This document shows positions 1 to 64,000 of a stretch of 64,000 nucleotides of DNA, piece by piece. The DNA lies in assembly GCA_023957115.1 (NCBI GenBank), contig JAMLHN010000023.1, forward strand, positions 1 to 64,000. Direction: 5' to 3'. The stretch is from Thermomicrobiales bacterium (GTDB lineage: Bacteria; Chloroflexota; Chloroflexia; Thermomicrobiales; UBA6265). The position numbers and the translations under genes were made by a program. Within the stretch, counting starts at the first letter, position 1. Each line of letters begins with the position of its first letter. The notes beneath the pieces were generated by a model, which was not told where the DNA came from, ran no database searches, and was given only the letters and a program-made list of their open reading frames with translations.

Positions 1-215
1 ACGGGATTCTGGCGCCTGGATTCCGCTGGGCGATTCCACGATTGCCCGGATTGGGCGAGGTTCGCTGGCCCGAGTTCATGGCGGCGCTCTATGCGGTCGG
101 CTACGACTACGTGATCTCGATCGAACATGAGGATCGCACGTTCGAAGGCACCGATGATCTCGTCAAGCGTGGGTTCTATCTGACCCGTGACGTGCTCAGT
201 CCATATATCAAATAG
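1..215 (+). CDS. Sugar phosphate isomerase/epimerase, C-terminal fragment
   Basis: The reading frame is open from the left edge (codons starting at base 3) to TAG at 213-215 and gives about 70 residues. The stretch around VISIEHED resembles the last strand of xylose-isomerase-like (AP endonuclease family 2) TIM barrels, where an acidic residue binds the divalent metal, and it ends with a typical amphipathic C-terminal helix. These enzymes isomerise, epimerise or dehydrate sugars and inositols. It lies 18 bp before a Gfo/Idh/MocA dehydrogenase gene on the same strand, a common pairing in sugar catabolism. The 5' part lies outside the window, so the substrate cannot be judged. Confidence 0.75.
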   Translation, partial: GILAPGFRWAIPRLPGLGEVRWPEFMAALYAVGYDYVISIEHEDRTFEGTDDLVKRGFYLTRDVLSPYIK

Positions 216-233
216 CCCAGGGAAGGGAAGCGG

Positions 234-1328
234 GTGGATCGGGTCAAGGTCGGTATCGTCGGTTCGCGGTTCATTGCCGATATTCATGCGGAATCGTTTG
301 CGCGCGTGCCGAATTGCGACGTTGTCGCGGCGGCCTCGCCGAACCTGCACCACGTGGTCGATTTCGCGAAGCGGCACGATATTCCCCGCGCGCTGACGAA
401 CTTCCGCGAGCTCCTGAAAATCGACGAGATCGATGTCATCTCGATTGCATTGCCGAACGATCTGCATGCCGAGGTGGCGATTGCCGCGGCCGAAGCTGGT
501 AAGCACGTCATTTGCGAGAAACCGCTCGCCACCACGCTCGAGGACGCCGACGCTATGATCGCCGCGTGCGCGGAGGCGGGCGTGCAGCTCATGTATGCTG
601 AGGAACTCTGCTTCGCGCCGAAATACGTGCGGGCCAAAGAGCTTGTGAACAGCGGTGCGCTGGGCGAGATCTTTCTGGTCAAGCAAAGCGAGGAGCATTC
701 CGGACCGCACAGCCCCTGGTTCTGGGATGTCAGCCGCTCCGGTGGCGGCGTGCTGATGGATATGGGGTGCCACGGCATCGCGTTCGCCCGCTGGATGCTG
801 AACGATGCGGCTATCACGCATGTGACCGCCAACCTCGGCACCTTCGTCCATGGCGACAAGACGCAGGGCGAGGATCATGCGGTCACCGTGCTCAACTTCG
901 ACGGCGGCCAAATGGCCGTGATCGAGAACTCATGGGCCAAGGGAGGCGGCATGGACGATCGTGCCGAGATCTATGGCACGAGAGGACACACCCGTGCGGA
1001 TCTCATTCGTGGGAACTCGCTGGTGACCTACTCCGATGTCGGATACGGCTACGCCGTCGAAAAGTCCGGCGGAACGACTGGCTGGACCTACACGGTCTAC
1101 GAGGAAATCTGGAACTACGGCTTCCCGCAGGAGATGCAGTATTTCATCGATTGCGTGCAGAAGGACGAGCCGAGTTTTATCGCCGGCATAGATGGCCGGA
1201 TCGCGCTCGAAGCAATCTACGCGGCCTATCGTTCCGCGGGGATTGGCGCGACTGTACGGTTGCCCTTCAAGATTCCCAAGAATGCAACGAAGCCCATCGA
1301 TCTGTGGATCGGAACGAGCGCGACCTGA
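234..1328 (+). CDS. Gfo/Idh/MocA family oxidoreductase
   Basis: The 364-residue protein has an N-terminal Rossmann fold (KVGIVGSRFIADIH at residues 5-18) for NAD(P), followed by the family marker CEKPLA near residue 97. The C-terminal beta-sheet substrate domain includes GGGVLMDMGCHG near residue 165, where the His is the likely catalytic residue. The family oxidises or reduces cyclic sugars, inositols or sugar acids in the cytoplasm. The start is GTG, preceded by the purine-rich GGGAAGGGAAG. Its stop overlaps the next start by one base (TGATG), so it is translationally coupled to the ROK kinase gene. The exact substrate is unknown; the neighbourhood suggests a carbohydrate delivered by the ABC transporter at 8006-13486. 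Confidence 0.9.
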   Translation: MDRVKVGIVGSRFIADIHAESFARVPNCDVVAAASPNLHHVVDFAKRHDIPRALTNFRELLKIDEIDVISIALPNDLHAEVAIAAAEAGKHVICEKPLATTLEDADAMIAACAEAGVQLMYAEELCFAPKYVRAKELVNSGALGEIFLVKQSEEHSGPHSPWFWDVSRSGGGVLMDMGCHGIAFARWMLNDAAITHVTANLGTFVHGDKTQGEDHAVTVLNFDGGQMAVIENSWAKGGGMDDRAEIYGTRGHTRADLIRGNSLVTYSDVGYGYAVEKSGGTTGWTYTVYEEIWNYGFPQEMQYFIDCVQKDEPSFIAGIDGRIALEAIYAAYRSAGIGATVRLPFKIPKNATKPIDLWIGTSAT

Positions 1329-2317
1329 TGCCCAGCTCGAATTCTTGTTATGTCGGGGTCGACCTTGGCGGTACGACCATCAAATTTGCACTGATCGACA
1401 ACGACGGCGAGGTCTTGCAACGGAGTCGTAGTCAGACCGACGGCGAGGATGGCCATGATGCCGTGCTCGAGCGGATGATCGCCGGAGCGCGGGAGATCGT
1501 CGGTCTGGCCGAACCCGATCAGGTCATTCGGGCCATCGGGGTAGCGGCGCCGGGTGTGCTCGACATGGACGGCGGCTACACGATCTTTCTGCCGAATCTT
1601 CCCGGAGACTGGCCGATGGTGCCGGTCGGGCCGCGCATGACCGAAGCATTGGGTCTCCCGGTCTACCTGATCAACGACGTGCGCGCATTCACGGTCGCCG
1701 AACTCGAAATCGGCGCCGCGAAAGGGGTGCAAACCGCGCTTTGCTATGCAATCGGCACCGGAATCGGTGGCGGGATCGTGGCGCACGGCCGGGTCAATAT
1801 GGGGCTTGGTGGAGCCGGGGGCGAGTTGGGGCACATGGTCGTCAATACGAACGGACCCCACTGCGGATGTGGTAACCGGGGCTGTGCCGAAGCGTACGCC
1901 GCGGGACCGGCCATCATCGGTGAGGCGAACCGGTTGATCGTGATGGGGGAGACGACGACCCTGCGCGAGATGATCGGCGACGATCTCAACAAGATGACCC
2001 CTGAGCTGGTCGAACGGGCCGCGGCCGACGGCGATCCCATCGCCCGGCAGGTGCTCGACTACGCTGGGTTTCACATGGGAATCGCGGTCGCGAATGCCAT
2101 CTCGGCGCTCGCTCCCAATGTGGTGGTGCTCGGCGGTGGTGTCCTGAAACCGTATGGTTACTACTGGAGCCAGATCGAACGATCGGCCCGGGAACATTGC
2201 CACGTCACCGAGATCGACAAGATCGAGTTTCTACCCGCCAAACTCAGTTTCGAAGCCGGAGTGGTTGGCGCGGCGCTTTGGGCCAAGACCGCCTATGAGG
2301 CGCGAGAAGAGGGCTAG
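1328..2317 (+). CDS. ROK family sugar kinase
   Basis: The 329-residue protein begins at ATG 1328, within the stop codon of the preceding gene. It shows the N-terminal phosphate-binding motif DLGGTTIKFALID (residues 10-22), a second ATP-binding segment AIGTGIGGGIV, and the ROK zinc signature C-G-C-G-x-x-G-C-A-E with GPHCGCGNRGCAE near residue 180. Family members phosphorylate glucose, fructose, N-acetylglucosamine or related sugars. No DNA-binding N-terminal extension is present, so it is an enzyme rather than a NagC/XylR-type repressor. Glucokinase is the default reading, but the surrounding operon leaves another hexose or amino sugar possible. Confidence 0.92.
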   Translation: MPSSNSCYVGVDLGGTTIKFALIDNDGEVLQRSRSQTDGEDGHDAVLERMIAGAREIVGLAEPDQVIRAIGVAAPGVLDMDGGYTIFLPNLPGDWPMVPVGPRMTEALGLPVYLINDVRAFTVAELEIGAAKGVQTALCYAIGTGIGGGIVAHGRVNMGLGGAGGELGHMVVNTNGPHCGCGNRGCAEAYAAGPAIIGEANRLIVMGETTTLREMIGDDLNKMTPELVERAAADGDPIARQVLDYAGFHMGIAVANAISALAPNVVVLGGGVLKPYGYYWSQIERSAREHCHVTEIDKIEFLPAKLSFEAGVVGAALWAKTAYEAREEG

Positions 2318-2380
2318 ATCGATGCTGCCGAGAGCCCGGAAGCCAATGTCCAGTGAAGATGAAACGTGGGGTTGCGGGCT

Positions 2381-3169
2381 ATGAGCGCGGAGTCGGCGTC
2401 CGGCCGGTATCTGGTCGAAGCTGCGAAGATCGTCGAGCGGATCGCAACGACACAGTTGGAGGCGATCGACGCGGCCGCAGCGATCTGCACCCAGGCGATC
2501 GGGACCGGAGGACTGGTGCATGCCTTTGGCACCGGACATTCGCGCATCCCGGTCGAGGAGCTCTTTCCACGGCATGGGAGCTTCCCCGGTTTTCACCCGA
2601 TCGTCGAGCTCTCCCTTACCAATCACACGCAGATCGTCGGCGCGAATGGGCAGCGGCAAGCGATGTGGCTGGAAAAGATCGAAGGCTTTGGCGAAGTCAT
2701 TCTGCGTAACTTCGCGTTTGGTCCAGACGATGCGATGCTGATCTTCTCCAACAGTGGGGTCAATGCGGTGGTGATCGATGTGGCGCTCGGCGCTCGGGAA
2801 CGCGGTCTGCCGGTGATTGCCGTCGTCTCGTTCGATCACTCGGGGAAGAGTCCCTCCCGGCATTCGTCCGGCAAGAAGCTCATCGAGCTTGCCGATATCG
2901 CCATCGACAACTGCACCCCCGCTGGGGATGCGATGGTTTCGATCGATGGTCTGGACGACCCGGTCGGACCTGGCTCGACCATCGGATTCGCGGCGGTTGC
3001 GAACGCCATCAAATCGCAAACGGCCGAGGCCCTGGTTGCACTGGGAACGCCGCCGCTTGTGCTCTCATCCTCGGTTGTCATTGGAGACGCCTCGGCGCAA
3101 CGGTTCGACGATTGCTACGATGAGCAATCCCGCCGGGTATCTCGCCTCTACGACTGGCCGCGTTCCTGA
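2381..3169 (+). CDS. SIS-domain sugar isomerase-like protein (UPF0309 type)
   Basis: The 262-residue protein has one sugar isomerase (SIS) fold: HAFGTGHSRIPVEE near residue 44 is the phosphosugar-binding loop and IFSNSGVNAVVID near residue 118 the second loop. Such proteins bind phosphorylated sugars or amino sugars as isomerases, etherases or deaminase-like enzymes. ATG 2381 was chosen over an upstream in-frame GTG at 2366 because nothing conserved precedes MSAES. The gene follows the ROK kinase by about 60 bp and probably belongs to the same transcript. Its 3' end overlaps the convergent channel gene by 22 bp. The substrate is unresolved. Confidence 0.85.
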   Translation: MSAESASGRYLVEAAKIVERIATTQLEAIDAAAAICTQAIGTGGLVHAFGTGHSRIPVEELFPRHGSFPGFHPIVELSLTNHTQIVGANGQRQAMWLEKIEGFGEVILRNFAFGPDDAMLIFSNSGVNAVVIDVALGARERGLPVIAVVSFDHSGKSPSRHSSGKKLIELADIAIDNCTPAGDAMVSIDGLDDPVGPGSTIGFAAVANAIKSQTAEALVALGTPPLVLSSSVVIGDASAQRFDDCYDEQSRRVSRLYDWPRS

Positions 3170-3846
3170 AACCGCTTGGGGAGATGTGGCAGCAGCCATT
3201 CCGTGATCTGGTGATTGAAGATCAGCAAGATCCAAACGACCTGTCCGAAACCGGGGAACATCAGCGAAATCGGAATCGAGAGAAGAAGTATTCCGCAGGT
3301 GACCAGATGCCTGGTCTTCGCGCGTGCGAAATCGTAGTTCCTGCCACCGCGTGTCATAAGGTGGCGATTGCGATCCATGTGGTCGATCATCACGATGAAC
3401 AGGACCGAAATCATCGCCAGAATGACGGCATAGAGAATTACGGGAAATGCCAGATTCCCGTATTCTCCGAGCGTCCCGGTTGGGAATGGGAGAAAGGCAA
3501 CGAGCAACAGGAGCGCGATGTTCAGTCTGACGAGTCGTGCATCGAAGTCCTGAATGCGGGCAAAGTTTCGCCGGTGTGAGGCCCACAGAAAGGCGATCAC
3601 CAAGAAGCCAACGATATAGGACAGTACCTGCGGCCAAAGATCCACAATGTCATGGTGCAAGCGGGTGCGGGCAGCCTCATCGGACATTTGCGGCACCTCG
3701 ACCGTAACGACCAGCAGGGTCATGGCGAAGGCAAAGACGCCATCGCTCAAGCTGATCAACCGGTCGAGCTCTCCGGCCCGCTCTTTGCCTTCTTCTCCGG
3801 TAATTTCCGAACCGTCCGGCGGCAGGCTTTCGTCCCGGTCGACCAT
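3148..3846 (-). CDS. TMEM175-like (DUF1211) integral membrane protein
   Basis: About 232 residues with six predicted membrane segments. The first carries LSDGVFAFAMTLLV (about residues 32-45), matching the FSDGVxAxAxTLLV pore signature of the bacterial TMEM175/DUF1211 family, which forms potassium-permeable channels. The family's WxSHRRNF segment after the third helix is also visible. ATG 3846 is favoured over the upstream in-frame TTG at 3861 because it is a canonical start close to the conserved part. It is the only minus-strand gene inside the carbohydrate locus and overlaps the 3' end of the SIS gene, so it is probably unrelated to sugar metabolism. Confidence 0.82.
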   Translation of the reverse strand: MVDRDESLPPDGSEITGEEGKERAGELDRLISLSDGVFAFAMTLLVVTVEVPQMSDEAARTRLHHDIVDLWPQVLSYIVGFLVIAFLWASHRRNFARIQDFDARLVRLNIALLLLVAFLPFPTGTLGEYGNLAFPVILYAVILAMISVLFIVMIDHMDRNRHLMTRGGRNYDFARAKTRHLVTCGILLLSIPISLMFPGFGQVVWILLIFNHQITEWLLPHLPKRFQERGQS

Positions 3847-4032
3847 CACGCATTTCCGCAAGCTACGTTGTCGCGTACGGCGTGGAGTTTACGCGACTGC
3901 CGCCCCGGGCGGTGTGTGTGGGCGAGCGGATTCATGACGGATTGCTCCCTCCTTCCATCGCGAGATGCCTGCAGTATGGTGGAATAACGTCAGCTCGAAC
4001 GCTCGATGGAGGCGCACATGCAAGGAGATCAG

Positions 4033-4935
4033 ATGATGACCAATGGACTGCGCCCTGGTGTGCACTGCATCGCCGCCACCCCGTTCTTGCCGGACGAATC
4101 GCTCGATCTGGCAAGTGTCGGTGCCTTGATGGACTATCTCATCGCCGGTGGCTGTGATGGAGCCCTGGTTTTGGGCGTGCTCGGTGAGGCCGACCGGTTG
4201 AGCGATGACGAGCGTGACCAGGTGCTGGCAACCGCGCTCGAACGTGGGGGAGGCAAGCTACAGATATCGGTTGGTGTCACACACCACTCGACCAGGGTGA
4301 CCAAGGCGCGCGCGGATGCTGCCCAGGCGGCCGGCGCCGCGGCGGTCATGGTCTCCCCGCCATCGGGAAGCTCCGCTGGCCCTGCGCTGAAGGAGCATTT
4401 CAAGCAGATCGCGGCCGATCTGACCATTCCCCTGATCGTGCAGGACCATCCGACCTCGAGCGGGGTCAAGATGCCGGTCGAGTTCATTGCATCCCTGTAC
4501 GAGTTCTTGCCGCCCGGCTCGGTCTGCAAACTGGAAGATCCGCCGACCGCGGTCAAGATGAACAAGCTGCGGGACGCCGAACCGGGATATCAGATCTTCG
4601 GCGGCCTCGGCGGTGTTTCGCTCTTGCACGAGCTCGATGCCGGTTCGGCCGGCGCGATGACCGGCTTTGCCGTGGTCGAGGGGCTGGTGGAGATCGTCAG
4701 TCTGCATCGGAATGGCGACCGGAGCGGAGCACGAGCGGCCTACGAGCGGACGCTGCCATTGCTGGTCTTCGAAGCGCAACCGGGAGCCGGGGTTGCATTA
4801 CGCAAGGAAATTCTCCGGCGGAGAGGCGCCATTGCCCATGCAACTGTCCGGCAGCCGGCCCCGACACCCGACGCCTTCGCATTGAACCTGCTCGACGATC
4901 TGCTGCGGTCGTACGCGACCGACTCGGTTGTCTGA
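4033..4935 (+). CDS. Dihydrodipicolinate synthase/N-acetylneuraminate lyase family protein
   Basis: A 300-residue class I aldolase-like TIM barrel. The Schiff-base Lys is present in GSVCKLEDPP (about residue 164). The usual GTTGE phosphate/keto-acid loop reads GVLGE, and the proton-relay Tyr of the Y-N-x-P motif is replaced (VQDHPTSSG). It therefore belongs to the superfamily but is unlikely to be a lysine-pathway DapA. ATG 4033 was chosen because AAGGAG at 4022-4027 sits five bases upstream; ATG 4036 is equally possible, and an in-frame ATG at 4006 lacks this site. Its place between sugar enzymes suggests aldol cleavage or dehydration of a sugar acid, which is an inference. Confidence 0.85.
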   Translation: MMTNGLRPGVHCIAATPFLPDESLDLASVGALMDYLIAGGCDGALVLGVLGEADRLSDDERDQVLATALERGGGKLQISVGVTHHSTRVTKARADAAQAAGAAAVMVSPPSGSSAGPALKEHFKQIAADLTIPLIVQDHPTSSGVKMPVEFIASLYEFLPPGSVCKLEDPPTAVKMNKLRDAEPGYQIFGGLGGVSLLHELDAGSAGAMTGFAVVEGLVEIVSLHRNGDRSGARAAYERTLPLLVFEAQPGAGVALRKEILRRRGAIAHATVRQPAPTPDAFALNLLDDLLRSYATDSVV

Positions 4936-4992
4936 GTAACAGGGAGCAGCGGCGGTTTTCCGATGAACGATTCGCCGAAGGAGAGATAGGTC

Positions 4993-6093
4993 GTGGTCAA
5001 ACTCTGGGGGTCGGAATTTTCCCGGCCCGAGCTTTTGAAGCGAGCCGGCCGGCTCGACCAAATCGCCGGAGTGCGTTTGGTGACGCTGGGTGATGGCAAT
5101 GAGCGTGGCGTGCGGGTGTTGGAGTTCCGCACCGGATCCGGCTTCGTCTTCGAAGTCCTGGTCGATCGGGCGTTCGATATCGGCCGGGCCGAATTTCAGG
5201 GCATCCCGCTCGGCTGGGAATCACCGGTGGGGTACGGCGGTCCCTGGTACGGCGAATATCAGGACCTTGGGTTTCTCCGCAACTGGGGCGGTGGATTGCT
5301 GACCTCGTGCGGACTCGATCATGCCTTGTTCATGGCCGAAGATACCGCCGAGCAGTATCACTATCCACCGAAAAAAATCGAGTCGTTCGGGCTTCATGGG
5401 CGTGTCTCGAACCGCCCGGCGCGGTTGACCGGTTACGGAACCCGCTGGGAGGGGGACGATGCGGTCCTTTGGGCCGAAGGCGAGATCTCGCAGGCTTCGG
5501 TATTTGGGGAGAATCTGCTTCTTCGCCGCCGCATCGAGGCTCGTGCCGGCGATTCGAGTCTGACCTTGCACGACGAGGTCATCAATGCCGGCTGGGATCC
5601 AACCCCGCATATGCTCCTCTATCACATCAACATCGGGTTCCCCGTGGTCGATGAGGGTTCGGAGCTCCTGGTGCCGACCCGGGCTGCCATTCCGCGCGGC
5701 GATTTCGATCCGGGCAACTACCGCACATTTACTGCACCGCAACCTGCCTTTGTCGAGGAGGTTGTCGAGCACGACATCATCGCCGAATCCGATGGACGGG
5801 CGCCGGTCGGTATCGTCAATCGCGCGCGTGGGATCGGCGCGTACGAGATTTTCGACATCGATCAACTTCCTGCCCACTTCGTCTGGCGAATGATGGGAGA
5901 GGGAACCTATGTGGTCGGGATCGAGCCATGCACCAACCGTCCGGCGGGGCGACTCGATGCTCGGGAACGCGGCGAGCTCATCATATTGCAGCCGGGTGAA
6001 TCGCGGACATACGACCTGGAATTGGGCGCACTTACGACCGAATCGGAAATCGATGGATTCGCGGAGCGCGTCAAGCGTTTGGGAGGAAACTAG
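4993..6093 (+). CDS. DUF4432 family, aldose 1-epimerase-like protein
   Basis: The 366-residue protein is rich in beta strands, with GLHGRVSNRPA near residue 133, HMLLYHINIGFPVV near residue 204 and GIEPCTNRP near residue 313. These are hallmarks of DUF4432, a galactose-mutarotase-like beta-sandwich family. Members are thought to act on carbohydrate anomers, with conserved His residues in the pocket; no precise reaction is established for most. The start is GTG at 4993, and the gene abuts the downstream SDR gene with no spacer (stop at 6091-6093, next start at 6094). It is likely a helper in the sugar pathway of this operon. Confidence 0.85.
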   Translation: MVKLWGSEFSRPELLKRAGRLDQIAGVRLVTLGDGNERGVRVLEFRTGSGFVFEVLVDRAFDIGRAEFQGIPLGWESPVGYGGPWYGEYQDLGFLRNWGGGLLTSCGLDHALFMAEDTAEQYHYPPKKIESFGLHGRVSNRPARLTGYGTRWEGDDAVLWAEGEISQASVFGENLLLRRRIEARAGDSSLTLHDEVINAGWDPTPHMLLYHINIGFPVVDEGSELLVPTRAAIPRGDFDPGNYRTFTAPQPAFVEEVVEHDIIAESDGRAPVGIVNRARGIGAYEIFDIDQLPAHFVWRMMGEGTYVVGIEPCTNRPAGRLDARERGELIILQPGESRTYDLELGALTTESEIDGFAERVKRLGGN

Positions 6094-6864
6094 GTGGATC
6101 TGGGACTCAAGGACAAACGTTTCCTGATTGGTGGTGGTAGCCGTGGATTGGGCAATGCGATTGCGCAGGTGCTCGTGGACGAGGGCGCTCATGTGCTTCT
6201 GATGTCGCGGGATGGCGCTTCGCTCGAAAAGGCGGCGGCCGATATCGGACCAGCTGCCAGCTGGGTTGCCGTCGATATCGCCAGTCCGGGCGCGGTGGAA
6301 ACGCTCCAGACGGCCGTCGATGACAAGCTCGGCGGACTCGACGGCATGCTCATCAATGCGGGGGGACCGCCTCCGGGTGAGGTGCTGGGCGTCACCGACG
6401 AGCAGTGGGCGCAGTCCTTCGAGCTGCTGATCGGGGGGCCGATTCGGATCCTGCGGGCGCTGACTCCGAAGATCGAGGGGGAGGGTTCGGTGCTCTTCAT
6501 CACCTCGTCCTCGGTGCGGCAACCGATTCCCAACTTGGATACGTCCAATGTTCTCCGCCCAGGTGTCGCGGCAATGGCGAAGGTGCTGGCCCGGGAGCTG
6601 GGACCGAAGATCAGGGTCAATAGTCTGGCGCCGGGACGGTTCGATACCGACCGGGTGCGCACGCTGGATAAGGGACGCGCCGAGGCGCAGGGGATCACGG
6701 TCGAGCAACAGGTCGCCCAGATGAACAAGCAGATTCCGCTGGGGCGCTATGGGGAACCGATGGAGATGGGGCGCATTGGCGCCTTCCTCCTGTCGCCGGC
6801 GGCGTCCTATCTCAGTGGCATCTCGGTGCAGGCCGACGGAGCCATGGTGACCGCCATTCCATAG
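6094..6864 (+). CDS. Short-chain dehydrogenase/reductase with atypical active site
   Basis: The 256-residue SDR begins at GTG immediately after the previous stop. The dinucleotide loop GGGSRGLG (residues 13-20) and NAGGPPPG (about residues 88-95, in place of the NNAG motif) are clear, and the catalytic Ser lies in TSSSVRQP. Where the classical YxxxK dyad should fall, the sequence reads SNVLRPGVAAMAK, so Tyr and Lys are replaced by Ser/Asn and Arg. A known subset of SDRs shares this N-x-x-R pattern, so the protein may still be an oxidoreductase, but its catalysis cannot be the textbook one. The operon context suggests oxidation or reduction of a sugar derivative. Confidence 0.87.
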   Translation: MDLGLKDKRFLIGGGSRGLGNAIAQVLVDEGAHVLLMSRDGASLEKAAADIGPAASWVAVDIASPGAVETLQTAVDDKLGGLDGMLINAGGPPPGEVLGVTDEQWAQSFELLIGGPIRILRALTPKIEGEGSVLFITSSSVRQPIPNLDTSNVLRPGVAAMAKVLARELGPKIRVNSLAPGRFDTDRVRTLDKGRAEAQGITVEQQVAQMNKQIPLGRYGEPMEMGRIGAFLLSPAASYLSGISVQADGAMVTAIP

Positions 6865-6967
6865 CGCGCATGCACCGTTGGTAGCTGAGGGCGTGTCTGC
6901 CCTCTCGTTGAAGCTCGAATCTTCGTTCGGATCGATTTGACGTAGTCGTCAGGAAAGGAACAGCGAC

Positions 6968-7798
6968 GTGACCAAGCTCGAACTCGGAATGATCAGCTCG
7001 ACCTGGGAAGGAACCCATGTCGGATTGGAAGAAGGGATTCGCAAAGCCAAGGAGATCGGTTTCGATACCTACGATATCTTCAACGATCCGCTGGAAACCG
7101 ACGATGCCACCCGCAAGCTGATCAAAGACACCTGCGCCGAGGTCGGTCTGCCGATTCGTTCCTGTGTCTGCGTCTCCTTCGGCATCGTCGACTTCAACCC
7201 CAGCGTGGTGAAATTCACGCTCAACCGCGTCAAAGCATATATCGATCAGGCTGCGTATTTCGGAGCCCGGAACGTGCTGCTGGTCATCGGTGAGTACTTC
7301 TGGGACGGCGAGGTTTTCCCTCGTGAGGCGATCTGGGCCATGGCCAGAGAGCGTTGCCAGGAGCTGGCCGATTACGCGGCCGAGAAGGGTATCGAGATCG
7401 TGCTCGAGCTCGAGCCGTTCACCGAGGCGCTGGTCAACAATGTCGATAATCTGGTTCGCTTCGTCACGGAGGTCGACCGGTCGAACTTCAAGGCGAATGC
7501 CGATATCTCGCATCTCCATCTGGCCGATGCCTCGTTCGAGGACGTCGCCAAGATGAAGGGTCTGATTGGGCATATCCACCTTTCCGACTGCGATGGCAAG
7601 GTTCATGGCGACCTGCCCGCGGGGATGGGTGCCACGCCCATCAAGGAGTACTTGCAAGCGATCGCCGACACCGGCTACGAGGGCACCGTTTCCATCGAGC
7701 TCGAGTATTCGCCGGAACCGGAGAAGATCGTCGAATGGGCAACCACTGCGTACGAAGGCACGGCGGCCATCATGCGCGAGGTTGGTGTCCGCGACTAG
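6968..7798 (+). CDS. Sugar phosphate isomerase/epimerase (xylose isomerase-like TIM barrel)
   Basis: The 276-residue protein starts at GTG 6968 behind AGGAAAGGAAC. It carries the metal-binding series of the AP-endonuclease-2 fold: IVLELEPF (Glu, about residue 148), ANADISHLH (Asp and His, about residue 180), IHLSDCDGK (about residue 201) and VSIELEYS (about residue 245). The family includes hexulose 3-epimerases, inosose dehydratases and 3-keto-sugar processing enzymes. It closes the enzyme cluster before the ABC transporter genes and is separated from the SDR by about 100 bp, including a weak 6-bp hairpin at 6887-6904. Confidence 0.88.
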   Translation: MTKLELGMISSTWEGTHVGLEEGIRKAKEIGFDTYDIFNDPLETDDATRKLIKDTCAEVGLPIRSCVCVSFGIVDFNPSVVKFTLNRVKAYIDQAAYFGARNVLLVIGEYFWDGEVFPREAIWAMARERCQELADYAAEKGIEIVLELEPFTEALVNNVDNLVRFVTEVDRSNFKANADISHLHLADASFEDVAKMKGLIGHIHLSDCDGKVHGDLPAGMGATPIKEYLQAIADTGYEGTVSIELEYSPEPEKIVEWATTAYEGTAAIMREVGVRD

Positions 7799-8005
7799 CA
7801 CCGTCCAGCAGAGACTGGACATCGAGCATCTTTTGGCGATACTACGTGGATTGCCACCAGTGACATTCGATCGAGCGTCGTCGTGCACCACTACGCGTTG
7901 AAGCGGCGTGGGGATGACGGAACGGTGGCAATCCACGCATCGCATGGCCGGTTTTGGGGACGTGCCCGACCGGAGCGAGCAACAATCGAACAGGAGGAGC
8001 GTGCA

Positions 8006-9390
8006 ATGAAGCAAGTTCGCATGGCCAACGAGATGGCCGCCGCCTATCGGTTCAATCGTCGCAAACTGTTGAAGGGTTCCACTGCGCTGCGGTTGCCGCT
8101 GCCTCGGCAGGGTTGATTCCATCGGTGATGCGTCCGGGACACTTCGTCAAAGCGCAGGCAACCCTCAACGTTCTTGCCCCTCAGTGGCCGCAAGGACCGA
8201 AAGAGCAGGCGCTCGCCGCCGAGACCTTCACGCCGGAATCCGGCATCGCCGTCAATTTCGAGGCGGTGAACTACGCAACCCTCGAACAGCGTGTCAAGCT
8301 GCTGGTCGAAGGCCAGAGCGCCGACTACGACATCTACGATTACGACAGCCAGTGGCTGGGCGGTTTCGTAGCAGCAGGCGCCCTGGAGCGGCTCGATACC
8401 GATCAGTTCCTGGGGAATCCCGATACGACCATCCAGATGGATTCCTTCTTCCCGGAGATCACCAGCCGCCTCGTGCGCTATCCGAACAACGAGGCGGCTC
8501 CCTCCGAGGACGCGCCCGTCTATGGGGTGCCCTGGTCGCTGAACGCGGAAGCGCTCTGGTGGCGCAACGACCTGATGGACGCTGCTCCGGCCACGTGGGA
8601 AGAGTTGCGCGCGAAAGCACAGGAGCTCACCAATGACAGCATGTTCGGCTATGCGGTGCAGGGTGGCCGCGACGCCGACTGGATCATCTCCGAAACCAAC
8701 CCCATCATGTGGGGGAACGGGGGAGAGCTCTGGGACCAGGCGACCTACACGGCCCAGGGCATCCTCAACAGCGACTCCAACAAGGATTCTCTCCAGTTCT
8801 TCGTCGATATGAATCTGGTCGACGGCTCGATCGATCCGGCCAGCGCCAACTGGACGATCAACGAGCGTCTCGGCGCGCTGCTGACCGGCAAAGCGGCAAT
8901 GTGCCTCAACTGGGCTCCGCTCTTCGGCGGCGTCGCGGACGATCCAAACCAATCTCAAGTCGTCGGGCAGATCGGCTATGCGCCGTCTCCTGCCGGGTCG
9001 GTCACCACCGCCGCGATGATCGGGTGCCAGGGCACCGGCCTCAATACGCTTTCCGAGCAGAAGGATGCCGCGTGGCAGTACCTGGAGTGGTGGCAATCGG
9101 ATGAAACGCAGACCGCAATGATCGAGGATATTCCGTCCGGCTTCGTTTCGGCGCGTACCGACCTGCAATCCCTTGCGACCAACCCGTGGCAGACCGTCTT
9201 CTTCGAGATGCTGCCGAGCCTGCGCGACATGTGGAACATCCCCGAATACGCCCAGCTGCTGCAGATCCTGCAGACCGAGCTGAATCTTGCGTACGTCGGT
9301 CAAAAACCACCGGCTGACGCGCTGGACGATGCCGCGCTTGCGCAACAGGTCGTGCTCGACGGCAGCCCGGACAATCCGGCCAACGCCTAA
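8006..9390 (+). pseudogene. Sugar ABC transporter substrate-binding protein, frameshifted in the signal peptide
   Basis: ATG 8006 has a strong ribosome site (AGGAGG at 7992-7997) and encodes MKQVRMANEMAAAYRFNRRKL and onward through LKGSTAL, a Tat-like signal (RRKLLKG). That frame stops at 8116. The rest of the signal peptide (AVAAASAGLIPSV) and an otherwise intact family 1 solute-binding protein continue to 9390 in the next frame. Insertion of a single G at about 8088-8091, where CTGCGG would become CTGGCGG, restores one reading frame. The mature part has the usual length (about 430 residues) and no other lesion, so a recent mutation or a sequencing indel is likely. It is the first gene of the transporter operon. 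Confidence 0.85.
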
Positions 9391-9406
9391 GCCGTCTTCG
9401 TGTCAT

Positions 9407-9436
9407 CCCACACCGGACGACATCGTCCGGTGTGGG
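9407..9436 (+). promoter_or_regulatory. Stem-loop between binding-protein and permease genes
   Basis: CCCACACCGGACG pairs with CGTCCGGTGTGGG around a four-base loop, a 13-bp perfect stem. No run of T follows, so it looks like an RNA-stabilising or partial-termination structure rather than a full terminator. Such hairpins after solute-binding genes commonly give the binding protein a higher mRNA level than the permeases. Confidence 0.6.
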
Positions 9437-9477
9437 CGCCCGTTTCCTGAACGCACCATCGGGAGGCAGAACGAGCT

Positions 9478-10425
9478 ATGAGCTCCAGCGCCGGCTCATT
9501 CCCGCCAGACAACCCCCAATCGTCACCGGAATCGCGTTACGCGGGGCAGCTCCGCGCTTTTCCATGGTTGCTCGTCGCGCCAACGGTCATTCTGCTGATC
9601 GCGCTGACCATCTTTCCACTCATCTACTCGCTCTATATGAGTCTGCACAACTTCACGCTCGGCGGGGCCAAGACCTGGATTGGACTCGACAACTACCGGG
9701 ATCTCCTGAGTGACCGGAGTTTCTGGCGAAAGACCTGGTTCACGCTCCAGATCACCATCTTCGCGGTCGCCATCGAGCTGGTGCTTGGTCTGCTCTGCGC
9801 GCTGGTGCTCAATAAACGCCTGCGCGGCCTGGGCCTGTTGCGCATGATCGTCTACATCCCGATGATGCTTTCTCCGCTGGTGGTGGCGTACTTCTGGCGC
9901 ATCATGCTGGACGGATCGTTTGGCGTCTTCACGTGGTTCGCTCAGGAGCTGGGCTTCGGGAAGCCGCAATGGACGGTCGATCTCACCCTGGCCAAGGCGT
10001 CGATTGTGGCCACCGATGTCTGGCAATGGACCCCGTTCGTCACGCTGCTCATGCTGGCCGGTCTGCAGGCGGTGCATGAAGCCGCCGAGCTGGACAAGGG
10101 CACCCGCTGGATGACCTTCCGCAGCATCACGTTGCCCTATTTGATGACACCTATTCTGATTGCCGTGCTCTTCCGCACCATCGATACGTTCAAGCTCTTC
10201 GAAGCGGTCTACATCATTACCCAGGGCGGTCCCGGCGACCTAACCGAGACGCTTTCGCTCATGGCCTACACCGTAGGTTTCGAGCAGTCGCGTATCGGCA
10301 TGGGCGCGGCCATTTCCTGGTTTGTCGTGGTGGTCATCAATGTGCTGGCGACTTTGCTCATCATGCTGATGGCGCGGTCGCGTCGCGAGTCGGTCATGAT
10401 GGCCGAGGTGGGAGACGACGAATGA
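9478..10425 (+). CDS. Sugar ABC transporter permease (MalF/UgpA type)
   Basis: The 315-residue protein has six predicted membrane helices. The cytoplasmic EAA loop that contacts the ATPase reads EAAELDKGTRWMTFRSITLP (about residues 201-220). It pairs with the following permease to form the membrane channel of a carbohydrate importer. The ATG start follows a GGGAGG-like site, and the gene overlaps the next start by four bases (ATGA at 10422-10425), indicating translational coupling. Confidence 0.92.
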   Translation: MSSSAGSFPPDNPQSSPESRYAGQLRAFPWLLVAPTVILLIALTIFPLIYSLYMSLHNFTLGGAKTWIGLDNYRDLLSDRSFWRKTWFTLQITIFAVAIELVLGLLCALVLNKRLRGLGLLRMIVYIPMMLSPLVVAYFWRIMLDGSFGVFTWFAQELGFGKPQWTVDLTLAKASIVATDVWQWTPFVTLLMLAGLQAVHEAAELDKGTRWMTFRSITLPYLMTPILIAVLFRTIDTFKLFEAVYIITQGGPGDLTETLSLMAYTVGFEQSRIGMGAAISWFVVVVINVLATLLIMLMARSRRESVMMAEVGDDE

Positions 10426-11267
10426 GTGCTGCCATTCCCGCCAATCAGGTGAAGCACCGCGGCCGGCGTTTCGTCTGGTATTTACCGGCGATCCTGATCA
10501 CCGCCGTCTTCGCTTTTCCGCTCTACTGGATCGGCTCGATGGCATTCAAGCCGGCGCGCATCGTGCAGAACTACCCTCCGTCGTTCCGTTTCTCTCCCAC
10601 GCTGGACAATTTCCGGCAGGTCTTCGACTCGACCTATCCAGACGCTATGCGCAACAGCCTGATCATCGCCGTGGGCACTGCGGTTTTCTCGGTCTTCTGC
10701 GCGACCCTGACCGCATACGGGCTTTCGCGGCACAACTTCCGGCGCAAGGACAATCTGCTTTTCTGGATTCTGTCGCTTCGCATGCTCCCCGCGGTGGCAG
10801 TGATCGTGCCGTATTCCCGGATGGTGCGCTGGTTCGATCTGCAGGACACCTACGCGGCCATGATCCTGGTCTATTCGATCTTCAATATCTCCTTCTCGGT
10901 CTGGTTATTGAAAGGCTTCTTCGATGAAATTCCCAAGGAGATGGAGGAGGCCGCGCGCATCGATGGCTATGGTCCCTGGAAGGTTTTCACGGATGTCGCG
11001 GTGCCGCTGGTCATTCCGGGGATCGCTACGGCACTGGTCTTCAGCATCATCTTCTCTATCAACGAGTTTTTGCTGGCCTTCGTGCTCACCCAGCGCGAGG
11101 CGGTTACCGCGCCGGTCGCCCTGACCAATGTCTTCATCACCACGTTTGGCGTGAATTGGGGTGGTCTCAGCGCGGCCGCGATGGTCCTGGTCGCGCCGGT
11201 GATCGTCTTCGCCGTACTCGTGCGCAATCACTTGTTGCGCGGCATGAGCTTCGGGCAGTTGGACTAG
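10422..11267 (+). CDS. Sugar ABC transporter permease (MalG/UgpE type)
   Basis: The 281-residue protein has six predicted membrane helices and the EAA loop EEAARIDGYGPWKVF near residue 174. It is the partner of the preceding MalF-type permease, and its start lies inside that gene's stop region. The C-terminal end HLLRGMSFGQLD is typical of MalG-like permeases. The ATPase gene follows after 3 bp. Confidence 0.92.
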   Translation: MSAAIPANQVKHRGRRFVWYLPAILITAVFAFPLYWIGSMAFKPARIVQNYPPSFRFSPTLDNFRQVFDSTYPDAMRNSLIIAVGTAVFSVFCATLTAYGLSRHNFRRKDNLLFWILSLRMLPAVAVIVPYSRMVRWFDLQDTYAAMILVYSIFNISFSVWLLKGFFDEIPKEMEEAARIDGYGPWKVFTDVAVPLVIPGIATALVFSIIFSINEFLLAFVLTQREAVTAPVALTNVFITTFGVNWGGLSAAAMVLVAPVIVFAVLVRNHLLRGMSFGQLD

Positions 11268-11270
11268 CCG

Positions 11271-12374
11271 ATGGCGACGCTCGTGCTCGACCAGCTCGAT
11301 CTGACCTATCCCGACGGCACCCGGGCGGTGAAATCGGTCGACCTGACCGTCGAAGAGGGTGAGTTCTGCGTCTTTCTCGGTCCGTCGGGATGCGGCAAGA
11401 CGTCGACGCTACGCATGATCGCCGGACTCGAACACCCAACGGGGGGCGAGATCCGTATCGACGGTCGTGTGATCAACAAGCTCTATCCCGGCGAGCGCGA
11501 GATCGCCATGGTCTTCCAGCACTATGCGCTCTATCCGAACAAGACCGTGCGCGATCATTTCGAAATGCCGCTCAAGGCGCTCAGGATGCCAAAGGAGGAG
11601 CGCAATCGCCGTATTGCGGAAACGGCGGAGCTCCTGCACATGACTGAGCTGCTCAACGCCAAACCCCGCCAGCTCTCCGGCGGTCAGGCACAGCGGACCG
11701 CCATCGGCCGCGCACTTATCCGGCGCCCCAAGCTTTTCCTGCTCGACGAGCCACTCACCAGTCTCGATGCCAAGCTGCGGCTGGAAACCCGAACTGCGCT
11801 CAAACGGTTGCAGGAGGACCTTCAGATCACGACGGTCTACGTTACCCACGATCAGGAAGAGGCGCTCAGCCTCGCGGACAAGATCATGGTCATGCACGAC
11901 GGCGAGATTCAGCAGATCGCAACCTCCTACGAGCTGTATGCGAATCCCGTCAACCTCTTCGTCGCTGGATTCATCGGCACCCCGCCGATGAACACGGTTC
12001 CGGCCGATTTCGTCTCCGAGAGGCGCGATGGCATCGTGCGCGCCGAGGCATTCGACCTGCACCTGACCGAACAAGCCGCACATGCCGTTCAGGCGGCCGC
12101 CGGCGACGGCCGGTTGGTCGCCGGGGTTCGCCCGGAGGACCTGATCGTCACCGAACCGGGAGGAGAACGGGAACTGGGGGGCCGCGTCACCGTCATCGAG
12201 CAGCAAGGCGACGAGTGGATCGCAAGCATTGACGTTGCGCCGGGAACGATCTGGAAGGTCCGTACGCCCCGTCTCGATACCGACGAGCTGCAGACCGGCC
12301 AGCGGGTCGGGTTGCGCATTCGTCCCGGACGCCTGCGACTCTTCGATGCCATCAGTGGCGCCGCGGTCTACTAG
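11271..12374 (+). CDS. Sugar ABC transporter ATP-binding protein 1 (MalK/UgpC type)
   Basis: The 367-residue ATPase has Walker A GPSGCGKTS (about residues 38-46), signature LSGGQAQRTAIGRAL (about residue 135), Walker B LFLLDEP and switch His in YVTHDQEEAL. The C-terminal 130 residues form the TOBE/regulatory domain (VAGVRPEDL) of MalK-type proteins. It energises the permease pair encoded upstream. A second, different MalK-type ATPase follows directly, so the complex may use a heterodimer. Confidence 0.92.
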   Translation: MATLVLDQLDLTYPDGTRAVKSVDLTVEEGEFCVFLGPSGCGKTSTLRMIAGLEHPTGGEIRIDGRVINKLYPGEREIAMVFQHYALYPNKTVRDHFEMPLKALRMPKEERNRRIAETAELLHMTELLNAKPRQLSGGQAQRTAIGRALIRRPKLFLLDEPLTSLDAKLRLETRTALKRLQEDLQITTVYVTHDQEEALSLADKIMVMHDGEIQQIATSYELYANPVNLFVAGFIGTPPMNTVPADFVSERRDGIVRAEAFDLHLTEQAAHAVQAAAGDGRLVAGVRPEDLIVTEPGGERELGGRVTVIEQQGDEWIASIDVAPGTIWKVRTPRLDTDELQTGQRVGLRIRPGRLRLFDAISGAAVY

Positions 12375-12382
12375 GGGACAGT

Positions 12383-13486
12383 ATGGCAACAGTGCAACTC
12401 GACCATATCCGAGTCGATTACGATGGAAAGACCGTCGTCCACGACGTCTCGTTTTCGGTCGATGACGGCGAGTTCGCCGTCCTGGTCGGCCCCTCCGGTT
12501 CTGGCAAATCCACGATTCTGCGGACCATTACCGGGTATGCACCGATCGACGCGGGCACGGTTCGGATCGACGGAAAGGACGTGACCTACGCCCCGGTCAG
12601 GGAACGGGACATCGCCATGGTCTTCCAGAATCTTGCGCTCTACCCACACCTAACCGTGCGGCAGAACTGGGAGTTCCCCCTCAAAGCCGCGAAGTTGCCG
12701 AAAGCCGAACAAGCGAAGCGTGTGGACGACGTCGCGCGCATGCTGGAGATGACGCCGTACCTGCATCGCTACCCGCATCAGCTTTCGGGCGGTCAGAAAC
12801 AACGCGTGGCGATGGGCCGAGCGCTGGTGCGCAACCCACAGCTCTTCCTGCTCGACGAGCCGTTGGGCGCCCTCGACGCCAAACTGCGCGTGGAAGCCCG
12901 CTCGGCCTTCAAGACGCTGCAACGCGATCTCGGTATCACGACCATCTATGTCACCCACGATCAGATCGAGGCCCAGGCGCTTGGGACCAAGATCATCGTC
13001 CTGAACGACGGCATCGTGCAGCAGGTGGGTACGCCCGAAACGATCTACGACAATCCGTCCAATCAGTTCGTTGCCGGGCTTTTCGGCTCTCCACCGATGA
13101 ACCTATTCGATGTTGACGTCAGCCGGGACCAAGGGGTTCTCATTGCGCATCGAGCGGAATTTTCGATCGCGTTGCCACCGCATCTGGACATCGAAGGATT
13201 GGGGAGCGGCGCGTCCACTGGAGCAGTGCTCGGTGTGCGGCCGGAATCCCTTCGGCTCCAAGCCCGCCCAGGCGAGGACTCCATCGCCGCGACGGTGTTC
13301 GTGGTGGAGCCGACCGGGCATCAGCTCATTGTCGACGTCAAGATTCAGGATCTCATCGTTCGCGTTCGTGCAGACCGCGGCGAAGAATGGATTGCAACGC
13401 TCACGCCCGACGAAATCGTCCACGTCACATTTGACCGTCGCCGTCTCTTCCTCTTCCATCGATCGAGTGGGGATCGTGTTGCGTAA
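12383..13486 (+). CDS. Sugar ABC transporter ATP-binding protein 2 (MalK/UgpC type)
   Basis: Also 367 residues: Walker A GPSGSGKST, signature LSGGQKQRVAMGRAL, Walker B LFLLDEPLGALD, switch YVTHDQIEAQ, and a C-terminal TOBE domain (GVRPESLRL). It starts 8 bp after the first ATPase gene, which it resembles throughout, so the pair came from duplication. Both keep all nucleotide-binding motifs, so neither appears degenerate. It is the last gene of the sugar operon. Confidence 0.92.
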   Translation: MATVQLDHIRVDYDGKTVVHDVSFSVDDGEFAVLVGPSGSGKSTILRTITGYAPIDAGTVRIDGKDVTYAPVRERDIAMVFQNLALYPHLTVRQNWEFPLKAAKLPKAEQAKRVDDVARMLEMTPYLHRYPHQLSGGQKQRVAMGRALVRNPQLFLLDEPLGALDAKLRVEARSAFKTLQRDLGITTIYVTHDQIEAQALGTKIIVLNDGIVQQVGTPETIYDNPSNQFVAGLFGSPPMNLFDVDVSRDQGVLIAHRAEFSIALPPHLDIEGLGSGASTGAVLGVRPESLRLQARPGEDSIAATVFVVEPTGHQLIVDVKIQDLIVRVRADRGEEWIATLTPDEIVHVTFDRRRLFLFHRSSGDRVA

Positions 13487-13570
13487 CGCCGTGTCATTCG
13501 CGGATACGGCTCGGCATTTTCGTCTGGAACGGTTCGGATCTTCGCGCGAATGCCCGCTTGGACGGGCTTC

Positions 13571-13675
13571 CCCAAGGTTGAAATCTTGGGCCAACACTCC
13601 TTTTTGTGCGTACGTACGCACCGGAACGACGCGATTCTCGGTAAACGTCCAGGCATCGTTGTCCGAACGTATCTG
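13571..13675. repeat. Structured intergenic repeat, copy A
   Basis: Begins with the hairpin CCCAAGGTTGAAATCTTGGG (13571-13590), then the perfect palindrome TGCGTACGTACGCA (13607-13620), then a conserved tail ending in GTTGTCCGAAC (13658-13668). The same order of hairpin, GCGTACGTACGC core and GTCCGAAC tail recurs at 17779-17874. Two of the nine stem positions differ between copies and keep pairing, including a G-C to C-G swap, which suggests the fold is conserved. Copy A lacks the left arm seen in copy B. It fills the gap between the sugar operon and the convergent Dyp gene. Confidence 0.7.
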
Positions 13676-13731
13676 CACGCCGCTCCAGCCGGTGCCAACG
13701 AAAACGAGGCGGCTCGAGCACGGTCCGGCGG

Positions 13732-14709
13732 TCATGGCGCCGGGTTTCTTGCTTCTCGATTCGGCGCCGGTGGGGGATTTTCGAGAAAGTCGATCGTTGG
13801 CACGGCAAAGAACGTTCCGGTTACCGGGGTAGAGACGTCGAGAATGCGGTCGTAGCTCCCCGGCGGGCTGCCGACGAACATCCGCTGCAGCATCTGCTCG
13901 ATGATCGACGGGTCGGCGGCGTATCCGATGTAGTAGGTGCCGTACTCGCGTGTGCCGACATGACCGAACGGCATATTGTCACGTACGATGTCGTGCTCGA
14001 CGCCTTCGGCATCGACGATGGTATTCAGCGTGACATGCGATGGTCCGGCGTCGTCCAGCTCGACATCGTCGAGTTTGGTCCGACCGATGATTTTTTCCTG
14101 CTCCTCGACGGGAATCGCATTCCAACGATCGAGGTCATGAAGATATTTCTGAACGATCACGTAGCTTCCGCCACAGAAGAATGGATCGTCGTTTCCGACG
14201 ATGACCGCGTTGACGGCATCGGAGCCCGTTGGATTTTCGGTGCCATCGACGAATCCGAGCAGATCGCGCGCGTCGAAATAGCGAAATCCATGCACTTCGT
14301 CGACCACATCGACCGCGCCTTCGAGGCGGCCCGCGATCAATGCAGCCAGGGCGAAGCAGAGATCGGCGCGCAGCGCTCGAATATGAAAGAGTAGATCTCC
14401 GGGCGTGGCTGGCGCGTTGTGCTTCGCGCCGGTGATTGGTTGGAAGGGATGAAGGTGAGGAGGGCGCGGACCGCTGTAGAGTCGGTCCCACGCGTCTGAG
14501 CCGATCCCGACAACCGACACGAGGAAGTCATCAGCCGCCCGGAACCCGACGGAGCGTTGCAAACCGCCCAGATCGGCCAGGAGATCGCGAACCGTCGATT
14601 CACCGCCGGGTCGGATGGTCATCACCAGGAACATTGCGGATGGTGTCAGCGGCGTGAGGATTGGTTGCGAATGCACGTCATTGCACGACGACGGATTCGA
14701 TGGTGACAC
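13732..14709 (-). CDS. Dyp-type heme peroxidase
   Basis: The 325-residue protein has the family signature GFVDGTENP (about residues 157-165), with the distal catalytic Asp of GxxDG, and ends in the ferredoxin-like half with GTYYIGYAADP and the FFAVPTIDFLEN terminus. It oxidises organic donors with H2O2 using heme. GTG 14709 was chosen because GGGAG lies six bases upstream and the protein then begins shortly before the conserved PILTPLTPSAMFL start; a longer in-frame ATG at 14787 would add 26 unrelated residues. The C-terminus lacks an encapsulin-type targeting tail, and no encapsulin gene is nearby. Confidence 0.92.
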   Translation of the reverse strand: MSPSNPSSCNDVHSQPILTPLTPSAMFLVMTIRPGGESTVRDLLADLGGLQRSVGFRAADDFLVSVVGIGSDAWDRLYSGPRPPHLHPFQPITGAKHNAPATPGDLLFHIRALRADLCFALAALIAGRLEGAVDVVDEVHGFRYFDARDLLGFVDGTENPTGSDAVNAVIVGNDDPFFCGGSYVIVQKYLHDLDRWNAIPVEEQEKIIGRTKLDDVELDDAGPSHVTLNTIVDAEGVEHDIVRDNMPFGHVGTREYGTYYIGYAADPSIIEQMLQRMFVGSPPGSYDRILDVSTPVTGTFFAVPTIDFLENPPPAPNREARNPAP

Positions 14710-14886
14710 GGGCAGCTCCCAGCGTAGAAATCCCCAAAGGTCGTGCCAGAGGATAACAATTCGACTGTGGCGGCGAATAGCAACCACCGGTGGAGGTGCA
14801 GTTGCGCTGCGATCGGCGCGCGAGGCTGGAGAATGCCCGACCGTTCACTGGCAGCTTCCAACGGTGAATGCTGACCGGGGAGTCAA

Positions 14887-14913
14887 GAACAGGCGGCGCC
14901 ATGCCGCCTGTTC
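14887..14913 (-). terminator. Rho-independent-like hairpin downstream of the methyltransferase gene
   Basis: GAACAGGCGGC pairs perfectly over 11 bp with GCCGCCTGTTC around a 5-base loop, about 50 bp past the methyltransferase stop and before the Dyp gene on the same strand. The T tract on the minus strand is poor (TTCTTGACT), so it may end transcription only partly. Confidence 0.6.
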
Positions 14914-14961
14914 ATTACGTGAGCCATCCGTATTGAAATGGATCGATCCCCTTGGCGGGGT

Positions 14962-15747
14962 CTACCGAACTGCGAGCAGGATTCGGTTGTCGTACCGTTG
15001 CCAAATGGTGCCGACCTCGCTGAACCCTGCCGCTTGGAGCCCGGCCACGTGCAGATCGAACGCCGGCGGTTGCTCGACGTGTTTTCTGGTGTCGTGGACG
15101 GCAAATCTCCGGGTTCGCTCGTTGAGCACGGGGGACAGTCCCGGTTCGGCGCGCAGCGCATTCCACCATGTGTCCCAGTCCTCCTGGCCGTTGAGCTCGA
15201 AGGCGCTTTGCATATCGAGTGCGCGGCGGGTTTCCCCCAGCTTGCGGAGTACTGGGAGCTGGGCGGCGAACGACATATTGTCACCGTTCAGAAAGACACC
15301 GCCTGGACGAATCAGGCTGCCCAGCTCGCTGTAGACGCGGACGAGCTCCGGCGCGGTCAACCAATGGAGTGCTGTGGTGCTCAGCACCGCGTCGACCCGA
15401 TCTGTCCCCAAACCGGCGACCCATTCAGGGGAACTGAGGTTGGCTTCGACCCAGGAGAGACGTCCGCCCCCGTCCCCGAGTACGGACCGGCCCATGAGGA
15501 GGAGCAGCGGGTCATAGTCGACCGCGATACAGCGGGCTTGTGGAAAGCGTTGCAGAATGCGCTGGCTGATCGAGCCCGGGCCGCAAGCGAGATCGATGGC
15601 CGTGAAGTTGGGCGGCAAGAGCTGTTCGAGGACGTCGAACATCATGGTGAAGCGGTCTTCGCGATCGGGGAGATAGCCCGTCTGTTGCGCGTCCCAGCGA
15701 TCGAGCCAGTGCTTCCAGTCGATGTGTTCCAGTGTTGTGTTGCTCAT
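14962..15747 (-). CDS. SAM-dependent class I methyltransferase
   Basis: The 261-residue protein contains the SAM-binding motif I AIDLACGPGSIS (about residues 49-60), the acidic end of strand 2 in CIAVDYDPLLL and motif IV DAVLSTTALHWL, as in UbiE/trans-aconitate-like methyltransferases. The substrate is not evident. ATG 15747 has AGGAG about ten bases upstream. The gene is divergent from the aldehyde dehydrogenase gene across a 371-bp gap that holds a 15-bp palindrome. Confidence 0.85.
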   Translation of the reverse strand: MSNTTLEHIDWKHWLDRWDAQQTGYLPDREDRFTMMFDVLEQLLPPNFTAIDLACGPGSISQRILQRFPQARCIAVDYDPLLLLMGRSVLGDGGGRLSWVEANLSSPEWVAGLGTDRVDAVLSTTALHWLTAPELVRVYSELGSLIRPGGVFLNGDNMSFAAQLPVLRKLGETRRALDMQSAFELNGQEDWDTWWNALRAEPGLSPVLNERTRRFAVHDTRKHVEQPPAFDLHVAGLQAAGFSEVGTIWQRYDNRILLAVR

Positions 15748-16118
15748 CGATCGGGTCTCCTCTACGGATATGAAAATTCTGCGGCGCCGTGCCGGTAGAC
15801 AGTTGCAGTTTTGATACAATGTATCACTACCTGAATCCCGATGTTGGTGACACTGGCGCGGCCGGTCTGGTTGCGCCGCCGCGGGCGTCTCGCTCGACGT
15901 TTGGGTTGGATTGAGCTCGCAGCTCACCGGCTCGCGCCATCGACTGAGGTGATCGTCGAAGCGTCCTCCTGCCTGGCATTCCTGAAATCGTGTCAAGATT
16001 CGTCAATCGGAGCACGGGTCCGGCTGGTGCGGTCGCGCCTGCCGGATTGCCTTGTGCAATTTCGTTGGACGCCGTTCGAGCGTGAGCGGTCGAGTATCGA
16101 GAAGGTGGGGATGACAGC
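15748..16118. other. 371-bp divergent intergenic region with operator-like palindrome
   Basis: Between the methyltransferase (minus) and aldehyde dehydrogenase (plus) starts. The only clear element is the palindrome at 15812-15826. Base composition is coding-like, but no frame gives a recognisable protein, and I see no convincing sigma-70 promoter for the plus strand. Confidence 0.5.
15812..15826. promoter_or_regulatory. Operator-like perfect palindrome TGATACAATGTATCA
   Basis: A perfect 7-1-7 inverted repeat in an AT-rich patch, 65 bp upstream of the methyltransferase start. The size and symmetry match operators of TetR-type dimers. No TetR gene is nearby, so the regulator is unknown. Confidence 0.5.
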
Positions 16119-17603
16119 GTGGCGGACCACTTCAAGAATCTGATCAATGGCAAATGGGTCGATGCGAAGAGCGGCAAGACGTTCGAGCGGAGGAACCCAG
16201 CCAACGGCGAGCTGGTGGCGGAGTACACCAAGAGCGATGCGAGCGACGTCGATGCGGCTGTTGCGGCGGCCAGCGAAGCGTTCAAATCCTGGCGGCTCTA
16301 TCCGGCTCCCAAGCGCGGCGAGCTGCTCTACACGGCGGCGCAGATTCTGAACGAACGCAAGGAGCAATTCGCGCGTGAGATGACGGAGGAGATGGGGAAG
16401 GTCATCTCCGAGGCGCGTGGCGACGTTCAGGAAGCGATCGATATGACCTTCTACATGGCCGGCGAGGGACGCCGTCTGTACGGTCAAACGACGCCGTCGG
16501 AGCTGCCGAACAAGTTCAATATGTCGGTGCGGAAGCCGTTGGGTGTGGCGGGCATCATCACGCCGTGGAACTTCCCGATGGCCATTCCGTCGTGGAAGAT
16601 GACACCGGCGCTGATTGCGGGGAATACGATCGTCTTCAAACCGGCGTCGTTCACCCCACGCATGGCGGTCCGTTGGGTCGAGATCTTGCAGGAAGCCGGT
16701 CTTCCTGACGGTGTGGTCAATCTGGTGATCGGCGGCGGCGAGGACGTCGGCAATGCGATCGTCGATCATCCGGATGTGCCGCTCATTTCATTCACCGGTT
16801 CGACCGATACCGGGGTCAGGCTGGCAGCTCGCGCGGCTGCGTTGAACAAGCGGGTTGCCCTGGAAATGGGTGGCAAGAACGCCGTCATCGTGTTGGACGA
16901 CGCCGACCTGGAGCTGGCGGTCGACGGAATTCTCTGGAGCGCATTTGGCACTTCCGGGCAGCGGTGCACGGCTGCCAGCCGGGTCATCGTCCAGCGTGGC
17001 GCGCAACGCGAGCTGGTCGAGCGTCTGGTGGCGCGGGCCGGTGGAATGCGGTTGGGCGATGGTCTGGATGAGACGGTGCAGATTGGGCCGGTTGTCAGCA
17101 AGGGGCAATTGGAGACGATTCACACCTACGTGCAGGTGGGCCAGCAGGAAGGCGCGCGCCTGGCGGCTGGTGGCGGAATTGCCACTGCGGGCGATCTCGG
17201 CAAGGGCTTCTTCCATGAGCCGACGATTTTCGATAATGTCGGTCGTTCCATGCGGATTGCCAACGAGGAGATCTTTGGTCCGGTGACATCGATCGTACCG
17301 GTCGATTCACTCGATGAGGCCATCGATGTCGCCAATAGCGTTGCGTACGGGTTGTCCGCGTCGATCTTCACGCAGGACATCAACAATGCCTACCGGGCGA
17401 TGCAGGATATCTTCACCGGGATCCTCTACGTGAATGCCGGCACGACCGGCGCAGAGATTCATCTCCCGTTCGGTGGAACGAAGGCGACTGGCAACGGACA
17501 CCGCGAAGCCGGGACCGCGACGCTGGACTTCTACACCGAGTGGCAGAGCATCTATGTCGACTTCAGCGGCCGCCTCCAACGCGCGCAGATCGACAATCAA
17601 TAG
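16119..17603 (+). CDS. NAD(P)-dependent aldehyde dehydrogenase
   Basis: The 494-residue protein has the cofactor-site motif ITPWNFP (about residues 147-153), the catalytic Glu in LEMGGKN (about residue 249) and the catalytic Cys in SGQRCTAA (about residue 284). The C-terminal stretch HLPFGGTKATGNGHREAG resembles semialdehyde dehydrogenases of the 2,5-dioxovalerate/aminoadipate semialdehyde type. It oxidises an aldehyde to the acid. The start is GTG after GGTGGGG. Its stop codon overlaps the first unit of a heptanucleotide array. The substrate remains open. Confidence 0.9.
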   Translation: MADHFKNLINGKWVDAKSGKTFERRNPANGELVAEYTKSDASDVDAAVAAASEAFKSWRLYPAPKRGELLYTAAQILNERKEQFAREMTEEMGKVISEARGDVQEAIDMTFYMAGEGRRLYGQTTPSELPNKFNMSVRKPLGVAGIITPWNFPMAIPSWKMTPALIAGNTIVFKPASFTPRMAVRWVEILQEAGLPDGVVNLVIGGGEDVGNAIVDHPDVPLISFTGSTDTGVRLAARAAALNKRVALEMGGKNAVIVLDDADLELAVDGILWSAFGTSGQRCTAASRVIVQRGAQRELVERLVARAGGMRLGDGLDETVQIGPVVSKGQLETIHTYVQVGQQEGARLAAGGGIATAGDLGKGFFHEPTIFDNVGRSMRIANEEIFGPVTSIVPVDSLDEAIDVANSVAYGLSASIFTQDINNAYRAMQDIFTGILYVNAGTTGAEIHLPFGGTKATGNGHREAGTATLDFYTEWQSIYVDFSGRLQRAQIDNQ

Positions 17604-17657
17604 TTGGGAGTTGGGAGTTGGGAGTTGGGAGTTGGGAGTTGGGAGTTGGGAGTTGGG
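17602..17657. repeat. Heptanucleotide tandem array, eight exact copies of AGTTGGG
   Basis: Eight perfect head-to-tail copies begin inside the TAG stop of the aldehyde dehydrogenase gene. Short relics on the other strand (CCCAACTCC) lie at about 18044, 26040 and 27056. It resembles the short tandemly repeated heptamers described in cyanobacteria. Confidence 0.95.
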
Positions 17658-17735
17658 AACGAGAGCTTGCCTGGGGATTGAACTCCCCAGCAAATGAGTC
17701 TGGACAACGAACGCTGGATGCGCAGGACAAGCGAT

Positions 17736-17874
17736 GCCGTTCTGTTGCGTAGGTACGCACCAAGGGAGGACTCGATTCCCCAACGTTGAAACGCTGGGCT
17801 AAGACTCCTTCCATGCGTACGTACGCGACAGAACGGCTTGGTTCTCTGTGAAAGTCCAGAGCTCGTCGTCCGAA
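17736..17874. repeat. Long palindromic repeat element, copy B
   Basis: A large imperfect inverted repeat centred on the hairpin CCCAACGTTGAAACGCTGGG (17779-17798). The left arm GCCGTTCTGT (17736-17745) and GCGTAGGTACGC (17747-17758) mirror the right arm GCGTACGTACGC (17815-17826) and ACAGAACGGC (17828-17837). Weaker pairing extends outward to about 17700 and 17880. The core plus right arm aligns with copy A at 13571-13675. It could fold as a long RNA hairpin if transcribed, or form a cruciform, or be a miniature mobile element. Confidence 0.75.
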
Positions 17875-18000
17875 CTTGCCTGCGTCACCCTAGGCCAGTG
17901 TTTCAACGTTGGAAATGTAACTCGATGACTGCCTCCGACCGCGCTGGATTCGCCGGGAATCCGTCGGTTCATGCCCTGACATCAGCTCCCCGGATCGTCG

Positions 18001-18028
18001 CAGGACCCAGGGCTCAGGACGCAGGACA
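18001..18028. repeat. Degenerate heptanucleotide array, four CAGGACN units
   Basis: CAGGACC, CAGGGCT, CAGGACG and CAGGACA run head to tail without gaps, directly before the 3' end of the Rrf2 gene. Confidence 0.7.
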
Positions 18029-18050
18029 TTTTCAGATATGTCCCAACTCC

Positions 18051-18476
18051 TCAGATGCTGTAATTGGGGACGGCAACGCGGTTCTTCGAGCGGAGGACGA
18101 GGTCTTCGAAGGTGATCGAGCGGAGGAATTGGACCGAGATGTCATTGAGCTCGTGCCAGACCTCGTGCACCGGGTCCATCCCCATGGGGGTGTTGTGCGG
18201 GTGGCTCTTTGCGATCTCGGCGCCGTCGAGCACCTCGAAGGCGTCGTAGAGCGTGATCTCGGCTGGGTCGCGCGCCAACTCGTGGCCGCCGGAGGGCCCG
18301 CGGACGCTGCGAATCAGCCCGCCGCGGTTGAGCGAGCTCAAGACCTGGTGGAGATACGCTTCGGGCATCTTCTGCCGGTTGGCGATCTCCCGGCTTTGGA
18401 CCGTGCCTTGCCCGTAGTGCAGCGCGAGATCGTAGAGCGCCCGAACCCCGTAATCAGTGCGACTGGAGACGCGCAT
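18051..18476 (-). CDS. Rrf2 family transcriptional regulator without Fe-S cysteines
   Basis: The 141-residue protein begins with the Rrf2 winged-helix domain (VSSRTDYGVRALYDLALHYG, then EIANRQKMPEAYLHQVLSSL and the wing GPSGGHELARDP). The region that carries three Cys residues in IscR/NsrR has none here; the protein contains no Cys at all. It therefore cannot bind an Fe-S cluster in the usual way and may resemble CymR-type members. Its first 23 bases overlap the 3' end of larE, so the two genes are co-transcribed. Confidence 0.9.
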   Translation of the reverse strand: MRVSSRTDYGVRALYDLALHYGQGTVQSREIANRQKMPEAYLHQVLSSLNRGGLIRSVRGPSGGHELARDPAEITLYDAFEVLDGAEIAKSHPHNTPMGMDPVHEVWHELNDISVQFLRSITFEDLVLRSKNRVAVPNYSI

Positions 18477-19332
18477 TCAGTCCCTCATTCATGCGGCCCG
18501 TTTGATAGCCCTCAAGGTCGATCGTGACATAACGATACCCGGCAGCGCGGACACCGCGGGCAATCTCCTCGCGATCGGCGATCGCATCGGCAATGTGCTC
18601 GGTTGGCATCTCGATCCGAGCGATCTCCTCGTGATGTCGAACGCGGAATCCGCGATAGCCGAGTCGTCGAATATGGCTCTCAGCCTTCGCGACCTGGGAG
18701 AGTTTTTCGACCGTAATCGGATCGCCGTAGGCGAACCGGGAGGAAAGGCACGCGGCGGCTGGTTTGTTCCAGGTTGGAAGGGCAAGCCACTGGGAGAGAT
18801 CGCGGATTTCCTGTTTGTGCAGCCCCGCCTCCTGGAGCGGACTGCGAACGCCAAGCTTGTTTGCCGCGCGAATGCCGGGCCGAAAGTCGCCGAGATCGTC
18901 GGCGTTCGTGCCATCGACAACCGTGGCATATCCGTGTTGCTTCGCATAGGCCTGAAGCTGGGTATAGAGCTCGGTCTTGCAGAAGAAGCAGCGCTGGTGT
19001 GAATTGTTGGCGTAGCGTGGGTCGGTCAACTCCATCGTGCGGACCATGACATGGACCGCACCGATCTCCGCCGCGACCGCGCGCGCTTCTTCCATTTCCT
19101 CCGGGGCGTACGTTTCGGAGAGACCGGTTGCCGCAATTGCGCGTTCGCCCAGGGCGAGCACCGATGCTTTGAGCAGGAGCGCGCTATCGACGCCACCGGA
19201 AAATGCCACAACACAAGAATCGAACGATCGAATGAGATCGACCAATGTGTCCCATTTCGATTCGAGGTTCGAGGGGAGTTGTGAAGCCTGGGTCACACCG
19301 ATTCCCAATCTGCTCGTTGCTGCAATCGACAT
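18454..19332 (-). CDS. larE: ATP-dependent sacrificial sulfur transferase LarE
   Basis: The 292-residue PP-loop protein shows VVAFSGGVDSALLLK (about residues 41-55), RCFFCKTELY, DGTNADDLGDFRPG and the Cys-bearing AACLSSRFAYGDPI, matching LarE. LarE adenylates the carboxylates of the pyridinium precursor and donates sulfur to build the nickel-pincer nucleotide cofactor of lactate racemase-type enzymes. LarB, LarC and a LarA enzyme are not in the window. No clear ribosome site precedes ATG 19332, so the exact start is uncertain. The overlapping Rrf2 gene suggests regulated, possibly sulfur-linked expression. Confidence 0.9.
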   Translation of the reverse strand: MSIAATSRLGIGVTQASQLPSNLESKWDTLVDLIRSFDSCVVAFSGGVDSALLLKASVLALGERAIAATGLSETYAPEEMEEARAVAAEIGAVHVMVRTMELTDPRYANNSHQRCFFCKTELYTQLQAYAKQHGYATVVDGTNADDLGDFRPGIRAANKLGVRSPLQEAGLHKQEIRDLSQWLALPTWNKPAAACLSSRFAYGDPITVEKLSQVAKAESHIRRLGYRGFRVRHHEEIARIEMPTEHIADAIADREEIARGVRAAGYRYVTIDLEGYQTGRMNEGLNARLQSH

Positions 19333-19514
19333 ATGGCAAAAACTGGAGCCGATGTCATCGACCGTGCATTATTTATGCAACATCAGGCAATAATCTTCGC
19401 CGATGTTAAGATACCCGATCGGTTGCCAGTCTGAGCATTGGTGCGTTTGCCGTTGGCAACCGGCTATTTTCCGCCCAACGGCAGGGTTGCGTGGAGTTGG
19501 AGACAGGGGGGAAA

Positions 19515-21368
19515 ATGACGGAGCGACCAGTCAACAAGCTGAACGAATTATACAAGGAGTTCCTCGCCGGTCGAATCGATCGTCGGGCGCTCATGCTCCG
19601 CGCCAGCCAGATTGGCCTTTCGTCGGCCGGACTGGCCATGTTCATGCGGGGTGTTCCGGCAACTGCCCAGGACGCAACTCCCGAAGCTTCACCGGCCGCG
19701 GTCTCGCCGGTCGGCGGATTCAAGTCCCTTACGCGCGAAGAGTATCGCGCCATGCTGGCAGAGGATTATCCGTTCACGGCCGAAGAGCAGGCCGCCGGGG
19801 GCACGCTGATTCTTGGCAGTACGTCCTCGTCCAACCTGACGACCGTCAACGCGTTCTTCGCGAACAACTTCCCGACGCAAGATATCTGCTATCTCATGTA
19901 CGAGTCCCTCTGGGGGATCTATCCGAATCCGGCGCGCAACTCCGAGCTTTCTCAGAATGGACAGTTGTTCGTTCCGGGCTTGGCCGATTGGTTCGAGATC
20001 GACGAGGCGGGCACGCAATACACCTTCCATATCAATGAGAATGCGACCTTCCATGACGGCACTCCGGTGACCGGCGCCGATGCCTCGCGCGTCTTCGCCG
20101 CGCAGGCCAACACGACCACCGGGAGCTCGTACACCAGTCAGTTCCTGGCGACGGTCGCGGCATGGGAAGCGGTCGACGAGAAGACCTTCCGTTTCTGGAC
20201 GATCCAACCGTTCCCGCAGATCGTGACCTTCCCGAATATTGCGGCTCCGATCTTGCCGCTGAGCGTTTGGGACGGTATTCCATTCGATCAGTGGCAGACC
20301 GATCCGGGTAGCAGGGGAACCGACCCGTCGCGTGTCATTGGCTCGGGACCGTTCAAGTTCGTCGAGATCAATGAGGGTGAGGGAACCACCACACTCGAGC
20401 GGAACGGCGACTATTGGGACACGGTACCGGCGGTGGAGCGGATCATCTTCCAGGTTTGGCCGGATGACACCGCGGTGACCGAAGCGCTGCGTTCTGGCGA
20501 TCTCGACATGTTGATGGATCCGGTTCAGCCGGCTGATGTCGAGAGTTTGCAGGAGCAGGAAGATCTCGAAGTCGAGATCTACGAGTCGTATCAGTTCGGA
20601 TTCTTTGGGTACAACCTCGATCCGGAGAAGACGCCACTTTTCCAGGACGTCGAAGTTCGCCAGGCGCTGATCCATGCGCTCGATCGCCAGGCGCTGGTCG
20701 ACAGCGTGCTCTTCGGCTATGGCGAGGTCGCCAACGGCACGCAGCCGACGCTTTCCGAGGCGTACGCGCCCGACCAGATCACAACGGTCTACGACTACGA
20801 TGTCGATCGAGCCAAGGAGCTGCTCGAGAGTGCCGGCTGGGTCGAAGGGTCCGATGGCATTCGAGAGAAGGACGGTGTGAAGCTTTCCTTCGAGATCATG
20901 TACGGCGCCGCGGCGACGAACGATCAGGTTGCCTCGGCCGCGCAGGATTTCTGGAGGGAGGTCGGAGTCGATGCCACGCCATTGTCGGTCGACTTCGATA
21001 CGGTGCTGATTCCGGCAATCACCGAGACATTCGATTTCCAGATGGTGATGCTGTCACTCGACTGGACGTCGCCGTCCGGCGATCAATCCGCGATGTTCGG
21101 CGCCAATTCCTATGGCGCCGGATTCAACTTCATGAAGTACTCGAACCCGGCCTACGATGAGGCGAACAACAACGCAAACGCGACAACTGATCTCCAGGAG
21201 CGGTTCGACTACCTGGTCGAGGCATCCAACATCGTCAATGACGATGCTCCCCTGATCATCAACTGGTTCCGGAGCGACCGAACCGGATACAACACCCGAA
21301 TGGTGAACTTCACGCCGGTGTCGGGCGCCCTGCTCTGGTCGATTCCGTGGGTGACTATCGCCGAGTAG
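19515..21368 (+). CDS. Peptide/opine-type ABC transporter substrate-binding protein (family 5)
   Basis: The 617-residue protein has a Tat-like signal (DRRALMLRASQIGLSSAGLA, about residues 17-36) followed by a Pro/Ala/Glu-rich linker. The mature part is an SBP family 5 (DppA/OppA) protein with WTFHxNEN-like and VIGSGPFKFVE segments. ATG 19515 follows AGGGGGGA. There is no lipobox Cys, so it may be anchored or free outside the single membrane. It heads a cluster with two DppB/DppC pairs. Confidence 0.92.
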   Translation: MTERPVNKLNELYKEFLAGRIDRRALMLRASQIGLSSAGLAMFMRGVPATAQDATPEASPAAVSPVGGFKSLTREEYRAMLAEDYPFTAEEQAAGGTLILGSTSSSNLTTVNAFFANNFPTQDICYLMYESLWGIYPNPARNSELSQNGQLFVPGLADWFEIDEAGTQYTFHINENATFHDGTPVTGADASRVFAAQANTTTGSSYTSQFLATVAAWEAVDEKTFRFWTIQPFPQIVTFPNIAAPILPLSVWDGIPFDQWQTDPGSRGTDPSRVIGSGPFKFVEINEGEGTTTLERNGDYWDTVPAVERIIFQVWPDDTAVTEALRSGDLDMLMDPVQPADVESLQEQEDLEVEIYESYQFGFFGYNLDPEKTPLFQDVEVRQALIHALDRQALVDSVLFGYGEVANGTQPTLSEAYAPDQITTVYDYDVDRAKELLESAGWVEGSDGIREKDGVKLSFEIMYGAAATNDQVASAAQDFWREVGVDATPLSVDFDTVLIPAITETFDFQMVMLSLDWTSPSGDQSAMFGANSYGAGFNFMKYSNPAYDEANNNANATTDLQERFDYLVEASNIVNDDAPLIINWFRSDRTGYNTRMVNFTPVSGALLWSIPWVTIAE

Positions 21369-21380
21369 CGCGGCTGCTGC

Positions 21381-21410
21381 GCCGGGAGGAGAAGCAATTC
21401 TCCTCCCGGC
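21381..21410 (+). promoter_or_regulatory. Stem-loop after the peptide binding-protein gene
   Basis: GCCGGGAGGAGAA and TTCTCCTCCCGGC pair perfectly over 13 bp around a GCAA tetraloop, followed by ATTTTCTC. It is 12 bp after the binding-protein stop and about 105 bp before the first permease start, so it probably reduces read-through into the permease genes. Confidence 0.7.
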
Positions 21411-21515
21411 ATTTTCTCATGCATCGAGGTTCCTGAGTGCGAAGCTCACGGGCACGAGGGGACCGCTCAGGCGGCAGTACACGTTCCAGATTGGGTTCGA
21501 TTCGAGGTAAGGCCC

Positions 21516-22481
21516 ATGTTCCGGTTCATCGTCCGGCGTCTGTTGCAGATGATTCCGATTCTGTTCGGCATCACGGTCATCACGTTCATCATCATCAATG
21601 CCGCCGGTAGCCCGCTGCAGCAGATGGAATTCAACCCTCGCGTCAAACCAGAGGACATCGCGCGCATTCGGCACAATCTCGGACTCGACGAACCGCTCTG
21701 GAAACGCTATTTCATCTGGGTCGGCAATGTGCTTCAGGGAGACCTGGGACTTTCGCTGATCAACTTCCGGCCGGTGACCGAGCGTATTCGCGAGGTCATG
21801 TTCAATACGTTGTTGCTGTCCTCGATTTCGATCACGCTCTCGTTGCTGATTGCGGTGCCACTTGGCATCTATTCCGCCACGCATCGCAACGGCCGCATCG
21901 ATCGAATTTCGAGTCTCTTTGCGGTTGCCGGTTACGCAATCCCAACCGTCTGGCTGGGTTTGCTGCTGATCCTGCTCTTTTCGGTGCAGTTCTCGAAATG
22001 GGGATTGCCGTCGTTGCCGGTAGGCGGGGTGCGCGATCTGCGCGATGATGGCGGCCTGGGCGATCGGATCGAGCATCTTATCCTGCCGATCACGGCGCTG
22101 GTGCTGCCGCAGGTCGCAACCTGGCTCTTCTATATACGCTCGAACATGCTGGAAGTGCTGCAGCAGGACTACATTCGGGCGGCGCGCGCCAAAGGGCTCA
22201 GGAACAAGACCGTGTTGTACGGCCACGGATTGCGCAATGTGCTCATTCCGCTGGTAACGCTCTTTGGCCTGCTCATCCCTGACATTTTCGCCGGCGCGCT
22301 GGTGGTCGAGAATGTGTTCGCGTATCCGGGTATGGGGCGGCTGGCCATCACCGCGATTGGGGACAAGGATCACACGCTTGTCATGGGCATCACGTTGATG
22401 TTCGCGGTCCTCGTTATCGTCGGCAACCTGATTGCGGACGTGCTGTACGCGGTCGTCGATCCGCGCATTCGGCTCGACTAG
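21516..22481 (+). CDS. ABC transporter permease DppB type, first copy
   Basis: The 321-residue protein has six membrane helices. The N-terminus MFRFIVRRLLQMIPILFGITVITFII, in its opening residues, is typical of DppB, and the EAA loop near residue 222 includes DYIRAARAKG. It forms the importer channel with the DppC-type protein encoded next. It is clearly related to the permease at 23647-24627. Confidence 0.92.
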   Translation: MFRFIVRRLLQMIPILFGITVITFIIINAAGSPLQQMEFNPRVKPEDIARIRHNLGLDEPLWKRYFIWVGNVLQGDLGLSLINFRPVTERIREVMFNTLLLSSISITLSLLIAVPLGIYSATHRNGRIDRISSLFAVAGYAIPTVWLGLLLILLFSVQFSKWGLPSLPVGGVRDLRDDGGLGDRIEHLILPITALVLPQVATWLFYIRSNMLEVLQQDYIRAARAKGLRNKTVLYGHGLRNVLIPLVTLFGLLIPDIFAGALVVENVFAYPGMGRLAITAIGDKDHTLVMGITLMFAVLVIVGNLIADVLYAVVDPRIRLD

Positions 22482-22504
22482 ATGCATGCGCGAGGTATGC
22501 AGCG

Positions 22505-23470
22505 ATGATTCCTGAGGATAAGGCTCTCTCGGCGACGACCGATCCGTTTGTGGGCGACAAAGCCGAACAAGACTCGGTGCTCATCGACTATGAGGGATTG
22601 GGACGATCGCGTCCGATCGAGAGCAATTGGCACCGCGCATGGCGCCGGTTCAAAGCCAATCGGGTGGCGCTCATCGCCTTGCTCGTCACGATCGCCATCG
22701 TTCTGTTCGCGATCCTTGCCCCGGTTGTGTCGTACATAACGGGATATACCTATTACGAGAATCATCTTGGAGAAAAGCTGGCGGCGCCAGGACAGGATGG
22801 GTATATCCTGGGTTCTGACGGCAACGGCCGGGACGTGTTGACTCGTTTAGCCTATGGGGGTCGGGTGAGTTTGCTGGTTGCGGGTCTTGCCGTGATCTCG
22901 TTGCTTTTGCTGGGTGGGCTGATCGGCTCGGTTGCCGGCTATTTTGGCGGCTGGGTCGACACGCTGCTCATGCGGGCTGCCGATGTACTGCTCTCGATTC
23001 CAACGCTGGTTTTGCTGATTCTGGTTTCGTCCTTTTATCGTCCGGACCCATGGGAGCTGGCGGTGCTCATCGCATTGGTGAGCTGGGCCGGCATTTCGCG
23101 CCTGGTGCGGGGTGAGGTCATTTCCCTCAAGCATCGCGAGTTCGTGGACGCAAGCCGCGTGATCGGTGCTTCGAATTCGCGCATCATCCTGCGGCATCTC
23201 TTGCCGAATGTCGTGCCGATCCTGATCGTCTGGGCCTCGCTTGCGGTTCCGAGTCTGATTCTGACCGAAGCGACCTTGAGCTATCTGGGACTCGGGGTGC
23301 AGGCGCCGCAACCGTCGTGGGGCAATATGCTGCAGGAGGCGAAGCAATTCGTTCGTCAATCGTGGAGCTTCGTCTTCATTCCCGGGTTGATGATCTTCAT
23401 CACGTCGCTCTGTACATATCTGGTCGGTCTTGGGTTGCGTGACGCGCTCGATCCCCGGTTGAACAATTAA
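22505..23470 (+). CDS. ABC transporter permease DppC type, first copy
   Basis: The 321-residue protein has a roughly 55-residue cytoplasmic N-terminus, six membrane helices, the DppC marker GSDGNGRDVLTRLAYGGRVS (about residues 99-118) and an EAA loop near residue 213 (FVDASRVIGASNSRIIL). It pairs with the preceding DppB. The ATG start lies 23 bp after the previous stop. Confidence 0.92.
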   Translation: MIPEDKALSATTDPFVGDKAEQDSVLIDYEGLGRSRPIESNWHRAWRRFKANRVALIALLVTIAIVLFAILAPVVSYITGYTYYENHLGEKLAAPGQDGYILGSDGNGRDVLTRLAYGGRVSLLVAGLAVISLLLLGGLIGSVAGYFGGWVDTLLMRAADVLLSIPTLVLLILVSSFYRPDPWELAVLIALVSWAGISRLVRGEVISLKHREFVDASRVIGASNSRIILRHLLPNVVPILIVWASLAVPSLILTEATLSYLGLGVQAPQPSWGNMLQEAKQFVRQSWSFVFIPGLMIFITSLCTYLVGLGLRDALDPRLNN

Positions 23471-23607
23471 CGGTTGCTCCGAGTGATGCCTGCGCACCTC
23501 AACGATCGTGACTCCCAAGAACCCGCTGCGGCGGGGAGGTTCGTCGCGTCGCTCAGAACGCGAGGATCGGCGAGCTCGGGGTCCCGCACCCAGCTTCCAG
23601 AGCAGAT

Positions 23608-23635
23608 CACTGGACCCTGGTCGCTGGTCACTGGA
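23608..23635. repeat. Degenerate heptanucleotide array, four CNCTGGW units
   Basis: CACTGGA, CCCTGGT, CGCTGGT and CACTGGA run head to tail in the 176-bp gap between the two permease pairs, just before the second DppB start. Confidence 0.65.
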
Positions 23636-23646
23636 CAGGTTGTCCG

Positions 23647-24627
23647 ATGATTGGCTTTATCGTCCGCCGTCTCCTGCAGATGGTCCCATTGTTGTTGGGG
23701 GTGACGTTTCTGACGTTCGCTATCGTCAATTTTGTGCCGGGTAGCCCGGTCAGCACGATGCAACTGAATCCGAAAGCCCGCCCAGAGGATATCGAACGGA
23801 TCACGCAGAATCTCGGACTCGATAAACCCTGGTACGAACGCTATCTCAATTGGCTGGGCGATCTGCTGCGGGGCGATATGGGGTTATCGCTGACCAACTA
23901 CACGCCGGTGACCGATCGGATACTCGGCGTGCTGCCGAACACGTTGTTGTTGACGTGCACGTCGCTGGCACTGGCACTGCTGATTGCCGTTCCGCTCGGG
24001 GTGATCTCGGCGGTCAAGCACAATTCCTGGTTCGACCAGATCGCCACGGTGATCGTAACGGCATTGGCGGCCATCCCGAGTTTCTGGATGGGGTTGCTGC
24101 TGATTATTCTCTTTGCGGTGAAGTTCAAAGACTGGGGGCTCCCGTACCTGCCGGCAAGTGGTATGCAGGACATGCGCTCCGCCGGGGGAATCGCCGACCG
24201 GATCGAGCACTTGATCTTGCCCGCTTCGGCGCTCGCTATCGTGCAGATTGCCGGGTGGACCAGGTTCATTCGTGCCTCGATGCTCGAAACGATCGGGCAG
24301 GACTACATTCGAACGGCGCAGGCGAAAGGACTCCCGGCACGCGCTGTGATGTACGGTCATGCGTTTCGCAATGCACTGCTTCCGCTGGTAACCCTGGTGG
24401 GGTTGGCGCTTCCCGAAGTGTTTGGCGGCGCATACTTGATCGAACAGATCTTTGCGTGGAACGGGTTGGGTCGACTGACGTTGAATGCGACGCAATCCAA
24501 CGACTACACGCTCATCATGGGGGCGACGCTCTTTTTCGCCTTTTTGACGATGTTCGGCAACCTGCTGGCCGACATTCTGTACTCTATCGCCGATCCGCGT
24601 ATCTCGGCGGGAAGAGCTCGTCGTTGA
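23647..24627 (+). CDS. ABC transporter permease DppB type, second copy
   Basis: The 326-residue protein has six membrane helices, the N-terminal MIGFIVRRLLQMVPLLLGVT segment and the EAA-loop segment DYIRTAQAKG. It parallels the first DppB copy over its whole length, so the pair arose by duplication. Its stop overlaps the TTG start of the second DppC (TTGA at 24624-24627). Confidence 0.92.
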   Translation: MIGFIVRRLLQMVPLLLGVTFLTFAIVNFVPGSPVSTMQLNPKARPEDIERITQNLGLDKPWYERYLNWLGDLLRGDMGLSLTNYTPVTDRILGVLPNTLLLTCTSLALALLIAVPLGVISAVKHNSWFDQIATVIVTALAAIPSFWMGLLLIILFAVKFKDWGLPYLPASGMQDMRSAGGIADRIEHLILPASALAIVQIAGWTRFIRASMLETIGQDYIRTAQAKGLPARAVMYGHAFRNALLPLVTLVGLALPEVFGGAYLIEQIFAWNGLGRLTLNATQSNDYTLIMGATLFFAFLTMFGNLLADILYSIADPRISAGRARR

Positions 24628-25559
24628 GCGAGGGGGCTGCCGCACGCCAGACGACCGAGCGCTTGCGGATGGAGCGCGATTGGTCGATGGCGAATCGCGC
24701 GTCCGGCGGAAATGCGCGGCGCGCGTGGCGGAGGTTCAAACGCAATCGTGTGGCGGTTATTGCGCTCGCGGTGCTGATCGCAATTGTCATCTTTTCCCTG
24801 AGCGCCGGACTGATCTCGACCTTTATCACGGGATTCGATTACGAAGAAAACCATCTCGATCTCGCACGATCGAAACCGGGCGAGCACGGATACATTCTGG
24901 GCAGTGACGCCAACGGTCGCGATGTGCTGACTCGGCTCGCATACGGTGGCCGCGTCTCCTTGCTCTTTGCGACGATGGCGGCCATCGCGACGCTGTTGAT
25001 CGGTTCAGTGGTTGGGATGATCGCCGGGTTTGCATCCGGCTGGACCGACGCCACATTGATGCGCTTCGCCGATGTCTTGCTTTCGATCCCGTCGATCTCG
25101 ATCCTGGTGCTTGTGTCGTCGATCTACCGGCCTGGTTATTTCCTGCTCGCGCTCATCTTCTCCCTGCTGCTGTGGCCGGGAATCTCGCGCATCGTGCGGG
25201 GAGAGACGATCAGTATTCGAAGCCAGCCATACATCGAGGCTGCCCAGGTGAATGGCGCAACCAATGCCAGACTCATTGGGCGGCATATCCTGCCGAACGT
25301 CCTGCCGATCATGCTCATCTGGGCGTCTCAGGTCATCCCGGCGTTCATCATCACCGAGGCGGCATTGAGCTTTCTCGGATTGGGCGTGCAACCGCCGAGG
25401 CCATCGTGGGGCAATATGCTGCTCGAGGCGCAGAATTACTACATGACCAACTGGACCAATGTGTTTTTGCCGGGAATGATGATTTTTCTGACCGCGCTGT
25501 CGATCAATCTCATTGGTAACGGTTTGCGAGACGCGCTCGACCCGCGAATGGAGCGATAA
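24624..25559 (+). CDS. ABC transporter permease DppC type, second copy
   Basis: The protein is about 311 residues with the marker GSDANGRDVLTRLAYGGRVS, six membrane helices and an EAA loop (YIEAAQVNGATNARLI). TTG 24624 was chosen because it overlaps the upstream stop by four bases and GGGAAGAG lies nearby; ATG 24669 is the alternative and would lose 15 poorly conserved residues. It matches the first DppC copy apart from a shorter N-terminus. No DppD or DppF ATPase gene follows. Confidence 0.88.
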   Translation: MSEGAAARQTTERLRMERDWSMANRASGGNARRAWRRFKRNRVAVIALAVLIAIVIFSLSAGLISTFITGFDYEENHLDLARSKPGEHGYILGSDANGRDVLTRLAYGGRVSLLFATMAAIATLLIGSVVGMIAGFASGWTDATLMRFADVLLSIPSISILVLVSSIYRPGYFLLALIFSLLLWPGISRIVRGETISIRSQPYIEAAQVNGATNARLIGRHILPNVLPIMLIWASQVIPAFIITEAALSFLGLGVQPPRPSWGNMLLEAQNYYMTNWTNVFLPGMMIFLTALSINLIGNGLRDALDPRMER

Positions 25560-25585
25560 CCGGGGGCAGTGTGCGCCGCTCGGTT

Positions 25586-25591
25586 TAGAAT
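25586..25591 (+). promoter_or_regulatory. -10 element TAGAAT close to a start codon
   Basis: TAGAAT ends 11 bases before ATG 25603, with no Shine-Dalgarno sequence between, so the transcript would be leaderless or nearly so. No good -35 element is visible. Confidence 0.4.
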
Positions 25592-25602
25592 TCGCACACA
25601 CG

Positions 25603-26016
25603 ATGTCACGCCGTCACGAGTCTCGAGGGTATCGATTGACCATCTGTCCAAACTGTGCATGGCGAAACCCGGCGGGGAGCCGTTTCTGTGAGAACTGCGG
25701 CGCTGACCTGGAGGCGTTGAATCGGAGCGAGCCCAAGCCCGCATCGGGGTGGCCGGAGCAGCGCCCGCAACCGGCTCCACTCCCCGCAAACACCTGGGAC
25801 GAGGACCCACGCGCCCCGGATTGGCAGATGGCGCCATTGCCGCCCGAGGAACCGCCGGTGCAGAAGCGGCGCATCTGGATCTGGCTGCTCGTCGTCGCCC
25901 TTTTGGGCTGTTTGGCGATCTGCGTGCTTTCCTTTGGCTGGCTCGAGTACACCGATTCGGGCCGTGATTTTCAGACACGTGTCGCGGAAGAGGAGCTGAA
26001 TCGATCCGGGGATTAG
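25603..26016 (+). CDS. Zinc-ribbon protein with a single membrane helix
   Basis: The 137-residue protein has an N-terminal zinc ribbon CPNCAWRNPAGSRFCENCGA (about residues 15-34, two CxxC pairs), a Pro-rich linker, then one membrane helix (about residues 90-110) preceded by QKRR, so the ribbon should face the cytoplasm. The function is unknown. An in-frame TTG at 25636 would start just before the ribbon and is a possible alternative. It lies between the permease cluster and the transposase remnant. Confidence 0.75.
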   Translation: MSRRHESRGYRLTICPNCAWRNPAGSRFCENCGADLEALNRSEPKPASGWPEQRPQPAPLPANTWDEDPRAPDWQMAPLPPEEPPVQKRRIWIWLLVVALLGCLAICVLSFGWLEYTDSGRDFQTRVAEEELNRSGD

Positions 26017-26097
26017 CGTGATCCGGGGCCCAGGGAGATCCCAACTCCTAAATCAAAGACCTAAAGGGCTGCCAATGCGGCACGATCGTGCCATGCT

Positions 26098-27010
26098 GTG
26101 GCCATGCCCCGTGCCTATTCGGTCGACCTCCGTGAACGGGTGATGGCAGCCGTGGCGGACGGTTGCTCCATTGCTGCGGCCCACCGGTTTTCCGTCAGGG
26201 TCGATGCGATCTATGACTGGCGGCGCCGACAGCAGACCACCGGGTCGCTGGCGCCGACGACCCACCACTGCGGACGCCCTCGTCGCGTGAGCCCGGAGAT
26301 GGATCGGGCACTGCAGGCGCAGATCGACGCGGCTCCGGATGCTACCCTGACCGAATTGCAGGCGTGGCTGGCCACGGAGCATGGGCTCGTCGTCGGTCGT
26401 GGCACGGTCATTCGGGCCGTGGCGCGACTGGATCGTCCCCGAAAAAAAGAGTCTGATCGCCACCGAGCGCGATCCTGAGCAGCGGGCAGCGTGGCACCAG
26501 GACCAGCGCGGTTGGTGGGCCGACGATCTGGTCTTTCTGGACGAAACCAGTACCCAGATCACCCTGACTCCGCTCATGGCCGAGCCCCACGTGGGCACCG
26601 GCTGGTCGCGGCGGTTCCCCGCAACCACGGACGCAACGTCACCTGTCGGCCGTTGCGTACAACCGGAGTGGGACCATCCCTGGTCTTCGAAGGTGCGCTC
26701 AATGGACCGTCTTTGCCCAGCAGTGCACAGCGAAATGATCTGTGACCGGTCAGACCGGATCCTTATCAACCGAATGCATAAGGCTCCCGAGGCGCGGCGG
26801 CCATTGAGGTCGCTGGGCACAGCTGCAGCCTCCTGCCAGCCTATTCGCCGGACTTCAATCCTGATCGAACTGGTCTTCAGCCGGCTCAAGACCCACCTGC
26901 GCACCATCGCCGCACGCACGGTCGATGCCTTGATGACGGCACTCGGACGGGCTCAATGCCGTCACCGCCACCGATGCCCGCAACTGCGTGCGCCATGCTG
27001 GGTATTCTAA
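26098..27010 (+). mobile_element. Decayed IS630-type transposase
   Basis: The first frame (from ATG 26104) gives an intact helix-turn-helix N-terminus, YSVDLRERVMAAVADGCSIA with HRFSVRVDAIYDWRRRQ. At the A7 run 26442-26448 the frame shifts to one reading KKSLIATERDPEQRAAWH and VFLDETSTQITLTP, the first catalytic Asp region. Near 26580 it returns to the first frame (GPSLVFEGALNG). It then breaks again, and the last parts LPAYSPDFNP and IELVFSRLKTHLRTIAARTV lie in different frames. At least four or five lesions mean no active transposase. Relics of CCCAACTCC lie just outside both ends (26042 and 27056); terminal repeats and a TA duplication could not be defined. Confidence 0.85.
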
Positions 27011-27064
27011 CCAGGGCGACCTTTTCGGTCTGCGCTTTCTCTAAATCCCAGCTCCCAACTCCTC

Positions 27065-27093
27065 AAAAAGGGCCGGTCGAGTTCGACCGGCCC
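27065..27093 (-). terminator. Rho-independent terminator after pnp
   Basis: GGGCCGGTCGA and TCGACCGGCCC form an 11-bp perfect stem (27070-27093). On the minus strand it is followed by TTTTT, 23 bp after the pnp stop. The plus strand also ends in CTTTCTT, so it can work in both directions. Confidence 0.9.
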
Positions 27094-27115
27094 TTTCTTC
27101 ATGCTGTGGCGAGCG

Positions 27116-29344
27116 TTAGTCGCGACGGGGTCCGCGATCGCGGTTGCCGTCGCGGCGGGGGCCACGGTCTCCACCTTCGCGGCGGGGCGGCCGCGGGCGC
27201 TCTTCCGGCATTTCACCGGTCAGGGCGGCCCGGCGCGACAGGCTGACTTTTCCGTTCGGGGCGACGTCGATCACCATCACATTGATTTCGTCACCGACCT
27301 GGAACATGTCCTCGACCTTCGCGACGCGCACCGAGGGATCCTCCGAGAGCTCGGAGATGTGGACCAGTCCGTCACGTCCGGGGACCAGCTCGACGAAGGC
27401 GCCATACGGCATGATGCTGACGATCTTGCCGTTGTAGATCTCGCCCTTTTCGATGCGGATTTCCTGGGTCAGACCGCGGATCCGCTCGATGGCGCGCTCG
27501 GCGCCGACCGGGTCGGTCGATGCGATGGAAACCGTGCCATCGTCCTCGATGTCGATCTTGGTGCCGGTCTCTTCCTGAATGGCGCGAATCATCTTGCCGC
27601 CTGGGCCAATGATCGCTCCGATCTTTTCTGGATTGACCTTCAGCCGGGTGACGCGCGGCGCGAACTGCGAAAGCTCCTGGCGCGGTCCGGCGATGGTTTC
27701 CGCCATTTTTCCGAGGATGAACATGCGGCCGGCGTTGGCCTGGGCAAGCGCCTGACGCATGACCTCGAACGAGAGCCCGCGGATCTTAATATCCATCTGG
27801 ATGGCGGTAACGCCCTCGCTGGTTCCGGCGACCTTGAAGTCCATATCGCCAAGCGCGTCCTCCATGCCCTGAATATCGGAGAGGACCGTGTAGGCGTCTG
27901 TGTCCGGCTCGGTGACCAGGCCCATGGCGATTCCCGCCACCGGCGCCGTGATCGGCACGCCGGCGTCCATGAGCGACATCGTGCTGCCGCAGACGCTGGC
28001 CATCGAAGACGATCCGTTGGAGCTCAGGACCTCGGAGACGAGGCGAATCGTATAGGGGAATTCGGCTTCGGACGGAAGCACGGCCTTGAGCGCGCGCTCG
28101 GCCAGCGCACCGTGGCCGATGTCGCGCCGGCTGGCGCCGCGCAACCGGCGAACCTCGCCAACGCTGAACGGGGGGAAGTTGTAGTGATGGATGTAGCGTT
28201 TGCTCACCTCGGGAGAAATCGAATCGAGCCGTTGCTCTTCGGCGGCCGAGCCGAGTGTCGCAATTGTCAGCACCTGGGTTTGACCGCGCGTGAAGACGGC
28301 AGAACCATGGGTGCGAGGTAGAACGCCGACCTCGGTCCAGATCGGGCGAATCTCACCCGGCGCGCGTCCATCCGGACGGATGCCGTCCGAGATGATGGCG
28401 TCGCGGACGGTGCGCTTGAGGAGCTTGTCGAAGGCCGCGCCGACGTCCTTGGTGGAGTAGACGCTCGCGTCGTCGCCGTCGACCGCGGCGGTGAACTGCT
28501 CGATCGCGCCCTTGCGGACCTCGTCGGTCCCTTCCATGCGCATGACCTTGTCTGGGTTGTTGACGGCTGCGCGGAGCGCCTCGCCAACCACGGACTCGAC
28601 CCGGGCGTAGAGCTCCTCGTTTTCCTGCGGAACGGCGACTTCCCATTTTTCCTGACCGGCCGCATCCTGGAGGTCGAATTGCAGGGCAACGATCTCTTTG
28701 ATTTCCTGATGCGCCGCCTCGATGGCGCGAATCAGGGTGTCCTCGGGGATCTCGTTGGCTTCGCCTTCGACCATCATGATGGCGTCGGAGGTGCCGGCCA
28801 CGACCATATCGAGATCGCTGTCGTCGAGATCCTGCAGGCTGGGGTTGATGACGATCTCACCATCGAACATCCCGACGCGGACGGCGCCGACCGGTCCGTC
28901 GAAGGGGATGGGCGAGATCATGAGCGCGGCCGATGCGCCAATGATCGAGAGCAGCGCGGGGTCGTTTTCCTGATCGGCGGAAAGAACGGAGCTGATGATC
29001 TGGACCTCGGCCCGGTAGCCTTTCGGGAAGAGCGGACGAATCGGCCGGTCGGTCAGACGCGCCGAGAGGATTGCGTTCTCGGTCGGGCGTCCTTCGCGCT
29101 TGATGAATCCACCGGGAATCTTGCCGGCGGCGTACATCTTTTCCTCGTAGTCGACCGAGAGAGGGAAGAAGTCCTGTTCTTCCCTGGCGGTGCGCTCACC
29201 ACCGGCGGTGACGAGGACCACGGAATCGCCGTAGCGAACCATGACGGCGCCTTGCGCCTGCTCGGCATAGCGGCCGGTTTCGATACTCAGCGTACGACCG
29301 GCGATCTCGACGCTGACGGTGTGACCAGTTGGATTTTCGACCAT
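27116..29344 (-). CDS. pnp: Polyribonucleotide nucleotidyltransferase (PNPase)
   Basis: The 742-residue enzyme has two RNase PH-like domains, a KH domain (IGAIIGPGGKMIRAIQEETG, about residues 559-578) and an S1 domain (GEIYNGKIVSIMPYGAFVEL, about residues 622-641), followed by a basic Arg/Pro/Gly-rich tail. It degrades RNA 3' to 5' using phosphate and takes part in mRNA turnover. ATG 29344 was chosen because GGAGG lies about ten bases upstream and the conserved start follows; a longer in-frame ATG at 29461 adds 39 unrelated residues. It lies downstream of rpsO, the classical arrangement, with a terminator between. Confidence 0.96.
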   Translation of the reverse strand: MVENPTGHTVSVEIAGRTLSIETGRYAEQAQGAVMVRYGDSVVLVTAGGERTAREEQDFFPLSVDYEEKMYAAGKIPGGFIKREGRPTENAILSARLTDRPIRPLFPKGYRAEVQIISSVLSADQENDPALLSIIGASAALMISPIPFDGPVGAVRVGMFDGEIVINPSLQDLDDSDLDMVVAGTSDAIMMVEGEANEIPEDTLIRAIEAAHQEIKEIVALQFDLQDAAGQEKWEVAVPQENEELYARVESVVGEALRAAVNNPDKVMRMEGTDEVRKGAIEQFTAAVDGDDASVYSTKDVGAAFDKLLKRTVRDAIISDGIRPDGRAPGEIRPIWTEVGVLPRTHGSAVFTRGQTQVLTIATLGSAAEEQRLDSISPEVSKRYIHHYNFPPFSVGEVRRLRGASRRDIGHGALAERALKAVLPSEAEFPYTIRLVSEVLSSNGSSSMASVCGSTMSLMDAGVPITAPVAGIAMGLVTEPDTDAYTVLSDIQGMEDALGDMDFKVAGTSEGVTAIQMDIKIRGLSFEVMRQALAQANAGRMFILGKMAETIAGPRQELSQFAPRVTRLKVNPEKIGAIIGPGGKMIRAIQEETGTKIDIEDDGTVSIASTDPVGAERAIERIRGLTQEIRIEKGEIYNGKIVSIMPYGAFVELVPGRDGLVHISELSEDPSVRVAKVEDMFQVGDEINVMVIDVAPNGKVSLSRRAALTGEMPEERPRPPRREGGDRGPRRDGNRDRGPRRD

Positions 29345-29649
29345 GTGTGAATTGTCCTCCGCCGGAGCGACTGTGGCTCCGGGCTCTGCGGAACGAAGGC
29401 GTGCCAATGCGGCGCGCCCGGTCCGGCTGGGAGGATCTGGAGCGTGACGGCGTGTTTGCACCGGCAGGCTCCAAGTCCTCGAACAGCGCGGACTTCAACG
29501 AAGTATGCGAGAGTGCATGCCTCCTTTCCCGATTACACGAAAAAACGGCTCGGGATGCACGATCCCGAGCCGTCGCGTGCTGAACCATATGGCAGATTGG
29601 CGAGCCTCTCTTGCGACATCGGTCGACTGACTCGCCGTATCACCAGGAG
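29345..29649. other. 305-bp rpsO-pnp intergenic region
   Basis: Contains the rpsO terminator at 29540-29572 and about 195 bp of pnp leader. No convincing pnp promoter or conserved RNA fold was recognised. Confidence 0.6.
29540..29572 (-). terminator. Rho-independent terminator after rpsO
   Basis: CGGCTCGGGAT pairs with ATCCCGAGCCG over 11 bp around a five-base loop (29546-29572), followed on the minus strand by TTTTTT. It lies about 78 bp after the rpsO stop and separates rpsO from pnp. Confidence 0.92.
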
Positions 29650-29919
29650 CTACTTGCGCAGACCGTGACGCGCGATCGTGGCGCGGTAGCGCTCGATGTC
29701 GTTGCGGCTCAGGTAGGCGAGCAAGCGACGTCGCCGGCCGACCATTTGCAGCAGACCGCGCCGCGAGTGATGATCGTGCTTGTTCCGGCGAAGATGGTCG
29801 GTGAGCTGGTTGATCCGCTCGGTCAGCAGGGCGATCTGCACCTCGGGCGATCCAGTGTCCCCCTCGTGCGTCTTTACCTGCGAAATGATCTCTTCTTTTT
29901 CAGCGGTCGACAGCGCCAT
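29650..29919 (-). CDS. rpsO: Small ribosomal subunit protein uS15
   Basis: The 89-residue length is standard. [39 protein letters not shown] and [11 protein letters not shown] are the conserved S15 helices and the 16S rRNA-binding face. It initiates assembly of the central domain of the 30S subunit. It is preceded by GGAGG and an extended -10 promoter about 73 bp upstream. Confidence 0.97.
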
Positions 29920-29991
29920 TCAGGCGAATCCTCCAGGTAGGTATCCGTGCGCACAGCAGCGACACGTGCAGTCCGAGAACCACAGCCGGTG

Positions 29992-30000
29992 AGTATAGCA
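29992..30000 (-). promoter_or_regulatory. Extended -10 promoter for rpsO
   Basis: On the minus strand TGC-TATACT, an extended -10 like those upstream of yvcK and other genes here. No good -35 element is visible. The transcript would carry a leader of about 65 bases. Confidence 0.65.
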
Positions 30001-30096
30001 TGGCGGCCCAGGTTTTCTTGGTACGGAAAGAACGAGTAGGCGGGGCCGGAGTCCGGAGGCCGGAGAAGAACGATTCGAACCGCCTGCCGTAGATTC

Positions 30097-30187
30097 CTCC
30101 GGGCTCCGGGCTCCGGGCTCCGGGCTCCGGGCTCCGGGCTCCGGGCTCCGGGCTCCGGGCTCCGGGCTCCGGGCTCCGGGCTCCGGG
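30097..30187. repeat. Heptanucleotide tandem array, 13 exact copies of CTCCGGG
   Basis: Thirteen perfect head-to-tail copies (91 bp) upstream of mtnP. Perfect identity implies recent slippage expansion or conversion. Confidence 0.97.
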
Positions 30188-30228
30188 CGACTATCCTTTG
30201 CACAAGAACGTGCGAAAAGGGAGGAACG

Positions 30229-31094
30229 ATGCTCGGAATCATTGGGGGAAGTGGTCTCTACGATCTGCCAGGGATGGAGCTGGTCGACCGGGTTTTGCCG
30301 GATACGCCGTTTGGCTTTCCCAGCGATGAGATCGTTGTCGGCCGAGTCGAGGGGAAGGAGATTGCCTTCCTCAGCCGGCATGGCCGCGGCACCGATTGAC
30401 GCCCACCGAGCTGCCCGTATCAGGCCAATATCTATGCGCTCAAGAAGATCGGGTCACCCGTGTGGTGACCATTAGCGCGGTGGGGAGCCTGCGGGAGGAT
30501 CTTCCCCCACGGACCGCAGTGCTTCCGGATCAAATCATCGACCGAACCGTGCAGCGGCCGCGCAGCTTCTTCGGAGAAGGCTCGGTTGCGCATGTCGGAA
30601 TCGCCGACCCATTCTGCGCACAGCTTTCCGGTCAGATTGCCGATGCTTCCGTGCAGGCCGAGCGTCCGGTTGCGCGCGGTGGAACGTATATCTGTATCGA
30701 GGGACCGCAGTTTTCGACGAAGGCCGAGTCGCGGCTCTTTCGTTCCTGGGGGTGCGCCGTGATTGGCATGACCGCCATGCCAGAGGCTCGTCTGGCCCGA
30801 GAAGCGGAGCTCTGCTATGCAACGATTGCGATGGTGACCGACTTCGATGTCTGGCACGGCTCGGCGGGTGAAGTGACGGTCGATATGGTGCAGGCAAATC
30901 ATGCGGCGAATCTGGAAACGGCGCAGGCGATTTTGCGCCGGTTGACGAGCATGGACCTTGGCCAGCGTACCTGTGGATGTGGAAACGCGTTGCAGGGTGC
31001 AATCGTTACCGATCCAGCGGTGATTCCACCGCCAACGCGCCGGAAGATCGGCATCATTGCCGATCGCTATCTCCCGCCAGCGGAGCATCGTTGA
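30229..31094 (+). pseudogene. mtnP: S-methyl-5'-thioadenosine phosphorylase, frameshifted
   Basis: ATG 30229 follows GGGAGGAAC and opens with [19 protein letters not shown], the start of MTA/purine nucleoside phosphorylases. The frame fails at about 30390 (a C missing), 30414-30416 (an extra C) and 30451-30453 (a G missing). The three lesions fall within 64 bases, after which TISAVGSL, QFSTKAESRLFRSWGCAVIG and GEVTVDMVQANHAAN run intact to 31094. Correcting all three gives a full-length enzyme of about 288 residues. It would cleave methylthioadenosine with phosphate in methionine salvage. All lesions sit in short C or G runs, so base-calling error is plausible. The stop overlaps the next TTG start. 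Confidence 0.88.
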
Positions 31095-32422
31095 ATCGAA
31101 CCGATTTCACAATTCACCGGGGGCCCAGCCTCGTCCTGATCGTGGCGGCCGCGACCGTGACCGCGCTCGGTCTCTCCGCGGTCTATCTTGCGGAGGAAGG
31201 CGTCCCCTTTCGCTCGTCGATCGAGTTTCGAGCGATGGTGATCTTCACAGCCACCGTGCTTGGCATTTCTGCCTCGTTTCGGCTTGGTCGATTCATGGGC
31301 GATCAGTTCCTCTACCCGGTGATCGCGTTGCTGGCCGGGTTTGGGTTGATCAATGCGATTCGATTGCAGGCCGATCTGCAGGAGGTGCGCGGGTTTCAGA
31401 TTGCGATCGGTGAGCGCCAGCTTGCCTATCTGGTGGTCGGGTTCTTGCTCATGTGGGCGGTCGCGGTGTTCTTTCCCGATCCGACGTTCCTGGCGAATTG
31501 GCGATACAGCGTTCTCTTTGCCGGCATCCTGCTCCTGGGCGTCACGGCGGTTATCGGAACCGCGGTCAATGGCGCCCGTCTCTGGATTACGATCGGCGGT
31601 GTCCAGATCCAGTCGGCCGAGGTCGTCAAAGTCGCATTGGTTGTCTTCCTGGCCGCGTATCTCTCCGAAAACGAGCAGCTGATCGGATCGAGCTGGAAGG
31701 TGGGGTGGCTCGATCTCCCGCCGATTCCTTACCTGGCGCCGATGGGCGTCATGTGGGGCCTTTGTCTCGTTGCGCTGGTCATGCTCAACGATCTCGGCAC
31801 AGCATTGCTCTTCTTTCTCCTCTTCCTGGTGATGCTCTATGTCGCCAGCGGGCGCTCGTCGTATGTGCTGCTGGGTCTGGTGGCGTTCGTGGCGGGGGCG
31901 GTCCTGGCGTATTACCTCTTCGACCGGGTGCAGCTGCGGATCCAGAACTGGATCGACCCTTGGCAGCATCCCTATTCGGGGGGATATCAACAGATTCAGT
32001 CCGACTATGCGATTTCGAGCGGTGGTTTGTTCGGCGCCGGACCGGGCAATGGGCAACCGTGGCAAATTCCCGAAGTGCAAACCGACTATGTTGTTGCGGT
32101 TATCGGGGAAGAGTGGGGGTTGATTGGTATCGTGACGTTGTTGGGCCTGTATGCAGTTCTGACGGCGCGTGGAATGCTGATTTCCATGCGGGCGTCCGAT
32201 GCGTTTCTCCGGTTGCTGGCGGTCGGCTTGACGGCGTCGCTGGCCATTCAGGCGCTCGTGATCCTGGGCGGGGTTTTTCGGCTGCTCCCGTTGACCGGGG
32301 TTACGACTCCGTTCGTTTCCTACGGAGGAAGCTCCCTGCTGGTGTCGTTCGGTGTCGCCGGATTGCTGCTCCGTATCTCGGATATCTCCGAGCGACGGAC
32401 ACGAGGGATTCCCGGTGTCTGA
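31091..32422 (+). CDS. FtsW/RodA/SpoVE family peptidoglycan glycosyltransferase
   Basis: The 443-residue protein has about ten membrane helices. LNDLGTALLFFLLF (about residues 231-244) carries the conserved Asp, and GYQQIQSDYAISSGGLFGAG plus TPFVSYGGSSLL near the C-terminus are SEDS family hallmarks. It polymerises lipid II into glycan strands together with a class B penicillin-binding protein, encoded by the overlapping next gene. The start is TTG 31091, inside the mtnP stop (TTGA). Whether it serves division or elongation is not decided by sequence alone. Confidence 0.92.
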   Translation: MNRTDFTIHRGPSLVLIVAAATVTALGLSAVYLAEEGVPFRSSIEFRAMVIFTATVLGISASFRLGRFMGDQFLYPVIALLAGFGLINAIRLQADLQEVRGFQIAIGERQLAYLVVGFLLMWAVAVFFPDPTFLANWRYSVLFAGILLLGVTAVIGTAVNGARLWITIGGVQIQSAEVVKVALVVFLAAYLSENEQLIGSSWKVGWLDLPPIPYLAPMGVMWGLCLVALVMLNDLGTALLFFLLFLVMLYVASGRSSYVLLGLVAFVAGAVLAYYLFDRVQLRIQNWIDPWQHPYSGGYQQIQSDYAISSGGLFGAGPGNGQPWQIPEVQTDYVVAVIGEEWGLIGIVTLLGLYAVLTARGMLISMRASDAFLRLLAVGLTASLAIQALVILGGVFRLLPLTGVTTPFVSYGGSSLLVSFGVAGLLLRISDISERRTRGIPGV

Positions 32423-33998
32423 GTGGTTGACCGATACCCGGCTGATCATGCTCTTCTGGGCAGTGATTGGGGCGACTGCCTTGATCTATGGGTACCGGCG
32501 ACGCAACCGGCCTCCCAGCATCGACCGCCAGATTTCGATCGTTTCGGCGGCTATCGGGGCTGTGTTGCTGATGCTCGGCGTGCAGGCGGCCCGGTACGCG
32601 GTCTTCCAGCAGAAGGCGATCGCGGGACGAGCGGGAGTCGATCCAGACACGGCCGAGGTCGTCGCCAATCCGAGACAGGCCACCGGCGATCTGACCCGCC
32701 CGCGGGGAGCCATTCTGGCAGCCGACGGAACGCGTATCGTCTGGTCAGAAGAGCGTGAAGGGCATTACACGCGGTTCTATGGCGATGCCGCATTGACGCC
32801 AGTCGCCGGATTCTATTCGCCGCTGCTTTACGGCAAGGACGGGTTGGAAGCAACGTGGGATGCCGCATTGACCGGCGAGGGGGGCCGTTCGCTAATCGAC
32901 CGGATTGCCGGGCAGGTCGGTATTGCGGAGACCGGTCCGCTCGATCTCGAATTGACCGTTCAGTCATCGCTGCAGCGGAGCGCGGCGACGCTGCTGGATG
33001 GCCGTATTGGCGCAGCCATCGTCATCGAGCCGTCGACCGGAGCAGTCCTGGCCATTGCCAGCAACCCCACGGTCGACCCGATTCCATTGGCTGCCGTGGA
33101 GCAGTCGCAGGTGGCGGCCGCGCGCAGCGCCTGGGAGCGGCTGCTCGACGATCCGGCAAACCCCCTGGTGCGGCGGGCAACGGAAGGGCTCTATCCGCCC
33201 GGGTCGACGTTCAAAGTAGTCACCGCGGCCGCCGGGATCGAGCCGGGAATCGTTGCGCCGGATACGGTCTTCGACGACACCGGAGCGATCGATGTCGATG
33301 GACACGTCATCATCGAGGCGAACCGTCCTGACGAGTCTGTGACCGTATTCACCCTGACCGAGGGATTTGCGTATTCGTTGAATGTCGTCTTTGCCCAGGT
33401 TGGGCTGCAGGTCGGCAGATTGGAGCTGGAGAAGCGGGCGACGGCATTCGGAATCGGAGAACCGGTGCCGTTCGATGAACCGGTGAGTGCCGGGCAGATC
33501 GCCTCCAGCGACGATTTTCTCGACGCACCGGCCGCATTGGCCGACACCGCGTTTGGTCAAGGGGAGCTGCTGGTTACCCCCCTGCACATGGCCGTCGTTG
33601 CCGCGGCAATCGCGAACGATGGAGTGGCGATGCAGCCACAGCTGGTTCGTCAGCTGGTAGCCCAGAATGGAACCGTGATCGATACGATCGAGCCACGACG
33701 ATGGCGCACTGGGGTCGATCAGCAGACCGCGCAAATCGTGCAGGGATTGATGGTCGACGCCGTGGAGTGGGGATATGCTGCGGCCGCCGGATTGCCCGGC
33801 TATCGGGTCGGCGGGAAGACCGGGACGGCCGAAAGTGGTCAAGACGCGCCCCATGGCTGGTTCGTCGGATTCGCTGGAGAGGATGCGCCGCGGGTCGCGG
33901 TCGCCGTCGTGCTCGAGCACGGAGGCGAAGGGGGTGGCTATCCGGCCCAGATCGGCGCGCAGCTGATGGCTGAGGCCCTGTCGATCGATCAGAGTTGA
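32415..33998 (+). CDS. Penicillin-binding protein (class B transpeptidase)
   Basis: The 527-residue protein has two N-terminal hydrophobic segments (about residues 8-26 and 41-60), a dimerisation-type region and a transpeptidase domain. The nucleophile lies in PGSTFK (Ser about 264), the SxN motif in YSLNV, and KTGTAE at about 468-473. It crosslinks peptidoglycan outside the membrane and should work with the SEDS protein encoded upstream. GTG 32415 overlaps the upstream stop by eight bases. Confidence 0.93.
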   Translation: MSEWLTDTRLIMLFWAVIGATALIYGYRRRNRPPSIDRQISIVSAAIGAVLLMLGVQAARYAVFQQKAIAGRAGVDPDTAEVVANPRQATGDLTRPRGAILAADGTRIVWSEEREGHYTRFYGDAALTPVAGFYSPLLYGKDGLEATWDAALTGEGGRSLIDRIAGQVGIAETGPLDLELTVQSSLQRSAATLLDGRIGAAIVIEPSTGAVLAIASNPTVDPIPLAAVEQSQVAAARSAWERLLDDPANPLVRRATEGLYPPGSTFKVVTAAAGIEPGIVAPDTVFDDTGAIDVDGHVIIEANRPDESVTVFTLTEGFAYSLNVVFAQVGLQVGRLELEKRATAFGIGEPVPFDEPVSAGQIASSDDFLDAPAALADTAFGQGELLVTPLHMAVVAAAIANDGVAMQPQLVRQLVAQNGTVIDTIEPRRWRTGVDQQTAQIVQGLMVDAVEWGYAAAAGLPGYRVGGKTGTAESGQDAPHGWFVGFAGEDAPRVAVAVVLEHGGEGGGYPAQIGAQLMAEALSIDQS

Positions 33999-34010
33999 TG
34001 AGCAAAATTG

Positions 34011-34024
34011 AGCGTACGTACGCT
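34011..34024. promoter_or_regulatory. Perfect palindrome AGCGTACGTACGCT
   Basis: Lies 13 bp after the penicillin-binding protein stop and 45 bp upstream of a TATAAT box. It contains the 12-bp core GCGTACGTACGC also found in both copies of the palindromic repeat. Confidence 0.65.
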
Positions 34025-34068
34025 GCTTGCCAGCCGCATCGCGTATCGAGAATTGTGCGCAATCGTAG

Positions 34069-34074
34069 TATAAT
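34069..34074 (+). promoter_or_regulatory. -10 element TATAAT of a leaderless gene
   Basis: A perfect TATAAT ends five bases before ATG 34080. Transcription would begin at or next to the start codon, so the mRNA has no room for a ribosome-binding site. Confidence 0.7.
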
Positions 34075-34079
34075 TATGT

Positions 34080-34469
34080 ATGCGAAACGCCAATGCCGAC
34101 CTAGCAGACCATCTGCGGAAACGACAGTTCGAGCGGATGGTTCGGCGGGCGGTGGCTTCGCTACCTTCGCCGAGCATGGCGTTGATGGAAAACGTCGAGA
34201 TCGTCATCGAAGACGAGCCCACGGACGAACAACGCGATGGCGCCGAGGAAGGGCCCTTTGGGCTCTATGAGGGCGTTCCATTGACCGAGCGGACGTCTTC
34301 CTACGGGTTGATCTTGCCGGACAAGATCACGGTGTTCCGCGGGCCGCTCGAGCGAGCGACCGAAACCCCGAGTGAGTTGTTCGCCGAAGTGCGTACGACC
34401 GTGATTCACGAAGTCGCGCACCATTTCGGCATGGACGAATGGCAAATCGCCGACCTCGGATACGAGTAG
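34080..34469 (+). CDS. Zincin-like metallopeptidase family protein
   Basis: The 129-residue protein carries the zinc-protease motif HEVAHHFGMDE (about residues 112-122) near its end, preceded by GLILPDKITVFRGPLE, as in the short DUF1025/metallopeptidase family (PF06262-like). The motif supplies two His ligands and the catalytic Glu, and the later Asp/Glu may be the third ligand. The substrate is unknown. It appears to be translated from a leaderless mRNA. Confidence 0.85.
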   Translation: MRNANADLADHLRKRQFERMVRRAVASLPSPSMALMENVEIVIEDEPTDEQRDGAEEGPFGLYEGVPLTERTSSYGLILPDKITVFRGPLERATETPSELFAEVRTTVIHEVAHHFGMDEWQIADLGYE

Positions 34470-34488
34470 TCAGGATCTGGTCGGGCCC

Positions 34489-35466
34489 ATGGTGACACCG
34501 GCACGCGACGTTTCGAAGAATCGCAAGCCTTCCTCGATCACTGAAGTGATCGCGGCGGCGGCCGATGTTGTCATTGCCCGGCCGTTGGTGATCCTGGTGC
34601 CGATCGTGCTCGATCTCTGGTATCTCCTGGGATGGAAGATCACCGCCGGTGGAACCTTCGATCGTCTCAGAAACAGCCTGGTCGATCTCGATACGACCGA
34701 GGGCGAGCAGTTGGCAGATTTCATGTCGAGTGCCGCCGGGGCCGATCTCGCAGGCTTGATTGCGTTCGTGATTCCCTCGTTTCTCGCCGGGAACGCAACC
34801 GAAGACCTGTACCGGCCGATCACGCACTCAGTTGTCGATCTCGACAATTGGGGAGCGGTCATGTTCGCGATCGTCATATTGATCGGTGTGACGATGGTGA
34901 CTTTCGGAGTCTTTGGGCTCTGGTTGGCGGATACCACGCTCAAGCGTGAGCGGAGCTGGGGCGATCGTTTTCGGCTTGGTCCTGTCATCGGGGGGCGGTT
35001 CGTTCTCCTGATCCTGTTGATCGTGGCGATGGTCCTCCTACTGTGCATTCCGCTCTTCTTCGCCATGCTCGTTGCCGCCATTCTCGGTATCGGGTTGGAG
35101 GGGTTGGTCCTGACGGTCAGCCTGCTGGTCGGTTTGGGACTCTATCTGCTCTTCTACTTTGCCCCAGATTCGCTTCTTGTCGATCTGGCGGGTCCGGTGC
35201 AGGCGCTCCGTGCCAGTTCCGAAGTAGTGCGCAAGAATCTGGCCGCAACTGTGGGGTTCGCCTTGGTCTCGCTCATCATTTCGATCGGTCTTGCCGATAT
35301 TGGGGACCGTCTGTCATCCAGCGCACCAGGACTGGGCATTGCCGTTGTCGCAAATGCGTTCGTCGGTTGTGCCCTATGGATTGCATCTCTTCTCTTTTTC
35401 AGCGAGCGCTCGAAGCTGCTCGCGCCCGAACGGGCGGGGTCCGGGTCGACCCGCTCGAAATCGTAA
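34489..35466 (+). CDS. Polytopic membrane protein of unknown function
   Basis: The 325-residue protein has about seven hydrophobic segments (roughly residues 28-45, 85-100, 122-148, 165-185, 188-225, 252-275 and 285-305) and a basic C-terminal tail. I do not recognise a family. It follows the metallopeptidase gene by 19 bp and precedes gyrB by 12 bp, so the three genes could share a transcript. Confidence 0.7.
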   Translation: MVTPARDVSKNRKPSSITEVIAAAADVVIARPLVILVPIVLDLWYLLGWKITAGGTFDRLRNSLVDLDTTEGEQLADFMSSAAGADLAGLIAFVIPSFLAGNATEDLYRPITHSVVDLDNWGAVMFAIVILIGVTMVTFGVFGLWLADTTLKRERSWGDRFRLGPVIGGRFVLLILLIVAMVLLLCIPLFFAMLVAAILGIGLEGLVLTVSLLVGLGLYLLFYFAPDSLLVDLAGPVQALRASSEVVRKNLAATVGFALVSLIISIGLADIGDRLSSSAPGLGIAVVANAFVGCALWIASLLFFSERSKLLAPERAGSGSTRSKS

Positions 35467-37395
<1,929 letters not shown>

Positions 37396-37458
37396 GAATC
37401 CGAATCCAGGTCTTGCGTCCTGAACGCGTCAGAATCCTGGCGTGACGTGCAGGAAGGC

Positions 37459-37497
37459 AAAAAACGCCCGTGACCAGTCGACTGGTCACGGGCGTTT
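37459..37497. terminator. Bidirectional terminator between gyrB and hup
   Basis: A long perfect palindrome (37464-37495) with half-site ACGCCCGTGACCAGTC, flanked by A6 on the left and TTT on the right. On the minus strand it ends in TTTTTT and terminates the HU gene; on the plus strand it follows gyrB by about 70 bp. Confidence 0.9.
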
Positions 37498-37513
37498 GCG
37501 TTGCCAGCGGCTG

Positions 37514-37792
37514 TTAGTCGCCCTGTACGGCGCGCTTGAGGCTGGCGCCGGCCTTGAAGGTCGGGCTCTTCTTGGCCGCGATCTTGATGGTCTCGCCGGT
37601 CTGTGGGTTGCGGCCTTCGCGACCCGGGCGCTCGACGACGCGGAAGGTGCCGAATCCGCTGATCGCCACTTCGTCACCCTTCGTGAGCGCACTCTCGATG
37701 GCCTCGAAAACCGCGTTCGTGACTTCGGACACTTTCGACTCGGCCATCCCGGTCGACTTGGCAACGTGAGCTACGAGTTCCTGCTTTCGCAT
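37514..37792 (-). CDS. hup: HU family DNA-binding protein
   Basis: The 92-residue protein matches HU in length and in FGTFRVVERPGREGRNPQTG, the arm that wraps the minor groove. It bends and compacts DNA. ATG 37792 has AAGGAG upstream; an in-frame ATG at 37921 would add 43 unrelated residues. It has its own promoter at 37893-37921. Confidence 0.95.
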   Translation of the reverse strand: MRKQELVAHVAKSTGMAESKVSEVTNAVFEAIESALTKGDEVAISGFGTFRVVERPGREGRNPQTGETIKIAAKKSPTFKAGASLKRAVQGD

Positions 37793-37892
37793 TGTTTCTC
37801 CTTCGGAACGGTTCGATCGGTATACGGTCAGCTTTCTCGGATCTCCTCCTCGAAAACCAACTGGCGTCCAAGGGACGCGAAAAACCCGGCCA

Positions 37893-37921
37893 ATCATCGA
37901 ACAGACTGGCGAAAAGGTCAA
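37893..37921 (-). promoter_or_regulatory. Sigma-70 type promoter for hup
   Basis: Minus-strand -35 TTGACC (37916-37921), 17-bp spacer, -10 GATGAT (37893-37898). It lies immediately after the SpoU gene, about 95 bp upstream of the HU start. Confidence 0.65.
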
Positions 37922-38731
37922 CTAAATACTAGGGTTTTGTCCAGTTCTGGAGTGAATTCGACGTTGTCGCGCGGCCTCGAAGAGGAGAATGGAGCCGGCG
38001 ACGCCGGCATTGAGCGACTCGAGGCCAGACGCCAGGGGGATCGAAACCCGGTCGGTGATTGCGTCGTCGCTGGATTTGGAGAGCCCGTGTCCCTCTGCGC
38101 CGATGATGATTGCGCATGAATCGGTGAGGTCTATGTCGTCATAGCTCAGCTCGGCCCGCGCGTCCGTGCCGATAACCCTGGCTCCTAGCGGGATCGCTGT
38201 CTCCAGCGGTTCCGGCGGGGCAGCGGCTATGGGCACGATGAAATGCGCGCCAGCGGCTGACCGAACGACTTTCGGCGACCAGGGATCGACCGTTCCGGGC
38301 AGGGTCAACACCTGGGTCCCTCCGGCTCCTGCCGCGGATCGAATCAGGGTTCCCAGATTGCCGGGGTCCTGGATTCCGTCCGCGACCACGATCAATGGGA
38401 CCGTCGACGGATCGACCGTCAAGTCGGGAAACCGAAACGCCGCGATGGCGCCTTGCGATGTCACCGTGTCGGAAATTGTGTCGAAGAGCTCATCCGAAAG
38501 AACACGGATGGGCGTATCCAGAGGTCGTGGCCAACTGGTGGGGGCGCCGGCCGTCGATTCGGCGATGACGATGCATTCAGCCTGTGTGCCTGCGGCAAGC
38601 GCGTCGGCAATGAACCGCGGACCTTCAACGAGAAACGCCCGCTCCTGATGGCGCCGATCGCGGCGTAGAAGCGAGCGTATCTGTTTGTAGATCGGGTTCT
38701 GCCGGCTGCGAATGATCGTTTCCGGCGGCAC
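37922..38731 (-). CDS. TrmH/SpoU family RNA 2'-O-methyltransferase
   Basis: About 269 residues. The N-terminal substrate-binding domain begins RSRQNPIYKQIRSLL, and the SPOUT domain shows DPGNLGTLIRSAAGAGG (motif 1), IIIGAEGHGLS (motif 2) and IPLASGLESLNAGVAGSILL (motif 3), which form the knotted SAM site. It methylates ribose in rRNA or tRNA; the target is not determined. GTG 38731 was chosen as the first start before the conserved region and lies 15 bp after rplT, a common neighbour of such genes. Confidence 0.9.
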   Translation of the reverse strand: MPPETIIRSRQNPIYKQIRSLLRRDRRHQERAFLVEGPRFIADALAAGTQAECIVIAESTAGAPTSWPRPLDTPIRVLSDELFDTISDTVTSQGAIAAFRFPDLTVDPSTVPLIVVADGIQDPGNLGTLIRSAAGAGGTQVLTLPGTVDPWSPKVVRSAAGAHFIVPIAAAPPEPLETAIPLGARVIGTDARAELSYDDIDLTDSCAIIIGAEGHGLSKSSDDAITDRVSIPLASGLESLNAGVAGSILLFEAARQRRIHSRTGQNPSI

Positions 38732-38745
38732 CGGTATCAGCCCGA

Positions 38746-39111
38746 TCAGGCCTTCTGCCCGGCGTGCTGCTTGGCGACTTCGGCTACGGCCGAGAAGGCG
38801 GCGGCATCGTGAACCGCGAGGTCGGCCAGCATCTTGCGATCGATCGCGACATTGCCGACGCGCAAGCCTTCGATGAGGCGCGAATAGGTAATGCCATTCA
38901 GCCGGGATGCGGCGTTGATGCGCACGATCCACAGGCGGCGAAAATCGCGCTTGCGGTTCCGGCGGTCCCGGTACGCGTACATCAGCGAGCGCATCATCGA
39001 TTCATGCGCACGCTTGTAGAGTCGATTGTTCGTTGCGCGGTGACCCTTCACCTGCGCGAGGACCTTCTTGTGCCGCTTATGTGCGGCAACGCCTCGCTTG
39101 ACTCGTGCCAT
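38746..39111 (-). CDS. rplT: Large ribosomal subunit protein bL20
   Basis: The 121-residue protein has a basic N-terminal extension ([18 protein letters not shown]), [20 protein letters not shown] and [15 protein letters not shown], all characteristic of L20. It is needed for early 50S assembly and, in many bacteria, represses its own operon. It ends the infC-rpmI-rplT group. Confidence 0.97.
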
Positions 39112-39144
39112 CTCTTACTCCGTACCCCTTATGGAACCCGCCGG

Positions 39145-39351
39145 CTAGCTGCCGTACGGGAGCATGCGCTTGATGCGCTTGACATTCGCGTCACTGACTT
39201 CGATCTTGCGATCAAACTGGCGTTTCACCCGAGCGGCCTTGCGCCGGCGAAAGTGAGACTTCATCCCCTTGGCGGACATGACCTTTCCAGTCGCCGTGAA
39301 GGTGAACCGCCGCTTGGCGCCCTTATGCGTTTTCAGCTTTTGCTTCGCCAC
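39145..39351 (-). CDS. rpmI: Large ribosomal subunit protein bL35
   Basis: The 68-residue protein begins MAKQKLKTHKGAKRRFTFTA, as in L35, with the later KSHFRRRKAARVKRQ segment. The start is GTG 39351, inside the last 29 bases of infC, so translation of the two is coupled. Confidence 0.95.
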   Translation of the reverse strand: MAKQKLKTHKGAKRRFTFTATGKVMSAKGMKSHFRRRKAARVKRQFDRKIEVSDANVKRIKRMLPYGS

Positions 39352-39895
39352 GACTTGTGTTGCCTTCCTTTTCCAGTTTTTGCTTGAGGGGAGCGAGAAT
39401 CATAGTCATCGTTCGTCCCTCGATTTTCGGCGCCTGCTCGATCGAGCCATGAGGGCGCAGCGATTCGCTGAGTTGTTCGAGCAGCCCCCTGCCGATCTCC
39501 GGGTGTGCCATCTCGCGTCCTCGGAAGAGCACCGAAACCTTGACCTTGTCACCAGAATCAAGGAATTTGGCTGCACGCCGGCCCTTGGTGTTGAGATCGT
39601 GATCGTCGATCTTGGGGCGAATGCGGATTTCCTTGAGCTCGACAGTGGTCTGGTTCTTGCGGGACTCGCGCTCTTTGCGGCTCTGCTCATAGCGAAACTT
39701 GCCATAGTCCATCAGACGACAGACGGGCGGAATCGCATTGGGAGCAACCTCAACGAGATCGAGCCCACGGTCCCGGGCCATCTCTAACGCTTGCATAGTT
39801 GGAATGACGCCAACTTGCTGGCCATTCTCGTCTACCAGACGAACCTCGCGGATCCGGATCCGCTCGTTGACCCGCGTTTGAACCGGTCGTGTAAT
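39323..39895 (-). CDS. infC: Translation initiation factor IF-3, AUU start
   Basis: The 190-residue product begins (M)TRPVQTRVNERIRIREVR and continues through VGVIPTMQALEMARDRGLDL, PVCRLMDYGKFRYEQ and VLFRGREMAHPEIG, the full two-domain IF-3. No ATG, GTG or TTG exists in frame upstream of the conserved NERIR region. ATT at 39893-39895 lies seven bases after a perfect AGGAGG (39903-39908). Use of AUU in infC is known from other bacteria, where IF-3 discriminates against it and so represses its own synthesis. An internal ATG at 39796 would remove half of the N-terminal domain. Confidence 0.93.
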   Translation of the reverse strand: MTRPVQTRVNERIRIREVRLVDENGQQVGVIPTMQALEMARDRGLDLVEVAPNAIPPVCRLMDYGKFRYEQSRKERESRKNQTTVELKEIRIRPKIDDHDLNTKGRRAAKFLDSGDKVKVSVLFRGREMAHPEIGRGLLEQLSESLRPHGSIEQAPKIEGRTMTMILAPLKQKLEKEGNTSRGEAKAENA

Positions 39896-39981
39896 TGTGG
39901 AGCCTCCTGAAACCTGAAATGTTCAGAAAATAGCGAACGCCCGGACAGCAATGCCGAGCGTGTCAGCCTCGTGACCGGTCA

Positions 39982-40010
39982 ATAATATCACGCGTGGGAA
40001 GGGGATTCAA
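39982..40010 (-). promoter_or_regulatory. Sigma-70 promoter of infC-rpmI-rplT
   Basis: Minus-strand -35 TTGAAT (40005-40010), 17-bp spacer and -10 TATTAT (39982-39987). It starts three bases after the ribF stop and gives a leader of about 80 bases before the AUU start. Confidence 0.8.
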
Positions 40011-40012
40011 TT

Positions 40013-40978
40013 TCAGATTGCGCTTCGTTGGGACAGAAAGATCGAGGCCGTGTCGTACGTTTCCAGAAACGCCCGGGCGCGCGATTCGTCCACCGCAAGT
40101 TGGTCGATCATGGCGTCGAGATTTGGAAATTGCTGGTCTTCGCGGAGCTTGGCAAGCATGGCCACCTCGATCGACTGACCATAGAGATCGCCTTCGAAAT
40201 CGAGCAGGTGCGTTTCGACCTGGCGGACTCCGCTGTTGATCGTCGGACGGGTGCCCACGTAGGTCATGGCTGGCCGCGGGGTCGTTTCCCCTGCAAGAAG
40301 CGCGAGCGAGACGAAGATGCCGTCTCCAAGCTGAACCAACCCTTCCGGCGGAAAGAAGTTGGCCGTCGGGAATCCGATCTCGCGGCCGAGATGCGCCCCG
40401 TGAATCACTTCGCCGGATACGGAAAACGGGCGTCCAAGCGATTCGGCGGCAAATTCGACATCGCCCGATTCGACCGCTTTGCGGATGGATGAGCTGCTGA
40501 TGATCTCGCCGCCGTCGACGACCCGCGGCATAGCGACCGTGCGGAATCCCAGCTCATTGCCGATCTCGGTGATCCGCTTGACATCGCCCACGCGATTTCG
40601 TCCGAGCGCGAAGCCCTCACCGACCCAGAGCTCGATGAGACCGGTACGCGTCTTCAGCTCTGCCAGGAAGTCTTCGGGCGTGCGTGCCGCGAGTGTGCGA
40701 TCGAACTCGATGACGACGATCTCATCGCACTCCAGCGCTTCGAGCAAGGTGAGCTTGCGGCCAGCGGTACAGATGCGCCCGGCGAACTTGTCCGGCCGGA
40801 GAACGGAGGCCGGCACCGGCTCGAAAGTGACAATGGTGGACTGGGCGCCGAGCTCGCGGGCGCGGTCACGCGTGCTCGCGATGAGCTTGGCATGCCCACG
40901 ATGAACACCATCGAATGTTCCGATGGTGACGATCCGGGTTGCCGGTTCCATTTCCTGAAACGAGACTTGCCCTGGCAT
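40013..40978 (-). CDS. ribF: Bifunctional riboflavin kinase/FAD synthetase
   Basis: The 321-residue protein has an N-terminal adenylyltransferase domain (VTIGTFDGVHRGHAKLI, about residues 17-33; ISSSSIRKAVESG near residue 160) and a C-terminal kinase domain (GREIGFPTANF near residue 200). It makes FMN and FAD from riboflavin. It follows truB by six bases on the same strand. Confidence 0.95.
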   Translation of the reverse strand: MPGQVSFQEMEPATRIVTIGTFDGVHRGHAKLIASTRDRARELGAQSTIVTFEPVPASVLRPDKFAGRICTAGRKLTLLEALECDEIVVIEFDRTLAARTPEDFLAELKTRTGLIELWVGEGFALGRNRVGDVKRITEIGNELGFRTVAMPRVVDGGEIISSSSIRKAVESGDVEFAAESLGRPFSVSGEVIHGAHLGREIGFPTANFFPPEGLVQLGDGIFVSLALLAGETTPRPAMTYVGTRPTINSGVRQVETHLLDFEGDLYGQSIEVAMLAKLREDQQFPNLDAMIDQLAVDESRARAFLETYDTASIFLSQRSAI

Positions 40979-40984
40979 CTAATG

Positions 40985-41911
40985 CTATTCCTCGACTCCT
41001 GGGTCTGCTGTGGGAATGACTTTCCGCGGGTGGAGCTGTTGTGTTCCGCCGTCGCTGGTGATCGATCCGATGCCCAGCCAATGTCCAGCAGAATCATAAA
41101 CGCGAACGGCGTCTCGATCGCCACGGGCATCGACCGGCCAGCGTTTGCCGTGCGACCAATCGCGGACCCGGTCGTCACCAATGATGACGGCATCCAGCTC
41201 GAGCGCCGCCGCGTCGGGCGCGAGGGCAATGCGCGCCCATTCGTCCATTAGAGGCGCTTCGGCCAGCTCGGCCAGGGTCCAGGCGTCGCAAAGATCGAAC
41301 GAGGCGACACGGGTCCGGACCAGATTCGAAAGATAGGCACAACTTCCGGCCCGTTCCCCCAGATCTCGCGCAAACGAGCGGACGTAGAACCCCTTGGAAC
41401 AGTCGATGGTGACGGTCAACACCGGTGGGGACCGTCGGTCGAGCGATAGCTCGTGGACGAAGACGTCGCGCGTTGGCGGTTCGATCATGTCTCCACGCCG
41501 GGCCCGTTCGTGGAGCGGCGTCCCATCGATCTTGATTGCTGAAAAAACAGGTGGGACCTGCCTTCCGGGCCCAACGAACGACGCGAGGAGCTCTCGAAGC
41601 TCCGACTCGGTATGGTTGGGTGGGGGGCAGATCGAGGTAAGGCGCCCGTCGCCATCGAGGGCGTCGGTGGTCAGACCGAAGGTGATCTCCGCCTGGTATT
41701 GCTTGGATGCGTTGGAGAGAAATTCGAGCGCCCGCAGCGCGGAGCCGACGGCAACTGGTAGTACGCCAGTCGCCGCGGGATCCAGCGTACCGGCGTGCCC
41801 CACCGATCGTTGTCCAAGCAGTCTTCGGACACGCCCCACGACGTCGTGGCTGGTCCAGCCAGCCGGTTTGTCGATGATCAGAATGCCGTTGAACCGGTCA
41901 CCTGACGCCAT
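40985..41911 (-). CDS. truB: tRNA pseudouridine(55) synthase
   Basis: The 308-residue protein has GILIIDKPAGWTSHDVV, the catalytic Asp in GHAGTLDPAATGVLPV (about residues 39-54) and the RNA-binding KGFYVRSFARDLG. It forms pseudouridine 55 in the T loop of tRNAs. ATG 41911 was chosen at the conserved start; an in-frame ATG at 42064 would run deep into the preceding gene. It starts eight bases after the nrnA stop. Confidence 0.94.
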   Translation of the reverse strand: MASGDRFNGILIIDKPAGWTSHDVVGRVRRLLGQRSVGHAGTLDPAATGVLPVAVGSALRALEFLSNASKQYQAEITFGLTTDALDGDGRLTSICPPPNHTESELRELLASFVGPGRQVPPVFSAIKIDGTPLHERARRGDMIEPPTRDVFVHELSLDRRSPPVLTVTIDCSKGFYVRSFARDLGERAGSCAYLSNLVRTRVASFDLCDAWTLAELAEAPLMDEWARIALAPDAAALELDAVIIGDDRVRDWSHGKRWPVDARGDRDAVRVYDSAGHWLGIGSITSDGGTQQLHPRKVIPTADPGVEE

Positions 41912-41918
41912 GAAACGA

Positions 41919-42932
41919 TCAGGAGCTTGCTTGCTCGGTGGCGAGCTCTGACGCCGTGCGCAGGAAGGCGTCTCGCTCTGCGATGCCGCCGGTGATCTGG
42001 CAGCCGGCGGCTTTTGGATGCCCGCCTCCGCCGAAATGCGCGGCAATTGCGGCGACGTCCACATTGGGTGTAAGCGTTCGCATGCTCACCCGCCAGCCGC
42101 TCTCGTTCTCGTAGAGAATGGCGGAGAGGAACGAACCTTCGGTCCCAGTCAGAAAGTTGACCAGGTTTTCGGCTTCAGAGGCGTCGGCATTGCAGTCCGC
42201 GAGCAGCCTGCGGGTCACCTCGGTATAGAGGAGGGACCCCTGCCAGGAGACACCTTCCAACGCGCGACTCCAGAGACAGACCGTCGATGCCGATTTGATG
42301 CGAAAGAGGACATCGGAGATACGCGCCGGATCCGCTCCGACATCGACCAGATCGGCGGCGGTGCGAATGGTGCGCGCTGTCGTGTTGTCTGTTCTGAGTC
42401 CGAGCGTGTCGCCATAGATGCCCGCCAAAAGCAGCTGGGCAAGCGGAAGATCGAAGGTGATTCCCCAGACCTCGAGAATGTGCGTCGCGATTTCCGCGGC
42501 TGCGGCAGCTCGGGGTTCGACGATATTGACGATGCCGTACCGGTCGTTGGTCACATGATGATCGATATTGACGATTGGCGTATCGCCATCGATCCGTTCC
42601 GGGTCGTCAGTGTAGAACTTGCCGAGACGGCGCTGGTCGGAACAATCGACCATACAGAGCATGTCGTAGTCCGGCAGCTCGTCCTTGCCGTAGATCACGA
42701 CCTCGTTGCTGTAGGGAAGAAAGCTGAGATAGCGCGGGAATCGCCCATCGCTGATCAGCACGAAGCCGTTCCCGCCCAGCTGGCGTAATGCTTTGAGCAT
42801 GGCCAGCGCGGACGAAACGCCGTCTGCATCGACGTTTTGATGCGTTGGAAAGCAAACGTTCTTCGCAGATTTCAGAACCTCGAGGGCCTGCGCGGCGGCT
42901 GCTCGGTCGAGCTCCCAGGCCGGCGAGGTCAT
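41919..42932 (-). CDS. nrnA: DHH family phosphoesterase (NrnA type)
   Basis: The 337-residue protein has THQNVDADGVSSALAM (metal-binding Asp residues), NIDHHVTN (the DHH signature, about residue 124) and the DHHA1 element GGGGHPKAAGC near residue 306. Such enzymes remove nucleotides from short oligoribonucleotides and hydrolyse pAp or cyclic dinucleotide products. Because the window also encodes a DarA c-di-AMP receptor, a role in c-di-AMP turnover is possible. It overlaps rbfA by four bases. Confidence 0.9.
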   Translation of the reverse strand: MTSPAWELDRAAAAQALEVLKSAKNVCFPTHQNVDADGVSSALAMLKALRQLGGNGFVLISDGRFPRYLSFLPYSNEVVIYGKDELPDYDMLCMVDCSDQRRLGKFYTDDPERIDGDTPIVNIDHHVTNDRYGIVNIVEPRAAAAAEIATHILEVWGITFDLPLAQLLLAGIYGDTLGLRTDNTTARTIRTAADLVDVGADPARISDVLFRIKSASTVCLWSRALEGVSWQGSLLYTEVTRRLLADCNADASEAENLVNFLTGTEGSFLSAILYENESGWRVSMRTLTPNVDVAAIAAHFGGGGHPKAAGCQITGGIAERDAFLRTASELATEQASS

Positions 42933-43303
42933 TCGATCACCTCGACAACAGGGTTGGCCGAACGCTCCTGTTCCAGTTGCTTGAGCGCCGAGGCGATCTC
43001 CTGCGCGTGCTCCATCGAGCGATCATCGGCGAACGAGATCTCGGGCACCTGACGCATGCGAAGTCGCGGCTTGAGCTGCCGCCGAATGTAGCCAGAGGCC
43101 GACCGAAGAGCTTCCAGGGTTTCTTCGCGTTCCTGTTCGGAACCCAGGACGCTGACCATGGCGGTGGCGTTGCGCAGATCCGGGCCGATGTCGACCCGAG
43201 TAATGGTGAAGAATCCGACGCGCGGATCCTTCACCTCGGTGCGAATGATGTCGGTGAGCTCTTCCCTGAGCATTTCACCGACTTGACGAGTTCGACGCGT
43301 CAT
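42929..43303 (-). CDS. rbfA: 30S ribosome-binding factor RbfA
   Basis: The 124-residue KH-like protein has RRTRQVGEMLREELTDII, KDPRVGFFTITRVDIGPDL and RQVPEISFADDRSMEHA. It assists maturation of the 16S rRNA 5' end. ATG 43303 gives the usual length and N-terminus; a longer in-frame start at 43447 would run into infB. It lies in the infB-rbfA-nrnA-truB order common in many phyla. Confidence 0.94.
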   Translation of the reverse strand: MTRRTRQVGEMLREELTDIIRTEVKDPRVGFFTITRVDIGPDLRNATAMVSVLGSEQEREETLEALRSASGYIRRQLKPRLRMRQVPEISFADDRSMEHAQEIASALKQLEQERSANPVVEVIE

Positions 43304-43359
43304 GCTGCGAGCTCCGGCACGATCATCGAGACCGTGCGTTGCGGGCGGAACCGGCGCGC

Positions 43360-45261
43360 TCAGGAGCGCGCGACTTCCTGCCGGTGGAAGAATTCCATTT
43401 GGTCGCCGACCACGAGGTCGTTGAAGCTTTCGAGACCGAGGCCGCATTCATACCCAGCGGCCACCTCGCGGGCGTCCTCCTTGAAGCGCTTCAGGGACTT
43501 GATGGCACCTTCGTGGATCACCTTGCCATCGCGCAGAACGCGGGCGCGTGAGTTCCGTGTGACTTTGCCGTCCAGCACATAAAGGCCGGCAACCATATCG
43601 CCACCGGGAAGCTTGAAGGTGTCCCGAACTTCGGCATAGCCGTCGGTGACATCCTCGAAGACCGGCGCGAGCATACCCTGCATGGCCGCTTTCACGTCGT
43701 CCAGGAGGTTGTAGATGATGGTGTAGTAGCGAATGTCGATATCGGCGCCGTCGGCGGCTCGCTTGGCGGCAACATCCGGCCGGACATTGAAGCCGACGAT
43801 GATGCTGCGGGTCGCGGAAGCGAGGCTGACGTCGGACTCCGAGATGGCGCCGGTGCCCGCGTACGGGATGCTGACGCGCACTTCGTCGCTGTCGTCATTG
43901 AGCTTGAGCAGCGCGGACTGGATGGCTTCCAGTGAGCCCTGCACGTCCGCCTTGATGACGATGCGAAGCTCGGCGGTGCTTCCAGCTCGAATCTGGTTGT
44001 AGAGATCGGTCAGCTTGACGCCGCGCTCGCTGACGATCGACTCGGCCCGGCGTTGCGCCTGCCGTTGCTCGACGATCTGCCGCGCGGTGCGCTCATCCTC
44101 GAAAACTTGAACCGGATCTCCGGCGTGCGGTGCATCGACCAACCCGAGAACCTCGACCGGGAAGCTCGGGTCGGCGCGCCGAACCCGCTTGCCGCGGTCG
44201 TCGAACATCGCCTTGACGCGGCCCCAAGTGGAACCGGCCACCACGATGTCGCGGACGTTGAGCGTACCGCTCTGGATGAGCAGCGTGGCAACCGGTCCGC
44301 GGTTGCGGTCGACCCTGGCTTCGATCACGACGCCACTGGCGAGCTTGTGCGGGTTCGCCTTGAGCTCGTTGATGTCGGCAACGAGCAGCAGGACTTCGAG
44401 TAGATCCTCGAGTCCGAGACCTTCGCGTGCGGAGACTTCGACGAACGGAACATCGCCACCCCAGTCTTCCGGAATGACGTTGAGCTCGGAGAGCTGTTGC
44501 TTGACGAGGTCCGGGTTGGCGGTCGGCAGATCGATCTTATTGATCGCAACGACCATTGGCACGTTGGCCGAGCGGATGTGGGCGACAGCTTCGCGTGTGG
44601 TGGGCATGACGCCGTCATCGGCCGCGACCACCAGAATCGCCACATCGGTTACCTGGGCTCCACGGGCACGCATAGCGGTAAAAGCTTCGTGACCCGGGGT
44701 ATCGAGGAACGTGATCTTTCGCCCCTGTGTCTCGATCTGGTACGCGCCGATGTGCTGGGTGATGCCGCCAGCCTCCCCCTCGGCAACGTTGGTCGAACGG
44801 ATGGCGTCGAGCAGCTTCGTCTTCCCGTGGTCGACGTGTCCCATGATGGTGACCACCGGCGGGCGGGCGATTGCGTCGGGATCGGTCTGGCCCTCGGCGC
44901 GGCGCGACTCGAAGTCGGCGTTTGCCGCCTGGATCGCCTCAGGTACGTCCTCGAGCGTCTCCCAATTGAGCGCGGTCGCGACGCGAGCAGCCGTGTTGTA
45001 GTCGATCTGCTGGTTGATATTGGCCATCACCTCGATCTTCATCAATTCCTTGATGATCTCGATTGGTGTGGTTTGCAGGAATTCGGCCAGCTCGGCGACC
45101 GACATAACTGGTGGAAGGGCCACTGGCTCGCGCACGATCGGCGCGCTGCGCCGAAGGGCAACTGTTCGAGAGCCGCCGCCTCGCTGGTTCTTTCCGCGGC
45201 GGCCACCGCCCCGGCGCCCACCCTGACGGGATTGGGTTCCTTCTTCGTAATTTACGACCAT
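43360..45261 (-). CDS. infB: Translation initiation factor IF-2, short form
   Basis: The 633-residue GTPase has a Gly/Arg-rich N-terminal stretch of only about 30 residues, an IF-2N-like domain, then G1 [11 protein letters not shown] (about residue 140), G3 DTPGHEAF and G4 NKID, followed by the C-terminal fMet-tRNA-binding domains. G1 ends in Thr-Lys rather than the frequent Thr-Ser or Thr-Thr. The long N-terminal region of proteobacterial IF-2 is absent. It recruits initiator tRNA to the 30S subunit. The gene overlaps ylxR by ten bases. Confidence 0.95.
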
Positions 45262-45620
45262 TCGGCGGTCTCTCCTTTCTTTGGCTCATGCTGGGGACGG
45301 TTTGCGAAGATCGATGCCGCGAATTCGCGGAGCGTTGCCTTCGTCTCCGGCGTGAGCTCGGTTTTGAGGGCGTGGTTGAGGATGTCAGACGTTGTCGCGC
45401 GCTCCCAACAGGCGGGGGTATCGCAAATGTAGGCGCCTCGACCTGGTTTTCGACTGGTCAGATCGACCTCTGCCTGACCGTCGCTCGTACGTACGATACG
45501 GAAAAGTGCGCGTTTGTTCGTCTTGTCGCGGCACGCCACGCACGTGCGCTGCGGAACATGCCGGGGCCGGGGGCCTTTGCCCCCGGATTTCCCGGTCGTG
45601 GTTGATTGCAGTGTCGGCAT
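45252..45620 (-). CDS. ylxR: YlxR family RNA-binding protein (DUF448)
   Basis: The 122-residue protein has RTCVACRDKTNKRALFRIVR and the family signature GRGAYICDTPACW, with three Cys residues that may bind metal or stabilise the fold. YlxR proteins sit between nusA and infB in many genomes and bind RNA or nucleoid DNA. The N-terminal 25 residues are basic and poorly conserved. Confidence 0.92.
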   Translation of the reverse strand: MPTLQSTTTGKSGGKGPRPRHVPQRTCVACRDKTNKRALFRIVRTSDGQAEVDLTSRKPGRGAYICDTPACWERATTSDILNHALKTELTPETKATLREFAASIFANRPQHEPKKGETAEWS

Positions 45621-45661
45621 GGCGTTGCCTTTCTTGCCTGCCGTCGTGGTACCGATGTGCC

Positions 45662-46984
45662 TTACTCCTCGACGGAAACCGCGATCTCGTCCAGCGGCAG
45701 CTCTGAGCCGTCGGACATGTCGAACCGGGCTCGCAACTCTCGGTTGTAGTAGACCTCGAGCACGTTGTCACGGGCTTCCACGTCGACACTCATGTTGACC
45801 AGCGACGGATCGAGCGGTCCATATTCGCGATCCCGAACTGACACCATGCCGTCCGAACGGACGAGACGCGGCTGGCGACCGTGCCAGCCGAAGTCTTCCG
45901 GCGCCTCGATGATCTGCGACTGTACCTGGCGGAACATTTCCAGACCCTGATCGCGCATGGCTTCGGGGTCTTTGATGTCGATGCGCCAACCGGTCAGCTT
46001 GAAGGCGAGCCGAGCATTCTGCCCTTCCTTGCCGATGGCAAGCGACATCTGCTCGGTCGGAACGATCACCGTTGCGACCTTCTCCGCCTCATTCAGCGTG
46101 ACACTGGACGGCTTGGCCGGGCTCAGCGAATTCGCGATGAAGGTTGCCGTATCGGCCGACCACTCGATCACGTCGATCTTTTCGCCGTAGAGCTCGTTGA
46201 CGATATTCTGGATGCGGACACCCCGAACACCGACGCACGAGCCGACCGGATCGACCTTTTCCTGCCGAGCGGCGACCGCCACTTTGGAACGCAATCCCGG
46301 CTCACGGGCAACTTCCATGATCTCGACCGCGCCACTGTAGATCTCGGGCACCTCGATCTCGAAGAGCCGCTTGATCAGATTCGGATGCGATCGTGAAACG
46401 ATCAGTTGCGGTCCCTTGGGGTCTTTGTTGACCTCCAGTAGATAGACCTTGATTCGCTGGCCGGGACGGTAGCGCTCGGTCGGAACTTGCTCGCGGGCGG
46501 GCATGACGGCCTCGGCCTTGTTGAGCTCGACGATGACCGCGCGCGAATCGGCGCGTTGAACGATGCCGTTCATCACTTCGCCCTGGCGATCCGCATATTC
46601 TTCGTAGACGGTGTCCCGCTCGTAATCGCGAATCTTCTGCAAGACCACCTGTTTTGCGGTTTGCGCGGCGATGCGGCCGAAGTTCTCCGGCGTCTTTTCG
46701 ATCCGGATCTCGTCGCCGACCATGGCGGTGGTTTCGTATTCGCGCGCTTCCGGAAGCGAGATCTCCGCTTCCGGGTCCGTCACTTCGGCAACGACGCGGC
46801 GGGTACTCCAGACATGCATCTCACCGGTGGAAGCGTCGATTTCGACATCGACTTCCTCTTCGGTGCCAGTCATCTTCTTATAGACGGTCTTCAACGCATG
46901 TTCGACAGAGGTCAGCACCGCCTCGCGCGGAATACCACGCTCGGATGCGATCTGCGCAATAGCGGTATACAAATCACTCTTCAT
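45662..46984 (-). CDS. nusA: Transcription termination/antitermination factor NusA
   Basis: The 440-residue protein has an N-terminal RNA polymerase-binding domain, an S1 domain (GEVMNGIVQRADSRAVIVEL) and two KH domains, including VDPVGSCVGVRGVRIQNIV and MSLAIGKEGQNARLAFKLTGW. A further acidic C-terminal stretch of about 85 residues follows. NusA controls pausing, termination and antitermination. ATG 46984 has AGGAGG eight bases upstream. It leads the operon; rimP, which usually precedes it, is absent. The leader contains a terminator (see 47080-47105). Confidence 0.95.
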   Translation of the reverse strand: MKSDLYTAIAQIASERGIPREAVLTSVEHALKTVYKKMTGTEEEVDVEIDASTGEMHVWSTRRVVAEVTDPEAEISLPEAREYETTAMVGDEIRIEKTPENFGRIAAQTAKQVVLQKIRDYERDTVYEEYADRQGEVMNGIVQRADSRAVIVELNKAEAVMPAREQVPTERYRPGQRIKVYLLEVNKDPKGPQLIVSRSHPNLIKRLFEIEVPEIYSGAVEIMEVAREPGLRSKVAVAARQEKVDPVGSCVGVRGVRIQNIVNELYGEKIDVIEWSADTATFIANSLSPAKPSSVTLNEAEKVATVIVPTEQMSLAIGKEGQNARLAFKLTGWRIDIKDPEAMRDQGLEMFRQVQSQIIEAPEDFGWHGRQPRLVRSDGMVSVRDREYGPLDPSLVNMSVDVEARDNVLEVYYNRELRARFDMSDGSELPLDEIAVSVEE

Positions 46985-47079
46985 CCCGAGAACCTCCTTG
47001 CTCGGGTGGCCCAGCATTCGAATTTGGACCGGGGTAGCTCAGACGTGCGGATCGCGGCATTCGCCAGATTTCGGGCGAT

Positions 47080-47105
47080 AAAAAACGTGGGTCGGAGGCC
47101 CACGT
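47080..47105 (-). terminator. Leader terminator/attenuator of nusA
   Basis: Read on the minus strand: ACGTGGG, a seven-base loop, CCCACGT, then TTTTTT. It lies about 20 bases downstream of the predicted nusA transcription start and about 95 bases before the nusA start codon. The gene on the other side is divergent, so the hairpin can only act on the nusA transcript. Confidence 0.75.
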
Positions 47106-47132
47106 TCACCGCACTTGGATTCCGCTTTCCAT

Positions 47133-47141
47133 ATGATAGCA
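47133..47141 (-). promoter_or_regulatory. Extended -10 promoter for nusA
   Basis: Minus-strand TGC-TATCAT; a -35 match is weak. The predicted start is near 47126, upstream of the leader terminator. Confidence 0.6.
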
Positions 47142-47231
47142 GAAGAAGGTGACCGGAGCGAATGAACCGGACCGGGTGGAATGCCCCCACGGTCTGGCCG
47201 GTTTGGCGTCCGTTCACATCGGCTCTTCATA

Positions 47232-47260
47232 TTATCCGCCGGAGATGCCGGTGCTATACT
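47232..47260 (+). promoter_or_regulatory. Extended -10 promoter for yvcK
   Basis: TGC-TATACT (-10 at 47255-47260) with a weak -35 TTATCC (47232-47237) at 17-bp spacing, about 50 bp before the yvcK start. Confidence 0.65.
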
Positions 47261-47309
47261 GCGGCTCGTCTGAGAATCGAGGGAGTTCTCGGCGACCTGC
47301 GGAGGGGAA

Positions 47310-48674
47310 ATGGAGCTGCGAAGCTGGCGTACCTGGATGCGTCCCGGCATGCTGATCAAACGCTGGATGATTCTGGCGATGGCCGGCATCATCGTGATAA
47401 GTCTGGGACTCGCCATGGGTCTTACCTGGGCCTATCGCAATTACTATTGGCAGCTCGAATCGACCTCCAGCGCCGTCCGGCTGATCACCCTCCAGTTCAT
47501 TCCGCATCCCTATCGCGAGTTCGTGTTGATCGTCCCCGGCGTAGCAATGCTCAGCTACGGTCTCTGGCGTCTCGGGCATGCCGTGATCGGCCCGATTCTG
47601 GCATTGACCTCGATTCATCAGCCGATTTCGCAAATCGTCGCCAACCACAGATTTGGACCGAATATGCCCGATATCAATGTCGTCACGATCGGTGGGGGCA
47701 CCGGTCTCTCCCACTTGCTCCGGGGGCTCAAGCAGCACGATCTCGATATCACCGCAATTGTTACGGTGGCCGACGACGGAGGAAGCACCGGGCGGATTCG
47801 CCGTGAATACGATATTCCGGCGCCGGGCGACATTCGGAACTGCATCATCGCGCTGGCGGACGATGAGTCGCTGGTGAGCCAGCTTTTCCAGTATCGGTTC
47901 GATCGGGACGGGTCCGACCTCAAGGGGCATTCGCTCGGCAATCTTTTCATCACCGCTTTGTCGCAGGTCACCGGTAGCTTCGAACAGGCGGTCCTGGAGT
48001 TTGGCAAGGTCGTCAACATTCGTGGACGGGTGATGCCTTCTACGCTGGCGAATATCGATCTCTGCGCGGAGCTGATCGATGGGACCCGACTTCACGGGGA
48101 GTCGAAGATTCCGAACGACCAGGCTCCGATCAAGAAGGTCTATCTGGAGCCGGACAACCCTGCCGCGTATCCCCCGGCGCTGGACGCAATCATCAATGCC
48201 GATCTGATCATTCTCGGTCCGGGCAGTCTCTATACGAGCGTCATCCCGAATCTGCTCGTGAGCGGAATTGTGGATGCGATCCGCTGGTCGCGCGGCACCA
48301 CCGTTTACGCCTGCAACGTTGCGACCCAGATTGGCGAGACCGACCATTTCACCGCGACCGATCACATCCGCGCCGTCGTGGAATATCTTGGTCGTGGCAA
48401 TTTGGACTATGCGGTCGTCAACTCGAACCGAGCGTCGGCCGAGGCAATCAAGCCTGAGCTTGGTGTGCAGGCGGTCCTCGATGACGGACAGATTGCCATC
48501 TATGACGGCGTCAAGATCGTCGGGGCCGACGTCATCAGCGATGTGAACTCGTTGCGGCACGATCCCGCCAAACTCTCGCAGGTACTGGTGAGTCTGACGC
48601 GGCCGACGGGCAGCGTCACCCCGCTGCCCGTCGACCGGATCGAGGCGCGAACCGGCGAACCACTCAAGATCTAG
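47310..48674 (+). CDS. yvcK: YvcK/CofD-like gluconeogenesis factor with N-terminal membrane anchor
   Basis: The 454-residue protein has two membrane helices in the first 100 residues (about 19-41 and 67-90) and then the YvcK/CofD-like domain: NVVTIGGGTGLSHLLRGLK (about residue 123), TVADDGGSTGRIR and GHSLGNLFITAL, plus NADLIILGPGSLYTSVIPNL. YvcK proteins bind UDP-sugars and are needed for growth on gluconeogenic carbon sources and for correct cell-wall synthesis. ATG 47310 follows GGAGGGG. It precedes the GAPDH-like/pgk/tpi genes, fitting a link to triose metabolism. Confidence 0.92.
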   Translation: MELRSWRTWMRPGMLIKRWMILAMAGIIVISLGLAMGLTWAYRNYYWQLESTSSAVRLITLQFIPHPYREFVLIVPGVAMLSYGLWRLGHAVIGPILALTSIHQPISQIVANHRFGPNMPDINVVTIGGGTGLSHLLRGLKQHDLDITAIVTVADDGGSTGRIRREYDIPAPGDIRNCIIALADDESLVSQLFQYRFDRDGSDLKGHSLGNLFITALSQVTGSFEQAVLEFGKVVNIRGRVMPSTLANIDLCAELIDGTRLHGESKIPNDQAPIKKVYLEPDNPAAYPPALDAIINADLIILGPGSLYTSVIPNLLVSGIVDAIRWSRGTTVYACNVATQIGETDHFTATDHIRAVVEYLGRGNLDYAVVNSNRASAEAIKPELGVQAVLDDGQIAIYDGVKIVGADVISDVNSLRHDPAKLSQVLVSLTRPTGSVTPLPVDRIEARTGEPLKI

Positions 48675-48743
48675 ACTTCCGGGCGCGACGATTGTCGCCT
48701 GCGCGGCGGCGAAGCCGCGACCGGAAACCAGAGGGAGCTGAGC

Positions 48744-49760
48744 GTGGCATTACGTCTGGCAATCAACGGGCTGGGGCGCGTGAGCGCGCAGCTCGTTCGT
48801 GTCGTGAACCAGGGCGGATTTTCCGATCTTTTCGACATCGTGGCGATTCACGATGCCGCCGGCCCCGAGGCCATCGCCCGTGCGCTGCGGCACGACTCGG
48901 TCTACGGGCCGTTTCCGGATGAGATCGCGCTCGATGGAGAGACCCTGACGCTTGGTGAGCGGTCGATCGCGCTTTCCTCCAACGCCGAAGGGAGAAATGC
49001 GGTCTGGGGTAAAGAGGATATTCCCCTGGTCATCGTCGATGGATCGGCCAACTCGGATGCCTCGGCACTCGACCAGCATCTGAAGAAAGGTGCCAAGCGG
49101 GTGATCCTGCCGGCGGCGTCGCCGCTTGCCGATTTCAATCTGGGGATCGGGATCAACGAAACGTCCTACGACCCGGATGCGCACCAGATCGTTGCATCGG
49201 CCGCGGGTGCGCCGAGCGCCATTGCAATCCTGTACCGATTGCTGGATGACGTTGCGAAGATCCGTTGCGGAACGGCAACGGTGCTCTCGCCGGCTGGAGG
49301 CGACCGTTCGCTGGTCGATACTCCGGCGTCGCGCGGTGGGGCGAATGCATTTTGGCCGGTTTCCGCGGACCGTGACGGGATCTTCGAGCAACTGGCCGGC
49401 AAGCTTTCGAGCCGGCTGAGCGTGGTCGAGACGGTGACGCCTGCCGCCGCTGTTGGATCTGTGAGCTTCGGCAATTGGCTCGAGCAGAAGACGACGATCG
49501 ATGCGCTCAAGGAGCTCGTCAACAGCGCCGCCGAGAGCGATGAGCTTATCGGATTGATTGGTACGGTCGATGGGGTAACCTCATCTCTGGACATGGTGCG
49601 GGACGCCCGCTCGGTCGTCGTGGACTGGTCCGACGCACAATTGCTCTACGACACGTTCCTGACCGTTCGGGGTTGGTACGACGCGGAATGGGGCGCAGCC
49701 TGCCGGTTGGCAGACACGCTGGCATTGATCTGCGAGCAGGGTGTGCCGGGGACGGCGTAG
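48744..49760 (+). CDS. GAPDH-family protein lacking catalytic Cys and His
   Basis: The 338-residue protein has the GAPDH layout: N-terminal LAINGLGRVSAQLVRVV, HDSVYGPF, the pre-active-site segment NETSYDPDAHQIVASAAG, and the C-terminal WYDAEWGAACRLAD. The conserved SCTTNC that bears the catalytic Cys reads AGAPSA (residues 154-159), with Gly155 at the Cys position. The HAYTxxQ segment with the catalytic His is also missing (VLSPAGGD instead). It cannot carry out the thioester chemistry of GAPDH. GTG 48744 follows AGGGAG. It occupies the gap position ahead of pgk and tpiA, so it may be a regulatory or structural paralogue. Confidence 0.88.
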   Translation: MALRLAINGLGRVSAQLVRVVNQGGFSDLFDIVAIHDAAGPEAIARALRHDSVYGPFPDEIALDGETLTLGERSIALSSNAEGRNAVWGKEDIPLVIVDGSANSDASALDQHLKKGAKRVILPAASPLADFNLGIGINETSYDPDAHQIVASAAGAPSAIAILYRLLDDVAKIRCGTATVLSPAGGDRSLVDTPASRGGANAFWPVSADRDGIFEQLAGKLSSRLSVVETVTPAAAVGSVSFGNWLEQKTTIDALKELVNSAAESDELIGLIGTVDGVTSSLDMVRDARSVVVDWSDAQLLYDTFLTVRGWYDAEWGAACRLADTLALICEQGVPGTA

Positions 49761-49859
49761 GACGGACCCTGAGCCCGGAGGCCTGAGCATACGACGGCGC
49801 TCTGCCGGACGGGTGGCGAAACGCTCCAGTGAGACATTCAAACAAAAGGAGATCGTCCT

Positions 49860-51038
49860 ATGTCATTACGCACACTGGATGGAGTCGACGTATCCGGGAA
49901 GCGCGTTGTCGTTCGCGTCGATTTCAATGTCCCGATTCAGGACGGCGTCATTCAGGACGACACGCGCATTCGAGCCGCGTTGCCAACGCTGCGACGATTG
50001 CTCGGAAGGGGAGCATCCCTGGTTCTGGTATCTCATCTTGGCCGTCCCAAGGGCAAGGTCGACCCCAAGTACTCGCTGGCTCCAATAGCGGTGCGACTGG
50101 GCGAGCTTTTGGACGCGCCGATCGAACTGGCGAACGACGTCGTCGGTAACGATGCGCGTGCAAAGGCCGCCGCGCTGGCGGCTGGGGAAGTGCTCCTCCT
50201 GGAAAACGTCCGGTTCGAACCGGGAGAAGAGAAGAACGATCCCGAACTGGCAGTGCAATTGGCGTCGCTGGGCGATCTCTATGTGAACGATGCGTTCGGA
50301 GCGGCGCATCGTGCGCATGCGTCGACCGCAGCCATCGCGAGTCATCTGCCGGCGTATGCCGGCGATCTCATGGTCGCGGAAGTGTCGGCGCTCGGCGCAT
50401 TGACCTCGAATCCGGACCGACCGTTCGTGGACATTCTTGGCGGGGCCAAGGTTTCTGACAAGATCGGGGTCATCGAAATTAGGTTGTCGAGGGTCGATGT
50501 GGTCATGCTCGGTGGTGGCATGGCGAACACGTTCCTGCTGGCTCAGGGCAAAGCAGTCGGCGATTCGCTCGTCGAGGCGGACTTCGTCGAAACCGCGAAC
50601 CGGGTCATGCAGCAGGCGAACGAGCGGTCGGTCGAGCTGCTGCTGCCGATCGATGTCATTGCCGCCCAGGGTATGGACGGCCAGGCTGCCACGGTCGACG
50701 CGGACGGGATCCCAGACGATTGGGCCGCATTCGATATTGGGCCGAAATCAGCTGCGTCGTTTGCGAAGGTGATTGCCGGCGCGAAGACGATCTTTTGGAA
50801 CGGTCCAATGGGCGTCTTCGAGCGACCCGCGTTTGCAAATGGAACGCTGGCCATTGCCAGGGCAGTTGCGGCATCTGGAGCGTTTTCTGTGATTGGCGGG
50901 GGCGATTCGGTTTCGGCCATCGAGCAATCCGGTCTGGCCGACAAGATCTCTCATATCTCCACCGGCGGGGGCGCCTCGCTCGAATTCATCGAAGGCCGGG
51001 AATTGCCGGGAATTTCTGTATTGGAGGCGAAGAGCTGA
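49860..51038 (+). CDS. pgk: Phosphoglycerate kinase
   Basis: The 392-residue enzyme has [20 protein letters not shown] (about residues 16-35), [37 protein letters not shown] and the C-terminal [10 protein letters not shown]. All substrate-binding Arg and Lys residues typical of PGK are visible. It makes ATP from 1,3-bisphosphoglycerate. Its stop overlaps the tpiA start (TGATG), so the two are translationally coupled. Confidence 0.96.
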
Positions 51039-51790
51039 TGGCCGATCGGACCCCATTGATTGCCGGCAACTGGAAGATGAATCTGGAGGAATGGCAGGCG
51101 GTCGAGCTGGCCGGATCGATTGCGGATGGGTTCAAGGGGACGGGAGTCGATGTCGTTCTCTGCCCGCCGTTCCCCTGGTTGGTGCCGGTTGCCGCGGTGC
51201 TGCAAGGAACCCCGGTGGCGCTTGGAGCGCAGGACTGCAGCACCGAGACCGCGGGCGCCTATACCGGACAGGTGTCGCCGGCGATGCTCAATGCCCTTTG
51301 CTCGTATGTGATCGTCGGCCATTCGGAACGACGGCGGGATTGCTGCGAGTCGAACGAGCTGGTCGGGCAAAAGGCGAACGCCGCGCTCGCTGCCGGTTTG
51401 ACACCGATTGCGTGTGTTGGGGAAGCACTCGATATACGCGATGCGGGCCAGGCGATTTCCTGGGTCGAGGAGCAGGTTGATGCAATCGCAAGTGCAGTGG
51501 GAGCGGAGGGGGTTGCCAGGATCGTCATCGCCTACGAGCCGATTTGGGCGATTGGCACCGGACGATCTGCAACGCCCGACGATGCCGAGGACGTCGTTGC
51601 CGCGATTCGGGCGCGCGTATCGGCCACCAACGCAACGGCTGGCGCGCAGCTCCGTATCCTCTATGGGGGAAGCGCCAATGCCGAGAACGCGGCTGCCTAT
51701 CTGGCAACCGCGAATATCGATGGATTGTTGGTTGGCGGCGCCAGCTTGAAGGCGGACTCGTTTCTGGAGATCGTATCTGCGGCGATCTAG
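51038..51790 (+). CDS. tpiA: Triosephosphate isomerase
   Basis: The 250-residue enzyme has AGNWKMN (Lys about 13), VIVGHSERRR (catalytic His about 94), AYEPIWAIGTG (catalytic Glu about 165) and the phosphate-binding LYGGSANAEN. ATG 51038 lies inside the pgk stop; the length is normal. Confidence 0.96.
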   Translation: MADRTPLIAGNWKMNLEEWQAVELAGSIADGFKGTGVDVVLCPPFPWLVPVAAVLQGTPVALGAQDCSTETAGAYTGQVSPAMLNALCSYVIVGHSERRRDCCESNELVGQKANAALAAGLTPIACVGEALDIRDAGQAISWVEEQVDAIASAVGAEGVARIVIAYEPIWAIGTGRSATPDDAEDVVAAIRARVSATNATAGAQLRILYGGSANAENAAAYLATANIDGLLVGGASLKADSFLEIVSAAI

Positions 51791-51872
51791 CCTTGCGAGA
51801 TCCGCCCTCCAGTGGTAGCGTTCTCGGGTTGCATATGTCGTGATGAGATTCGAACGATAGGCTGAGACCGAA

Positions 51873-52094
51873 ATGGAAACTGCGCTTTACTTCGTCATGA
51901 TCATCCTTTCCATTCTGCTGCTGGGACTCGTTCTCCTGCAAGGGAAATCGAACTCGTTTGGCGGCAGCCTGACGGGTGGAAGCGATTCGATCTATCGTAC
52001 GCGCCGTGGTTTCGATCGAACGGTGTTCAATGCGACCATCATCGTTGGCGTCATCTGGGCCGTCTTTGCGGCGATTTCCAGCGTCGTTCAGTAA
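51873..52094 (+). CDS. secG: Protein translocase subunit SecG
   Basis: The 73-residue protein has two membrane helices (about 4-22 and 52-70) separated by the SecG loop SNSFGGSLTGGSDSIYRTRRG. It is a small part of the SecYEG channel. It is often found after tpiA, as here. Confidence 0.92.
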   Translation: METALYFVMIILSILLLGLVLLQGKSNSFGGSLTGGSDSIYRTRRGFDRTVFNATIIVGVIWAVFAAISSVVQ

Positions 52095-52112
52095 ACGCTG
52101 AATCCAGCGAAT

Positions 52113-52138
52113 CGGGCGGTTTCGACCGCCCGTTTTTT
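52113..52138 (+). terminator. Rho-independent terminator after secG
   Basis: CGGGCGGT, a TTCG tetraloop, ACCGCCCG, then TTTTTT, 19 bp past the secG stop. It closes the gap-like/pgk/tpiA/secG transcript. Confidence 0.96.
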
Positions 52139-52209
52139 GTGCCCGGCTGAGCTCGGGTATGATGGGCGTAACGCCAAATGCGTGCGCGCCATTGGTTCGG
52201 GAGGCGAGG

Positions 52210-53403
52210 GTGTCAATTCTGCGCGGAGCGCGGATTCTGCTCGGGATCACCGGTGGCGTGGCTGCCCACAAGTCGGTCGATCTCGCGAGCAAACTGGTGC
52301 AGCAGGGCGCGACCGTCGATGTCGTTCTCACGGACGCCGCTCGCAACTTTCTTGGTCCCGCGGGACTTCAGGCGATCACGCGCCGGCCGGTCTACGGGTC
52401 CGTTTTCGAGCCATGGACGGCGGATTTTGCCGGCCATATCACGCTCGGGGAAGAGAGCGATCTGCTCATCGTTGCGCCCGCCACGGTAAACGTGGTGGCG
52501 GAGCTTGCCCTCGGGTTGGCGCCGGATATGCTGACGACCGCCGCCTTGGCTTCGACCGCCCCCCTTCTGATTGCTCCGGCGATGGAAGACACGATGTTTC
52601 GCCATCCGGCGATGCAGCAGAATCTCGAAACGCTGCGAGCGCGGGGAGCGATGGTGGTCGGACCCGAATCGGGCCGGCTTGCCTCCGGTGAGCAGGGCAT
52701 CGGACGGATGTCCGAGCCAGCGACGATCGTTGGCGCCGCGCGGAAGATTCTCGGCCGGAACGGCATTCTGCAGGGCCGCCGGATCGTGGTCACCGCCGGT
52801 GGCACACGCGAAGCGCTCGACCCTGTGCGCTATCTTGGAAACCGCTCCACCGGTTTGATGGGGTATGCCATCGCGCAGTCGGCCATCGATGCAGGAGCAG
52901 CAGTCACCCTGGTATCCGGTCCGACAAGCCTGGACACTCCATACGGCGCCGAGCGTATCGACGTGCAGACCGCTGTCGAGATGAAGGAGGCGGTGACGGA
53001 AGCTGTCAACGGGGCCGATGTCATCATCATGTCTGCGGCCGTTGCGGATTACCGGCCGAACGCTGTCCGCAGCGAGAAGATCAAGAAATCGGAGCTGGGT
53101 GCGACGCTCTCACTCGATCTGGTGACGAATCCGGACATCATTGCCAGTATCGGGCACGATGGGTTGATCAAGATTGGCTTCGCGGCGGAAACGTCGAACC
53201 TTGTCGAGCATGCCCAGAGGAAGCTTCGCGAGAAGGGCCTGCATCTCGTCGTCGCCAACAATGCCGAACAGGCTATCGGGAGTCGCGACAACCAGGTTAC
53301 GCTCGTCTGGCCGAACGGGGATGTGGACCAGCTTCCGTTGATGCCCAAGAGTGACGTCGCCGAGCTGGTCATCGAGCGCGTTGGAACGTTGCTGGCAGGC
53401 TGA
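52210..53403 (+). CDS. coaBC: Bifunctional phosphopantothenoylcysteine decarboxylase/ligase
   Basis: The 397-residue protein has an N-terminal flavoprotein decarboxylase domain (LLGITGGVAAHKS with the catalytic His; the usual PAMN/PAMH segment reads PAMEDTM) and a C-terminal ligase domain (VTAGGTREALDPVRYLGNRS, SAAVADYRP). It makes 4'-phosphopantetheine from phosphopantothenate and cysteine for CoA. GTG 52210 was chosen over ATG 52159 because TATGAT at 52158-52163 looks like the -10 box, placing the upstream ATG before the transcription start, and because the shorter form begins at the conserved region. Confidence 0.93.
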   Translation: MSILRGARILLGITGGVAAHKSVDLASKLVQQGATVDVVLTDAARNFLGPAGLQAITRRPVYGSVFEPWTADFAGHITLGEESDLLIVAPATVNVVAELALGLAPDMLTTAALASTAPLLIAPAMEDTMFRHPAMQQNLETLRARGAMVVGPESGRLASGEQGIGRMSEPATIVGAARKILGRNGILQGRRIVVTAGGTREALDPVRYLGNRSTGLMGYAIAQSAIDAGAAVTLVSGPTSLDTPYGAERIDVQTAVEMKEAVTEAVNGADVIIMSAAVADYRPNAVRSEKIKKSELGATLSLDLVTNPDIIASIGHDGLIKIGFAAETSNLVEHAQRKLREKGLHLVVANNAEQAIGSRDNQVTLVWPNGDVDQLPLMPKSDVAELVIERVGTLLAG

Positions 53404-53711
53404 TGGTACGCCGGATCACTCGCTCGCAACCCGTGGGATCGCAGCTCGCCGTCGATCTGGCACTGACCGGGTACGCGATCGTGGCCGGACTGTTCATCAT
53501 CCGGGCACTCTTGCTGAGTGTTGGGATCTCCGGCAGTCTTTGGGTTGGCAGCTTCATCTACGGACTTACCGATCCGGTCGCATCGATCCTGAAACTCGTA
53601 CCCGGCGGGGATTTTCGTATCATCAATCGTCTGACCCTGGCGGATTTGACAATGGTTGCCGCCGTGGTTGCGTTTCCACTGTTTCTTTTGGCCCGTGGGC
53701 CACGTGACTAG
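53403..53711 (+). CDS. YggT-like small membrane protein
   Basis: The 102-residue protein has membrane helices at about 17-40 and 78-95 with the amphipathic segment YGLTDPVASILKLVPG between them, as in the YggT family linked to osmotic stress and membrane organisation. It overlaps the coaBC stop by one base (TGATG). Family assignment is moderate. Confidence 0.65.
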   Translation: MVRRITRSQPVGSQLAVDLALTGYAIVAGLFIIRALLLSVGISGSLWVGSFIYGLTDPVASILKLVPGGDFRIINRLTLADLTMVAAVVAFPLFLLARGPRD

Positions 53712-53745
53712 TCGCTCGATGACGAAGAGGGGAGTGTTTGGGGAG

Positions 53746-53868
53746 ATGAACAAGCAAATGAAGAATGCAATGCGCGGTGTGCTGGTGCTTGTGCTGACCG
53801 CCGCGGTGACCTGGTTGGCGAACTATTTGGTCGACCGGATCTTCGGCCCGGACGAAATCGAGGCCTAA
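53746..53868 (+). CDS. Small single-helix membrane protein
   Basis: A 40-residue product with one membrane helix (about residues 11-29) and an acidic tail. A start at ATG 53719 or GTG 53734 would lengthen it slightly. No family is recognised. It lies in the coaBC transcript direction, 34 bp after the YggT-like gene. Confidence 0.5.
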   Translation: MNKQMKNAMRGVLVLVLTAAVTWLANYLVDRIFGPDEIEA

Positions 53869-53934
53869 ACCCTGTCTACCGGCGCCGAGCTCGACAATTC
53901 AGGGCGCGTCTGCTTCACCGAACCGCAGCGGATT

Positions 53935-54795
53935 GTGGTCGTTGCCAATCCCAAGAGCCGCGTCAACCCGGACCGGCTCGAATCACTCGTTCGCGCGTAT
54001 ATGCCCAGGGATTCGTACCTGACAGTCCGCCACACGCGTCCCGATCATCCCATTCGCGGGTTGATCGAGGACGAGCTGGATACGGCGACGGTGGCGATCG
54101 CCTGCGGAGGGGACGGAACGGTCTCCCAGGTCGCCAGTGCAATCCTGGAGTCGAACATCCCGCTGGGCATCGTACCAGCCGGCTCGACCAATATGGTCGC
54201 CAAGGTCAGCAATGTTCCGGGGAATGCCGAACGAGCGGTGCGTCTGATCTTCGGGAGTCATCGCCGCGAGCGGATCGACGTCGGGCGGTCGGACGACGAC
54301 CGGTTGCTCCTGCATCTTGGGGGCGCCGGCATCGATGCCCGCATTTTCATCGGGGCGGATCCAAAGCTGAAGCGCCGGTTCCGCTGGTTGGCCTATGTGC
54401 CGCCGGCGTTGACGAGCGCACTGGAGCGCCCGGCAATGTTCACGGTGACCTGCGACGATGACGTCGTCCAGGTTCGATCCAGTCTGGTACTGATCGCGAA
54501 TTCTGCCCAATTGCTGAGCTCGAAAATTCATTTGGTCGACAATGTCAGCCGGGGCGACGGCATGTTCGATGTCTTGATCTATACCGCGGACAATCCCATT
54601 CGGCTCGCCGCGGCTGGGGTGACCTCGCTGACGGGGCATTTGGAACGCATGGGTCACGTGATCCGGATGCAGGGCTCTCATATACGGATCGAATCGGACC
54701 CTCCATCGCCCACCGAGCTCGATGGCGAGGTGGTCGGAGAGACCCCGATGGAGATCAAGGTATTGCCGCGTGCGATCGAGCTGATTCGGGGATAA
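53935..54795 (+). CDS. Diacylglycerol kinase family lipid kinase
   Basis: The 286-residue protein has the DAGK catalytic motif AIACGGDGTVSQVASAIL (about residues 54-71), GIVPAGSTNMVAK and the C-terminal LDGEVVGETPMEIKVLP. Members phosphorylate diacylglycerol, sphingoid bases or related lipids. GTG 53935 leaves little before the first strand (VVVANPKSR). The frame stays open upstream to a CTG at 53872 just after the preceding stop, so the true N-terminus may be about 20 residues longer. Confidence 0.9.
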   Translation: MVVANPKSRVNPDRLESLVRAYMPRDSYLTVRHTRPDHPIRGLIEDELDTATVAIACGGDGTVSQVASAILESNIPLGIVPAGSTNMVAKVSNVPGNAERAVRLIFGSHRRERIDVGRSDDDRLLLHLGGAGIDARIFIGADPKLKRRFRWLAYVPPALTSALERPAMFTVTCDDDVVQVRSSLVLIANSAQLLSSKIHLVDNVSRGDGMFDVLIYTADNPIRLAAAGVTSLTGHLERMGHVIRMQGSHIRIESDPPSPTELDGEVVGETPMEIKVLPRAIELIRG

Positions 54796-54831
54796 ATCTG
54801 GAGCGGACCGGGCTGATACGAGTCCAGGGTC

Positions 54832-54852
54832 CGGTGTCCGCAGAGCATCTCA
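54832..54852. repeat. Degenerate heptanucleotide array, three GTCCRGN/GTCCGCA units
   Basis: GTCCAGG, GTCCGGT and GTCCGCA run head to tail after the lipid kinase gene. Confidence 0.5.
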
Positions 54853-54932
54853 GGCCGAATCCGCACGTTCCGGATTCTGCACCAAATGGTGTCGGCGAGC
54901 GCATCAGGCTTGCCGCACGGTGCTCTGGTGGG

Positions 54933-54962
54933 AAACGGCACCCTGGTCAGGGATGCCGTTTT
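54933..54962. terminator. Bidirectional terminator between lipid kinase gene and rodZ
   Basis: AAACGGCACCCTG and CAGGGATGCCGTTT pair over 13 bp with one bulged base, flanked by T and A runs. It serves the convergent genes on both sides. Confidence 0.7.
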
Positions 54963-54991
54963 GCTCGTTCTGGATTCTTTGCTCGTTTGGG

Positions 54992-55900
54992 CTAAAGGGT
55001 GTAGACGACCTCGCCTTGCTCCGTGCCCATGACGAACTGGGTGCCCTGATTGTTCGTAAAGAGGGTATTCGCGCCGGAGGTCGTATAGACCGAGAAGGTG
55101 TGACCGACGATCCAGTCGGTGGACTCTCCCTGAACCAGGTTCCCTTGGAAATACTGAACGCCATCGGCCGCTATCTGGACATAGATATCCGCTTGGGCGG
55201 TGATTCTGATGGCCACTGCCCCGTTTGGAAGCTCGGATGGCACCGATCTCGCAATACCCGATTCACCGGTGCTTGAATCAGCCGGCGTCTCGACCGAGAT
55301 CGCCTGTATTTGGGGACTATTGCTGATAGCCCCCGCGGCCGCGTCTTCGGTTGCGGGGGGCGGGACCGTTTCGGTCGGTGGATCGACCGGAATCTCGGTC
55401 GGCACCGCGGTTGCGGTGGGCGTCGGCAAGTCGGGAGTTGGACTGGGGACGAAGATCTGATCCTCACTCACGCGCGTGACGGTGGGCTGGAGATCGAGCA
55501 TCGTGGAGTCACTGACCGTCGGCGCTTTGAAATATGCGCTATAGAGCCACGCGAAGATAATTGCGCCGGCGATGAGCGTGAAGGCAATGACGGCAAAGTT
55601 CGGAGCCCAATGACTGGGCATTTCGACCGGCTCGATCATTTCGATGCGTGGGGGATCGTCGGGCCGGGTGCCACGCGCTTCGTCGAACAATTCGACCAGC
55701 CGCGTTTGATCCAGGCCAAGATACGCCGCATAGGTGCGGACGATGCCACGCTGATAGGGAAGAGCCGGAAGGTTTTCGAACGTCTCGTCTTCGAGCGCGG
55801 CCAGGTAGTGACGATTGATGCGGATTTCCTGCTCAGCCTGTCGAAGAGTTATTCCCTTCTGAGCACGGGCTTGACGCAGCGTATCGCCGAAGACTGACAT
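54992..55900 (-). CDS. rodZ: RodZ-like helix-turn-helix membrane protein
   Basis: The 302-residue protein has an N-terminal HTH domain (FGDTLRQARAQKGITLRQAE, then LPYQRGIVRTYAAYLGLD), one membrane helix (about residues 103-122), a Pro/Thr-rich linker and a C-terminal beta domain (DUF4115-like, from about residue 215). RodZ links the cell-shape machinery to the membrane. It lies on the same strand downstream of the 803-residue Cys-module protein. Confidence 0.88.
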   Translation of the reverse strand: MSVFGDTLRQARAQKGITLRQAEQEIRINRHYLAALEDETFENLPALPYQRGIVRTYAAYLGLDQTRLVELFDEARGTRPDDPPRIEMIEPVEMPSHWAPNFAVIAFTLIAGAIIFAWLYSAYFKAPTVSDSTMLDLQPTVTRVSEDQIFVPSPTPDLPTPTATAVPTEIPVDPPTETVPPPATEDAAAGAISNSPQIQAISVETPADSSTGESGIARSVPSELPNGAVAIRITAQADIYVQIAADGVQYFQGNLVQGESTDWIVGHTFSVYTTSGANTLFTNNQGTQFVMGTEQGEVVYTL

Positions 55901-55987
55901 GGTCGGGCTGAATCCCTGATGATGCGACGGTTCACAATTTGCGGGTGCGTGTCCGCGCCGCGCTTAGTCTAACAAACGGCAGGCCGC

Positions 55988-58399
55988 CTAACTACTCGAT
56001 TTTCTCCGATTCTCGTCATCATTTTGCGATCCGAAGAGCCATTGATCGACTCTGGGAGTTTGCTGGGCGTGACGGGAGATATCTCCGTCTCGACGCCAGA
56101 CATCGTCCTTGGGTGTCCACCAGCTTCCCAGCGAGTTGCGGCATGCCAGATCGTCAGCATCGACCATGCGCCGGTGGTTGAACGCCCATTTGTTGCTGCA
56201 CCAGCCCCGCTCGCCATTCTCGGACGGCCGAAAATCTCGGCATGTCTGGCAGATCCGCTCCATGCGAAGACCGATTGGAGCCGACCGCTCGACCGGGATA
56301 TGAGGGGGATCGATCTCGTAGTCCGCGGGGTCGGGCGCCGAGGCGAAGAGGGCCTGGTCTCCGAACTCGTCACTGACGGGCTGATAGATATCCGACCGGC
56401 GATGGTGACCGGGCTCTGGCGCCTCAGAGCGGTTGCGCGCACCGCGATCGTAGCGGGTTGCCGAATACGGCTGCGCTGGCGGAGGCGGTGGTTGATAGGC
56501 AGGAAGCGGCGGCGGGAGCTGGAAATCCTCATCGTCCAGTATGTCGCCTATGTCGCCCGCGCGATTCGGACGTTGCGCCCGGGACGACCGTTCTTCAGAG
56601 CGATACCCATCGTCCCGGCGCTCTGCATGAGCGATTGGCCCCTGAATGTTGTCAGCGGTGTTCGGCCAATCGAGCTGCGGATTCGGCTGGTCGTTCCGAG
56701 GGCGCGAGTTGCTTCGCTCGGTTGCTATCCGGTCGTTGCCCGGATGGGAATGCTCCCCTCGATACGCGCTCCGGTAGTCGCGCGGCGGAGTAGGAACTGT
56801 CTCCCACAAGGGAGCGTCGAACGCTTCCGTCTGGTCGTTTGCCGGTTGAGTCGATCGTGCATCCTGTTGGCGACTGATCTGCGGTCGCTGGATCCGCTCC
56901 TCCGTGCGGGACCGGACGTGGATCTCATCCCGGGTGCGAAACGATGGGTATTCAGGTTCGACCCATTCCATGGCGTCATATGCGCTCTCGCCAGGCCGGT
57001 CCGTCGATGGTTCGACATGGTGATGATCGCGAGTTGGTTCCGCCTGACGTTCGGGTTCGGCGTATCGCAGGCGATCCAGCTCGCGGGAATCGAATGCCTC
57101 GTCCAGCTGCGCGATGTCATATTCCTCCATAGGTGGCCCAGAAGCCATGCTTGCGGGCTCAGGCTCGTGCGGGCGAGGCGCCGGCCTCGCATGCTCGGTG
57201 CCGGTGGACGGCCGATCCCCGGCGCCGTCCGGCGCCTGTGGGTAATCGCTTCGATGCGCGCGCTCGTGCGATTGGACCGATTGCTCTGGCACGTATGCCC
57301 GTTGGGCCGGTTCATCCCATGCTGCATCCGCCTCGACATATCCGTCGTCGTAGTGCTCGGTGTGCTGGCGGCGCTCGCGGCGCTGGCGAAGGAAGCGGTT
57401 GAGGATCGATTCCCGGTGATGGACGGAGAGATCGGCGTCCTCGTCCTCGAAGCTCTCATAGGGCTCTTCCGCATCGACCTCGAGCCGCTCATCTTCTTCG
57501 AACAAGTCATCGACGACGTATGGATCGGACGGAACTGCGTCGACCAGGCGTGTTTCGAGCACGGTATCGACGTGGTCGAGCTCGACCACGTCGACCGGCG
57601 ACGATTGAAGCGATGGTACGGATTCGAACCGCTTCCGATCTTCCGGGAAGTCGGTCATGGATGGAAACGGCCGAGCGAGCTCGTCGATCGAAACCGGCTT
57701 CACCGGTTTTCGGCCGTCATATGGTTGCCGCTCTGGCTTAGACAGGAGCGGGCGGTTCTCATAGCGAGGGTCGATCGTGTCGGGACGCGGATCAGGTTCG
57801 CCGAGATCGCGATCCTCCAGCAACTGTGCCTCGCGGGCCGACGCAATCAGCGGCGCGGCGGGGGGGACCACCTGGCGGTCGGCCAGGCGACCCTCGTTGC
57901 GCCGTCGTTGCCGGAACTGGTCTCTTGCGCGAAGAATGGCCGCTTTCGGGTTCTGGACGAGCTCGGTTGCGGGTTGCGTGGTCAGCGGTCCGGTGGGCGT
58001 CGACCAGGTGAGTGATGGTTTCTGATTGACGAAGATATCCTCTTCGATTGCGGGCCGTTCTGGCGGGGGAGCGGCTGTCGGACGGTCGTTGGGAATCGAC
58101 ATGTTTTCCGTCTTGGCGGCAACAATGGAGGTGATGAGGTCATTCTGCTGAGCCGGCTCGATTTCGGCGCGTGCCTGGCTACCGATCGCATCGAGCGGCT
58201 GGGAACGTTGATCGGTCCCGTCGGTATTCGCGGCAACCCAGAGATCTGCATTCCAGCCGTTGCGGCACCCGAGCTCGTTCGCGCGCACCATCAAGCGGAT
58301 ATCGGAATTTTGCCGGCGTGATGGATGGTGGCACCAGCCGTTCTTCGAGAATCCGGCGGACTCGAAGTAGAGACAGCTTTCACAAACTCGTCTCTTCAC
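55988..58399 (-). CDS. Large hypothetical protein with twin four-Cys modules and disordered linker
   Basis: About 803 residues. A C-x2-C-x13-C-x21-C module occupies residues 6-45 (CESC, GWC, LGCRN) and a related C-x2-C-x13-C-x18-C module lies near residues 713-750 (CQTC, GWC, LACRN). Both end in MV-x-A-x-x-L-x-CRN followed by Trp, so they are duplicated units, probably metal- or cluster-binding. The roughly 650 residues between them are rich in Glu, Arg, Asp, Pro and Gln and look disordered. GTG 58399 is the likely start, with another in-frame GTG about 25 codons upstream. A promoter lies at 58531-58559. I do not recognise the family. Its neighbours are rodZ and divergent miaB. Confidence 0.78.
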   Translation of the reverse strand: MKRRVCESCLYFESAGFSKNGWCHHPSRRQNSDIRLMVRANELGCRNGWNADLWVAANTDGTDQRSQPLDAIGSQARAEIEPAQQNDLITSIVAAKTENMSIPNDRPTAAPPPERPAIEEDIFVNQKPSLTWSTPTGPLTTQPATELVQNPKAAILRARDQFRQRRRNEGRLADRQVVPPAAPLIASAREAQLLEDRDLGEPDPRPDTIDPRYENRPLLSKPERQPYDGRKPVKPVSIDELARPFPSMTDFPEDRKRFESVPSLQSSPVDVVELDHVDTVLETRLVDAVPSDPYVVDDLFEEDERLEVDAEEPYESFEDEDADLSVHHRESILNRFLRQRRERRQHTEHYDDGYVEADAAWDEPAQRAYVPEQSVQSHERAHRSDYPQAPDGAGDRPSTGTEHARPAPRPHEPEPASMASGPPMEEYDIAQLDEAFDSRELDRLRYAEPERQAEPTRDHHHVEPSTDRPGESAYDAMEWVEPEYPSFRTRDEIHVRSRTEERIQRPQISRQQDARSTQPANDQTEAFDAPLWETVPTPPRDYRSAYRGEHSHPGNDRIATERSNSRPRNDQPNPQLDWPNTADNIQGPIAHAERRDDGYRSEERSSRAQRPNRAGDIGDILDDEDFQLPPPLPAYQPPPPPAQPYSATRYDRGARNRSEAPEPGHHRRSDIYQPVSDEFGDQALFASAPDPADYEIDPPHIPVERSAPIGLRMERICQTCRDFRPSENGERGWCSNKWAFNHRRMVDADDLACRNSLGSWWTPKDDVWRRDGDISRHAQQTPRVDQWLFGSQNDDENRRKSSS

Positions 58400-58770
58400 C
58401 AGTGACTCGCTTTCGTCATGAGAATCGTTTGCTTGAATTGGCAGGCAACGAGGAGGCCTGGGCACACGATGCCCACGCTGGAGGAGATCGGAGCTGAAGA
58501 AGGAGGCACCCCTTTGCCAACCGCAGGGCCATTCTAGCAAGCCGTTCGGACATTGTCTATCGGGCACGGCCAGAGCGTACGGACATGAACGAATGAGCGT
58601 ATTACGCTGGTTTTGGCTGTGACCGGCGAGCACAGTCGACGGGCTGGTCCAACCGCTGCGCATGGGCGGCAGGATGATGTAAACTGCTCTGCTGCCGCAC
58701 ACTGCGGTAAGTTTTGGTGCCCGCCGGTCTGGTGGGGCACGTCATCCATCCAAATCGAGGCAACTGCATC
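58400..58770. other. 371-bp divergent region between Cys-module gene and miaB
   Basis: Holds the minus-strand promoter at 58531-58559. A plus-strand promoter for miaB is not clear. No RNA gene was recognised. Confidence 0.6.
58531..58559 (-). promoter_or_regulatory. Sigma-70 promoter for the twin-Cys-module gene
   Basis: Minus-strand -35 TAGACA (58554-58559), 17-bp spacer, extended -10 TGC-TAGAAT (58531-58539). The leader to GTG 58399 would be about 125 bases. Confidence 0.7.
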
Positions 58771-60129
58771 GTGCCAAAGGGTGCAACGATCGAACTGATT
58801 CCGGTCATCTCTCCGGATCCGCTTCCCGAAAATGGCAAGCTGTTCCATATCTGGACCATTGGCTGCCAGATGAACGAAGCCGACAGCGCCCGTGTGGCGG
58901 CCATGCTGCACGAGGCAGGCTATCGCGCAACTGATTCGGAAGAGCAAGCCGATATCGTCGTGCTCAACTCGTGTGTCGTGCGGCAGGCGGCCGAAGACAA
59001 GGTTGCCGGCAAGCTCAATTCGTTGATTCGAGAGAAGCGTGCCCGGCCCGACATGAGCCTGGTGCTAACCGGGTGCATGGTGACGAACCAGCAGGAGAAG
59101 CTCAAAGAGCGTTTCCCGCACGTGGACCTCTTTTTCGACCCGTCGGACTTCGATTCACTCAAGCATTTCGTGCCCGAGCTGGCCGAGATGGAAGACGACC
59201 TGGAAACGCTGCCGCATTACTATCTCGAAGACGTGGCCGATACCGCCGTGTCCGCCTTTGTCCCGATCATCTACGGCTGCACTTTTCTCTGCTCGTACTG
59301 CATCGTTCCCTACCGCCGCGGCAAGGAAACGAGCCGGCCGTTCGACGAGATCGTGTCCGAAGTACGCGGCCTGGTCGAGCGTGGCGTTCGCGATGTTACC
59401 CTCTTGGGTCAGACCGTCAACGCCTACGGGCATGATCTGCCGGGCAAGCCAGATCTGGCCGATTTGCTGCGCGCCGTCGGCGCTATCGAGGGGCTCGATC
59501 GGCTGCGGTTTCTGACCTCGCATCCGAAATATATGTCGGATCGTATTCTCGAGGCGATGGCCGAAGTGCCGTCGATTTGCGAGCATCTGAATCTGCCGGT
59601 TCAGGCGGGTGACAATGAGGTGTTGCGCCGGATGCGCCGGACATACACCACCGATCTCTGGCTCGACCGGCTGGCCAGGGCCCGTGAGCTGATGCCCGGC
59701 ATCACCGTGGCGACCGACATCATCGTCGGATTCCCGGGCGAGACGGACGAGCAGTTCCAGCACACGCTCGACGTGCTCGAAGAAGCCGATTGCGACAAAG
59801 TCCACGTGGCCATGTATTCTCCGCGACCCGGTACGTTGTCAGCACGCTGGGAAGACGACGTGCCCGCGGACGTCAAGCATGCTCGCCACCAGGCGGTCGA
59901 GGATCTGCAGGTGCACCTGTGTACGGCCCGGAATGCGGCGCGCGTCGGGCAGACCATGGAAGTTCTGATCGATTCGAAGAACAAGGGCCGGTGGGGTGGC
60001 CGCAGCCGAGGCAATACCTTGGTGCATGTTGCCGATGACCGCGATTTGCTCGGATCGATCGTCGACGTTCGTATTACCGAATCGAGCCCGTGGTATCTCA
60101 TCGGAGAGGTCGCCGGCTCACCCCGATAG
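58771..60129 (+). CDS. miaB: tRNA-2-methylthio-N6-dimethylallyladenosine synthase
   Basis: The 452-residue radical-SAM methylthiotransferase has an N-terminal UPF0004 domain with cluster Cys residues (IGCQMNEADS, NSCVVRQAAEDK, TGCMVTNQQ), the radical SAM motif YGCTFLCSYCIVPYRRG (CxxxCxxC, about residue 168) and a C-terminal TRAM domain. It adds a methylthio group to i6A37 of tRNAs. GTG 58771 was chosen to begin just before the conserved part; an upstream in-frame start at 58714 adds 19 unrelated residues. Confidence 0.93.
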   Translation: MPKGATIELIPVISPDPLPENGKLFHIWTIGCQMNEADSARVAAMLHEAGYRATDSEEQADIVVLNSCVVRQAAEDKVAGKLNSLIREKRARPDMSLVLTGCMVTNQQEKLKERFPHVDLFFDPSDFDSLKHFVPELAEMEDDLETLPHYYLEDVADTAVSAFVPIIYGCTFLCSYCIVPYRRGKETSRPFDEIVSEVRGLVERGVRDVTLLGQTVNAYGHDLPGKPDLADLLRAVGAIEGLDRLRFLTSHPKYMSDRILEAMAEVPSICEHLNLPVQAGDNEVLRRMRRTYTTDLWLDRLARARELMPGITVATDIIVGFPGETDEQFQHTLDVLEEADCDKVHVAMYSPRPGTLSARWEDDVPADVKHARHQAVEDLQVHLCTARNAARVGQTMEVLIDSKNKGRWGGRSRGNTLVHVADDRDLLGSIVDVRITESSPWYLIGEVAGSPR

Positions 60130-60166
60130 TTCAATCAAGTCGAGTTGAAGGAAGGTGTTGGCTTCG

Positions 60167-61015
60167 ATGCCAGAAACAAAGCAGAAGAACCGGCGGCAGA
60201 TCATCGAGGACGCGCGGCGCGCGGCCCTCGAGGGAGATTGGGATGCCGCCATCGAGATCAATAAGGAATTGATCGCACGCGATCCGAAGGATAGTGCCGC
60301 ATACAACCGGCTCGGCCGCGCATGGCTCGAGAAGCGAGATTACGCGGCCGCCTATGAGGCCTATTCTGATGCGCTCAAAAGCGATCCGGCCAACCTCATC
60401 TCTCGACGCAATCTGCAGCGGTTGGAGCATCTGCGATCGAGCGACGCGGAGAGTCGAGAGGCTCCGGCCACAGAGTTTCCGCGCACCCTGGTGTTCATCG
60501 AAGAGGTCGGCAAGACCTGGGTGGATGAGCTGGTCAACCCCTCACCGATGGGTGAGCTGGCCGATATCTATGCTGGCCAGAAGCTGGAGCTGGCGATCGA
60601 CGGCAACCGTCTTGTCGTGAACGATGCGGCCGGCCGGCGGATTGGCGAAATCGAGGCCAAGACTGCCGAGCGCGTCATGCAGCTGATGGGCGGCGGAAAT
60701 ATCTACGAGGTCTACGCGCTCGGACCATCGTCGGCGTCGATCCGCGTCATCCTGCGCGAAGTGCATCACGACCCTTCATTGGCGGACCAAATCTCGTTTC
60801 CGCGGCAGATTGCCGCGACGCGCAAGTATCTGCGCGAGCGTGACGATCTTCGGCGTCGCGATGAGGCCGATTTCTATCTGGACGACGAAGAGACCGAAGA
60901 AGAGGACACGACGTCCGAGGGCTCGGAGTCCGACGACGATGGAGGCGACGAGAACGAGAATCTCGATACGCTAGGCGACGTGGACCCGGGCGAGGACGAC
61001 TCCAACGCAATCTAG
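60167..61015 (+). CDS. TPR-containing protein with acidic tail
   Basis: The 282-residue protein has two tetratricopeptide units near residues 15-75 (LEGDWDAAIEINKELIARDP, AYEAYSDALKSDP), a middle domain with ADIYAGQKLELAIDGNRLVV and GGGNIYEVYALGPSS, and a strongly acidic low-complexity C-terminus. The function is unknown. GTG 60155 and TTG 60158 are alternative starts. It follows miaB closely on the same strand. Confidence 0.75.
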   Translation: MPETKQKNRRQIIEDARRAALEGDWDAAIEINKELIARDPKDSAAYNRLGRAWLEKRDYAAAYEAYSDALKSDPANLISRRNLQRLEHLRSSDAESREAPATEFPRTLVFIEEVGKTWVDELVNPSPMGELADIYAGQKLELAIDGNRLVVNDAAGRRIGEIEAKTAERVMQLMGGGNIYEVYALGPSSASIRVILREVHHDPSLADQISFPRQIAATRKYLRERDDLRRRDEADFYLDDEETEEEDTTSEGSESDDDGGDENENLDTLGDVDPGEDDSNAI

Positions 61016-61041
61016 CGCAGTCCGGTACGAACAGATTCCAC

Positions 61042-61076
61042 AACAACGGCGCGAGGATTTTCCTCGCGCCGTTGTT
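61042..61076. terminator. Strong hairpin terminator between convergent genes
   Basis: AACAACGGCGCGAGGA and TCCTCGCGCCGTTGTT form a 16-bp perfect stem with a TTT loop, 26 bp after the TPR gene stop. T runs are weak on both sides. Confidence 0.75.
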
Positions 61077-61108
61077 CATTTCCTGGAGGATGACCGGATT
61101 CGGAGTGG

Positions 61109-61435
61109 CTAATCGAGGACGAAAAGCAGCGCAAACATCAGGATAAAAAGAGCCGCGGCCGTGAAGACGAGCCGACGAATGTCCGAGCGGATATACGCGT
61201 ACTCGACCTGACGCGGCAACACATACTGGATCTGTTGCACTGCTCGAGGCCTGGTCCGGCGGCTGGCCTGAACCGGGCTCGTGTCGGCCAAATCGACCAG
61301 CTCGGGTTGATCGATCGCCACGGCCATGTCGATCGGCGCTGGAGCTTGCGATTCGGCCAGACGCACTTCCCGCGCCTTGCGCTGGGAGCGATTGACCTTG
61401 CGGGCCTGCTTCTTGCTCTTGTGTCGATCGCTCAC
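61109..61435 (-). CDS. Small C-terminally anchored membrane protein
   Basis: The 108-residue protein has a very basic N-terminus (SDRHKSKKQARKVNRSQRKA), a polar middle and one C-terminal membrane helix (about residues 88-107). It would sit on the cytoplasmic side. No family is recognised. Confidence 0.65.
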   Translation of the reverse strand: MSDRHKSKKQARKVNRSQRKAREVRLAESQAPAPIDMAVAIDQPELVDLADTSPVQASRRTRPRAVQQIQYVLPRQVEYAYIRSDIRRLVFTAAALFILMFALLFVLD

Positions 61436-61457
61436 AGTGCGAACCTTTCGGTCCGGG

Positions 61458-61784
61458 CTATTTCACCCGATAGGTAGCGTCATAGATATTCGAGGCGCTT
61501 TCGGTCTCAGAAGTGTGCGCTCGTGCTGGCTCGGGCTCGGTCTGCTGCCCCGCGAAGAATTTCTGCAAGAACGCGACCGTGGCCGTGGCCGCGAGAAGGA
61601 TAACCCCGATATCGTCGATCTGCCCGGCTCCGATCAGGAAGTCGGGAATCAGGTCGACTGGCATGACCACATAGGCCGCAGCAATGGCGGGAATGGCAGC
61701 TTTTGCCCAGAAGGGAATGCTCGGATCGCGGAAGAGCGGCCAAAGGGCCGTCATACTCTTCAACCGTGTCGTTCGTGTAGCCAT
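61458..61784 (-). CDS. YkvA/DUF1232 family membrane protein
   Basis: The 108-residue protein carries the DUF1232 core AAYVVMPVDLIPDFLIGAGQ followed by IDDIGVILLAATATV, an unusual hydrophobic hairpin. The function is not established. It is transcribed toward the preceding small membrane protein gene, 22 bp away. Confidence 0.85.
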   Translation of the reverse strand: MATRTTRLKSMTALWPLFRDPSIPFWAKAAIPAIAAAYVVMPVDLIPDFLIGAGQIDDIGVILLAATATVAFLQKFFAGQQTEPEPARAHTSETESASNIYDATYRVK

Positions 61785-61876
61785 TGAAGGTTCGTACCTC
61801 GCTTTTCCTGGTTCGGCAGGGATGCGCGCATCGCATGACGACCTGCTTCAGCGTAATTCTAGTCGAAATCGACCAA

Positions 61877-62509
61877 TCATGCGTCGATCCGTGTCAATAG
61901 TGATGAGTTGAGGCATCGCTTTGCGCGCATCACATCGTCCGGTCGGTTGATACTGAAAAGCGAATCGAGATTGGGATCGACCGCTCGGAGATCGGTCTCT
62001 GACACGATTTCCAGGTGGACGTGCCGGAGCATGGCGGTGACGGCGCGTTGCCCCTGGGAGAGCGCCGCGTCCACCTGGGCAAGCGCGCTCGTTCGATAGA
62101 TTGCGTGCAAGGGATGGAACCGGCCATCGGTCGTCTGGGGAACGATGACATCCGCGTCCGTTTGTATTGCGGTCATCCGGCGCAAGAGCGGAATCGACAG
62201 GCATGGCATATCGCAGGCGACGACCAGCGTTCGGGGGTGGGCGCTCGCTCGAAGCGCACTGCCAATGGCGGCCAGGGGACCGCTATCGGGAGTCTCGTCT
62301 GGTACGACCGGTACGTCGGGAACGAGGCGTGCATAGCGCGAATGACCAACGATGAAGACATCGCGTGAGAGCAACCTGACGGTATCGACGACGATCTGAA
62401 TCAGTGGCGGCCCGCCAGTTTCGAGCCGAAGCATTGCTTTGTCCGAGCCGAAGCGGCTGGACCGGCCCCCCGCCAACACGGCGATCGATGGATTCTGGGC
62501 AATGCGCAT
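61877..62509 (-). CDS. mobA: Molybdenum cofactor guanylyltransferase
   Basis: The 210-residue nucleotidyltransferase has the GTP-binding loop LAGGRSSRFGSDKA (about residues 12-25), DSGPLAAIGSAL and the metal site VACDMPCLS. MobA attaches GMP to molybdopterin. GTG 62512 directly precedes ATG 62509; ATG is preferred. Other cofactor genes are not in the window. Confidence 0.9.
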   Translation of the reverse strand: MRIAQNPSIAVLAGGRSSRFGSDKAMLRLETGGPPLIQIVVDTVRLLSRDVFIVGHSRYARLVPDVPVVPDETPDSGPLAAIGSALRASAHPRTLVVACDMPCLSIPLLRRMTAIQTDADVIVPQTTDGRFHPLHAIYRTSALAQVDAALSQGQRAVTAMLRHVHLEIVSETDLRAVDPNLDSLFSINRPDDVMRAKRCLNSSLLTRIDA

Positions 62510-62550
62510 CACGCTCGGACAACCTGTACGTTCAGTCTTTTTACAATCGC

Positions 62551-62579
62551 TTAACCTTCTGGCGATTTCTTGCTAGAAT
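62551..62579 (+). promoter_or_regulatory. Sigma-70 promoter upstream of the SWIM-gene leader
   Basis: -35 TTAACC (62551-62556), 17-bp spacer, extended -10 TGC-TAGAAT (62574-62579). Among the best promoters in the window, it would start transcription near 62586. Confidence 0.75.
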
Positions 62580-62585
62580 AGCGTC

Positions 62586-62712
62586 CAACGACACCTGAGC
62601 GTGGCGACGCGTGAAAGGAGTTGGCCGTGACAAGGCTGTCACCCCAAGACCGGGTACCCACAATCGAGGCCCCGCATGAGGCACCATCGCAGTCATTGCG
62701 TGGTGCTTTTTT
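62586..62712 (+). ncRNA. Candidate regulatory leader RNA of the SWIM-domain gene
   Basis: A predicted transcript of about 127 bases running from the promoter to an internal terminator. It contains an AAAGGAG site (62614-62620) and a short reading frame from GTG 62627. The layout matches an attenuated leader or a small RNA. I do not recognise a known riboswitch class. Confidence 0.5.
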
Positions 62713-62728
62713 GTTTTGCTCTTTGTGA
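62627..62728 (+). CDS. Candidate 33-residue leader peptide
   Basis: GTG 62627 lies six bases after AAAGGAG. The frame runs 33 codons to TGA at 62726-62728 and passes through the terminator hairpin. It begins VTRLSPQDRVPTIEAPHEAP with Val read as Met, and ends FLFCSL. No stalling motif is obvious. Confidence 0.4.
   Translation: MTRLSPQDRVPTIEAPHEAPSQSLRGAFLFCSL
62681..62712 (+). terminator. Terminator within the SWIM-gene leader
   Basis: GCACCA-T-CGCA, a five-base loop, TGCG-TGGTGC and then TTTTTT: a 10-bp stem with one bulge, 55 bp before the SWIM gene start. Confidence 0.85.
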
Positions 62729-62767
62729 GAACCGTCTACGACGGGAAGCGAGTACGGGAGGAACGAT

Positions 62768-63037
62768 ATGAACTCAGCGATGATTGGAAAAATCGAAAAA
62801 GCGCATCGATATGCTCAGGAGCCGGGTCGCGTTCAGTTCCAGAATCTGACGGCAACGTTTCAAGGCGGGCATGACGACTACCAGGTCACTTTCGATGGCG
62901 AGCACTGGAGCTGCAGTTGCCACACATTCGAGTCGCATTCGGTTGGCACATGCAGTCACATCATGGCACTGCAGGAGATCCTGGCGCCGATGTTGACGAC
63001 CGATGCGCGCTATGCCAGCGAGCTCCAGCCGGTCTGA
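62768..63037 (+). CDS. Small SWIM zinc-finger protein
   Basis: The 89-residue protein contains the SWIM motif WSCSCHTFESHSVGTCSHIM (CxCx(n)CxH, about residues 47-66), a zinc site found in DNA-, RNA- or protein-binding proteins. It is almost only the SWIM domain. ATG 62768 follows GGGAGGA. The gene sits behind a leader with its own promoter and terminator, and its 3' end overlaps the convergent darA gene by 28 bp. Confidence 0.85.
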   Translation: MNSAMIGKIEKAHRYAQEPGRVQFQNLTATFQGGHDDYQVTFDGEHWSCSCHTFESHSVGTCSHIMALQEILAPMLTTDARYASELQPV

Positions 63038-63375
63038 GCCCCGCTGACGAATCGCTCGAATCGCGTGACGGGCAGGACGAAGACGACCGCGCCACCGACC
63101 GCGACGCTCGCAACATCTCCCCCCGTGAGCTCGAATGCATCCGCAGCTTCGAGCTCACCGGGCGCGGTCTCCACACGAGACCGGGCGCTCTCCCGAATCA
63201 GCCCCAGGCATTCCTGGGCACGGTCGTCTTCGACCCCCATGAAGACCGTCGAGTTCCCTGCCCGGAGAAATCCGCCCGTACTCTGGATGCGCGTGACGCG
63301 GAACCCCGCGGAGGTGACAGACCGCAGGAGCCGGTCGGTATCATATGCCTGCACGATTGCGACGATGAGCTTCAC
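63010..63375 (-). CDS. darA: Cyclic-di-AMP receptor DarA/PstA
   Basis: The 121-residue PII-like protein has KLIVAIVQAYDTDRLLRSV (residues 2-20), FRVTRIQSTGGFLRAGNST (about 25-43) and VFMGVEDDR, the c-di-AMP-binding segments of DarA. It reports the level of c-di-AMP, a messenger tied to potassium and cell-wall control, to unknown partners. The start is GTG 63375. It overlaps a possible upstream ORF (GTGA) and the convergent SWIM gene. Confidence 0.9.
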   Translation of the reverse strand: MKLIVAIVQAYDTDRLLRSVTSAGFRVTRIQSTGGFLRAGNSTVFMGVEDDRAQECLGLIRESARSRVETAPGELEAADAFELTGGDVASVAVGGAVVFVLPVTRFERFVSGAQTGWSSLA

Positions 63376-63620
63376 GGACGGCCGACCTCGTAATTGGGGA
63401 CTGTGGTCCTGGGTTGCGTGCGGCCGAACACGTGATTTCCGATCCGGAACAACCCGGACGCCAGCTTGCGTCCCTGACCTGAAGTGAACGAATGCCGAGC
63501 CGATCGGCTTGCCGCCGAATCGTGTGCACCCAGACTGTATGAACGAAACAATTGGGCCGTATCGTCAAACCCAGCACGGGTGTCATTATTGCGCAAGCTG
63601 CGTTTCGAAGAGCGGAACAT
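63372..63620 (-). CDS. Possible small protein upstream of darA
   Basis: An 82-residue reading frame whose stop overlaps the darA start by four bases (GTGA), the kind of coupling seen in real operons. The sequence is basic and rich in Ser and Arg, ends RTTVPNYEVGRP, and matches no family I recognise. It has no clear ribosome site and may be spurious. Confidence 0.3.
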   Translation of the reverse strand: MFRSSKRSLRNNDTRAGFDDTAQLFRSYSLGAHDSAASRSARHSFTSGQGRKLASGLFRIGNHVFGRTQPRTTVPNYEVGRP

Positions 63621-63749
63621 CGATTCGGAGCGATAGGTCTGCTCGGTTCATCGACGTCGTGCGCAGGGGCGCTCGATGGTCTCGTGTGCCAGGCAGTTGC
63701 TCGCGGCGGCGTTACTGGATGCCGGATCTCCGAATCGCACGGTGGGCCG
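63376..63749. other. 374-bp region between darA and aconitase X
   Basis: Apart from the doubtful minus-strand frame at 63372-63620, I see no gene, promoter or repeat here. Confidence 0.4.
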
Positions 63750-64000
63750 ATGATTGAGGTATTTGAATCGCTCGTGCTCTCCGAGGAAGAGCGCGGGTTT
63801 CTCGATGGCGAGGCCGATGATGCGACCGCCCTGGCGATGCGCATTCTGGCTCGAATGGCGCCCCTGTATGGGGCAGACCGCTTCATCGAGGTGACGCGTG
63901 CGCATATCGACGGAATCGTCTACGAAGGAAACGCCGGATTGGACTTTGCCGAACGGCTCGCCGAGCTGGGTGGTCAAGTTCGGGTGCCAACGTCCCTCAA
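63750..64000 (+). CDS. Aconitase X catalytic domain protein, N-terminal fragment
   Basis: ATG 63750 opens a frame that runs off the window. The 83 visible residues include LSEEERGFLDGEADDATALA, RILARMAPLYGADRFIEVTR, AHIDGIVYEGNAGLDFAERL and AELGGQVRVPTSL, the conserved start of aconitase X (DUF521). Characterised members dehydrate mevalonate 5-phosphate or cis-3-hydroxy-L-proline, in complex with a small swivel-domain subunit. The subunit gene is not visible upstream, so it should lie downstream or be fused. Confidence 0.88.
   Translation, partial: MIEVFESLVLSEEERGFLDGEADDATALAMRILARMAPLYGADRFIEVTRAHIDGIVYEGNAGLDFAERLAELGGQVRVPTSL

Follow-up and report, generated by a model that had tools for sequence, protein, structure and literature searches.

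An apparently catalytically dead GAPDH in the native gap position of a Thermomicrobiales glycolytic gene cluster

The closest precedent for the protein described here is the inactive GAPDH-like protein of trypanosomatids. T. brucei GAPDHL has no catalytic residues and is poorly conserved between species, and it has been suggested that its enzymatic role passed to a GAPDH gained by lateral transfer (PMC4106842). Our query protein likewise appears to be a noncatalytic GAPDH homologue with low between-species conservation, for which we propose a takeover by an acquired GAPDH. However, the trypanosomatid protein is eukaryotic and flagellar and seemingly keeps its cofactor pocket, whereas the query is bacterial, is encoded in a native gap-pgk-tpiA operon, and has lost its nicotinamide contacts. 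Limited searches of the open-access literature found no bacterial counterpart. The engineered C149A variant of B. stearothermophilus GAPDH has the same fold with the Cys removed, and its structure was solved with NAD bound (PDB 1npt), so that loss of the Cys alone is compatible with folding; that variant carries one change, whereas dozens of conserved positions have changed in the query.

We analyzed a window of 64,000 nucleotides (positions 1 to 64,000 of contig JAMLHN010000023.1, assembly GCA_023957115.1, from a Thermomicrobiales bacterium), the features of which are listed in Table 1. The query open reading frame starts with GTG and encodes 338 aa with no internal stop. A first-pass annotation had placed it in the gap position ahead of intact pgk and tpiA genes and had described GAPDH signatures at both ends, and both descriptions hold: the gene order is yvcK-gap-pgk-tpiA, and AINGLGR and WYDAEWG lie near the N and C termini, respectively. 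The alignment also bore out the reported absence of the catalytic Cys and of the catalytic His segment. The query reads ASAAGAPSAI where 23 full-length family homologues have SNASCTTNxL (AGAPSA in place of SCTTNC) and TVLSPAGGDR where homologues have TTVHSYTNDQ. The damage extends beyond these two sites, the only ones first described, to nearly the entire substrate and nicotinamide site: the EST-G motif has become VDG, the Arg of LRVPTPTVS is absent, and WYDNEWGYS has become WYDAEWGAA. The N-terminal GFGRIG motif is partly retained, as GLGRVS. The operon GAPDH thus looks catalytically dead from its residues.

Table 1. Features of the dead gap locus (positions in the window)
Feature	Position	Strand	Basis
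GAPDH-fold protein, apparently catalytically dead, native gap position	48744..49760	+	Homology, Pfam, alignment, AF2, Foldseek
Shine-Dalgarno GAGGGAG, 6 nt ahead of the gap GTG start	48731..48737	+	Sequence read
Codon 155, catalytic Cys to Gly (Ala in G004)	49206..49208	+	Alignment
Codon 182, catalytic His to Ser (His kept in G004)	49287..49289	+	Alignment
Codon 314, Asn of WYDNEWG to Ala (Ala in G004 too)	49683..49685	+	Alignment
S-loop region, residues 185-209, ~5 residues shorter than in homologues, predicted disordered	49296..49370	+	Alignment; pLDDT < 50
yvcK, CofD-like, UDP-GlcNAc-binding YvcK family, upstream neighbor	47310..48674	+	Pfam CofD 3.7e-101; TIGR01826 over cut-off; relatives in same position
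Shine-Dalgarno AAGGAG of pgk	49846..49851	+	Sequence read
pgk, phosphoglycerate kinase, intact	49860..51038	+	Pfam PGK 1.5e-153
tpiA, triosephosphate isomerase, intact; start overlaps pgk stop	51038..51790	+	Pfam TIM 1.4e-84; motifs NWKMN, VGHSERR, AYEPIWAIGTG
Intrinsic terminator-like hairpin with T6 tail	52113..52132	+	Sequence

We found a second dead GAPDH in the same slot of G004, a genome from a second genus (96% complete; the query genome, G000, has 89 contigs and is 91% complete). The G004 locus lies on a 704-kb contig, and its context, nusA-yvcK-gap-pgk-tpi-coaBC, is identical to that of the query. At the catalytic Cys of S-C-T-T-N, the query has Gly155 and G004 has Ala; at the catalytic His of T-x-H-x-Y-T, the query has Ser182 and G004 keeps the His. 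EST (now VDG), STG, Arg231, Asn314, and Tyr318 are gone from both copies, and both lack the phosphate and nicotinamide site residues of type I GAPDH; the N-terminal motif reads GLAGVG in G004. NAD binding is unlikely, judging from the absence of EST-G, of the Ser of the ISAPA motif, and of Asn314 in both proteins. A sequencing or assembly error as the cause of the Cys loss is ruled out by this orthologue: the first-pass annotation would have read a Cys in close homologues as a local error, and the nearest relative has none. The clade sharing a Cys-to-Gly change next to pgk that the annotation had envisaged was found in part, in that G000 and G004 form a clade with Cys loss adjoining pgk but G004 has Ala and keeps the His.

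Full-length operon gap genes recovered from other genomes of the family are canonical, and the other aligned family members retain SCTTN. The query shares with these operon genes (L004 to L026) the nusA-yvcK-gap-pgk slot and the GGFSDLF and CExG tail motifs, but they keep SCTTN and TTxHS. Judged by position and motifs, it descends from the family's own operon gap. It is ∼31% identical to the family operon genes, which are 71% identical to each other (median pair), and the two dead copies are 35 to 37% identical. A profile built from both dead copies retrieved no third among 32 family, 61 order, 158 class, and 400 phylum genomes (∼500 phylum genomes overall); only G000 and G004 scored above 600 bits, with a drop from 631 to 271 at the next match, and a scan of genome contigs gave a single distant match, which was canonical. 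In G007, a short contig (contig 296, L053:2699-5216) carries a second yvcK-gap-pgk cluster, the gap of which is only 57% identical to a family copy; the cluster may reflect duplication, transfer, or a contaminating contig.

The dead pair forms one clade (support, 100/98) with very long branches (9.25 and 6.34), and the two genomes are sisters in a tree of nusA, yvcK, pgk, and tpi (SH-aLRT, 100). Among 74 conserved positions changed in both copies, 19 carry the same new residue, compared with 7.1 expected from shuffles, and those at the old active site are VDG for EST, 183P, 236A, 238G, and 314A. Because the genomes are sisters and share these residues, inactivation was probably already under way in their common ancestor. 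The simplest reading of the sequences is one ancestral inactivation followed by further drift, although the Cys itself may have been lost separately in the two lineages.

The query is homologous to GAPDH over its full length (best solved-structure match, 4.9e-36) and scores above the cut-offs of Gp_dh_N (PF00044; 1.6e-13) and Gp_dh_C (PF02800; 1.7e-6). AF2 predicted a GAPDH fold for both dead proteins (pLDDT of 82.9 for the query and 84.3 for G004, pTM of 0.86 for both), which was partly expected from an input alignment that included canonical GAPDHs, and the best Foldseek match of the query was 1gd1 (TM, 0.89); together with the Pfam domains, this places the query in the two-domain GAPDH fold superfamily. 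Only the S-loop region had a pLDDT below 50 in both proteins, a disorder that carries little weight since AF2 was run without a canonical control under the same alignment. On the GAPDH-I model TIGR01534 (cut-off, 367.2 bits), the query scored 124.7, below the level for a catalytic type I GAPDH (EC 1.2.1.12), and G004, gap2 (see below), and a canonical relative scored 143.6, 323, and 440, respectively. The query therefore shares with type I GAPDH the fold, full-length similarity, genomic position, and origin but differs in having no catalytic Cys or His, no phosphate-binding residues, and no Asn314.

We then examined whether the sequences bear signs of selection. Fourfold sites are identical between the dead genes in 25 of 74 cases, versus ∼0.31 expected at saturation, at an amino acid identity of 0.35; divergence at codon positions 1, 2, and 3 is 0.48, 0.44, and 0.64. 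A codon model rejected omega = 1 on both dead branches (delta lnL of 4.3 and 9.9); with saturation at synonymous sites and branch lengths at their bounds, only the direction of this result is usable and no precise dN/dS can be given. The probability that a neutral 338-codon frame of like composition stays open is 4e-5. These data uphold the earlier claim that the gene is kept by selection, and we infer purifying selection because, with synonymous sites saturated, the genes have kept amino acid identity, synteny, an open frame, and the predicted fold. With an intact gene under such selection and neither Cys nor His, the query has the attributes of a pseudoenzyme. As the sequences indicate, the constraint is real and far weaker than that on canonical gap (median pair identity, 0.71). 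It is also uneven: residues 149 to 245, which comprise the active site, S-loop, and phosphate sites, keep 6 of 48 invariant sites in both copies versus 29 of 73 elsewhere (p = 0.001, for segments picked after the data were seen), and the C-terminal strand and helix (residues 305 to 338) keep 11 of 17.

The dead gap had been described as coupled to pgk and tpiA. This applies within the pgk-tpiA pair, where the pgk stop and the tpiA ATG overlap, but gap and pgk are nonoverlapping neighbors, the pgk start lying 99 nt past the gap stop behind its own Shine-Dalgarno sequence. A common transcript of the dead gap with pgk-tpiA is presumed. The hairpin downstream of tpiA is suggestive of the operon end, in a region with 2 terminator-like sites versus 4.0 in shuffles.

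The first-pass annotation had reasoned that another enzyme must supply GAPDH activity and had proposed a genome search for a normal gap. G000 and G004 each contain two genes with a Gp_dh_N domain, and the second one in G000, gap2 (L002, contig C45), has SCTTNA, the His, and WYDNEWG all intact, so that by its residues it could supply this activity. The active site is likewise intact in gap2 of G004. None of the seven aldehyde dehydrogenases of G000 reached a GapN-type NCBIfam cut-off (best score, 346 versus 780 for the archaeal model); because of this and of its intact active site, gap2 is likely the catalytic GAPDH of G000. A third gap could be missing from the 91% complete G000, and G004 (96%) has these two only. 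An aldehyde dehydrogenase encoded in the window (16155-17552) has as its nearest model alpha-ketoglutaric semialdehyde dehydrogenase, below the cut-off.

Among 400 phylum genomes, 19 from seven families, both dead-gap genomes included, carry close relatives of gap2 (69 to 78% identical); within the order, only G000, G004, G035, and G039 do so. This patchy distribution suggests that gap2 was acquired by transfer. In the family, two genomes carry gap2 or the dead copy, and each of them carries both; for two related genomes, this represents one event and no statistical association. G035 has a canonical operon gap alongside gap2, and gap2 alone therefore does not force inactivation.

We consider it fairly probable that the native operon gap became a pseudoenzyme after gap2 took over and was kept as a noncatalytic protein, probably through protein contact. 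An ancestor would have gained gap2, a second type I GAPDH, which took over catalysis, as its distribution suggests. The operon copy would then have lost the catalytic Cys, the phosphate sites, and the nicotinamide contacts, and the shared new residues suggest that much of this loss predates the split of the two genera. A full-length GAPDH-fold protein would have been retained in the PGK/TPI gene cluster, presumably on a common transcript, and would act without chemistry, most likely as a partner that contacts glycolytic proteins in a structural or regulatory capacity. Regulation of triose flux, RNA binding, and a PGK/TPI scaffold, as suggested in the first-pass annotation, are candidate roles. 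That it is a bacterial GAPDH-fold regulator or organizer, made with PGK and TPI and controlling lower glycolysis after a transferred GAPDH took over catalysis, is a possible but tentative extension. GAPDH ranks among the proteins commonly described as moonlighting, and its additional functions are difficult to tease apart from catalysis. With catalysis moved to another gene and the native GAPDH kept in the operon, the roles would be naturally separated, and what remains conserved should therefore reflect the noncatalytic function; the locus would also clearly illustrate how a second enzyme can take over the work of a central glycolytic step and leave the original gene in place.

The dead protein is carried by two genomes only, and the identity between its copies, low against the 71% of canonical pairs, counts against this explanation. 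The same low identity, the very long branches, and the loss even of NAD and S-loop features would fit a slowly decaying, functionless relic, a gene under relaxed constraint that is being lost after gap2 had made it dispensable. We regard this as unlikely: both genera have kept the frame intact while synonymous divergence has reached saturation, the bias among codon positions and the rejection of omega = 1 speak for constraint, GC3 (0.74) is similar to that of neighboring genes, the Shine-Dalgarno sequence is intact, and 19 new residues are common to both copies. In a narrower version of the contact model, which we consider rather improbable, the protein would modulate Gap2 as an inactive subunit of mixed tetramers, in the manner of inactive subunits known from other oligomeric enzymes, given that gap2 is present in both genomes and the core fold is predicted to be retained; however, the query has a shortened S-loop, an element central to the tetramer, this loop is predicted to be disordered in both proteins, and Gap2, which accompanies a canonical operon gap in G035 and occurs in 17 other phylum genomes, needs no dead copy. 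The new residues that the copies share at the former active site could instead mark a rebuilt site for a different reaction or ligand, but the query has neither Cys nor His, conservation between the copies is lowest in the site region, and the S-loop is predicted to be disordered, which makes such neofunctionalization improbable. Operon position is kept in both genera, as would be expected of a cis-acting spacer whose translation alone, whatever protein it yields, affects mRNA stability or pgk expression; this is highly improbable, because the amino acid sequence itself is constrained and pgk has its own Shine-Dalgarno sequence 99 nt downstream. An assembly or sequencing error, or a chimera, could be imagined in an incomplete assembly of 89 contigs but is hardly credible with changes across the whole protein, an open frame, and an orthologue on a long contig of an independent genome. 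The preferred reading remains a noncatalytic protein retained after takeover by gap2.

Additional observations concern the gap2 loci. The G039 relative (L050:7325-8328) is split by a frameshift into halves that are 89% and 66% identical to G000 gap2, either an odd mosaic or an assembly problem. In G000, gap2 adjoins a tagatose-bisphosphate aldolase-type gene (NF009498, over the cut-off). This neighbor is absent at the other gap2 loci examined (G035, G039, G125, G131, and G421), and the pairing of gap2 with a tagatose-1,6-bisphosphate aldolase-type gene is found in G000, G004, and G085 (L047:7916-10298, L046:6793-8883, and L115:4158-6503).
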